Virus record (IMG/VR): IMGVR_UViG_3300007519_000061
Coordinates: 1 to 27,490 of that record
Strand: one strand, 5' to 3'
DNA from: a virus
Length of the DNA stretch: 27,490 bases
Below the pieces are notes generated by a model. The model was not told the origin of the DNA. It saw only the letters and a list, made by a program, of their open reading frames with translations, and made no database searches. Below, piece by piece: positions 1 through 27,490 of this stretch. The position numbers and the translations under genes are program-made. Within the stretch, counting starts at the first letter, position 1. Each line of letters opens with the position of its first letter.

Positions 1-260
1 ACTGCACCGGGTGCGCTCCCCCCAAGGTGGAGTCCCCCCAACGCAGGGAGAAGAAACGTTATCTTTACGGAGGCGATTACCGTAAGCGTGCAGCCCAGCT
101 GAAACAACAAGCGACGAACTGTTATCTCTGCGGCAAAGACTTCACAATCGGCGACCGAATAGAAGCCGACCATGTTTACCCTGAGCTCGGGCACGAATCC
201 CCCCTCGCCCCAGCCCACCGTGAATGTAACCGCAAACGCGGCAACACCCCAATTAGCTAA
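1..260 (+). CDS. HNH endonuclease, main part (gene continues across the window ends)
   Basis: This is the C-terminal 86 residues of a small HNH nuclease, the type usually found beside the terminase in HK97-like phages, where it aids packaging-site cleavage. The frame is open to base 1 and joins in frame with the ORF starting at 27439, giving 103 residues in all. Visible motifs are an N-terminal CTGC pair that completes a zinc ribbon with the CLKC encoded at the right edge, a second CYLCG knuckle, the EADHVYPE motif (first His of HNH) and HRECNRKRGN (C-terminal His/Asn and Cys). A GTG at 27 could be a start, but it would remove the first zinc knuckle. The domain call is firm; the packaging role is inferred from position. 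Confidence 0.85.
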   Translation, partial: CTGCAPPKVESPQRREKKRYLYGGDYRKRAAQLKQQATNCYLCGKDFTIGDRIEADHVYPELGHESPLAPAHRECNRKRGNTPIS

Positions 261-298
261 ACCCACTCTGTAACCCCCAACCCACTCTGTAACCCCCA
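261..298. repeat. 19-bp tandem direct repeat, two copies
   Basis: The unit ACCCACTCTGTAACCCCCA occurs exactly twice head to tail (261-279 and 280-298), directly after the HNH stop codon. It is a candidate terminase-binding repeat, or may mark the region next to cos. Confidence 0.8.
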
Positions 299-403
299 AC
301 CCCCCCGTACGGGTTAACCGGGGGCGGGGTAAATCTCTACAAACGTCACCCCATCCACCCGCCACCCCAGCCTTCCCTTTACACCCGCGTAATTATTAGT
401 TTT

Positions 404-412
404 TGGTATGGT
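404..412 (+). promoter_or_regulatory. Extended -10 promoter for a leaderless start
   Basis: TGGTATGGT is an extended -10 (TG at 404-405, TATGGT at 407-412). Exactly six bases separate it from the ATG at 419, so transcription would begin at the start codon. No Shine-Dalgarno sequence is visible and no good -35 was found. The same TANNNT-N6 spacing recurs at four other places in this genome. Confidence 0.5.
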
Positions 413-418
413 TAGGTT

Positions 419-625
419 ATGAACCTAAAGATAGAACGTCTGCCCATTGATGGCTTGCTCTTTGACCCTTCGAATGCTCGCACTCATTCGGATGTAAACA
501 TTGCTGCGATTGCGGGAAGCTTGAGGCAGTTTGGGCAGCGTAAGCCGATTGTGGTCACTGCGGATAATGTCATTGTGGCTGGTAACGGAACGGTGGAGGC
601 GGTGCTCGAAAATGCCAGCCGGTAG
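419..625 (+). CDS. ParB-like N-terminal domain protein, short
   Basis: The 68 residues match the start of the ParB/Srx fold: a SNARTHSDVNIAAIAGSLRQFG-like stretch (about residues 18-40), then RKPIVV and the VAGNGTVEA box near the end (residues 52-61). ParB-type domains in phages are normally longer, and many are fused to methyltransferase or nuclease parts. This one stops right after the box. Its last 14 bases overlap the small terminase start, so the two are probably translationally coupled. The start is the ATG placed six bases after a -10 hexamer. It could be a minimal functional domain or a decayed gene. Confidence 0.6.
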   Translation: MNLKIERLPIDGLLFDPSNARTHSDVNIAAIAGSLRQFGQRKPIVVTADNVIVAGNGTVEAVLENASR

Positions 626-1061
626 ACCCGCCAAGCCTGCGGAGCAGAAGCGTCTGCTCGGTAACCCTGGCAAGCGTGCGCTGCCGGACGAGAGCTCTGT
701 GGTGCTCTTGCAGCAGGTGGAGAAGCGACCCGACCCGCCACGGCCTTTGTTGCGGTATGGGCAGGATTTGTGGGATCGCATTTGGTCGATGGGCGCTACA
801 TGGGTTTCGGATAAGAGCGATTTGGAGTTGCTGATCATGACTTGTGAAATGGTGGACGAGCGGTGGAATTTGCGGGTTAAGGTTATGCAGACGGATGACG
901 CGAAGCTGCGCCGTGGCCTTCGTGAATTGGATCGGCAGATTGTTTCTAATCTTTCCCTTTTGGGTTTCACTCCGTCTGACCGGTCGAGGCTCGGTGTTGC
1001 GGAGGTGAAGGCGAAGAGCCGGCTTGAGGAATTGATGGAACGTCGGGCTTCGCGTGACTGA
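612..1061 (+). CDS. Terminase small subunit
   Basis: The 149-residue protein opens with the basic PAGRPAKPAEQKRLLGNPGKR segment, typical of actinophage small terminases of the P27/Terminase_4 kind, which bind DNA at the packaging site. The rest is helical and charged, with a C-terminal helix rich in Arg and Glu (SRLEELMERR). I chose the ATG at 612 over an upstream in-frame ATG at 531 because the N-terminal motif begins exactly there and the upstream part lies inside the ParB-like gene. The end overlaps the large terminase start by 8 bases. Confidence 0.8.
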   Translation: MPAGRPAKPAEQKRLLGNPGKRALPDESSVVLLQQVEKRPDPPRPLLRYGQDLWDRIWSMGATWVSDKSDLELLIMTCEMVDERWNLRVKVMQTDDAKLRRGLRELDRQIVSNLSLLGFTPSDRSRLGVAEVKAKSRLEELMERRASRD

Positions 1062-2565
1062 GAGCTGGCCGCCTAAATGGTTGACGCCGGTGCCGGAGGA
1101 AGCTCTTGCTCGGGGTCGAGCGGAGGAGCCGGTCGTGGAGTTCGTTGAGGGTTATGGGCGTATCACGAAGGATTCTGTGGCGGGTAAAGCTGGGTCGCCT
1201 TTGGTGTTGCGTGATTGGCAGCAGACGCTTTTAGAACATTTGTTCGCATGGGATGACGACGGGCTCCGGCATCGGGTTTCCCTTGTAGGCATGCCAAGGA
1301 AATCAGGAAAATCGGCGCTCGGTTCTTTGATTGGTTTGTACTCTCTCATCCTCGGACCGAAGGGTGCGGAGGTTTATTCGGTCGCTGCGGAGAAGGAACA
1401 GGCGCGGATTGTTTTTGCGGACGCTAAGCGGACTGTGGAGGCTTCCCCGGAGCTCTCTGCAATCACGAAGCTGTACCGCGACGCGATCGAGCTGCCTGCG
1501 TTTAATTCTGTGTATCGGGTGCTCTCTGCCGAGTCTGTTACGAAGGAGGGGCTGTCGCCAACCACGGTTATCTTTGATGAGCTCCACGCGCAGCCGGACC
1601 GTGAATTGTTCGACGTATTCTCTCTGGCCATGGGTGCCCGTGGGAAGCTCGCCACGCTTATCGCAATCACCACCGCTGGCGTGCGCTCCGATCGCACCGG
1701 CAAGGACAGCATCGCGTTCAATTTGTACAATTTCGGCAAGCGAATCGCTTCGGGCGAGGAGAAGGACGACACTTTTTTTATGGCTTGGTGGGAATCGGAA
1801 GGGGACCACCGGCTCGAGCAGACCTGGCGGGAGGCTAATCCTGGGTTTGACGATCTGAGCGCGGCTTCGGATTTTGAGTCTGCGCTGCGCCGAACGCCGG
1901 AGGCGGAGTTTCGTATTAAGCGCTGTAACCAGTGGGTTTCTTCGGTGGAGACTTGGTTGCCGGCTGGCGCGTGGGATGCTTGCGCTGGCGACTTCGAGGT
2001 GGGTCCTAATGACGAGGTTGTCCTCGGTTTTGATGGTTCTTATAACGGGGACGCTTCGGTTATCTGCGGGGCTGTGGTCCCTGATTCGCAGGAGGACCCG
2101 ATTAAGGTTTTCCTTGTAAAGGCGTGGGAGAAGGACTTGGAACACGACCCGGATAATTGGCGGGTTGACATTGGCGAAGTTGAGCAGACAATTATGGAGT
2201 TTTGCCGGACCCACAATGTGCGCGAGATTGCTTGTGACCCTTTTCGGTGGCAGCGGTCCATGGAGGTGCTCGAAAACAAGGGGCTCCCTGTGGTCGCTTT
2301 CCCTCAATCGCCACAGCGCATGATTAAGGCGTGCGCTCGGTTCTTCGATTCTGTGGCCGAGAAGCGCGTGCTCCACGACGGCAATCCGCTTCTGTCTAGG
2401 CATATTGGCAATACCGCAATCAAGATGACGCCGGCTGGCCCGCACATCAAAAAGGAAAACCCGAACAGCCCGAGAAAAATTGACGCGGCCTGCGCTGCTA
2501 TTCTGGCACTTGACCGCGCTTCGGCGGGTAAGATAGAAGAAGTCGTGCCGGAGTTTTTTGGATAG
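1054..2565 (+). CDS. Terminase large subunit
   Basis: This is the 503-residue ATPase-nuclease motor that packages DNA into proheads (Terminase_1 family). The ATPase part has a Walker A GMPRKSGKS at residues 79-87 and a Walker B with catalytic Glu, VIFDELH, at about 172-178. The nuclease part shows acidic residues in the expected order: Asp in LGFDGSYNGD (about 327), Asp in IACDPFRW (about 395) and Asp in RKIDAACA (about 477). It starts with GTG at 1054, overlapping the small subunit. The length is normal for the family. Confidence 0.95.
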   Translation: MTESWPPKWLTPVPEEALARGRAEEPVVEFVEGYGRITKDSVAGKAGSPLVLRDWQQTLLEHLFAWDDDGLRHRVSLVGMPRKSGKSALGSLIGLYSLILGPKGAEVYSVAAEKEQARIVFADAKRTVEASPELSAITKLYRDAIELPAFNSVYRVLSAESVTKEGLSPTTVIFDELHAQPDRELFDVFSLAMGARGKLATLIAITTAGVRSDRTGKDSIAFNLYNFGKRIASGEEKDDTFFMAWWESEGDHRLEQTWREANPGFDDLSAASDFESALRRTPEAEFRIKRCNQWVSSVETWLPAGAWDACAGDFEVGPNDEVVLGFDGSYNGDASVICGAVVPDSQEDPIKVFLVKAWEKDLEHDPDNWRVDIGEVEQTIMEFCRTHNVREIACDPFRWQRSMEVLENKGLPVVAFPQSPQRMIKACARFFDSVAEKRVLHDGNPLLSRHIGNTAIKMTPAGPHIKKENPNSPRKIDAACAAILALDRASAGKIEEVVPEFFG

Positions 2566-2572
2566 GGGCTTA

Positions 2573-2701
2573 ATGTCTACGGGTTTACAGATCGCCGGCA
2601 TGTGCGCTGTCACTGCTGGGGCTTTGCTTTTGTCGATTCCTGCCGGTTTAGTTGTGGCTGGAGTTTTTCTTTTGCTAGTCGGCCTTGCGTTAGGGAGTTA
2701 A
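2573..2701 (+). CDS. Small membrane protein between terminase and portal
   Basis: This 42-residue ORF begins with ATG at 2573, five bases after an AGGGG ribosome site. It is almost wholly hydrophobic: residues 5-22 and 25-41 can form two membrane helices with a Pro-Ala-Gly turn between. It ends four bases before the portal GTG. Its function is unknown. Tight fit between neighbours, a good ribosome site and clear membrane character support it as real. Confidence 0.6.
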   Translation: MSTGLQIAGMCAVTAGALLLSIPAGLVVAGVFLLLVGLALGS

Positions 2702-2704
2702 CCT

Positions 2705-4063
2705 GTGGTGTTGAATCGGTTATTTGAGCAGCGGGCAGTCAGCTATCAGACGGTTTTTGAAGCTGGGGACGATTTGGCGTTTGGCAATTTGTCGGATACG
2801 CAGATTGATTCTAAGACTGTTTTCCAGGTTAACGCGGTTTACTCGGCGGTGTCGCTTATCGCTGACACGATCAGTACCCTGCCTGTGGATTGTTACATCC
2901 GTATCGATGGTCAGCGTCGCGCTTTCCGCCCGAAGCCGGCCTGGGTTGAGAAGCCTGACATTGCTTTGCCGAGGACGGCTTTCTGGAATTCGGTCATTGT
3001 TTCTTTGCTTCTTGAGGGCAACATTTTTGTGCGAGTTTTCAGCAACCGGCAGGGGCAAGTCGCTAACTTGGTGGTGTTGAATCCTCGAACCGTGACCGTG
3101 AAGCGCACCGCGGAGGGACGCCTATCTTTTGCGGTTGAGGGTGAGAATCGCACGCTTGGTCAAGAGGAGATTATTTTCATCCCGGATGTTTTGCGCCCAG
3201 GTACTGTGCGCGGTGTTTCCCGTGTCGAAGCTCTCAAGGAAAACTTTGGGCTTGCTCTTGCTCTCGAAAAATTTGCGGCCACATTTTTTGGAAATGGGAC
3301 GAACCTATCCGGTGTCATTGAAGTCGATCAGAACCTGACCGCGGAGCAGGCAGAAAACCTGCGTAACGGTTTTGATTCTAAGCACCGGGGCTGGCGTCGA
3401 GGGCACCGCACGGGTGTTCTTTCTGGCGGGGCGAAGTTTAAGACGACGCAGGTGAATCCTGAAAGCTCGCAGGCTATTGATGCTAGGCGTTTGGCTGTGG
3501 AGGATGTTGCTCGGGCTTTTAATATCCCGGCGCATCTTTTGAATATTCCAGGGACAACAACTTTCAGTTCCGTTGAGGCTAATGGGTTGCAGTTCATCAC
3601 GCACACTTTGCGCCCGATTGTGCAGAAGCTCGAGGACGCTTTCTCGCCGTTGATGGCTCTTTACCCTGGGGGCGAAACTTCCTACATCAAATTTAACCTG
3701 GACGGGCTGGCTCGAGCTGATCTGAATTCGCGGATGAGCGCATATTCGACCGGGTTGCAGGCCGGCTTCCTAACCATTAATGATGTGCGCCGCCTGGAGG
3801 ACCTATCGGATATTCAGGATCCTGCTGCGCAGTCGGTGCGGGTGCCTTTGGCTAACGTGAACATTGACGCGGCTGATTTGATTGCGAACGAGAAGCGGGT
3901 CAAGATGGCGCAGATTCTTGTGTTGTCAGGTTATGACCCCGCGGAGGCTCTTGCTGCTGTCGGCCTGGACCCAATTGCTCACACGGGGTTGGCTTCTTCG
4001 CAGTTGCAACCGGTGGCGCAGATTGACCCTGAAAACCCCGATGCCGTTTATGAGGTGCAGTGA
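2705..4063 (+). CDS. Portal protein (HK97 type)
   Basis: The 452-residue protein belongs to the Phage_portal family, which forms the dodecameric ring at the capsid vertex. Recognisable parts are the N-terminal NAVYSAVSLIADTISTLPVDCY segment (about residues 43-65), the central NPRTVTVKR strand, KFAATFFGNGTNLSGVIE (about 192-209) and ARRLAVEDVARAFNIPAHLLNIPG (about 260-283), all typical. It starts with GTG at 2705 (a second GTG follows at 2708). The stop overlaps the protease start region. Confidence 0.93.
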   Translation: MVLNRLFEQRAVSYQTVFEAGDDLAFGNLSDTQIDSKTVFQVNAVYSAVSLIADTISTLPVDCYIRIDGQRRAFRPKPAWVEKPDIALPRTAFWNSVIVSLLLEGNIFVRVFSNRQGQVANLVVLNPRTVTVKRTAEGRLSFAVEGENRTLGQEEIIFIPDVLRPGTVRGVSRVEALKENFGLALALEKFAATFFGNGTNLSGVIEVDQNLTAEQAENLRNGFDSKHRGWRRGHRTGVLSGGAKFKTTQVNPESSQAIDARRLAVEDVARAFNIPAHLLNIPGTTTFSSVEANGLQFITHTLRPIVQKLEDAFSPLMALYPGGETSYIKFNLDGLARADLNSRMSAYSTGLQAGFLTINDVRRLEDLSDIQDPAAQSVRVPLANVNIDAADLIANEKRVKMAQILVLSGYDPAEALAAVGLDPIAHTGLASSQLQPVAQIDPENPDAVYEVQ

Positions 4064-5052
4064 TGGTGCAGGATGTTTTGGCACCGCCGTGGGTGCGAGC
4101 CATTGCTAGGGGTGCCGTTGATGTTTCCCCCGAGGTTGCGGCGGTTGCGAACGGTAACGTGACGCGTGCTATGTGGGTGTTTGTCCGTGACGCTGTTTCG
4201 GTGCCTGGCGCATTGTTGTGGGGTGTGGTGTTGTCGGAGAGAGCCCGTGAACGTTTGTCTAAGTATGCGGAGGAGCGTGTTGGTATAATTGAGGAAGAAA
4301 ACGAAGGCCGAGCGAAGGGCGAAGCGTTGAGCAAGATGGAAACCCGCATATTGAGTGTTGATTCTTTTGAGGTGCGCGAAGATTCTGACGGGATGCACCT
4401 GGAAGGGTACGCTGCCCTTTTTAATTCTCGGAGCGAAAACTTGGGCGGCTTTACTGAGATGATTCAGCCTGGGGCTTTTCGCGCGTCGCTTCGGGCGCGT
4501 AACGATATCAAGTTCCTTTATAACCATGAGACCGGCGCTGTGCTCGGTTCAACTAGGGCGGGCACTTTGACGTTAACCGAGGATGAGCGGGGGCTCCGGG
4601 TGTCTGGCCTTTTGCCGAACACAACTCACGGCCGTGATGCTGCCGAGTTGGTCAAGCGTGGCGACGTATCAGCTTTTTCGTTTGGTTTCTCTATGCCTGC
4701 TCGGGGCGGGGATTCTTGGAACGCTGAGGGGACGGAGCGGATGCTGAAGTCTGTCAGGTTGCACGAGGTTTCCTTGGTGGCTTTCCCTGCGTATCCTGAA
4801 ACGGCGGGGACGGCTACTGTGCGCGGTCTGGACCGTGTTGCGCAACGCGCATCTGTTGATGCTGATGCGCTTGCCGATGCTTTGCTGAAGATTGAGAACG
4901 GTGACGATATCACTTCTGATGATCGGCAGCTGCTCGAGAAGGTCTTATCGGAGCTGGCCCCGGAACCTGAGGCCGTGGACGCTGGGCCCGATTTGAGTAT
5001 GGAGATGCTGGCTTTGAAGAAGAAGAAGCTTGCTTTATTGATGGGACTGTAA
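4063..5052 (+). CDS. Prohead protease (HK97 type) with an N-terminal extension
   Basis: The C-terminal two thirds is a peptidase U35/S78 prohead protease, which cleaves the scaffold part of the capsid protein. METRILSVDSFEV begins it at about residue 92; FTEMIQPGAF follows, then the catalytic His in LYNHETG (about 155) and the catalytic Ser in GDVSAFSFGF (about 206). The first 91 residues are extra: a helical region with a hydrophobic ALLWGVVL stretch and the acidic IIEEENEGR. Either the gene carries an unusual fused domain, or the protease proper also starts at ATG 4336. A GTG at 4060 is an alternative first codon. Confidence 0.88.
   Translation: MVQDVLAPPWVRAIARGAVDVSPEVAAVANGNVTRAMWVFVRDAVSVPGALLWGVVLSERARERLSKYAEERVGIIEEENEGRAKGEALSKMETRILSVDSFEVREDSDGMHLEGYAALFNSRSENLGGFTEMIQPGAFRASLRARNDIKFLYNHETGAVLGSTRAGTLTLTEDERGLRVSGLLPNTTHGRDAAELVKRGDVSAFSFGFSMPARGGDSWNAEGTERMLKSVRLHEVSLVAFPAYPETAGTATVRGLDRVAQRASVDADALADALLKIENGDDITSDDRQLLEKVLSELAPEPEAVDAGPDLSMEMLALKKKKLALLMGL
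4281..4289 (+). promoter_or_regulatory. Possible internal extended -10 promoter in the protease gene
   Basis: TGGTATAAT is a perfect extended -10 (TG at 4281-4282, TATAAT at 4284-4289). It lies 47 bases before an in-frame ATG (4336) at which the conserved protease domain begins. No -35 at normal spacing is visible. It may be chance, but it has the same TGG-TATNNT form as the promoter at 404-412. Confidence 0.3.
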
Positions 5053-5216
5053 TGGCTACTTATGATGATGTCAAAAAAACTATTTTGCGTGTTGCTGGTG
5101 ATCCTGTTTCCGGTCCTGTAAAGGATTTGGCGGATGACTGGGCGCGTGCGATTGTTGCGCTCGATGCTGAGCCGGCTAAAGAAACCCGAGTGCTGAAGGC
5201 TTCTGAGAAGCGCTAG
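5052..5216 (+). CDS. Small protein between protease and capsid genes
   Basis: This 54-residue ORF overlaps the protease stop by one base (TAATG). It is hydrophilic, with an amphipathic helix (DDVKKTILRVAG) and a C-terminal PAKETRVLKASEKR. Short proteins ending in similar ETR-rich tails occur near the capsid genes of actinophages as far as I recall, with no known function. It is the last gene before a strong terminator. Confidence 0.55.
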   Translation: MATYDDVKKTILRVAGDPVSGPVKDLADDWARAIVALDAEPAKETRVLKASEKR

Positions 5217-5227
5217 AAACGGGTTCT

Positions 5228-5270
5228 CCCCCACCGCTTTATCCCTTTTGGCGGTGGGGGTTTTCTTTTT
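5228..5270 (+). terminator. Rho-independent terminator upstream of the tmRNA-like RNA
   Basis: A perfect 10-bp stem CCCCCACCGC/GCGGTGGGGG (5228-5237 and 5251-5260) with a 13-base loop is followed by TTTTCTTTTT. This is the clearest terminator in the window. It should stop transcription from the terminase-portal-protease operon before the capsid unit. Confidence 0.9.
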
Positions 5271-5284
5271 GGGATCACAAAAAG

Positions 5285-5315
5285 CTGACATAACACGACG
5301 CGCTTTTGTTATCCT
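5285..5315 (+). promoter_or_regulatory. Promoter of the tmRNA-like RNA (and probably of the capsid gene)
   Basis: A -35 CTGACA (5285-5290, one mismatch to consensus) and a -10 TATCCT (5310-5315) are separated by 19 bases. Six bases after the -10 comes G5322, the first base of the acceptor stem. That is the same spacing as at the leaderless genes of this genome, so the RNA can be made with its mature 5' end. Confidence 0.65.
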
Positions 5316-5321
5316 GGATAA

Positions 5322-5403
5322 GGGGCCGGACGGTTTCGACGGCAGATGATCCCCGCATGCGGCCGTCTGTCGGACTGGGGTTCAATTCCCCACGGCTCCA
5401 CGA
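5322..5403 (+). ncRNA. Tag-less mini-tmRNA: tRNA-like domain of ssrA with a short P2 hairpin
   Basis: The 5' end, GGGGCCGGACGGTTTCGAC (5322-5340), matches the start of actinobacterial tmRNA (GGGGCUGAACGGUUUCGAC in M. tuberculosis, from memory) at 17 of 19 bases. Acceptor stem: GGGGCCG (5322-5328) pairs with CGGCTCC (5393-5399), including G3-U70, the alanine identity pair. Discriminator A5400 is followed by CGA instead of CCA. T-arm: TGGGG/CCCCA around the 7-base loop TTCAATT (5376-5392). GGAC (5372-5375) sits before the T-arm as in tmRNA. P2: GGCAGA (5341-5346) pairs with TCTGTC (5366-5371), extendable by two pairs. In normal tmRNA about 300 bases with the tag ORF and pseudoknots lie here; this RNA has only a hairpin loop. 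There is no 5-bp anticodon stem with a 7-base loop, so it is not a tRNA. Confidence 0.85.
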
Positions 5404-5522
5404 AGCTCACCGCATGGCGCGTTTTATACTGAAGGTATCCGGTATGCGTCAACGCCCCGGTTAATGGTTTGCGTCAACGCGATCATGCTATTCATATTCA
5501 TTCAAATTAAGGAGACATTTTC
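5404..5522 (+). promoter_or_regulatory. Leader between the mini-tmRNA and the capsid gene
   Basis: These 119 bases contain no terminator, so the capsid message probably begins as an extension of the mini-tmRNA transcript. They hold a segment at 5410-5416 complementary to the P2 loop, two copies of a 15-base repeat, a 16-codon ATG ORF (5414-5464) with no ribosome site, and the strong AAGGAG (5509-5514) eight bases before the capsid ATG. Confidence 0.5.
5441..5480 (+). repeat. Direct repeat pair GGTWTGCGTCAACGC in the capsid leader
   Basis: GGTATGCGTCAACGC (5441-5455) and GGTTTGCGTCAACGC (5466-5480) match at 14 of 15 bases and start 25 bases apart. Each contains GCG-TCAA-CGC, able to form a tetraloop hairpin in RNA. 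They could be protein-binding sites on DNA or RNA acting on capsid expression. Confidence 0.7.
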
Positions 5523-6653
5523 ATGTCTGAGTTTGTTAAGCGTCAGGAAGAGCTCCGCTCAAACCTGACCATGCAGATCCGCGAAGTCATCGACGGAGCA
5601 GAATCTGAAGGCCGCGGTTTAGACCAGGCCGAGCTGACCAAAATTGACCGCATCGAGGCTGACATTGATTCCGCTTCGCGCTCCATCGAGGTTGCTTCCA
5701 AGTCCGAAGTTCGTGCTGCTGAAGTTGCTGAGGCTTCACGTAGTTTCGCTCCCGTTGAGGAATCCCGCGGCGCAGCCGATGTTTTCCGTGCAATGGCTAA
5801 GGGTGAAATCCGTGGACATGACTTCACGATGGAACAGCGTGCAACGCTCGTTCCTTCTGCGAACACTGTTCCCGTTAGCTTCCTTGACCGCGTTTACGCG
5901 CTTGCTAAACTGGTTGGCCCTTACCTGGAGACCTCTGAGGTGTTCCAGCGTGACTCTGGGAACGACCTTCGTATCCCCGTGATGACCGCTTACAGCACCG
6001 CAACGGAAACCGCTGCCGGTGGAGCAATGGATGAGTCTGAGAACACTTATGGTTCTTTGCTTCTTCAGCCAGCCAAGCAGGGCTTCATTGTGAAGCTCGC
6101 TAACGAACTGATTAGCGATGCCGGATTCGATATCGAGTCCTCTATTGCCGAGAACGCTGGTGTCGCTATCGGAACCCGCGTTAACGTCATTGTGAACGCA
6201 GCTGTCGAAGCTGTTGCTGGTGCCGGTGTAACCGCTGCCTCCGCAACGGAAATCACCACCGATGAACTGATTGAGCTTGCTTTCTCGGTTGATGGTATGG
6301 CTCGCATGCTTCCTGGTGCAGGCTTCATGGTGAGCACTGCAACTCTCGCTAAAATCCGCAAGCTTAAGGATGGTAACGGCGCTTACATTCTTGACCCCGT
6401 AGTTGGAGGCCCAGACTTGCTTCTTGGCTACCCAATCTACGAGAATCCTGCTGTGGATGCTCCTACGACTGGTAACAAGTCTGTACTGTTTGGTCACTGG
6501 CCTTCGGTAAAGATTGCAACTACTGGTTTGGAAACCTCCGTCTCGAGCGATGCTTACTTCGCTAATGACATCACCGGCTACCGCTTCACTTACCGTGTTG
6601 CTGCTGGTGTTGCGAACGGTGCAAACCACATCAAGTACCTGGCTCAGGCCTAA
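5523..6653 (+). CDS. Major capsid protein (HK97 fold)
   Basis: The 376-residue protein is of the Phage_capsid family. Residues 1 to about 100 are a charged coiled-coil scaffold (delta) region ending in FRAMAKGEIRGHDF, expected to be removed by the prohead protease. From about residue 110, VPVSFLDRVYALAKLVGPYLETSEVF starts the HK97 fold. Later parts include QPAKQGFIVKLANELISDAGFDIESSIAENAGVAIG (E-loop/P-domain junction) and LLGYPIYENPAVD. A strong AAGGAG ribosome site precedes ATG 5523. The gene sits alone between two terminators behind the mini-tmRNA promoter, unlike the usual run-on late operon. Confidence 0.95.
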   Translation: MSEFVKRQEELRSNLTMQIREVIDGAESEGRGLDQAELTKIDRIEADIDSASRSIEVASKSEVRAAEVAEASRSFAPVEESRGAADVFRAMAKGEIRGHDFTMEQRATLVPSANTVPVSFLDRVYALAKLVGPYLETSEVFQRDSGNDLRIPVMTAYSTATETAAGGAMDESENTYGSLLLQPAKQGFIVKLANELISDAGFDIESSIAENAGVAIGTRVNVIVNAAVEAVAGAGVTAASATEITTDELIELAFSVDGMARMLPGAGFMVSTATLAKIRKLKDGNGAYILDPVVGGPDLLLGYPIYENPAVDAPTTGNKSVLFGHWPSVKIATTGLETSVSSDAYFANDITGYRFTYRVAAGVANGANHIKYLAQA

Positions 6654-6673
6654 GCCAGTCGGTTCCCAAGCTG

Positions 6674-6720
6674 GAAGCCCTCGCCGTGTTGTAGGTTCAC
6701 GGTGGGGGCTTCCTCTTTGT
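6674..6720 (+). terminator. Terminator after the capsid gene
   Basis: A 15-bp stem (6674-6688 with 6698-6712, two G-U pairs) with a 9-base loop lies 20 bases after the capsid stop and is followed by CTCTTTGT. The T-run is modest, so termination may be partial, allowing excess capsid over downstream tail products. Confidence 0.75.
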
Positions 6721-6747
6721 GTCGGTAACGGGTGAGAGCCCACAAGG

Positions 6748-6753
6748 TAGAAT
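6748..6753 (+). promoter_or_regulatory. -10 element TAGAAT before the connector gene
   Basis: TAGAAT follows the terminator directly, and initiation six bases later would leave an 11-base leader containing GGAGG. The 10-mer GTAGAATAGA around it (6747-6756) recurs exactly at 8629-8638 and 14328-14337, each shortly before a start codon. No clear -35 is seen. Confidence 0.4.
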
Positions 6754-6770
6754 AGAACCGGAGGGTTTTC

Positions 6771-7385
6771 ATGGCTATTTCTAATGGGTACGCGACGCTC
6801 GATGATGTCAAAGCGGCGGCTAGGGTGACGGATAATTTTGATGATGGTTTGTTTGAGGTGGCCATCGAGTCAGCTTCACGCGATATCGATGCCTATTGCG
6901 AACGGGTTTTCTATAACGCTGGAAGCCTGACGCGGGTTTATATTCCAACCGACATTTACCGGCTCGAAACAGACGACCTGGTTTCTGTCACAACTATCAA
7001 ATCTGACACGAATGGGGACGGCGGGTTTAATGAAACCTGGGCCGCGACTGATTACCAGCTGGAGCCTTTGAATGGGATCGCTGGCGGTATTGCTACTCCG
7101 TACACTCGTATTCGGGCTGTGGGGGACCTCTTGTGGCCGGTCTATGAGCCGAGGGATATCAATGCTGGGCAGGCTTCGGTGGAAGTCACTGGGGTCTTTG
7201 GTTTCGCTTCCATTCCTATCGCAATCAAGCAGGCCACTATCATCGCTTCACTCCGCGCCTATAAGCGGTACGAATCCCCGACCGGGGTGCTCGGGTTCTC
7301 AGACGTTGGAGTGGTCAGAATCGGCCGCACAGATCCTGATGTTCAACGGCTCATTGACCCTTACCGGAAGTTTTTGCTGGCATGA
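6771..7385 (+). CDS. Head-tail connector (gp6-like adaptor)
   Basis: The 204-residue protein starts with YATLDDVKAAARVTDNFDDGLFEVAIESASRDIDAYCERVF, the pattern of the phage connector family that sits under the portal (HK97 gp6/SPP1 gp15-like), with later beta-rich segments and a C-terminal VQRLIDPYRKF. It is the first gene after capsid, the usual place. The stop overlaps the next ATG (ATGA). Confidence 0.75.
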   Translation: MAISNGYATLDDVKAAARVTDNFDDGLFEVAIESASRDIDAYCERVFYNAGSLTRVYIPTDIYRLETDDLVSVTTIKSDTNGDGGFNETWAATDYQLEPLNGIAGGIATPYTRIRAVGDLLWPVYEPRDINAGQASVEVTGVFGFASIPIAIKQATIIASLRAYKRYESPTGVLGFSDVGVVRIGRTDPDVQRLIDPYRKFLLA

Positions 7386-7783
7386 GCATCACTGCTATCC
7401 GCACGGAGCTCGCTAACAACATCGGCAGCATTTCTGGTATTCGCACCTACGCTGATATTCCGGACAATCCTGCGATGCCTGCGGCTGTGGTAACTCTTGC
7501 CAACGTGGTTTATGGGCGAGCCTTCCAGCGGGGTTTGACGGAGTACAACTTTGTAATCACTGTTATCTTTGGGCGGATTGCTACAACTTCGGCGCAGAGG
7601 AATCTTGACGCGCTGATTAGCACGGATGCTCGGTCTTTGAAGGCTGCGGTCGAGGCGGATAAAACTTTGGACGGCAATGCTTTTGACACTCGGGTTACTG
7701 AAATGACTAACGTCCAATCGGCTACAATTGGAGACATAACCTATTTGACAGCGGATTTCGCTGTTACTGTTTACGCGGACTAA
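7382..7783 (+). CDS. Putative tail terminator / neck protein
   Basis: The 133-residue protein has the layout of siphovirus tail-completion proteins: N-terminal helix, a PAMPAAVVTLANVVYG strand, a central VITVIFGRI strand, a helix listing DARSLKAAVEAD, and a closing beta strand (TADFAVTVYAD). It lies between the connector and the tail tube gene, where the protein that caps the tail tube is encoded. The family match is by pattern and position only. Confidence 0.6.
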   Translation: MSITAIRTELANNIGSISGIRTYADIPDNPAMPAAVVTLANVVYGRAFQRGLTEYNFVITVIFGRIATTSAQRNLDALISTDARSLKAAVEADKTLDGNAFDTRVTEMTNVQSATIGDITYLTADFAVTVYAD

Positions 7784-7796
7784 TAAGGAGAAAAAA

Positions 7797-8207
7797 GTGG
7801 CCAAGTTTGTTGCTACTGATTACAACGTCACGATTGACGGCACCGACTTCAGCTCAAGCATCGCTGCGGTCACTTTCGACATCACTGCCGCCGAGCAGGA
7901 GGTCACGGCCTTTGGGGATACTTATGTCCAAAGAATCGCGGGCTTGAAGGATGCGAGCATTTCGATTGATTTCCACCAGGACTTCGGGGCTTCGTCTGTG
8001 GACACGACCCTCTTTCCTTTGCTGGGGACTGCCGTCGAGGTCGTAGCGCTCCCACAGGGTGGTACGGTTTCTGCCACGAATCCTTCGTATACCGGGACTT
8101 TTTTGTGCACCCAGTATTCCCCGCTGACTTCCTCGGTCGGCGATTTGGCTACGCTTTCGATTTCTTGGCCGCTGGCTTCGGGTGTCATTACGAGAGCAAC
8201 TTCGTAG
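7797..8207 (+). CDS. Major tail tube protein
   Basis: The 136-residue, almost all-beta protein begins with VATDYNVTIDGTDFSSSIAAVTFDITAAEQEVTAFGDTYVQRIAGLKDASISIDF, typical of short siphovirus tail tube subunits. It starts with GTG after AAGGAG. Its position before the frameshifted chaperone pair and the tape measure supports the call. Confidence 0.8.
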   Translation: MAKFVATDYNVTIDGTDFSSSIAAVTFDITAAEQEVTAFGDTYVQRIAGLKDASISIDFHQDFGASSVDTTLFPLLGTAVEVVALPQGGTVSATNPSYTGTFLCTQYSPLTSSVGDLATLSISWPLASGVITRATS

Positions 8208-8210
8208 ACC

Positions 8211-8465
8211 ATGAATCCCATCAACCTACAAGTTCAGTTCCTCGACGACTCCACAGCTGATTGTGTTGCGATTGCTGCTGACCTGATTGCTTTCGAGTCC
8301 CATTTCGATTTGAGTGTGGCTCGCCTCGAAAAGGAGATTCGGCTTACTCACCTGTTTTTTTTGGCATGGCATGTGCAGAAACGCACAGGCTTGACTACGG
8401 AAACTTTCGAGAAGTGGATTGAGTCTGTTTCGATTGTGTCTGAAGGTTTGTCCTCAAAAAAATAA
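8211..8465 (+). CDS. Tail assembly chaperone, short form (G-like)
   Basis: The 84-residue protein lies between the tail tube and tape measure genes and ends in a run of seven A residues just before its stop codon, the standard layout of gpG in siphoviruses. It is helical and acidic in its first half (ADLIAFESHFDLSVARLEKEI). It chaperones the tape measure during tail assembly and is not kept in the virion (known for the family). The same start also yields the longer frameshift product. Confidence 0.75.
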   Translation: MNPINLQVQFLDDSTADCVAIAADLIAFESHFDLSVARLEKEIRLTHLFFLAWHVQKRTGLTTETFEKWIESVSIVSEGLSSKK

Positions 8466-8632
8466 AGGGGCTGGGCGAGACTAGCCTTCACTGGGAAATT
8501 GCCGCGCTCTCTGTGGAGACGGGAATCAGCCCGCGTGAGCTCATGGAGCTCGAGCCGCGCATGCTCTGGACCATGGCCCGTTATATCATTGCCCGCTCGC
8601 AAGCCCAGAACGGCAAGCGGGGGCGGAAGTAG
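8211..8632 (+). CDS. Tail assembly chaperone, -1 frameshift form (GT-like)
   Basis: A -1 slip on A-AAA-AAA (8456-8462) bypasses the TAA at 8463-8465. Reading resumes at base 8462 and adds 56 residues (IKGLGETSLHWEIAALSVET... to KRGRK) up to TAG 8630-8632, giving about 140 residues in all. The added part has the W..A.....E.G....EL..LEPRMLW helical pattern of T domains. No separate start codon with a ribosome site serves the second frame, which supports frameshifting. Confidence 0.75.
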
Positions 8633-8644
8633 AATAGAGGTATC

Positions 8645-9181
8645 ATGCCCGCTGCCTTCACTCTCAAGCCCCAGGATTATTCGGCCCTTCTCCGGGAGCT
8701 GAAGGATATCGAGCCCGGTCTTGTTAACGAGTTTAAGAAGGAATTCCGATCTGATTTGCAGCCGGTTGCGAAAAAGTTGGCGGGCAATATTCCGCCGACG
8801 AGTCCTTTGTCGGGTTTTACGAAACGGCACGGCGGGGAGCTCCCTTACCTGTGGCGGAAACCTAACCCGAGCATTGTCGTTGCGGGGCGTGCTGGGCGTG
8901 CCAGAAAGCAGAAGCTTGTTTCTGTGCAGTTCAAGCAGCCCGCTTTTGCCATCCTGGAGCTTGCTGGCACTGCGAATAAGGGCAAGGACAAGGGCGGAAT
9001 GACCCAGCGTGGACTGAACATGGTCCAGGGGTTGCGCACTAAGGGTTATGATTTGGGCGATCGTGGGCGGTGGGTTATCCCGCAGTGGTACAAAGAAGAG
9101 GGCAATGTGCGAGCAATCGCTTTGCGCATCATGGATAAGTATGGCCAAAAGGTGAGCCGTAAATTGAAGGGCGGGCGCTAA
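8645..9181 (+). CDS. Unassigned tail-module protein between chaperone and tape measure
   Basis: I do not recognise the family with certainty. The 178-residue protein is basic (several RAGRARKQK, RKLKGGR stretches), with an N-terminal helix (YSALLRELKDIEPGLVNEFKKEF) and a SGFTKRHGG motif; it loosely resembles HK97 gp10-type tail-completion proteins. A gene between chaperone and tape measure is unusual. TAGAAT at 8630-8635 lies nine bases before the ATG, so it may have its own start of transcription. The stop overlaps the tape measure ATG (TAATG). Confidence 0.6.
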   Translation: MPAAFTLKPQDYSALLRELKDIEPGLVNEFKKEFRSDLQPVAKKLAGNIPPTSPLSGFTKRHGGELPYLWRKPNPSIVVAGRAGRARKQKLVSVQFKQPAFAILELAGTANKGKDKGGMTQRGLNMVQGLRTKGYDLGDRGRWVIPQWYKEEGNVRAIALRIMDKYGQKVSRKLKGGR

Positions 9182-11280
9182 TGGCTATTAGTTTACCGGT
9201 TGTTTCCAGCTTTGATCCTAAAGGGTTGCGGCAGGCGCGGGAGGGGCTGGAAAGTTTTGGCGCAAAGTCTGGGGAGGTCGCGGGCGCGGTAGGAAAAGCT
9301 TTCGGTGTTATGGCGGTGGCTGCTGGTGCGGCGGCGGCGGGCCTGCTTGTTGCTTCAGTTAAAGCGTTTGGGGAACTTGAGCAGAATCTTGGGGGCTCGG
9401 AAGCTGTTTTCGGCGGTTTTGCACTGGATGTTCAAGATACAGCAATCCAAGCTTACAAGAATATGGGGATTTCACAGTCGGCTTATCTGGCTACAGCTAA
9501 CAAGATGGGTGCTTTATTCCAGGGTTCGGGTATTGAACAGGCTGACGCTCTTAGAATGACCGAGGATGCGATGCAGCGGGCGGCTGACATGGCTTCAGTT
9601 ATGGGTATTGACATGAGCGTCGCAATGGATTCGGTGGCGGGCGCCGCCAAGGGCAACTTCTCCATGATGGACAATCTTGGTGTGGCTATGAACGCCACGT
9701 CGATTGAGGCTTTCGCGGCAAGTAAGGGCATTACGGACTTTTCGTTTGCGACCGCTTCCGCTGCTGACAAAGCCGACATGGCGATGCAAATGTTTCTGGA
9801 AAACACGTCCCAATATGCGGGCAACTTTGCGAAAGAGGCGACAGAAACAATAACGGGTTCGCTGGGCATGTTGAAGGCAGCATCTAGCTCTCTGCTTGCG
9901 GGGTTGGGTGACGCGAACGCTGACGTGGCACTGTTGGCCGACAATGTGGTGACGTCGTTCGAGGCTGTTGTAAAAAACGTTGTACCCATTGTCGAGAACA
10001 TTGCTAACGCATTGCCGGAAGCGCTTGGTGCTATGGTAAATGCGGTTGGCCCGCTTATTGGGTCAATCGGTGGGGTGATTATTGGTTTGGTGCCCACAAT
10101 TCTTGACGCAGCAGTGCAGTTGGCTGATGCGTTGTTGCGTGGTATCGCCGAAACCTTGCCCGAACTTATGACCATGATCCCCCAAGTCATAACCTCTACG
10201 GTTGACTCACTTTTTGAGCTTTTGCCTGTGTTGATTCAGGCCGGTGTTGACACTGTTCTAGCCCTGGCTAAGGGAATTGTTCAAGCTTTGCCCGAGCTGA
10301 TTCCGCAGCTTGTCAATGGTTTGCTCTCAACCGTTGATGCCCTCATTGATGCTTTGCCCGTACTGCTTGAGGCGGGCCTAAAAATTGTGACCGCGTTGAT
10401 GGACGGAATACTAGAGTCTATCCCGGTGTTAATTGGCGCTTTGCCCGAACTTATAGCTTCCATCCTCGGCTTTATCAATAGTTCGGTGCCGATGCTAATT
10501 GAATCCGGGTTGAATTTGTTTTTGGCGATTGTAGGTGCTTTGCCGCAAATTATTACCGGCATTGTTGGTGCTATCCCTCAAATTATTGAGGGTGTACTAT
10601 CGGCTGTCCTGGGTTCTCTGCCGCAGCTTATTTTGGCTGGTCTTGAATTGTTTATTGCTCTTGTTGCGGCTTTGCCGGAAATTATTACTGCCATTGTTGC
10701 GGCAATCCCAGAGATTATTGCAGCGGTTGTGGAGGCGATTATTGAATCAATGCCAGAGATTATTGCTGCCGGTAGCGACCTGATTAAAGGCATTTGGCAG
10801 GGGATTAAAGATATGGCGGGTTGGTTGCGGGACAAGATGAGTGGGTTTTTTGGTGGGGTACTTAAAGACATAAAAAACTTTTTTGGTATCAAGTCGCCCT
10901 CTACAGTGTTTGCCGAAATGGGTAAAAACCTCGGGCAGGGAATGGCTGAAGGAATTGTGGGCTCGACGAAAGATGTTGAGAAGGCGATGGATGCAATGAT
11001 GGCGGCGGGTTCGGTAACACTTCCATCTATGGAAGCGATGATGGCGGTGCCCTCAATGGGTGCGGTAATGGCGGTGCCTTCAATGGATGCGGTGGGTGTT
11101 CCCTTTGCGGGTAGGGGCCGGGCTGCTAGCGGACGGTCTGCGGGGGGCGGCGGAAAGAGTGTGTATAACATTACTGTGAATGCGGGGATGGGTACTAGTG
11201 GGGCACAGTTGGGGGAGCAGATTGTGTCTGCCATCAAACGGTATGAGCGCACTAGTGGCCCTGTGTTTGCGAGCGCGTAA
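9181..11280 (+). CDS. Tape measure protein
   Basis: The 699-residue protein is the longest in the genome, as expected for the ruler of a siphovirus tail. Its N-terminus has a Gly/Ala-rich hydrophobic stretch (residues about 35-60) and the TANKMGALFQGSGI...DMASVMGIDMSVAMDSVAGAAKGNFSMMDNLGVAMN block common to these proteins. Residues about 260-535 are a long hydrophobic region of repeating helices around ALPE/LP motifs. After residue 540 come WQGIKDMAGWLRDKM and FFGIKSPSTVFAEMGKNLGQGMAEGI, standard for tape measures. A Met/Ala/Val-rich segment with tandem MEAMMAVPSM units (about 613-640) precedes the end. Confidence 0.93.
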   Translation: MAISLPVVSSFDPKGLRQAREGLESFGAKSGEVAGAVGKAFGVMAVAAGAAAAGLLVASVKAFGELEQNLGGSEAVFGGFALDVQDTAIQAYKNMGISQSAYLATANKMGALFQGSGIEQADALRMTEDAMQRAADMASVMGIDMSVAMDSVAGAAKGNFSMMDNLGVAMNATSIEAFAASKGITDFSFATASAADKADMAMQMFLENTSQYAGNFAKEATETITGSLGMLKAASSSLLAGLGDANADVALLADNVVTSFEAVVKNVVPIVENIANALPEALGAMVNAVGPLIGSIGGVIIGLVPTILDAAVQLADALLRGIAETLPELMTMIPQVITSTVDSLFELLPVLIQAGVDTVLALAKGIVQALPELIPQLVNGLLSTVDALIDALPVLLEAGLKIVTALMDGILESIPVLIGALPELIASILGFINSSVPMLIESGLNLFLAIVGALPQIITGIVGAIPQIIEGVLSAVLGSLPQLILAGLELFIALVAALPEIITAIVAAIPEIIAAVVEAIIESMPEIIAAGSDLIKGIWQGIKDMAGWLRDKMSGFFGGVLKDIKNFFGIKSPSTVFAEMGKNLGQGMAEGIVGSTKDVEKAMDAMMAAGSVTLPSMEAMMAVPSMGAVMAVPSMDAVGVPFAGRGRAASGRSAGGGGKSVYNITVNAGMGTSGAQLGEQIVSAIKRYERTSGPVFASA

Positions 11281-12473
11281 TGGCTACGGTTGTTGAGCTT
11301 GGAGCTGTGGAGGGGTTCATCCTTGATGACCCTGTGGCGGGTGTCCTCGACAACACGATATACACGCTGGGTGGGACTGTGTTCAAAGACATTACCTCCA
11401 GGGTTATCAGTATTGGTTCTAGCAGGGGTAAGAATCGTGACCTGGATAGGTTCAGCGCGGGTTCGCTAAACATTTCTGCGAGCAATGAGGATCGCGCTTT
11501 TGACCCCCTCTATTCTGCGTCACCTTACTTTGGTGCGATTGTGCCCAGGCGTGAACTGCGGGTGACAGTGGATGGGGTGCGCGTTATCACCACCACCATT
11601 GATGACTGGAATTATGGTTACTCTCCTGATGGGAGTTCCCGAGCTGAGATTGTTGCTACCGATGATTTCACTTTGTTGGCCCGTCAGGTTTTGACTGCGG
11701 GGACTGCTACCCCTGAACTGTCTGGGGCGCGGGTGTCAGCTGTCCTCGACATGCTCAGTGTGGCGTGGCCTGAGGGTAGGCGCAGCATTGATACGGGTGT
11801 GAGCACTTTGGGTGCTGATGTGTTTGATGGGAACGCCCTCCAATACTTGCAGAAGGTTTCCGATAGTGAGCAAGGGCTACTGTTCATTGCTAAGAATGGT
11901 GACCTGGTTTTCCGTGACAGGTTGGATGCTACCCCTACGACTGCTGCGCTCACAGATTTCGCTGATGATGGGACAGGGATCCCGTTCACTTTGACGGCAG
12001 TGAACTATGGTTCTGAGCTGTTGTATAACCAGGCTGTTGTGACCTCGGGTGAGTTGTCTGCACAGGCAGGGAATGACCGTTCTCAGATTGCTTATGGTGT
12101 GACCTCTGTGGAGTTGGACACTCTGGTTTCTACTGAGGCACAGTTGCAGAACCTTGCAGATTTCCTTGTGCAGAAGTATGGTGACCCGGAGTACCGTTTT
12201 GAAACTATTAGTGTGAACTTGGACACTGTGGGTGGCGGTAATAAGGCTACCTGCTTGGGGTTGGAGATTGGGGATGTGGTTTCCATCACCTTTACCCCTA
12301 ATGACATTGGTGATCCGATTGAGCAGTATGGGCAGATTATTCGCATCGCTCATTCTGTGGAACCTTCACGCCATGACATGTTTATAAGTGTGGCTTCGCT
12401 AGACTGGACTTTCTTGGTATTGGATGATGCTGTGTTTGGTAAACTTGACAGTAATAACGCTTTGGCTTTCTAG
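11280..12473 (+). CDS. Distal/minor tail protein
   Basis: The 397-residue, beta-rich protein follows the tape measure with a TAATG overlap, the place of the distal tail or baseplate hub protein. Features include an N-terminal strand region, GSLNISASNEDRAFDPLYSASPYFGAIVPRRELRV (about 60-95) and a C-terminal domain with LGLEIGDVVSITFTPNDIG and IRIAHSVEPSRHDMFISV, typical of actinophage minor tail proteins. The exact role (Dit versus Tal-like) cannot be fixed. Confidence 0.75.
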   Translation: MATVVELGAVEGFILDDPVAGVLDNTIYTLGGTVFKDITSRVISIGSSRGKNRDLDRFSAGSLNISASNEDRAFDPLYSASPYFGAIVPRRELRVTVDGVRVITTTIDDWNYGYSPDGSSRAEIVATDDFTLLARQVLTAGTATPELSGARVSAVLDMLSVAWPEGRRSIDTGVSTLGADVFDGNALQYLQKVSDSEQGLLFIAKNGDLVFRDRLDATPTTAALTDFADDGTGIPFTLTAVNYGSELLYNQAVVTSGELSAQAGNDRSQIAYGVTSVELDTLVSTEAQLQNLADFLVQKYGDPEYRFETISVNLDTVGGGNKATCLGLEIGDVVSITFTPNDIGDPIEQYGQIIRIAHSVEPSRHDMFISVASLDWTFLVLDDAVFGKLDSNNALAF

Positions 12474-12481
12474 GGAGAACA

Positions 12482-12742
12482 ATGGCTGGCGCTGGGTATC
12501 GCACTTTTGGTGCAGGCGAGGTTTTGACTGCCTCGAATGTGCAGACTTATTTGATGGATCAGGCTATCCCTGTGTTTGCTAGTTCGACTGCTCGGGATGC
12601 TGCTATCACTTCTCCTGCGGAAGGGCAGCACTGTTTCCTCAAGGATACGGATGCGTTGCAGTATTACACTGGGAGCGCGTGGGTTGCTGCTGGTGGCGTA
12701 AGCGTAGGTTTCGAAACTAACTTTCTACTCATGGGAGCATAA
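12482..12742 (+). CDS. Short tail-fibre-type protein
   Basis: The 86-residue protein carries RTFGAGEVLTASNVQTYLMDQAIPVFAS followed by EGQHCFLKDTDALQYYTGSAWV, a pattern I know from many phage fibre and minor tail proteins, in which the last part is a small beta domain. GGGAG lies upstream of the ATG. A virion role is inferred from motif and position. Confidence 0.65.
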   Translation: MAGAGYRTFGAGEVLTASNVQTYLMDQAIPVFASSTARDAAITSPAEGQHCFLKDTDALQYYTGSAWVAAGGVSVGFETNFLLMGA

Positions 12743-12745
12743 ATA

Positions 12746-13081
12746 ATGGCAACATCATATAAATCACTTGGTCAGTTGGATTTGACTACGACTTCGCTGA
12801 CTACTCTTTACACCTGCCCTTCCTCGACTGAGACGGTTATCAGTACGGTGATTATTGCGAACCGGAACGCTGCGGCTACGACTTTCCGTTTGGCGATTCG
12901 TGTGGATGGGGATGCGATTTCGAATCAGCATTATATTGCTTACGATGTGCCGGTGGCGGCTAACGATTCGACCACGCTGACTTTGGGGATTACTGTGAAG
13001 GCTACTGATGTGGTGACGGTTTCGGCGGGTACTGCTGACCGTTTGAGCGTCAATGCTTTCGGTGCTGAAGTAACAGTTTAG
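12746..13081 (+). CDS. Beta-rich minor structural protein
   Basis: The 111-residue protein has alternating Thr/Ser/Val-rich strands (LTTLYTCPSSTETVISTVIIANRNAAATTFRLAI... VTVSAGTADRLSVNAFG), like a small beta-sandwich domain of tail or head decoration. The family is not identified. It lies between two tail-fibre-like genes, so a tail-tip role is most likely. Confidence 0.6.
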   Translation: MATSYKSLGQLDLTTTSLTTLYTCPSSTETVISTVIIANRNAAATTFRLAIRVDGDAISNQHYIAYDVPVAANDSTTLTLGITVKATDVVTVSAGTADRLSVNAFGAEVTV

Positions 13082-13091
13082 GGGGCTTGTT

Positions 13092-13943
13092 GTGGCTGTA
13101 ACAAGTATGGCAAACAGTTCTTTAAGGGACTTCACCAAATATAATCGTATGTCTTCGATTACGGGTGCTGGGCCTTTTCAGGTTGATTACCTTGTTGCTG
13201 GTGGTGGTGGTGGTGGTGCGGTTGCTGGTGGCGGTGCCGGTGGCACAAAAACTGATGCGCTTTACCTATCTCACGGTGTTGTTTACACAGTTACGGTTGG
13301 TGCTGGGGGTTCTGGTGGAACCGTGGGTGGCGGGCCTGCGTCTGACGGTTCGGCATCAGCTTTTAGTTCGGTATCGGTTGCTGGTGGTGGTGGTGGTGGC
13401 GGTAACATAGGAAGCAATAACACAGATAACGGGCGCAACGGTGGCTCTGGTGGTGGTGGTGGTGTCACTGCTGGCACAGGCATTGTTGGTCAGGGTTTCG
13501 CTGGCGGGGGTTCTAGTGCCGGCAATACTGGTGGTGGTGGCGGTAACACTGCTGTGGGTGCTGGCGGCGGTGGCAGTACTGGTGGGGCTGGGGGGGCTGG
13601 ACTCAATTCAAGCATCACCGGCGCGTCAATAAACTATTCGGCAGGTGGTGGTGGTGGTGGTGCGGTTGCTGGTGGCGGTGCCGGTGGTGCGTCTGCTGGT
13701 GCTGGTTCGTCAACTACTGGCGCAACATCTGGCACAGCGAACCGCGCCGGTGGCGGTGGCGGCAACTGGGGGAATGCGACAGCAGGCGCGGGCGGTTCAG
13801 GTGTCGTTATTTTCGCGGTGCCCAACATAGCCATTGTCACATTTAGTGGCGGGGTAACTCAGACCTCAGCGATTGTCGGGGCCAACCGTGTTTACACTGT
13901 GACGGCTACTTCCACGACTGATGAAACGGTGACAATAGGCTAA
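13092..13943 (+). CDS. Glycine-rich tail protein (receptor-binding candidate)
   Basis: This 283-residue protein starts with GTG. A short N-terminal part (MAVTSMANSSLRDFTKYNRMSSI) leads into VDYLVAGGGGGG and long Gly-rich stretches from about residue 36 to 245, broken by short Thr/Ser/Asn segments. It closes with a beta domain, VTFSGGVTQTSAIVGANRVYTVTATST. Gly-rich domains of this kind are found at tail tips and in host-binding proteins and can form polyglycine helix lattices. The codons are mostly GGT, and the gene holds a 44-bp exact internal repeat. Confidence 0.8.
   Translation: MAVTSMANSSLRDFTKYNRMSSITGAGPFQVDYLVAGGGGGGAVAGGGAGGTKTDALYLSHGVVYTVTVGAGGSGGTVGGGPASDGSASAFSSVSVAGGGGGGGNIGSNNTDNGRNGGSGGGGGVTAGTGIVGQGFAGGGSSAGNTGGGGGNTAVGAGGGGSTGGAGGAGLNSSITGASINYSAGGGGGGAVAGGGAGGASAGAGSSTTGATSGTANRAGGGGGNWGNATAGAGGSGVVIFAVPNIAIVTFSGGVTQTSAIVGANRVYTVTATSTTDETVTIG
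13200..13687 (+). repeat. 44-bp direct repeat within the glycine-rich gene
   Basis: Bases 13200-13243 and 13644-13687 are identical over 44 positions, including the non-repetitive stretch TGCGGTTGCTGGTGG, and keep the reading frame 444 bases apart (148 codons). Recombination between them would delete or add a 148-residue block in frame. Confidence 0.85.
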
Positions 13944-14335
13944 TGGCACACTTCGCAAAACTAGACGAAAACAACCTGGTTACTTTCGTTACTGTGGGCA
14001 GGCAAGAAGATGACGGGCTTGAGGAAGAACTGAACGCTGGGACTGGTGACGTGTACCGGCAGACTTCTTACAACACATACGGCGGTATCCACTACACCGA
14101 TGGGGAACCTTCCGAAGACCAAAGCCAAGCTTTCAGGTTCAACTATGCGGGTCTAGGTCACACTTATGATGCTGACCGTGACGCTTTCATCCCGCCACAA
14201 CCATACGCTTCCTGGGTACTCGATGAGGACACTTGCCTATGGGTTGCACCTATCGCCTACCCTGCTGAGGGTGTACATGTTTGGGATGAAGAAGCTGGTG
14301 ACTGGGTAGAGGTACCGGAAGCTGAGGTAGAATAG
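13943..14335 (+). CDS. Tail-associated protein of the MAHFAKLDENN type
   Basis: The 130-residue protein begins MAHFAKLDENNLVTFVTVG and has RFNYAGLGHTYDADRDAFIPPQPYASWVLDEDTCLWVAPIAYPAEG with a C-terminal WDEEAGDWVEV. I recall this family from many uncultured aquatic phages and cyanophages, where it lies in the tail or structural region with no assigned function. It overlaps the previous stop (TAATG). Its presence is the best hint of an aquatic host. Confidence 0.7.
   Translation: MAHFAKLDENNLVTFVTVGRQEDDGLEEELNAGTGDVYRQTSYNTYGGIHYTDGEPSEDQSQAFRFNYAGLGHTYDADRDAFIPPQPYASWVLDEDTCLWVAPIAYPAEGVHVWDEEAGDWVEVPEAEVE
14329..14334 (+). promoter_or_regulatory. -10 element TAGAAT before the 14340 ORF
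   Basis: TAGAAT lies five bases before the ATG at 14340, with no ribosome site between, so the short ORF could be read from a leaderless message. It is part of the 10-mer GTAGAATAGA that occurs three times in the late region. Confidence 0.35.
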
Positions 14336-14339
14336 ATAT

Positions 14340-14525
14340 ATGGCTACCATCTACCCGGCACCGGGCAGCAGTGGTGGCGGTGGTCTAATGGCAACCTTCT
14401 ATCCTGCCACCACCGCCACCATTGCTTCAATGGCGTCGGCTACAAGGTTTTCGGGTACTACGACACGGAGCCAGCATCACCCTCAAGCTGGTGACTGGGT
14501 AGAGGTCACTGATGAAACTGTCTAA
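14340..14525 (+). CDS. Short Gly/Thr-rich ORF, possible duplicated tail fragment
   Basis: This 61-residue ORF has an internal repeat (MATIYPAP and MATFYPAT), a SSGGGG linker, and a C-terminus AGDWVEVTDETV copied from the preceding protein. No family is recognised. It may be a small tail protein or a decaying duplication. Its coding region contains a long inverted repeat. The last 14 bases overlap the next ORF. Confidence 0.4.
   Translation: MATIYPAPGSSGGGGLMATFYPATTATIASMASATRFSGTTTRSQHHPQAGDWVEVTDETV
14369..14424 (+). repeat. 15-bp inverted repeat (hairpin) inside the 14340 ORF
   Basis: CAGTGGTGGCGGTGG (14369-14383) pairs with CCACCGCCACCATTG (14410-14424) along 15 bp with one G-U, leaving a 26-base loop. 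No T-run follows, so it is not a standard terminator. Confidence 0.6.
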
Positions 14526-14715
14526 CCTCGGGACTGGCAGGGCAGACAAGTACTTTAACCTCGGTTTTGCCGTGGTGCACTATATCCACTATCGGCCACA
14601 AGTGGGAGGTACAAGACAGTGGGGTGTTTTGCTTCAGAGGTTCGGGCACTTTACGGTTGATGTGTTTTGGGGGCGTCATGTTTTCGTGTTCAACTTTCAC
14701 GGGAGGAGCAACTAA
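14512..14715 (+). CDS. Small protein upstream of the endolysin
   Basis: This 67-residue ORF is rich in aromatic residues (VHYIHY, RFGHFTVDVFWGRHVFVFNFH) with a central RPQVGGTRQWGV. The family is not recognised. AGAGGT lies upstream of the ATG, and the stop overlaps the endolysin ATG (TAATG), which supports a real, coupled gene. Confidence 0.5.
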   Translation: MKLSNLGTGRADKYFNLGFAVVHYIHYRPQVGGTRQWGVLLQRFGHFTVDVFWGRHVFVFNFHGRSN

Positions 14716-15407
14716 TGAAACTTCATAACCCCTGGCCTACAGACCGCAGCATCAACAAGAACAGCCCTTATGGGTGGAGGGTTCACCCGATAACGGGTAA
14801 GCGGGCTTTTCATCAGGGTGTGGATGTTGCCGGTTCCTTCCCTGTCACGGTTGCCGGTGACGGTGTTGTCCGTCATATCGGGTACTCCGCTATCGGTGGC
14901 GGGCATGTTGTGGGTGTCGATCATGGGAGTGTTTGGACTTTCTACTATCACGGGGCACGCGCCACAGGTTTGAGGTTGGGGCAACGGGTGGATGCTGGGG
15001 CGCTGATATATCAGTCCGGTTCGACTGGTGCAAGCACAGGCGCTCACCTTCATTTTGAGGTGCGTAAATCTCGGCGGTGGGGTAATACTGTAGACCCTGT
15101 TCCTTATCTCGCTGGTGGCGCTCCTGTGGCTTCTAATAGGGTGTCTGGGCGGTTGGATAAGGGCACCTGGACACAATGGCAGACCGCGCTCCACGAGGGC
15201 GGATATAAGCCTGGGCGGATTGACGGGAAACCTGAACGGATGACCTACGCTGCTATTCAACGGTGGGCTGGTGTGAAGGATGACGGGATTATCGGGGCGG
15301 GAACGCGGAGAGCTGTTCAAGGTAAAATTGGTGTCAAGCAAGATGGTGTCTGGGGCAGGCTAACGATTAGTGAGCTTCAGCGCCAACTCAATGAAGGCAT
15401 AATCTGA
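14715..15407 (+). CDS. Endolysin: M23 metallopeptidase plus peptidoglycan-binding domain
   Basis: The 230-residue protein cuts peptide cross-bridges of the cell wall at lysis. Residues about 10-130 are a LytM/M23 domain: YGWRVHPITG, then zinc ligands His33 and Asp37 in AFHQGVDVAG, and the HLHFEV motif (His111, His113). Residues about 145-230 are a peptidoglycan-binding helical domain (WQTALHEGGYKPGRIDGKPERMTYAAIQRWAGVKDDGIIG). I chose ATG 14715, after GGGAGGAG, over an upstream in-frame codon at 14667 because the ribosome site and the stop overlap point to it. No signal peptide is seen, so export depends on holins. Confidence 0.9.
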   Translation: MKLHNPWPTDRSINKNSPYGWRVHPITGKRAFHQGVDVAGSFPVTVAGDGVVRHIGYSAIGGGHVVGVDHGSVWTFYYHGARATGLRLGQRVDAGALIYQSGSTGASTGAHLHFEVRKSRRWGNTVDPVPYLAGGAPVASNRVSGRLDKGTWTQWQTALHEGGYKPGRIDGKPERMTYAAIQRWAGVKDDGIIGAGTRRAVQGKIGVKQDGVWGRLTISELQRQLNEGII

Positions 15408-15646
15408 TGGCTGAAGATACTGACGCAATCGCTGTAAAGGTTTCTATGCGGGATATTTATGTTGAGGTGCAACGGCAGGGCCGGTTGCTCGAAAAGATTG
15501 CTAACAGCCTCCCCGACTCGGAGGACAAGATTGACGATCACGAGGCGCGAATCCGTAAACTGGAGATGCGGATGTGGCAAGCCATCGGAGGGTTCGGTTT
15601 CCTGGCAGCCATAGTGTCCCCCCTAATCGCGGTGATGACCAGGTGA
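15407..15646 (+). CDS. Holin-like protein with coiled coil and C-terminal membrane helix
   Basis: In this 79-residue protein, residues 10-58 are charged and helical (EVQRQGRLLEKIANSLPDSEDKIDDHEARIRKLEMRM) and residues 58-77 form one membrane span (WQAIGGFGFLAAIVSPLIAVM). The gene overlaps the endolysin stop. It may be a holin or a membrane anchor of the lysis complex; single-span, coiled-coil proteins of this form are common in actinophage lysis cassettes. Confidence 0.65.
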   Translation: MAEDTDAIAVKVSMRDIYVEVQRQGRLLEKIANSLPDSEDKIDDHEARIRKLEMRMWQAIGGFGFLAAIVSPLIAVMTR

Positions 15647-15870
15647 AACCTTCTTGGGCTATTCGCAGGCGCTACATTTTCGCAGGCTTCGGGCTTGGGG
15701 TCATCATGCTCATTGCTTCCATCATTTCTGTGTGGCAAGACAAAGTGGGTGCAGGTGATTTGGTTACGGGCGGTGTTGCCCTGGTAACCTTGATACTCAC
15801 TTCCTATGTGTTTGGTGCTGTGTGGGAGGACAAATCGTTTCATGGAAAAGAGGAGAACCCTGATGGATAA
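15643..15870 (+). CDS. Two-span membrane protein, holin candidate
   Basis: Starting with GTG at 15643 (overlapping the previous stop), the 75-residue protein has a basic N-terminus (KPSWAIRRR), a membrane span at about 11-29 and a second at about 40-58, and an acidic C-terminus. This is the class II holin layout. It lies between two other small membrane proteins of the lysis cassette. Confidence 0.65.
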   Translation: MKPSWAIRRRYIFAGFGLGVIMLIASIISVWQDKVGAGDLVTGGVALVTLILTSYVFGAVWEDKSFHGKEENPDG

Positions 15871-16063
15871 ATTGAAAGCTTATTGGGCGTATGCGGGAGA
15901 GCGTGCGATTAAGACTGTGGCGCAGGTTGCTATTGCAACAATTTCTGTGGGAGCTGTGGGCCTGTTTGATGTGGATTGGGCGAACGTGGGTAGTGTGGCC
16001 GCGCTTGCCGGTGTCATGTCCCTGCTGACATCCGTGTTGCAGTATGACAAGGCTGAGAAGTAA
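15863..16063 (+). CDS. Holin (r1t-like)
   Basis: In this 66-residue protein the segment WAYAGERAIKTVAQVAIATISVGAVGLFDVDWANVGSVAALAGVMSLLTSVLQ matches the r1t-type holins of actinophages, with two membrane helices around a short DVDW loop. I chose the ATG at 15863, after GAGGAG; upstream in-frame ATGs lie within the preceding gene. Confidence 0.8.
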   Translation: MDKLKAYWAYAGERAIKTVAQVAIATISVGAVGLFDVDWANVGSVAALAGVMSLLTSVLQYDKAEK

Positions 16064-16152
16064 TGGCACACCTGGGCGCTGTCGAGCGTGTGGCAGATTA
16101 TGACGTGCCGGTAGATCCGATGGATTTACTGCAGTGCGATTCCTGCCAGTAG
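16063..16152 (+). CDS. 29-residue microprotein ending in CxxC
   Basis: The ATG overlaps the holin stop (TAATG). The peptide ends DYDVPVDPMDLLQCDSCQ. A Pro/Asp/Met stretch followed by a terminal CDSCQ is too specific to look random, and I have a vague recollection of similar endings in actinophages. Its function is unknown. It is the last plus-strand gene before the convergent minus-strand regulator. Confidence 0.45.
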   Translation: MAHLGAVERVADYDVPVDPMDLLQCDSCQ

Positions 16153-16362
16153 TTACTGACCAAGCCAGGCGTAGATTGTTCGCCTTGTAACGCCCGCTTT
16201 TTTAGCGAGCGCCTTGATGTTCGCGGTGTCCTCATATTCGGTCTGTACACGGCTCCTGAGGGCTGTGGTGACCTTTTCTAGGCGTTCCAGTTGCCACTCT
16301 CGGAGGTCTGCGAGTTGTTGCAGGCTCATGGAGTCTAGATCGTAGTTTCCTGGGTTCATCAT
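16153..16362 (-). CDS. Helix-turn-helix regulator
   Basis: This is one of only two minus-strand genes. Residues about 12-45 form a charged helix, and the C-terminus NIKALAKKAGVTRRTIYAWLGQ is a clear helix-turn-helix, as in small phage repressors or resolvase-type HTH proteins. I chose the ATG at 16362 (69 residues) because a TATAGT -10 ends seven bases upstream; a GTG at 16368 would add two residues. It faces away from the 16456 operon and may control that divergent region. Confidence 0.65.
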   Translation of the reverse strand: MMNPGNYDLDSMSLQQLADLREWQLERLEKVTTALRSRVQTEYEDTANIKALAKKAGVTRRTIYAWLGQ

Positions 16363-16368
16363 GGGCAC

Positions 16369-16455
16369 TACTATACACGCCGGTGTTAGTAAATGTTGCG
16401 GAAACTGTGTATATCGGTGTACGGTTTTGTTATTGCCTAAAGGAAGGGAAAACTA
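16369..16455. promoter_or_regulatory. Divergent promoter region between the HTH gene and the rightward operon
   Basis: Minus strand: -10 TATAGT (16375 to 16370) positioned for a near-leaderless HTH message. Plus strand: possible -35 TTAGTA (16386-16391) and -10 TATATC (16410-16415), weak. The partial dyad ACACGCCGGTGT (16375-16386) and a second CGGTGT (16415-16420) are candidate operators. AAAGGAAGGG precedes the ATG at 16456. Confidence 0.45.
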
Positions 16456-16800
16456 ATGGGCTTTTTCAAGAACCTAGAGATAGAACTGCAAGACATCCAT
16501 GACCCGCGACTGCGCGAGATTGTGGAATGGGATCACATGCACCGGCATGCCCTATCTGATGAGGCGCGCTGGCTCATCATGACCGATGAACAAATGATGG
16601 ACGCTGCGTTGAAGGCGTGGCGCGGTGGCCCTAAGCCTGCTAGTGAGCATGTTGCTTTGCAGGTGTCCGAGGTGTTGAGGCGTGACCTCCGCAAGCGGAA
16701 GCGTTCCTCACAGTATGTGACGGGCTGGTTGCTTATCGGTATTGCTTTGGTCGGTGTTGCACTTGTGGGAAGTGTTGCACTTTTGGTGGGGGCACTCTGA
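16456..16800 (+). CDS. Tail-anchored membrane protein, unknown
   Basis: This 114-residue protein is soluble and charged for residues 1-88 (FKNLEIELQDIHDPRLREIVEWDHMHRHALSDEARW...) and has one hydrophobic span at 90-113 (GWLLIGIALVGVALVGSVALLVGAL). A strong ribosome site (AAAGGAAGGG) precedes it. First gene of the rightward early operon; no family is recognised. Confidence 0.6.
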   Translation: MGFFKNLEIELQDIHDPRLREIVEWDHMHRHALSDEARWLIMTDEQMMDAALKAWRGGPKPASEHVALQVSEVLRRDLRKRKRSSQYVTGWLLIGIALVGVALVGSVALLVGAL

Positions 16801-16946
16801 TGGGCTGGGTGTTGATGGTGGTGGGTGCAGGGTTTCTGTTCGCGCCAGGGATGATTGACCCGCTGGCACCTATCAATGGTGCCTCGCTTATTGGCTTGGG
16901 TTTGGTTGCCTGGGCTTCCATGAAACTACTGAAAGGGAATAGCTAA
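16800..16946 (+). CDS. Small two-span membrane protein
   Basis: This 48-residue ORF overlaps the previous stop (TGATG) and the next start (TAATG). Residues 2-19 and 28-42 are hydrophobic, separated by DPLAPIN. It probably works with the preceding tail-anchored protein, given the overlap. Its function is unknown. Confidence 0.55.
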   Translation: MGWVLMVVGAGFLFAPGMIDPLAPINGASLIGLGLVAWASMKLLKGNS

Positions 16947-17245
16947 TGGAAATTACATTGGATGAGATAACACCTGAGCTGATGGAGGAACTGTCTGCTG
17001 AGGTTGAGGAGCAAAAACTTTCTGCGCTGACACAGCATGAGGTGCGGTCTTTGGGTGATGAGCTTGATGTTGCTGTCACTTATGCTTCACAGGTGTTGGC
17101 CCGCTGCCAGTTGCGGGCGATCCGTTTGGACAACCTTGGGGTGGAAGTGCCTGAGATTGCGAGCATGTTTGATATGCCGGTGAGGACTGTGAGGAAGTGG
17201 TTGCGGTCACCGGTGAGGGTTGAGCTGGAAGGGGTGCAAGCATGA
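16946..17245 (+). CDS. Helix-turn-helix protein
   Basis: In this 99-residue protein an acidic helical N-terminus (EITPELMEELSAEVEEQKLSAL) precedes a C-terminal helix-turn-helix at about residues 63-88 (GVEVPEIASMFDMPVRTVRKWLRSP). A DNA-binding or sigma-region-4-like role is likely. It is overlapped at both ends by neighbours of the same operon. Confidence 0.65.
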   Translation: MEITLDEITPELMEELSAEVEEQKLSALTQHEVRSLGDELDVAVTYASQVLARCQLRAIRLDNLGVEVPEIASMFDMPVRTVRKWLRSPVRVELEGVQA

Positions 17246-17418
17246 TGGATTTGAAGTCTGATGGGCGTGATGTGAATGTGCGGTTGCGGGATGATGTGTG
17301 GGCGATGGAGGAACCTGGCACTTTGTCTTTGACTCGGACTCAGGCTCACACGCTGCGGTTACATTTGAACGCTTGGGCGATTGCCACACAGTTCGAGGAC
17401 ATTGAGGAAGATGGCTAA
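17242..17418 (+). CDS. Hypothetical protein, 58 residues
   Basis: The ORF starts with ATGATG overlapping the previous stop. The hydrophilic sequence has a beta-like start (DVNVRLRDDVWAMEEPGTLSLT) and a C-terminal helix (TQAHTLRLHLNAWAIATQFEDIEE). No family is recognised. Its stop meets the 3' end of the minus-strand WhiB-like gene, overlapping by four bases. Confidence 0.5.
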   Translation: MMDLKSDGRDVNVRLRDDVWAMEEPGTLSLTRTQAHTLRLHLNAWAIATQFEDIEEDG

Positions 17419-17669
17419 CGCTCCGATGGGAGAGTTCCAGCCCACACCCCATAACGCTCATCTGCTTCAGTAGCGTAGGCAAAACATTGTTCCTTGATAG
17501 GGCACTGGTTGCAGAGTTTGCGGGCCACCTTGATGGCATACTCCCTGGTTTGTTTGTCAGGGAAGTCCTCGGGGAAGAACACATCAGGGCAGTCCATGCA
17601 GGGCACACCACCTGCACTGTCTATAGCGTCACGCAGTTTGTGATGTGGGGACTGTCTGTGGTTGCTCAT
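17415..17669 (-). CDS. WhiB-like iron-sulfur transcription factor
   Basis: In this 84-residue protein, Cys at 24 and 27, then Cys53-x2-Cys56-x5-Cys62 provide the four Fe-S ligands of WhiB proteins (C27 or C24 as the first), and GVWAG at 74-78 is the family turn that precedes a basic tail, here very short (TLPSER). WhiB proteins are confined to Actinobacteria and their phages. The start is ATG 17669, placed six bases after the -10 TACGAT; an in-frame codon at 17759 would extend into the promoter. Phage WhiB proteins are known to interfere with host WhiB2 in mycobacteria; that role is only possible here. Confidence 0.85.
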   Translation of the reverse strand: MSNHRQSPHHKLRDAIDSAGGVPCMDCPDVFFPEDFPDKQTREYAIKVARKLCNQCPIKEQCFAYATEADERYGVWAGTLPSER

Positions 17670-17675
17670 ACAGTT

Positions 17676-17681
17676 ATCGTA
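17676..17681 (-). promoter_or_regulatory. -10 of the leaderless WhiB-like gene
   Basis: On the minus strand TACGAT is followed by exactly six bases (AACTGT) and then the ATG, with no ribosome site. A weak -35 TTCCAA lies at 17704 to 17699. The divergent plus-strand gene starts within this region. Confidence 0.5.
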
Positions 17682-17698
17682 ACGGAGGGGAAACAGTT

Positions 17699-17893
17699 TT
17701 GGAAACAATGACAGTGGAGGGGTTAGCTGACCTAATCCTTGAAGGGTGGAATTGCGCAATGTCTGACAGTGGGTATGTGTGGGAGAAAGCTCACAGGGAA
17801 GTGACGGCAGCGGTTTCGGCCCTCGATGAGTTCACAGTAAACGCAGCCTACGAGGTTGCGAAAGGAAGGTGGGTGCGCGGTGATTACAGCTGA
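17699..17893 (+). CDS. Hypothetical protein with TTG start
   Basis: GGAGGGG lies eight bases before TTG 17699, which I take as the start (64 residues); ATG 17708 is the alternative. The protein is helical and acidic: TVEGLADLILEGWNCAMSDSGYVWEKAHREVTAAVSALDEFTVNAAYEVAKGRW. No family is recognised. It overlaps the exonuclease start by 14 bases. Confidence 0.5.
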   Translation: METMTVEGLADLILEGWNCAMSDSGYVWEKAHREVTAAVSALDEFTVNAAYEVAKGRWVRGDYS

Positions 17894-18461
17894 ACGGTTC
17901 ATGGCTAATAAACACTATTTCCCTCAGGGTTGGTTGTTGGCTCGCAGGGGTGGGGTGACGGCTACACAGGTTGCGAAGGCTGCGACACCTGCAGGTTTCA
18001 AGCAGGCGGTGGCAGAGTATGTGGATGACGCACGGATCCCTGATAACCCTTACATGGCTTTTGGTAGGGATTATGAGCCTGTGATTGCGAGGACTGTTCA
18101 CACGAAGTTTGGGATTCTCCCTAATGAGTGGCTTATCAGGAACGATAAGTTCCCTCACCACCTCGCTACCCCTGACGGGTTGTCACCGGATCACACCATG
18201 ATTGCTGAGATAAAGACCACAGGGAAGGATTGGGCTGACGGTGTTATCCCCATCCAGTACCGCAGGCAGGTGCAATGGCAGCTGCATGTGACGGGTGCTG
18301 AACGGTGTTTGTTTGCGTGGATGATGCGGATTGAAGTGGATGGGGTTTTCGCCCCGGCATGGTTTGAGCCACAGAGCTTGTGGATGGAACGGGATGAGGG
18401 CATGATTGAGCTATTGCGTGACACAGCTGAACAACTATGGGAAAGGGTAAATCATGGATAA
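17880..18461 (+). CDS. YqaJ-type recombination exonuclease
   Basis: The 193-residue protein has the PD-(D/E)XK nuclease layout of YqaJ/lambda exonuclease: Glu in MAFGRDYEP (about 66), Asp in LATPDGL (about 99), AEIKTTG with Glu110 and Lys112, and the helix QYRRQVQWQLHVTG. It resects double-strand ends to give 3' tails for the annealing partner encoded at 19046. I chose GTG 17880, after AAAGGAAGG, over a TTG at 17856 that overlaps this ribosome site. Confidence 0.85.
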   Translation: MITAERFMANKHYFPQGWLLARRGGVTATQVAKAATPAGFKQAVAEYVDDARIPDNPYMAFGRDYEPVIARTVHTKFGILPNEWLIRNDKFPHHLATPDGLSPDHTMIAEIKTTGKDWADGVIPIQYRRQVQWQLHVTGAERCLFAWMMRIEVDGVFAPAWFEPQSLWMERDEGMIELLRDTAEQLWERVNHG

Positions 18462-18594
18462 GAAGGATGAGAACCTGTTGAAGGTTGCCACTAAGTATGT
18501 GGAGGATTTGCGGAGTGGTTCGCAGCCTCATGAGTCGTGGCGTGATTATTGGAAACTTGAGGGGCGCATTTTGGCTCAGAAGGTTGGTAAGTGA
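18454..18594 (+). CDS. Small hypothetical protein, 46 residues
   Basis: The ATG overlaps the exonuclease stop by 8 bases, and the TGA overlaps the next ATG. It is highly charged and helical: MDKKDENLLKVATKYVEDLR then HESWRDYWKLEGRILAQ. It is likely co-translated with the recombination genes. Its function is unknown. Confidence 0.5.
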   Translation: MDKKDENLLKVATKYVEDLRSGSQPHESWRDYWKLEGRILAQKVGK

Positions 18595-19046
18595 TGGCTA
18601 AGGGAAAGTATGGAGCGAGGGCTGAAGCGAGAAGCTTTGAGAACCTCGAGGCTGAGGTTGCTGAGTTGAAAGCAACTCTCAAGAAAGCAAAAGCGGATTT
18701 ATCTGATTCGCGCAGCGAGGTCATTAGGCTGACGGCTATTGAGGCTGTGTTCGATGGCACTAAGGATGTGATCGCTGAACTAGATTCTGTAAAGCGTAAG
18801 CTGAGTGAAATTGATGGCAGAAACTTTGTGTTGAAGGTCAGGTTGGATAGGTGGGCGGAAGCAATTATGAAGGACTCCAATCGTGAGTTCTTGAGGTTGT
18901 CACCTAACCTGTGGGCTGATTTTGTGGAGCTTGGTTATTTTGTTCCGGTTAAGGGTGACAATAGAAACATGAGGCGCGCCTACAACTCTAAAGGCAAGTT
19001 TCAAAAGGCTGCCAATATCGGTCGCGATGCAAAGTTGGTGGGCTGA
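18594..19046 (+). CDS. Coiled-coil protein, unknown
   Basis: In this 150-residue protein, residues about 16-75 form a long coiled coil (ENLEAEVAELKATLKKAKADLSDSRSEVIRL). The C-terminal half is globular and basic (MRRAYNSKGKFQKAANIGRDAKLVG). It lies between exonuclease and annealing-protein genes, so a DNA-recombination accessory role is possible. Confidence 0.55.
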   Translation: MAKGKYGARAEARSFENLEAEVAELKATLKKAKADLSDSRSEVIRLTAIEAVFDGTKDVIAELDSVKRKLSEIDGRNFVLKVRLDRWAEAIMKDSNREFLRLSPNLWADFVELGYFVPVKGDNRNMRRAYNSKGKFQKAANIGRDAKLVG

Positions 19047-19621
19047 TGGCTAGGTTCAATCTGGCAGATTATGAAACTGTTGAGGAGCGTATAAAACGCT
19101 TTTATGCGGATCACCCTGACGGCAGAATCATCACTGAGAATGAAACCCTGCCTGAGTATCGGCTTGAGAAGCTGTGGGTGGTGAAGTCGCTTGTGTTCTT
19201 CTCTGGTGAGGATTTGGAGCGCGCTTGCCCTAAGGCCACAGGTTTGGCCTATGAGGTGGATAGCGCTAGTGGGCCTCAGCAAAGCTCGGCCCTGGAGGTC
19301 TGTGAAACCAGCAGCATCGGAAGGGCGCTCGCAAATGCAGGGTACTCAGGGAACAAGCGTGCCTCCCGTGAGGAGATGGAGAAGGTGCAACGGTTCGAGC
19401 AAGCTGAGAAGGCCCGCGACTGGGTTGCTGAAGCAAAACTCCTGACAGATAAAGACCGCCTACGCTTACTATGGGGGGAAGCATCGAAGGCTGGTGCGCC
19501 CACACCCGTATTAGAGGAAGTGAAGGCTTATGCAGAGCAGCTCACTTCTGTTGGCGAGCGTGACGGAATTGACACAGGCGTACCTGGAGGCACAGCAACT
19601 AAACGATCCAGTACTAAGTGA
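19046..19621 (+). CDS. Putative single-strand annealing protein (Erf/Rad52-like)
   Basis: The 191-residue protein contains KATGLAYEVDSASGPQQSSALEVCETSSIGRALANAGYSGNKRASREEMEKV at about 66-116, the pattern of a phage family in which ETSAIGRALAN-like helices end a beta-sheet domain, similar to Erf/Rad52-type annealing proteins. The C-terminus is charged and disordered (GVPGGTATKRSSTK). Being next to a YqaJ exonuclease supports a recombination pair. The family match is from memory; a structure-based search would decide. Confidence 0.55.
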   Translation: MARFNLADYETVEERIKRFYADHPDGRIITENETLPEYRLEKLWVVKSLVFFSGEDLERACPKATGLAYEVDSASGPQQSSALEVCETSSIGRALANAGYSGNKRASREEMEKVQRFEQAEKARDWVAEAKLLTDKDRLRLLWGEASKAGAPTPVLEEVKAYAEQLTSVGERDGIDTGVPGGTATKRSSTK

Positions 19622-19639
19622 GTTTTGGAGGGTTGAATT

Positions 19640-19666
19640 ATGCAGAAGGTTGGTGATGGTTTGTGA
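19640..19666 (+). CDS. Eight-codon leader ORF
   Basis: The only good ribosome site in this gap (GGAGG at 19627-19631) serves ATG 19640, which reads MQKVGDGL then TGA overlapping ATG 19666 of the next gene. It may be a coupling leader, because the downstream gene has no ribosome site of its own. Confidence 0.3.
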   Translation: MQKVGDGL

Positions 19667-19989
19667 TGGTATCGGAGATAGTTCAGGAGATTGCGGAGCT
19701 GACTTCTGAGAACAAGAAGGGTGTTGAGGCTTTGTATGCTGCGGAGGCTAACCTGGCTCAGGCTGAGAAGGATTTGGACACGGCTGAGGCAAGTGCGTTT
19801 CTTTCGGAGTCTGGGTCTGTCGCTGAACGGCAAGCGCACGCGAAGCTGGAGTGTGCTGATATCCGCTTTGAACGGGATATTGCGAAGGCGCAGGTGAATA
19901 GGGTTCGCACGAAGTTGCGGGTTATCGAGTCTGCTTTGATGGCGCAGGCCACCATGTCGAAGCTGTTGCAGGCGGAGATGAAACTATGA
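19666..19989 (+). CDS. Coiled-coil protein, unknown
   Basis: This 107-residue protein is almost wholly helical: EIVQEIAELTSENKKGVEALYAAEANLAQAEKDLDTAEAS and then AKLECADIRFERDIAKAQVNRVRTKLRVIESAL. No family is recognised; long-helix proteins of this form are common in the replication region of actinophages. GTG 19663 is an alternative start. Confidence 0.55.
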   Translation: MVSEIVQEIAELTSENKKGVEALYAAEANLAQAEKDLDTAEASAFLSESGSVAERQAHAKLECADIRFERDIAKAQVNRVRTKLRVIESALMAQATMSKLLQAEMKL

Positions 19990-20255
19990 CGGATCATGAT
20001 GAGCAGTTCATTGCAGGCATGGCTCACTGCTATCACTTGCTCGCTCAGGAGCTGCGGGTGAAGCGTGAGGCGTTCCAAACTGTCTGGGACTTCTATTATG
20101 AGCATGTCGATTTTGTGGATGACACTGCCAGCACCCTGTCTAACGAGTTGGCTTTCGCTTCGAGTGTGATGGAGCATATGGAGAATGCCCTTGAGAGCGC
20201 ATATTTTGATGCCCTCGATGTGGAGAAGGGTAATGCCCCTTTGGAGTGGAGATAA
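19986..20255 (+). CDS. Hypothetical protein, 89 residues
   Basis: The ATG overlaps the preceding stop (ATGA). It is acidic and helical, with AGMAHCYHLLAQELRVKREAFQTVWDFYYEHVDFVDDTASTL. No family is recognised. Last gene before the 248-base palindrome-rich non-coding region. Confidence 0.5.
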   Translation: MTDHDEQFIAGMAHCYHLLAQELRVKREAFQTVWDFYYEHVDFVDDTASTLSNELAFASSVMEHMENALESAYFDALDVEKGNAPLEWR

Positions 20256-20322
20256 GGCAACCTTATCGGGCTACCTTTGGGTAACTGATTCTGTAACCAG
20301 GGATAAAGTTTTGACACCTAAT

Positions 20323-20364
20323 TTCCGTATATACACGGAAGCTGATTTCCGTATATGCATGGAA
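20323..20364. repeat. Two related 18-bp palindromes TTCC-N10-GGAA
   Basis: TTCCGTATATACACGGAA (20323-20340) has perfect 6-bp arms TTCCGT/ACGGAA; TTCCGTATATGCATGGAA (20347-20364) is a close copy with one mismatch in the arms. Both share TTTCCGTATAT, and they start 24 bases apart (just over two helix turns), typical of a dimer-binding operator pair. Confidence 0.75.
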
Positions 20365-20370
20365 CGTTTT

Positions 20371-20396
20371 GTACACACATCCATGTATGTGTGTAC
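20371..20396. repeat. Perfect 10-bp inverted repeat
   Basis: GTACACACAT (20371-20380) and ATGTGTGTAC (20387-20396) are exact inverse copies with the 6-base spacer CCATGT. No T-run follows on either strand. It is a candidate protein-binding site or cruciform next to the palindrome pair. Confidence 0.8.
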
Positions 20397-20491
20397 GTAC
20401 AGATTCGACCCTCGAGGATGCCAGCGCATACTATTTGCAAGCCACATCCGCGTGTTCGTGCCGATGCGGGGCTACCTGGAAGTGACTTAGG

Positions 20492-20497
20492 TAGACT
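20492..20497 (+). promoter_or_regulatory. -10 of the leaderless HNH gene
   Basis: TAGACT is followed by exactly six bases (GTAGGC) and the ATG at 20504. No ribosome site is present, so a leaderless message is likely. No good -35 is visible. Confidence 0.5.
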
Positions 20498-20503
20498 GTA
20501 GGC

Positions 20504-20845
20504 ATGGCAATCCCGAAGAAGATTCTGAAACAGGTTCAAGGGCGTGACCCTTACTGCTGGCATTGCGGGCGCGAGGATGACCTGGTGCCACACCACAGGA
20601 TCAACAGGGGCATGGGTGGGTCAAAGCTCCTGGACATTCCCCAGAACTTGATGATGGTGTGCGGGTTGTATAACGGGGCGATGGAGTCGGATTTCTTGGT
20701 GGCGCGTGATGCGCGTCACTGGGGTCACAAGCTCCCAATGTGGGAGTCACCCGAGCACCCTGTATTCGATTGTGTGGCGTTCAGGTGGTGGGTGTTGCTG
20801 CCTAACGGGTGGAAGATAATGGTGGCGGAACCTGTGCCATTCTGA
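20504..20845 (+). CDS. HNH endonuclease (replication region)
   Basis: In this 113-residue protein the zinc-binding pair CWHC (18-21) is followed by VPHHRINRGMGGS (catalytic His at about 30-31 with the usual GMGG turn) and DIPQNLMMVCGLYNGAMESD (Asn48, Cys53, Asn57). This is the compact phage HNH form with a trailing C-terminal domain (HWGHKLPMWESPEHPVFD). It may be a free-standing homing enzyme or a recombination nuclease. It differs from the HNH gene at the window ends. Confidence 0.85.
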   Translation: MAIPKKILKQVQGRDPYCWHCGREDDLVPHHRINRGMGGSKLLDIPQNLMMVCGLYNGAMESDFLVARDARHWGHKLPMWESPEHPVFDCVAFRWWVLLPNGWKIMVAEPVPF

Positions 20846-20886
20846 TTGTGCCAGTGGGTGTAGAGTGTTGCTATAACTGAATAAGA

Positions 20887-20967
20887 GATGGCCCCCCGCG
20901 AGGTGGAGTGCAGGAGGCCATCAGTAAACCGATGACATAACCATCGGCTAGTTACAAGTCTAGCCGG
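20887..20967 (+). promoter_or_regulatory. Cluster of three hairpins in the leader of the replication gene
   Basis: Hairpin 1: GATGGCC/GGCCATC (20887-20893, 20916-20922). Hairpin 2: CCGATG/CATCGG (20929-20934, 20942-20947). Hairpin 3: CGGCTAG/CTAGCCG (20945-20951, 20960-20966). Hairpins 2 and 3 share bases 20945-20947 and cannot form together fully. There is no T-run, so this is not a simple terminator; the leader may switch between folds, or bind a protein. A possible -10 TATAAC lies at 20872-20877. Confidence 0.55.
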
Positions 20968-20982
20968 TAGAAGGGCAAGACA

Positions 20983-21711
20983 GTGAACGACCAACTCGAC
21001 TCAGAGATCCGCTTCAGCATCATCCCTGAATGGCTCACCTATTCTGGCGTATCCGATAAGGCTGTCAGGCTTTACTCTGTGCTTGCTCGTTACGCAGATA
21101 ATCGAACCCATGAGGCGTTTCCCTCCCGTGAAACTTTGGCAGAGAAGATGGGTTGCTCAGCTAAGTCCATTGATAGGGCCAGTCAAGAGCTGATCGAAGT
21201 AGGCGCAATCACTAAACGGCAGCGCCACAACAGCTCGCTTGTTTACACATTGAGGGTGTCTAGGGGGGTAGACACCACTGTCCAGGGGGGCTCGACACCA
21301 CTGTCCAGGGGGGTAGACAAGGGTGTCCACCTAACTAGAACTACTGAACTAGAACCAGATAACTATATTGAAAAGAAATCCCAAAGAGCCACATCAATCC
21401 CTCACCCATACCGGCTGCCGATAGAAATCGCAGAGGTGTTGCAGGAGAAATACCCTTCACTTGACTTACCTGAGCAGAGGGATGCGTTCGTGGACTTCCA
21501 CACCGCTAAGGGATCCGTGTTCAAGGATTGGAATGCTGCTTTTAGGAACTGGTGTCGTAATGCGGTGAAGTTTGCGGAGCCTCGGACTGTGATTCATAAG
21601 CAAGCTTTGAAGCCTGCCGCTGAGTTGCCAGACGCGAGGGCGTGGGTAAAAAGTATGCACGATATTGGGGAGCATTGGGAGTGTAGGGCTGGGGAGTTTG
21701 GTTGTAAGTAG
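20983..21711 (+). CDS. Replication initiator-like protein (winged helix, DnaD/lambda O-like layout)
   Basis: The 242-residue protein starts with GTG. Residues about 15-90 form a winged helix (YSGVSDKAVRLYSVLARYADNRTHEAFPSRETLAEKMGCSAKSIDRASQELIEVGAITKRQR), as in phage replication proteins. Residues about 92-140 are a polar linker, encoded by the iteron DNA. Residues about 160-200 contain EQRDAFVDFHTAKGSVFKDWNAAFRNWCRNAVKF, a pattern seen in DnaT/DnaD-type helicase-loader domains. It probably opens the origin and recruits host helicase, since the phage encodes none. Confidence 0.7.
   Translation: MNDQLDSEIRFSIIPEWLTYSGVSDKAVRLYSVLARYADNRTHEAFPSRETLAEKMGCSAKSIDRASQELIEVGAITKRQRHNSSLVYTLRVSRGVDTTVQGGSTPLSRGVDKGVHLTRTTELEPDNYIEKKSQRATSIPHPYRLPIEIAEVLQEKYPSLDLPEQRDAFVDFHTAKGSVFKDWNAAFRNWCRNAVKFAEPRTVIHKQALKPAAELPDARAWVKSMHDIGEHWECRAGEFGCK
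21256..21327. repeat. Iteron-like array with GACA-N4-TGTC dyads inside the initiator gene
   Basis: The 20-mer GACACCACTGTCCAGGGGGG occurs exactly at 21271-21290 and 21294-21313. A third, diverged unit GACAAGGGTGTC lies at 21316-21327, and a partial one (GTGTCTAGGGGGG) at 21256-21268. Each of the three full units is a GACA/TGTC dyad; starts are 23 and 22 bases apart. Iterons within the initiator gene mark the origin in lambda-type phages. Confidence 0.7.
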
Positions 21712-21739
21712 TTGTGTTGGCTGAATAAGTGCGTATACT
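21712..21739 (+). promoter_or_regulatory. Promoter TTGTGT-N16-TATACT
   Basis: -35 TTGTGT (21712-21717) and -10 TATACT (21734-21739) lie directly after the initiator stop codon. The leader carries AAAGGAG before ATG 21771. It should drive the Cys-rich microproteins and the genes after them. Confidence 0.65.
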
Positions 21740-21770
21740 GGTAAGCACAAGCCAAACGAAAGGAGAAACA

Positions 21771-21881
21771 ATGTCTACGTGCGAAATTGCAGAAGTTAGC
21801 ACCTGTGAAACCGACACACGCAACATATCGGGTATGACCGTCTGTGAGCCCTGCTATGCATGGCTCAACAACGTAGCCTAA
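21771..21881 (+). CDS. 36-residue Cys-rich microprotein
   Basis: The sequence has Cys4, Cys12, Cys25 and Cys28 (CEPC), enough for one zinc site, with NISGMTVCEPCYAWLNNVA at the end, a pattern seen in host zinc-ribbon proteins. It has a promoter and a strong ribosome site of its own. Its function is unknown; small zinc peptides expressed early are candidates for host take-over factors. Confidence 0.6.
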   Translation: MSTCEIAEVSTCETDTRNISGMTVCEPCYAWLNNVA

Positions 21882-21933
21882 CTAAAGAAGGCGGGCTGGG
21901 AGTAATCCCACCCTTTAGGAAAGGGAAATCAAA

Positions 21934-22059
21934 ATGACTACAACACTAAACACCAAGACACTCTATGTAGGCGAAGAGCAGGGTGAGGTTCTCTGCATCA
22001 AGTGTGCAGGTGTCCTCGCTAATCGAAACCATCCAGGCAATCAGCACGATGCTGGCTGA
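21934..22059 (+). CDS. 41-residue CxxC microprotein
   Basis: The peptide MTTTLNTKTLYVGEEQGEVL is followed by CIKC and two His residues (NHPGNQHDAG), a possible Cys2His2 zinc site. GGAAAGGG lies before the ATG. It is the second small zinc-type protein in a row; both lie behind the TATACT promoter. Confidence 0.55.
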   Translation: MTTTLNTKTLYVGEEQGEVLCIKCAGVLANRNHPGNQHDAG

Positions 22060-22065
22060 CAACAG

Positions 22066-22677
22066 ATGAATCTCGGAAAGTTTGACTGTGCTACAGGGAC
22101 GACAAACACCCTATATACAAAAGACGACCTCACCGTGAGGACAGCAACCGAAGCTGACCGAAACTTTATCGACAAGATGCAGAAAGAAAACTCCTACGCG
22201 GTCGGGTTTATCCAAGCGACAGTCTGGGATAAGTATGTGTTCGGGGGGGAACGTAACTTTGTGGTTTTCATTTGTGAGAAGAATGGGGACATGGTGGGTT
22301 ATGTTCTTTTGACTCCTGGCCGGAAGGCTTACAGTTATGCAAAAGTGCAGCAGATTGCGGTGAGGGAGGATGCCCGCCGCCTGGATTATGGGTCGGCGTT
22401 GGTGGCTGTGGTACGCGACTTTTGCAATACGTTTGACAGGATTGGGGTCACGTTGCGGTGCCGGGTGGACTTGGAGAGTAACCACTTTTGGAGGTCGTTG
22501 GGTTTTGTAATGTATGGGGTTTGGGAGAAGGGCAAGATAAACCATGTTGGGTTTAAAGCTTCCGCTGACATTAATTTGTGGAGTATTGACTTGAATAGTA
22601 AGTTGCTGAGTTTGTTCGAGATGGGCGAGGCTGAGAGTGGTTTGTGGGTTGTTAGTGGCAAGACAATGTATTTGTGA
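22066..22677 (+). CDS. GNAT N-acetyltransferase
   Basis: In this 203-residue protein, TVRTATEADRNFIDKMQKEN starts the fold; motif A is KVQQIAVREDARRLDYGSALVAVVRDFC (about 90-117) with R-R-L-D-Y-G-S at the acetyl-CoA loop; NHFWRSLGFVMYG (about 142-154) is motif B. It transfers an acetyl group to an unknown substrate (host or phage protein, or a small molecule). It follows the Cys-rich microproteins. Confidence 0.8.
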   Translation: MNLGKFDCATGTTNTLYTKDDLTVRTATEADRNFIDKMQKENSYAVGFIQATVWDKYVFGGERNFVVFICEKNGDMVGYVLLTPGRKAYSYAKVQQIAVREDARRLDYGSALVAVVRDFCNTFDRIGVTLRCRVDLESNHFWRSLGFVMYGVWEKGKINHVGFKASADINLWSIDLNSKLLSLFEMGEAESGLWVVSGKTMYL

Positions 22678-22686
22678 GGGGAAGTT

Positions 22687-22863
22687 ATGATTGATTATGC
22701 GCGGGAGTATGGGATTGATGTTGAGCGTTTGCGGTTGGAGCATCCTGTCCATCCTCGGCAGATAAGGTTACGCCGTAAGGATGAGTTGAGGGCTTGCGGT
22801 AATGGGGTTGTCCCTCAGCAGGCTGAGTTGGCGTTACGGTTTCTACTGGAGGGGAAGAAGTGA
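22687..22863 (+). CDS. Fragment resembling the C-terminus of a cytosine DNA methyltransferase
   Basis: This 58-residue ORF ends ELRACGNGVVPQQAELALRFLLEGKK. The GN-[AG]-VVP-Q-A----L pattern is the last conserved motif (X) of many phage and bacterial C5 methyltransferases. The catalytic PCQ and ENV motifs are absent here and upstream. It is probably the remnant of a lost methyltransferase, though the intact reading frame and start could mean reuse as a small protein. Confidence 0.5.
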   Translation: MIDYAREYGIDVERLRLEHPVHPRQIRLRRKDELRACGNGVVPQQAELALRFLLEGKK

Positions 22864-22931
22864 TGGAGCCTGTGATTGAGGGCAGGTTGCGTTGGGCTAT
22901 TGAGAATATAGACAAGGGGACACTGTTTTGA
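22863..22931 (+). CDS. 22-residue peptide with WAIE...GTLF ending
   Basis: The ATG overlaps the preceding stop (TGATG). The peptide ends RWAIENIDKGTLF. A second small ORF at 23733 ends SWAIEQEGETDGTLF. The shared start and end of this motif, at the same place before the stop, suggests a real microprotein family. Its function is unknown. Confidence 0.4.
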   Translation: MEPVIEGRLRWAIENIDKGTLF

Positions 22932-22940
22932 TTCCTGGGG

Positions 22941-22970
22941 TTGGCTCCCTAGTGTCTAGTGGTATACAGT
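22941..22970 (+). promoter_or_regulatory. Promoter before the RNA ligase gene
   Basis: -35 TTGGCT (22941-22946), 18 bases, -10 TACAGT (22965-22970), then exactly six bases to the ATG at 22977. This is the best complete promoter among the leaderless starts. Confidence 0.5.
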
Positions 22971-22976
22971 GGGGTT

Positions 22977-23567
22977 ATGTGCAACACAAAAGAAGGGGAA
23001 ATGATGAAAAAAATACCAACACTGTTTGTGCGTGACCTGGAAGATAGGGCGCATGTTACTGATGAGGTCACGCCGGGGTGCGAGTGGGTGTTAGCTGGTG
23101 AGGGTGTGGCGACCCGGAAGTATGATGGCACTTGCATGATGCTCGATAACAATGGTGAGTGGTGGGCTCGCCGCGAGGTTAAGCCGGGCAAAGCTGCACC
23201 CGAGAATTATCTGGTCGATAACGTGGATGAGGTGACGGGCAAGACTCAGGGCTGGGAGCCTGTGGGGCAGAGTCCCTTTGCAAAGTTTCACGCCGAGGCG
23301 ACAGCCGGTTGGTTTGGCTGGAAAGCTGGGACTTACGAACTGGTTGGGCCAAAAGTCCAGGGCAATCCCGAAAAAGTAAAGGCTCACGAACTTATCTTGC
23401 ACGATGCTGCGGAAGTTTTGCAGATTGCGTCTTATGAGATTGGGTTTATCAAAATGTTTGTTTCCAACTTGAGCAAGAATGGCTGGGAAGGCATTGTGTG
23501 GCATCATCCTGATGGCCGTATGACGAAACTGAAGGCGCGAGACCTGAAAGGGGGACACAATGAGTGA
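22977..23567 (+). CDS. RNA ligase (nucleotidyltransferase superfamily)
   Basis: The 196-residue protein is a compact ligase of the DUF5565-like RNA ligase kind. Motif I is TRKYDGT with Lys48 as the AMP-accepting residue; GTYELVGPKVQGNPE (about 118-132) fits motif III; WEGIVWHH (about 170-177) fits motif IV; KLKARDL (184-190) fits motif V. It joins or repairs RNA ends, probably nicked tRNAs or other structured RNAs. Possible starts are ATG 22977 (leaderless promoter) and ATG 23001/23004 behind GAAGGGG. No partner kinase-phosphatase is seen. Confidence 0.8.
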   Translation: MCNTKEGEMMKKIPTLFVRDLEDRAHVTDEVTPGCEWVLAGEGVATRKYDGTCMMLDNNGEWWARREVKPGKAAPENYLVDNVDEVTGKTQGWEPVGQSPFAKFHAEATAGWFGWKAGTYELVGPKVQGNPEKVKAHELILHDAAEVLQIASYEIGFIKMFVSNLSKNGWEGIVWHHPDGRMTKLKARDLKGGHNE

Positions 23568-23742
23568 GGAACTGACAAGAGAGCAAATCCGTGACATGGT
23601 CATTGAACATGCCAGGCAGGTTTCTATTGGGGGCGAGACGGGGAAGTTCGGGGCAGCCTTGTTCGATAGGTGGCTTGAGTCGGTAAAGCAAGAAGCTTAT
23701 GACAAGGGTCTTTCTGAGATTGCGGGGACACAATGAGTGAGG
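23551..23742 (+). repeat. 19-bp direct repeat covering two translation starts
   Basis: GGGGACACAATGAGTGAGG occurs at 23551-23569 and 23724-23742. Both copies include the ribosome site and the first codons (MSE) of adjacent ORFs. This points to a recent duplication or to modular gene insertion at this sequence. Confidence 0.8.
23560..23736 (+). CDS. Hypothetical protein, 58 residues
   Basis: The start region GGGGACACAATGAGTGAGG is shared exactly with the next small ORF. The protein is helical: LTREQIRDMVIEHARQVSIGGETGKFGAALFDRWLESVKQEAYDKG. It overlaps the RNA ligase stop by 8 bases. Function unknown. Confidence 0.5.
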   Translation: MSEELTREQIRDMVIEHARQVSIGGETGKFGAALFDRWLESVKQEAYDKGLSEIAGTQ

Positions 23743-23792
23743 TTAGTTGGGCTATCGAGCAGGAGGGGGAAACCGATGGAACACTTTTCTGA
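23733..23792 (+). CDS. 19-residue peptide with WAIE...GTLF ending
   Basis: MSEVSWAIEQEGETDGTLF starts within the second copy of the 19-bp repeat and overlaps the start of the next gene. Together with the 22863 ORF it forms a pair of related microproteins. The DNA between also contains the ribosome site of the next gene, which weakens the case for selection on the peptide. Confidence 0.35.
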   Translation: MSEVSWAIEQEGETDGTLF

Positions 23793-24048
23793 AGTGAACT
23801 GGGGTGATGAGCTTGGCATTGACCTGGCGAAGCTTGAGCAGGAACGCTTCGGCTCTTTTTCCCACTGGGTGATGCTGTCCGAGCATAATTTGCGGGTCAA
23901 AAAGTATCACGCAGATCTGGAACGGCAAGAAAAAGAGGAGGCTCTCTGGGCTCGGGTTGCCGCTTTGAGAAACGCGGAGGACTATACTTTTTCAGATGAG
24001 ATGGTTCAGATGGCGATCGAGTCGCTGAATGCCGGGGGTTCAATGTGA
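23776..24048 (+). CDS. Hypothetical protein, 90 residues
   Basis: GGAGGGGG precedes ATG 23776, which I prefer to an upstream in-frame codon at 23737. It is acidic and helical: EVNWGDELGIDLAKLEQERFGSFSHWVMLSEHNLRVKKYHADLERQEKEEALWARVAALRNAEDYTFSDEMVQMAIESL. No family is recognised. It overlaps the zinc-ribbon gene by 20 bases. Confidence 0.55.
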   Translation: MEHFSEVNWGDELGIDLAKLEQERFGSFSHWVMLSEHNLRVKKYHADLERQEKEEALWARVAALRNAEDYTFSDEMVQMAIESLNAGGSM

Positions 24049-24298
24049 GCGCTGTGGTATTGAGTGGCAGGTTAACAGCGTCAGGAAAAAAGTGGTTTTT
24101 TGTGCTTCCTGCCGTGCTGGAAAAGTTCAGACCGTCCATTCTGCCGAGGGCAAGTGCTTGCCTTGGCACGGATTTTTTGCCGCAGACGATGTCACTCCGG
24201 TCGATGACAATGGGGAGCCTGTTTTCCCCGGTGTCAGGGGTTGCGGTAATACTGACTGTTGTAATCACAAGCACATTATCGGGTACGAGAAAGGGTAA
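24029..24298 (+). CDS. Zinc-ribbon protein
   Basis: The 89-residue protein has CERC (6-9) and CASC (25-28), forming a four-Cys zinc ribbon, then a second region EGKCLPWHG and RGCGNTDCCNHKHIIG with Cys and His ligands, like the nucleic-acid-binding ends of phage HNH-type proteins. An alternative frame in the same stretch has no such motifs, so this frame is preferred. A DNA-binding role is likely. Confidence 0.65.
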   Translation: MPGVQCERCGIEWQVNSVRKKVVFCASCRAGKVQTVHSAEGKCLPWHGFFAADDVTPVDDNGEPVFPGVRGCGNTDCCNHKHIIGYEKG

Positions 24299-24688
24299 AT
24301 GATGATTCAGAATAAAGCCGAGGTCACTGTGACGGGCTGGCTAAATGACGTTAAGGACTTCGACTGGGGGCGTGCTCTTAAGGTCGCGGTTGATGTGCGG
24401 AAGAAGAACCACCAGGACGAGTGGGAAACGGTCGACAAAACTGTTTACGATGTAACCACCGATGACAAGTCTGGGAACTTTGACGGCGTTAAGCAGGTGA
24501 CGGTCACCGGCCGGATCACTGGCACTAATGTTTTCCAGAAGCGTGACGGCTCCTCGGGGTTCAGCGTCAAAGTGCGGGCGGAGAACATTGTGGCTGCCGA
24601 TGACCAGAAGACTGGCCACGCTGCTGTTAATGATGTCTGGCCTACTGTAATTCCTGGTCAGGGTATTTCTGAGAGCGCACCGTTCTAG
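24299..24688 (+). CDS. Single-stranded DNA-binding protein-like (OB fold)
   Basis: The 129-residue protein has alternating strands: AEVTVTGWLNDVKDFDWGRALKVAVDVRKKN, then KQVTVTGRITGTNVFQKRDGSSGFSVKVRAENIVAAD, fitting an OB fold, with a flexible C-terminus ending SESAPF, close to the acidic-Pro-Phe tip of SSB that binds partner proteins. It overlaps neighbours tightly and precedes RusA, consistent with a replication-recombination role. Confidence 0.65.
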   Translation: MMIQNKAEVTVTGWLNDVKDFDWGRALKVAVDVRKKNHQDEWETVDKTVYDVTTDDKSGNFDGVKQVTVTGRITGTNVFQKRDGSSGFSVKVRAENIVAADDQKTGHAAVNDVWPTVIPGQGISESAPF

Positions 24689-24873
24689 TGGAGAACTTCG
24701 GGAGGGTCCTCGCTTTTGCGATGGGCGTTAATTACATGCTTTTGGCGTATCAGGTCCCGGTGAACGTGACGAGCGTGCTCGGGTGGGTTTTTGGCTCGCT
24801 GCTCTCTTTGGCGGTTCTTACTTCCTTCGTCAAGCCGAAGCGGTACCCTGGTAAACGTGGAGATAACGTTTGA
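24688..24873 (+). CDS. Small two-span membrane protein
   Basis: The 61-residue protein starts with GTG overlapping the SSB stop. Hydrophobic spans lie at about 5-22 (RVLAFAMGVNYMLLAYQV) and 27-46 (VTSVLGWVFGSLLSLAVLTSF), followed by a basic tail (KPKRYPGKRGD). Function unknown. The RusA gene starts within its last codons. Confidence 0.55.
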   Translation: MENFGRVLAFAMGVNYMLLAYQVPVNVTSVLGWVFGSLLSLAVLTSFVKPKRYPGKRGDNV

Positions 24874-25312
24874 TGTTTTAGGGCGGCCTGCTCCACAGGG
24901 GTCTAAGAAAAGCATCGGTAATAACCGCTTTGTAGAGTCCTCCAAATATCTCCCCGCATGGCGTAAAGCTGTCAGGGTTGCTGCGGAGCACGCTGTCGCT
25001 TCAGAGGGGTGGCAGCGTGTTTCTGGCCCTGTGGAGCTCGAGGTGATGTTTTATCTTGAGCGCCCTTCCTCGGTTTCGGTCACGAAAAGGCCGCAGCCAA
25101 TCGTCCCACCGGATGTGGACAAGCTGCTCCGCGGTGTTGGTGATGCTCTGACGGGTGTTGTCTACGATGACGATTCGCAGGTAATTCGGGTTTTGGCTTG
25201 GAAGGTGTACGCGGATACTCGGGAGCCGGGCTGTTTTATCCGCGTGAACGAATTATCACAGTTCGAGAACGGGGTGTTTCAATCCTTCGACTTTCTTGAC
25301 TTGCCGGTTTAG
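24857..25312 (+). CDS. RusA-like Holliday junction resolvase
   Basis: In the 151-residue protein, the start VEITFDVLGRPAPQGSKKSIG is typical of RusA. The catalytic region IVPPDVDKLLRGVGDALTGVVYDDDSQVI (about 82-110) provides Asp86, Asp88, Asp96 and the Asp104-106 cluster. It resolves branched DNA before packaging. I chose GTG 24857 since homology-like sequence begins there; upstream in-frame residues lie in the previous gene. Confidence 0.85.
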   Translation: MEITFDVLGRPAPQGSKKSIGNNRFVESSKYLPAWRKAVRVAAEHAVASEGWQRVSGPVELEVMFYLERPSSVSVTKRPQPIVPPDVDKLLRGVGDALTGVVYDDDSQVIRVLAWKVYADTREPGCFIRVNELSQFENGVFQSFDFLDLPV

Positions 25313-25343
25313 GCTGGTATCACCTACAAGAAAGGGATCCGTA

Positions 25344-25586
25344 ATGTACGAATCGAACACGGCGCTTCAGCAACAAGCCAGCAAGATGACAAATGAAATC
25401 TTCGAGCCTTATTCGACGGCAGCGGCTTTGTTGCGGGATGAGAACTTGGTCTGGGGTAAGGACTTCAACACTATTCGTGGTGCTCTCGCTTCTGTGATGC
25501 ACGAGTGCGCAAGCGCTAAGAATCTAAACCCGTGGCTGCTCGAGGTCGCTTATCGGCTGATTGACACCACCCGGCAGAATGCTTGA
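25344..25586 (+). CDS. Hypothetical protein, 80 residues
   Basis: AAAGGGA precedes ATG 25344. The sequence is helical, with QQQASKMTNEIFEPYSTAAALLRDENLVWGKDFNTIRGALASVMHECASAKNLNPWLLEVAYRLIDTTRQ. No family is recognised. It overlaps the next gene by 8 bases. Confidence 0.5.
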   Translation: MYESNTALQQQASKMTNEIFEPYSTAAALLRDENLVWGKDFNTIRGALASVMHECASAKNLNPWLLEVAYRLIDTTRQNA

Positions 25587-25800
25587 GGGCTTACAACCGC
25601 GCACTGTGCTGAGGCCGTGCGCTGTGAGGACAATCCTTGAGGGGCTGTCCGAATCGGACCAGGAAATCTTGCGGGCGGCTCTTGCTGACGTGGATGTTTG
25701 GTCTAATAACGGGCTGGCGACTTCGTTGAGCGAGCGTGGGCTTGTAATCAGCGACGGGCCAATCCGTAAACATCGCGCCAACCGTTGCACGTGTCGATAA
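25579..25800 (+). CDS. HTH protein ending in HRxxxCxC
   Basis: The 73-residue protein has LSESDQEILRAALADVDVWSNNGLATSLSERGLVISDGPIRKHRANRCTC, in which LATSL...GLVISDGPIRKHR is a helix-turn-helix and the end CTC is a known feature of a small actinophage family located beside the metallophosphoesterase. ATG 25579 is the first codon fitting this; it overlaps the previous stop. Confidence 0.65.
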   Translation: MLEGLQPRTVLRPCAVRTILEGLSESDQEILRAALADVDVWSNNGLATSLSERGLVISDGPIRKHRANRCTCR

Positions 25801-25809
25801 GGTGGACTT

Positions 25810-26970
25810 ATGCTTGACAATTTGGAACCAGCGAAAAAGGTACAACAATCCGCGCAGGTGAATCCTGTGGTCGAGTTCGATGGGGTTGAGGGTAGCGCTG
25901 TAACGCATGGCTACACTGCGGAGCCGGAAAACTTCGACGAATTTCTCCGCGATGCTGGCATGGATCCGCGCGACATTGACGTGATTCCTCCGGTGCGCAC
26001 TTCCCGCTGGCAACGGTGGGACGGTGAATGGTTGACTTCGTACCGGTTCACGTTCAGGAGGAAAGCTGGGGACATTGACCTGCCTTTGCTCATGGCGGAG
26101 GCTAAGAAGAAGATGGTCAAGCCGAAGCTGTCCAAACCTAACCCTCGGGCGATGGTCATCTTGTGGTCTGACCTGCAGGTGGGCAAGGTTGACTACCGTG
26201 GCGGCACTCAGCAGTTGCTTGAGCGGGTTGAGCTGACCAAGGTGAAGCTCTTGGACCAAATCAAAAAAGAGAAGCCGGAGCAGGTTATCTTTGCCGACCT
26301 GGGCGATACGGTCGAGAACTTTTACAACGCTAACGCCGCACAGCAGAGCTACTCCAATGATTTATCGATTATGGAGCAGGTCGACCTGGCGACAACTCTT
26401 GCTTGGCAAACGCTCCGGGCAATCGCAGAGCTTGTGCCTTCGGTAACTTACGCTTCGGTCGGTTCTAACCATTGCCAGTTTCGTATGAACGGTAAGACGA
26501 TTGGGAAGCCCACGGATGACTGGGGCGTGTTTATTGGCCGTCAGTTGGCAAGGCTGGCCGGTGAAATCGGCGCATCACACATCCGCTTTGTGGAACCACA
26601 ACCGCACGACGAGTCTCTCGCTCTGGATGTCTTTGGTGACGGGTTCCACGTGCTCGGTCTTGTGCACGGTCATCAGGCTTCACGGCCAGATGGTATGGGC
26701 GATTGGTGGCGTAAGCAATCCTTCGGCAGGCAACCTGTGGCGGATGCTTCGGTTCTTGTGCATGGGCACTTCCATCACCTGCGCGTGACCGAGCTTGGGA
26801 GTGTTTCGCGGGGTGACGCGAACGCTTCGAGGTTTCTCATCATGGCTCCCACGATGGACAACGGATCGGGTTGGTTTCGGCTGGGCTCCGGTGAAGATTC
26901 CATCCCTGGCCTTGCCACGCTAATGCTCGAGAAGGGTGTTGACTACACGGGCACGGTGTTCAAGCTGTGA
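25810..26970 (+). CDS. Calcineurin-like metallophosphoesterase
   Basis: The 386-residue protein has the five metal-binding motifs in order: LWSDLQVGK (about 118-126, with Gln where many enzymes have His), ADLGDTVEN (162-170), VGSNHCQ (217-223), VHGHQ (285-289) and VHGHFHH (317-323). Enzymes of this family cut phosphodiesters or act in DNA repair. An N-terminal part of about 115 residues contains SRWQRWDGEWLTSYRFTF, common to this phage subfamily. It lies next to the small HTH gene. Confidence 0.85.
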   Translation: MLDNLEPAKKVQQSAQVNPVVEFDGVEGSAVTHGYTAEPENFDEFLRDAGMDPRDIDVIPPVRTSRWQRWDGEWLTSYRFTFRRKAGDIDLPLLMAEAKKKMVKPKLSKPNPRAMVILWSDLQVGKVDYRGGTQQLLERVELTKVKLLDQIKKEKPEQVIFADLGDTVENFYNANAAQQSYSNDLSIMEQVDLATTLAWQTLRAIAELVPSVTYASVGSNHCQFRMNGKTIGKPTDDWGVFIGRQLARLAGEIGASHIRFVEPQPHDESLALDVFGDGFHVLGLVHGHQASRPDGMGDWWRKQSFGRQPVADASVLVHGHFHHLRVTELGSVSRGDANASRFLIMAPTMDNGSGWFRLGSGEDSIPGLATLMLEKGVDYTGTVFKL

Positions 26971-27158
26971 CTTCCCTTGTGGAGGTCAGGTCTGACGGTT
27001 CTCAATCACGCTATGTGTCTACCGGTGTTGACTGTGTCCTCATCAGACCCGTCAACGAACCGCTGCGCACGATCGGCGGCTACTTTGTGTCGTCCCCCGA
27101 GCAGGCAGAAGACCTAGTTGTCGCATTGCATCACTGGCTCGAAGATGTGGAAAGGTGA
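26967..27158 (+). CDS. Hypothetical protein, 63 residues
   Basis: It starts with GTG overlapping the metallophosphoesterase stop. A beta-strand part (LVEVRSDGSQSRYVSTGVDCVLIRPV) is followed by a helix (EQAEDLVVALHHWLEDVER). No family is recognised. Confidence 0.5.
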   Translation: MTSLVEVRSDGSQSRYVSTGVDCVLIRPVNEPLRTIGGYFVSSPEQAEDLVVALHHWLEDVER

Positions 27159-27162
27159 GCAG

Positions 27163-27429
27163 ATGAATTCCGAATATTTGCCACCGGCACCCATCGAAGT
27201 AGTCACCCCGAACTTCCGCGGTGTAGCTCAGAACTTTTTTACCATCCCCATGCACCTGCTCATGGACCTGAAGGCTGCTCGGGAAGAAAAGAAAGGCGAC
27301 GAGCTCTTGCTCATGCTGGATGCCTGCGAGATTGCGTTCACCAATCACGACATGGAAAAGCTCCAAGACCTATCTATAAACGACTTTCTCTTGGTGGTCC
27401 AGGCCTGGGTCGAACAATCCCACCGATAA
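27163..27429 (+). CDS. Hypothetical protein, 88 residues
   Basis: AAAGGTGAG precedes ATG 27163 (ATG 27145 is an alternative in frame). The sequence FFTIPMHLLMDLKAAREEKKGDELLLMLDACEIAFTNHDMEKLQDLSINDFLLVVQAWVEQ resembles the helical pattern of actinophage tail assembly chaperones, yet the gene lies far from the tail module. The match is only by pattern. Confidence 0.5.
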   Translation: MNSEYLPPAPIEVVTPNFRGVAQNFFTIPMHLLMDLKAAREEKKGDELLLMLDACEIAFTNHDMEKLQDLSINDFLLVVQAWVEQSHR

Positions 27430-27438
27430 AATCCCCCC

Positions 27439-27490
27439 ATGCCCTTCCTCAGACCATGTCTAAAATGTAATCAGCTAGTACGTGGTGGCT
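27439..27490 (+). CDS. HNH endonuclease, first part (continues at base 1)
   Basis: From ATG 27439 the frame reads MPFLRPCLKCNQLVRGG and runs off the edge one base into the next codon; joined to base 1 it continues as YCTGCAPPK without a break. CLKC and CTGC together form the N-terminal zinc ribbon typical of these phage HNH proteins. No good ribosome site is seen before the ATG. Confidence 0.8.
   Translation, partial: MPFLRPCLKCNQLVRGG

Follow-up and report, generated by a model that had tools for sequence, protein, structure and literature searches.

The window, by which we mean the whole 27,490-base stretch of DNA analysed here, almost certainly carries a tag-less tmRNA at positions 5322-5403, and many other phages have miniatures of this kind, most of them without annotation, which most likely jam or bypass host ribosome rescue. 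Judged from its sequence, the encoded tmRNA is tag-less and capped, with 79 nt to which CCA is added. A phage tag-less tmRNA is not in itself new, the form in mycobacteriophage DS6A being already in print; new are the breadth of the group, its variable yet covarying cap, its invariant alanine identity and its cassette-like gain and loss beside a capsid gene.

Anatomy of the window element

The tmRNA family of Rfam (RF00023) was the sole Rfam family to match the element, covering 5322-5403 at E 3.2e-26 and scoring 71.6 bits where 47 is the cut-off. This match spans the model from first to last position with 13 bases replacing 304 model positions, which bears out the initial claim of a reduced, tag-less tmRNA in a phage. 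A model built from the family itself (R1, described below) gave the element 88.4 bits. The mitochondrial tmRNA model (RF02544) had no match in the window at the gathering threshold, and ARAGORN, run over the whole window, called neither a tRNA nor a tmRNA gene.

The mature body runs from G1 to the discriminator A73 (5322-5400, plus strand, like all its parts), and its predicted fold comprises a 7-bp acceptor stem, a deformed D arm, a 9-bp P2, a 3-bp hairpin and a 5-bp T arm. The coordinates and tmRNA traits given in the preliminary description, including the signature GGTTTCGAC, can be read in the sequence as described there: the acceptor stem (5' strand 5322-5328, from Rfam match and fold; 3' strand 5393-5399, from Rfam match and covariation) has the G3-U70 pair (5324 with 5397) and A73, the deformed D arm holds GGUUUCGAC (signature UUCGAC at 5335-5340 in the Rfam match), and GGAC lies ahead of a T arm (5376-5392; Rfam match, covariation) whose loop is UUCAAUU (TTCAATT in the DNA). 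P2 pairs 5340-5348 with 5364-5372, as indicated by the fold and by covariation including an alignment-free test. Here the earlier account needed revision, as its P2 stem holds up (9 pairs) and its open loop of about 15 bases does not; inside that loop lies a 3-bp hairpin, CCG-CAUG-CGG (5353-5362, from the fold), where the tag and pseudoknot region would be. P2 is thus closed by a hairpin and does not lead to pseudoknots, and a tag reading frame, with its resume and stop codons, is missing, only 13 bases separating the modelled P2 strands; the predicted structure leaves no room for either.

Because P2 is closed in cis, assembly of a longer tagged RNA with a piece from elsewhere is disfavoured, and the same closure together with the standard gene order led us to reject one half of a permuted two-piece tmRNA. 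We likewise rejected an ordinary tRNA, as neither its D stem nor an anticodon arm with a 7-nt loop was found, ARAGORN called none and Rfam returned tmRNA only. Folded singly, the sequence is not significantly better than its shuffles (z -1.19; 26 of 200 shuffles fold at least as well), so that the case for the element is a comparative one.

A covarying RNA family

Searches by blastn against phage records matched a nearly exact span of the element in Streptomyces phages Shaeky and pSt2308, both of whose copies exceed the RF00023 cut-off. A short-tmRNA pattern returned at least 120 stretches in IMG/VR (at least 96 distinct strings together with earlier loci), and a filter on acceptor and T-stem pairing leaves at least 119 viral or phage copies, at least 87 of them distinct. 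Applied to a set of 84,980 species, each represented by one genome, the pattern matched 89 stretches, seven above 50 bits. The totals of the two large pattern scans are lower bounds (at least 120 each). Both scans took only sequences with UUCGAC, GGAC and most of the T arm, whose conservation therefore has no weight as evidence; on the acceptor stem, P2 and hairpin they set no condition.

Model R1, built from 28 distinct elements and carrying G3-U70, so that it leans towards that pair, separated the family widely from other RNAs: over 82 sources it gave 25 matches at E ≤2.9e-16, the next match being at E 2.1, and in larger sets members scored 51 to 94 bits and all else below 37 bits. Five pattern matches (L014, L062, L098, L105 and L116) proved to be non-members, with poor acceptor pairing and at most 27.2 bits, and one (L015) that missed the pairing filter through its register nevertheless scored 55.8 bits. 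Phages Theresita and LilSpotty held no member above 18 bits with R1, and GodonK and Wakanda carry longer tmRNAs, not minis. The match in Gordonia phage GodonK (L333, 104-632) is an unusually long one, 529 bases spanning an annotated tRNA-His, with no tmRNA annotation there.

The covariance check proposed at the outset, with the Rfam tmRNA models and a model of the element's own, recovered homologues and strong covariation. Alignment A5 comprises 100 sources and 99 distinct rows; it includes five genome-contig rows (L134, L161, L173, L190, L213) and excludes near-duplicates, L030/L222, and the short or atypical forms L019, L079, L094, L104, L113, L122 and L180. Of the 2065 pair cells in its 99 distinct sequences, 97.4% are paired, and compensatory changes on both sides occur at 17 of the 21 pairs. 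The covariation score was 0.681, against 0.130 for shuffles and at most 0.086 for slid structures, the weakest measure being further pair types, which 11 of 500 shuffles reached. Since A5 is fitted to the structure, we added an alignment-free control on P2, in which 6.19 of 7 positions paired as against 3.01 (sd 0.15) with partners swapped (n=81); thinning to 55 elements left this unchanged in kind (6.16 vs 3.02). The wide score gap and the strong covariation mark the element as more than chance, and these comparisons define a structured RNA family with well over 100 distinct versions.

The cap itself varies. By a simple search, a 3-bp Watson-Crick hairpin was recognised in 84 of 99 distinct members, with stems CCG/CGG (44), CGC/GCG (10), CCA/TGG (9), CCC/GGG (8) and others, and with loops CNNG in 44, CNNGN in 10 and GNRA in 10. 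The remaining 15, among them the copy of Pontimonas phage phiPsal1, have no cap by this criterion, though in some of them there is a hairpin that includes a G-U pair. The cap therefore looks like a structural hairpin, not a fixed sequence. A CAUG or CACG loop might be taken to read start codons in the manner of an anticodon; we rejected this idea, since GNRA, CUUG, CAAG and 5-nt loops also occur in its place, a pattern that fits a stabilising hairpin.

That the element is an attachment site or the dead remnant of a tmRNA gene is very hard to credit on these data. Phages do integrate into tmRNA genes and carry their 3' part, for instance in cluster K as described in PMC10865867, but here the 5' half and the capped P2 are present and covary, not the 3' part alone, and an attachment-type control beside an integrase (in LilSpotty) reached only 17.4 bits with R1.

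Alanine identity and the 3' end

Pair 3-70 is G-U in all 99 rows of A5, while acceptor pairs 4, 5 and 6 show 5, 6 and 5 pair types respectively. Among the matches listed, 86 of the 87 distinct pattern-found copies have G3-U70; the one departure (L030) is a register error, the copy being two bases short in its 3' acceptor strand, and when aligned by the model (L222) this sequence keeps the pair. Alignments A3 to A6 held 126 distinct candidates having the D-arm signature or being one of four named phage copies, and once six non-members had been set aside (L014, L062, L093, L098, L105 and a tRNA in L341), G3-U70 and A73 were found in 120 of 120 distinct members. For tmRNA, PMC3985003 describes this G-U pair as one that is completely conserved and acts as a potent determinant for AlaRS. 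Invariance of this kind lends indirect support to the earlier proposal that the RNA can be charged with alanine, for which we regard the case as strong but indirect, and given the invariant G3-U70 selection evidently acts on charging.

In the window, C74 (5401) is followed by GA in the genome, so that the CCA of this RNA needs completing. Among the matches listed only 21 of 87 distinct copies encode CCA, and most copies, the window's included, would therefore need it added. The suggestion that the RNA is kept uncharged on purpose sits poorly with those 21 encoded ends and with an invariant alanine-identity pair.

Genomic context, gain and loss

The window is from a tailed phage, with terminase, portal, prohead protease, major capsid and tape-measure proteins, and the element sits between the protease unit and the capsid gene (5523-6653, plus strand; PF05065, phrog_10). 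Upstream, a terminator-like hairpin with a T run (5228-5265, plus strand) ends the protease unit; its inner stem (5243-5260) was called computationally, and a longer stem pairing 5228-5237 with 5251-5260 was read by eye. A -10-like box, TATCCT (5310-5315, plus strand), lies 6 nt ahead of G1 as part of a putative promoter. Of 98 distinct upstream regions, 14 have TANNNT at precisely this spacing; spacings of 7, 8 and 9 nt account for 4, 5 and 7 regions, and every other spacing for 0 to 3. From such a box transcription would begin at G1 or close to it. No promoter was found in 5150-5560 by a strict sigma-70 scan. On the 3' side of the mini, a second -10-like box, TATACT (5425-5430, plus strand), presumably serves the capsid gene, its position being conserved, by eye, with and without the mini.

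Several features around the minis were seen in passing. In the window (about 5425-5522) and in L217-L291 the capsid leader contains two direct repeats, of GTGCGTYACCGCTG and GAGCGTYACCGCC types as judged by eye, the window having GCGTCAACG twice; by eye the repeats also occur in relatives without the mini, as a separate conserved 5' leader. In L040, L054, L013 and L118 a Shine-Dalgarno-like stretch and a start codon follow within about 25 nt of the mini, and these minis would for that reason need cutting out of mRNA. The window also encodes an RNA-ligase-like protein (22959-23564; partial PF17720 match, E 1.9e-8), and pSt2308 has an annotated RNA ligase near its mini. A WhiB-like regulator (17415-17759, minus strand) suggests an actinobacterial host for the window phage.

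The nearest named relative is phiPsal1, whose capsid protein is 43.5% identical over 99% and whose element lies in the same place, between protease unit and capsid gene, with no annotation there; this phage was obtained from reads of a host culture and is no longer available, according to PMC6106888. Among 80 capsid relatives kept, 23 hold the element, 21 of them about 120 nt upstream of the capsid gene and two (L283, L287) downstream of it, with the absences not always real because some relatives end before the region (e.g. L241, L288, L290, L292, L293). Whole-record searches of 28 relatives found it in 6, one of which (the record of L277) has it at another place. Relatives with 89% capsid identity (L218-L221) have no element and retain the capsid leader. 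Elsewhere, a tRNA gene lies within 1 kb in 23 of 100 members, and the Streptomyces phage copies are located in tRNA clusters (in Shaeky and pSt2308 with no feature annotated there).

The position about 120 nt upstream of the capsid start in those 21 relatives speaks for a role in cis within the capsid mRNA, as a leader or a processing element. We think this very unlikely, given that the same leader persists where the element is missing (L218-L221), that the element can stand downstream of the capsid gene or elsewhere in the record (L283, L287; L277), and that the Streptomyces phage copies keep company with tRNAs. The earlier thought of an RNA processing signal fails likewise, the element sitting in unrelated contexts. 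Comparison of these genomes indicates that it is gained and lost like a cassette beside the capsid gene.

Carriers and proposed function

Matches spanning 80% or more of a composite query were found in 39 phage records, 38 from Streptomyces phages (some being the same phage twice, under RefSeq and GenBank numbers) plus phiPsal1, and in 38 of the 39 the matched stretch is unannotated. R1 exceeded 50 bits in 9 of 18 named phage sources, these being Streptomyces phages Shaeky, LuckySocke, pSt2308, BRock, Alone3, Riptide and CeilingFan, Pontimonas phage phiPsal1 and Stenotrophomonas virus Jojan60. Of the copies on genome contigs, L213 adjoins terminase and portal genes and L161 a head-morphogenesis gene, and the ORFs tested around L190 had no family matches. 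The contig that bears L166 is equal in length, at 130,604, to the viral contig L102. Two minis on cyanobacterial contigs (L134, 2383-2463; L173, 6776-6856) have tested neighbours that are mostly of cellular families, with one match to a PHROG of unknown function beside L134, and are possibly chromosomal copies.

Our best reading, which we put at a probability of roughly 0.5, is that the mini-tmRNA, alanylated and making use of host SmpB, competes with host tmRNA. Host AlaRS would charge it with alanine through G3-U70 and A73, and EF-Tu and host SmpB would deliver it to stalled ribosomes, whose empty A site it would enter; having no resume codon, it would be unable there to tag or release the nascent chain. 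As a competitor, it would block or dilute host trans-translation during infection. Host SmpB would be the partner because no SmpB gene was found in any of 41 carrier records. The idea already put forward that the RNA blocks or redirects host trans-translation is plausible on this analysis and agrees with published work, in which, as described in PMC4131195 and PMC11915505, a TLD-only molecule is a strong inhibitor of tmRNA that may act by titrating SmpB, and, according to PMC11915505, the DS6A form inhibits tmRNA in E. coli.

Work cited in those two papers (PMC4131195; PMC11915505) reports the inhibition whether or not the molecule can be charged, and an invariant G3-U70 counts against pure SmpB titration, since chargeability should then not matter. 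It would be accounted for, as titration does not, by the main rival, which we hold only tentatively and consider rather unlikely, namely that phages of several bacterial groups use an alanylated tag-less tmRNA as an active peptide acceptor. With SmpB, the alanylated mini would accept the nascent chain and add one alanine, release would follow via host peptidyl-tRNA hydrolase or ArfB, and ribosomes would be freed with proteins unmarked for proteolysis. Such rescue would still be usable by a phage that already has a full tmRNA, and tag-less mitochondrial tmRNAs retained with nucleus-encoded SmpB have been taken as a sign of function (PMC11915505). Against it, the sole published TLD-only test, as cited in PMC4131195 and PMC11915505, showed tmRNA inhibition, and none of the 41 carrier records was found to encode a peptidyl-tRNA hydrolase and just one an RF-1-domain protein, so that release would depend on host factors. 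Were active rescue true, stalled translation would end untagged, with ribosomes recycled and phage proteins escaping ssrA proteolysis, and tag-less trans-translation would be a viral strategy beyond simple SmpB titration.

Two observations speak against the competitor reading. A full-length, standard-form tmRNA, the only form covered, is also present in 3 of 46 carrier records, many of them fragments (CeilingFan, Riptide and the record of L016), which is odd for a tmRNA inhibitor. Moreover, the UUCGAC/GGAC signature has decayed in CeilingFan (L216, 3001-3078), Riptide (L338, 577-653) and Alone3 (L344, 587-663), while G3-U70 and the T arm are retained, as is a CCGCAYGCGG cap in Riptide and Alone3. 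The persistence of G3-U70, T arm and cap despite this decay would suit a use independent of SmpB, as a decoy of AlaRS or EF-Tu or as an alanine donor for a non-ribosomal reaction. We judge such a use improbable: the signature is intact in other members, though most were found by a pattern demanding it, and the search for SmpB, RF-1 and peptidyl-tRNA hydrolase genes revealed no dedicated partner.

If competition with host tmRNA is indeed the mode of action, many phages use an RNA to manipulate ribosome rescue, and the old question of why phages carry tmRNA becomes testable in laboratory Streptomyces phages. The minis are also natural minimal substrates for work on AlaRS and SmpB.

Comparison with known systems

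In the literature searched, which took in few subscription journals and excluded the lists of the 2025 tmRNA database, we found no description of a wider tag-less phage family. A database of 97,179 tmRNAs is reported to hold 9 "standard, no CDS" sequences (PMC11915505), among which some of the copies found here may be included. The tmRNAs of jakobid and oomycete mitochondria (RF02544) are also without a tag reading frame (PMC11915505), but they are organellar and usually have a permuted gene, whereas the window element is phage-borne, in one piece and in standard order. The CDS-less plastid tmRNA of Mallomonadaceae, about 65 bp, is likewise very short and tag-less, though it is known from two sequences of plastid genes and is likened here by the description in PMC11915505 only.

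Among phages, the permuted two-piece tmRNAs of SM1, RpAliso, vB_AbaM_3098, PHB04 and S-CRM01 are also phage-encoded tmRNA domains, but they have the permuted order and a tag piece and score at most 31.1 bits with R1. The full-length tmRNA of CeilingFan (98419-98699) has the tRNA-like domain and the Rfam family in common with the mini and, unlike it, extends to 281 bases with a tag and pseudoknot region. The closest counterpart is the "TLD only" tmRNA of DS6A (Mao et al. 2009, as described in PMC4131195 and PMC11915505). DS6A is reported to integrate at a tRNA-Lys gene (PMC10865867), and its TLD is therefore not its attachment site. Compared by description only, the DS6A form is phage-encoded, has little beyond the tRNA-like domain and lacks a tag frame, all of which holds for the window element; that form was reported from one phage, whereas the family described here spans many phages and has a covarying cap.

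Follow-up and report, generated by a model that had tools for sequence, protein, structure and literature searches.

An iteron array and a conserved AT-rich element within an HTH_36 initiator gene as a probable lambda-like phage replication origin

The gene of a winged-helix replication initiator, located on a 27.5 kb viral contig from IMG/VR (the whole of this 27,490-nucleotide stretch is referred to here as the window), contains an array of dyad iterons followed directly by a conserved AT-rich element. From the sequence, we consider it very probable that the two together constitute the phage replication origin, embedded in the initiator gene as in lambda and made up of iterons and an unwinding element. 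The array is under constraint at the DNA level, is present in homologous genes where it co-varies with the winged-helix (wHTH) domain of the encoded protein, is flanked by a conserved tract, and has a non-coding counterpart in other phages. The features referred to below are as follows.

20983–21711, plus strand: initiator gene, GTG start, 242 aa, comprising a wHTH domain (PF13730, HTH_36), a disordered linker, a helical C-domain and a conserved C-terminal tail
21010–21258, plus strand: winged-helix DNA-binding domain, residues about 10–92, high confidence in AlphaFold2 (AF2), putatively iteron-binding
21257–21329, plus strand: iteron array, about three units of TGTCCAGGGGGGTAGACACCAC at 23 and 22 bp spacing with overlapping GACA-N4-TGTC dyads
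21271–21282, plus strand: dyad 1, GACACCACTGTC, GACA-N4-TGTC
21294–21305, plus strand: dyad 2, GACACCACTGTC, GACA-N4-TGTC
21316–21327, plus strand: dyad 3, GACAAGGGTGTC, GACA-N4-TGTC
21330–21369, plus strand: AT-rich element, CCTAACTAGAACTACTGAACTAGAACCAGATAACTATATT, candidate DNA-unwinding element immediately 3′ of the array
21400–21576, plus strand: C-terminal helical domain (AF2; phrog_1408), swapped independently of the wHTH and array, candidate for machinery recruitment
21628–21708, plus strand: C-terminal tail, pattern ...WV..MHD.GEHWEC..GEFGCK

The host of the phage is likely an actinobacterium, since the window carries a gene for a WhiB-family transcription factor at 17415–17759 on the minus strand (PF02467, 8.6e-14), a family typical of these bacteria and the phages that infect them, and since two relatives of the initiator from the genome collection sit in one Microbacteriaceae MAG. 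The initiator protein matches Pfam HTH_36 (PF13730) over residues 24–74 at 4.6e-13 and 49.2 bits, above the gathering cut-off of 25 bits. In PHROG, it matches replication initiation families (phrog_270, 4e-16; phrog_1032, 2e-14) and phrog_391, "replication initiation O-like" (1e-9), and its residues 123–218 match phrog_1408. A RepA_N domain (PF06970) gave no Pfam match in the protein at E ≤ 0.1. AF2, used with a 22-sequence alignment, predicted a confident winged helix at residues ~10–92 and helices at 147–198; residues 94–134 between them have a pLDDT below 50, so that the polar linker proposed in the earlier note to separate the winged helix from the C-terminal domain holds as a description. 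The closest PDB folds were initiator or Rep-DNA structures (4PQL, 4PT7 and 5KBJ), a weak match at E 2.5e-3, and a profile-based PDB sequence search returned nothing relevant. The C-terminal tail, WV..MHD.GEHWEC..GEFGCK, is common to initiators with otherwise different domains (the window, L010–L014 and L040–L049); its two histidines and two cysteines are possible metal ligands, and the tail is perhaps a contact peptide for the host replisome. Immediately 5′ of the gene, the non-coding leader at 20846–20985 folds better than shuffled sequences (z = −2.17), with several consecutive hairpins, and could act as a regulatory leader.

Three GACA-N4-TGTC dyads, two of them within perfect 20-base repeats and spaced 22–23 bases apart, had been reported in the earlier note, and we recovered them as described. 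Start-to-start distances are 23 and 22 bp (TRF score 103), and dyads 1 and 2 are held by identical 20-mers, GACACCACTGTCCAGGGGGG, at 21271–21290 and 21294–21313; a fourth, partial unit, TGTCTAGGGGGG, begins at 21257. The interval proposed for the feature, 21256–21327, had correct coordinates but covered the array only; the AT-rich flank at 21330–21369, whose AACTAGAAC repeats adjoining the array had been overlooked, belongs to the feature too. Across the whole 27.5 kb window, GACANNNNTGTC occurs three times, always within the interval above, against a chance expectation of 0.34, and a count of three was reached in 1 of 100 shuffles. Neither 23 nor 22 is divisible by three, so the array copies fall in different reading frames and specify different residues (SRGVDTTVQ, GGSTPLSRG and VDKGVHL). 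The self-repeat score of the initiator gene, 23.0, was reached by none of 400 synonymous-codon shuffles, the largest value being 14.5.

Two further readings of the array were set aside: RNA structure was ruled out, as the array RNA shows no special fold relative to shuffles (z = 0.10), and an explanation by DnaA boxes was dropped, as TTGTCCACA occurs at chance level in the window and is absent from the proposed origin. GC skew showed no inflection at the array and is uninformative here because nearly all genes run in the same direction.

Homologues comprised relatives from viral contigs and two from the genome collection, and in each of the 22 genes scored, the strongest 15–30 bp self-repeat of the whole gene was compared with 200 synonymous shuffles. 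The presence of the repeats in homologues, on which the earlier note had made its reading depend, was confirmed: in all 22 genes, the strongest self-repeat falls in the same linker, with periods of 21–23 bp and a sequence that varies with the DNA-binding domain. Eighteen of the genes beat 200/200 shuffles and three more were matched by one or two, while the array of L026 was not significant (17/200 shuffles reach its score). The array sequences are of the types GACA-N4-TGTC, TGACACCACAGTCA, TCATCACCNNTGATGA and GGGCGACAAAAACGAC; L008 and L009 have weak dyad symmetry. Linker arrays are also found in Arthrobacter phages Kovu, Prairie, LiSara, Edmundo and Waltz, in Bifidobacterium phages PMBT6 and Bbif-1, and in enterobacterial phages.

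By pairwise comparison, the array sequence tracks the N-terminal wHTH (Mantel r = 0.56, p = 0.0005) but not, to a significant degree, the C-terminal domain (Mantel r = 0.06, p = 0.23), and the two domains are themselves uncorrelated (Mantel, 0.07). Natural chimeras show the same behavior. The window and L003 have C-domains that are 94% identical, wHTH domains that are 57% identical, and different arrays; L003 and L031 have wHTH domains that are 86% identical, similar arrays (6-mer similarity 0.80), and C-domains with just 9% identity. That the array follows the wHTH and not the C-domain is expected of cognate initiator–iteron modules. It is improbable that the repeats are instead an operator at which the wHTH protein would repress or road-block the transcription of downstream genes or its own. 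Autoregulation is frequent among wHTH proteins, plasmid iterons can double as copy-number control sites, and some isolate homologues carry a transcriptional-repressor annotation; however, in 15 genes, the 300 nt preceding the start contained no array-like site, and an operator leaves unexplained the conserved AT-rich motif 3′ of the arrays and its non-coding counterpart after a wHTH gene, both described below.

The conserved AT-rich AACTAGAAC repeats are the strongest evidence for a DNA element at this site. The two copies, at 21333–21341 and 21347–21355, lie 14 bp apart (a 14-bp repeat in TRF) and are the only two in the window, against 0.11 expected; the element at 21330–21369 is 69% AT versus 48% for the initiator gene. 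In the 22 genes, the tract 3′ of the array is 58–71% AT versus gene averages of 45–50%. Family-wide, in same-residue pairs, synonymous codon identity in the element is 0.89 against 0.38 expected, the value in the wHTH being 39%. Within 90 nt past the array, 16 family genes together contain 28 copies of the core A[GT]AACCA, versus 0.89 expected by synonymous shuffle, and the core is found nowhere else in these genes. Arthrobacter phages Kovu and LiSara have the same element after their arrays, and because the copies in LiSara lie in another frame, we read the constraint as acting on the DNA.

A motif scan of IMG/VR viral contigs with CTAGAACC, using DNA only and no protein input, returned 93 distinct places. 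Forty-one were within wHTH ORFs, and every one of these is preceded, within 100 nt on the 5′ side of the motif, by an array of 21–23 bp repeats, the figure for control windows taken from the same loci being 5%; the remaining 52 fell outside such ORFs, many of them being ELEP-like coding repeats. Matches to a variant, CTTAGAAC, were mostly unrelated low-complexity or coding sequence, and the plasmid collection held no match to the AACTAGAACCA element. We do not claim that this element is universal because S107-type enterobacterial and Bbif-type genes have arrays in which the core motif is weak or absent. The motif is likewise missing from lambda, Panchino and the gene of DelaGarza, whose array is borderline, and is weak in others. 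At two places (L148 around 6153 and L134 around 220), a AACTAGAACC pair stands, apparently intergenic, after repeated GCAGGGGGAGG units; no wHTH gene was recognized nearby, and each is possibly an origin apart from its initiator gene.

In L104, L107 and L141, the motif was found beside repeats past the end of an HTH_36-type ORF. Relatives of these three amount to 75 loci, in which the protein, about 130 aa long, consists of the wHTH alone (HTH_36 was confirmed in two of the loci), their nearest isolates being Bacillus phage vB_BauS_KLEB27-1 and Paenibacillus phages. The wHTH stop codon is followed by short repeats and then by sequences such as CACACTAACTAGAACCATCTTTTAACTAGAGCCATTAATAACTAGATAAATAAT. 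In 23 representatives, the first 200 nt past the stop codon contain 39 copies of AA[CG]NA[GT]A[AG]CCA versus 0.10 expected, with spacings of 13–18 bp; the ORFs of the same representatives have none.

Swaps of wHTH–array cassettes join at the conserved AT-rich stretch in three pairs (L003/window, L006/L007 and L023/L025), and flank conservation within the window's own family could be due partly to recent recombination. It is nevertheless quite improbable that the stretch is a recombination joint only, serving to swap these cassettes between C-terminal domains, as the motif is found in Arthrobacter phages at 30–47% protein identity, partly in another frame, and in the non-coding DNA of the Bacillus-type loci, where a recent shared joint is unlikely; the stretch may combine both roles, joint and functional element. 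Partition and incompatibility are further functions of iteron arrays, and the Bbif-1 initiator has a parB-like gene immediately upstream, but a centromere-like, incompatibility or packaging site in place of an origin seems very unlikely here, given that no ParA/ParB match was found among the window ORFs scanned and that initiation is favored both by the AT-rich flank and by the way the array co-varies with the wHTH of the protein whose gene contains it. Finally, it is scarcely credible that a repetitive, low-complexity linker peptide gave rise to the repeats as a by-product, through protein-level repetition or codon bias: one subgroup (L032–L038, L050 and L051) does have a 21 bp period and the peptide repeat DKNVRRG, but a period of 22–23 bp leaves the peptide without a repeat in the window and in most of the homologues, the repeat score is not regained by synonymous shuffling, and the same DNA plan without coding in the Bacillus-type loci excludes a purely protein-level cause.

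For an origin within the initiator gene, the reading we prefer, we infer that the winged-helix N-terminal domain, probably as a dimer, binds the dyad iterons at 21257–21329, which would be phased about two helical turns apart. The resulting initiator–iteron nucleoprotein complex would strain and then open the AT-rich element at 21330–21369, and the AACTAGAACCA repeats may persist because the initiator or a host factor recognizes them, double- or single-stranded, at the opening or loading step. Recruitment of the host helicase or primase would fall to the C-terminal domain and the tail, and the linker peptide encoded by the array would be a passive spacer. No helicase-loader gene was recognized beside the initiator in a Pfam scan of the downstream ORFs other than the very small ones at 21771–22060, which gave GNAT, RNA ligase and RusA, so that direct recruitment of host factors by the initiator would be likely.

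The lambda O plan suggested in the earlier note is supported by the initiator gene, its internal iterons and the AT-rich flank on their 3′ side. As in lambda O/ori-lambda and Stx phages, a wHTH-type initiator carries mid-gene iterons (18-bp in lambda, ~20–24 bp apart), and in lambda too an AT-rich tract flanks the iterons on the 3′ side (L052; PMC7466680). The window thus shows the lambda-O-type arrangement of an array between DNA-binding and C-terminal domains, dyads at ~20–24 bp, and a 3′ AT-rich tract. Under the same scoring, lambda O gave 13.5 (0/200 shuffles), with the array at the iterons annotated in its record. Unlike the window, lambda has other iteron sequences, a purine-rich AT tract without AACTAGAACCA, and an adjacent loader gene, P; a "helicase loader" also adjoins the initiator in Kovu and DelaGarza.

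In RepA_N initiators (pSK41), the N-terminal domain binds Rep boxes central in rep, the middle part, encoded by the ori, serves as a linker that can be dispensed with, and the C-terminal domain contacts DnaG; autonomous replication is reported for plasmid pPR9, in whose chimeric Rep a phage-like PF13730 domain is combined with a swapped origin region (PMC5703833). The window initiator shares the PF13730 domain with pPR9 Rep, and the domain swaps in its family parallel the modular plasmid initiators of that study. It differs from RepA_N plasmids in having no RepA_N Pfam match and a weak fold match, and in belonging to a phage. For mycobacteriophages with RepA, a lambda-like origin has been suspected within or beside repA, and the regions examined gave no repeats (PMC7157519). 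RepA-like proteins of mycobacteriophages and Arthrobacter phages resemble the window initiator in being actinophage HTH initiators, with linker arrays in Kovu, LiSara and Prairie; the RepA proteins of that study have 320–350 aa. Like the 13-mers of Escherichia coli oriC and RK2 and the DnaA-trio, the window element is short, repeated, sequence-specific, AT-rich and beside initiator boxes, and the sequence of a DUE matters beyond its AT content (PMC5043065); it differs from them in its sequence, AACTAGAACCA, its 13–18 bp period, the lack of DnaA-box enrichment, and the lack of 3-bp periodicity by eye.

The intragenic-origin architecture is already known from lambda O and RepA_N plasmids; what is new here is the shared AACTAGAACCA element, together with the exchange of cassettes and the pairing of coding with non-coding versions. 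Among the papers listed in a literature search for the motif string, none dealt with phages or origins, and within the literature searched, the shared element appears undescribed. We tentatively propose, giving the idea somewhat less than an even chance, that AACTAGAACCA (core A[GT]AACCA, two to three copies, 13–18 bp apart) is an undescribed origin-opening element of HTH_36 initiators in actinobacterial and Bacillus/Paenibacillus phages, whether coding or non-coding. If true, this would imply a conserved factor that reads it, either an initiator domain or a host protein, and the reader of such a candidate sequence-specific unwinding element, common to phages of two phyla, is directly testable. 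To our knowledge, most actinophage origins are unmapped, and looking for AACTAGAACCA behind a linker array of the initiator gene would offer a simple sequence rule for locating them. The swapped pairs of DNA-binding domain and iterons form a natural collection for working out recognition.

Elsewhere in the window, the early region carries an RNA ligase gene at 22959–23567 (phrog_14301, 1.9e-51; PF17720, 1.9e-8). An 82-nt RNA at 5322–5403 on the plus strand matches the Rfam tmRNA model end to end at 71.6 bits. It keeps the tmRNA 5′ end and the 3′ tRNA-like domain, whose acceptor stem is of the G3-U70 type, and 13 nt stand in for about 304 positions of the model, those of the tag message and pseudoknots. 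Streptomyces phages Shaeky and pSt2308 have similar stretches, which are unannotated.
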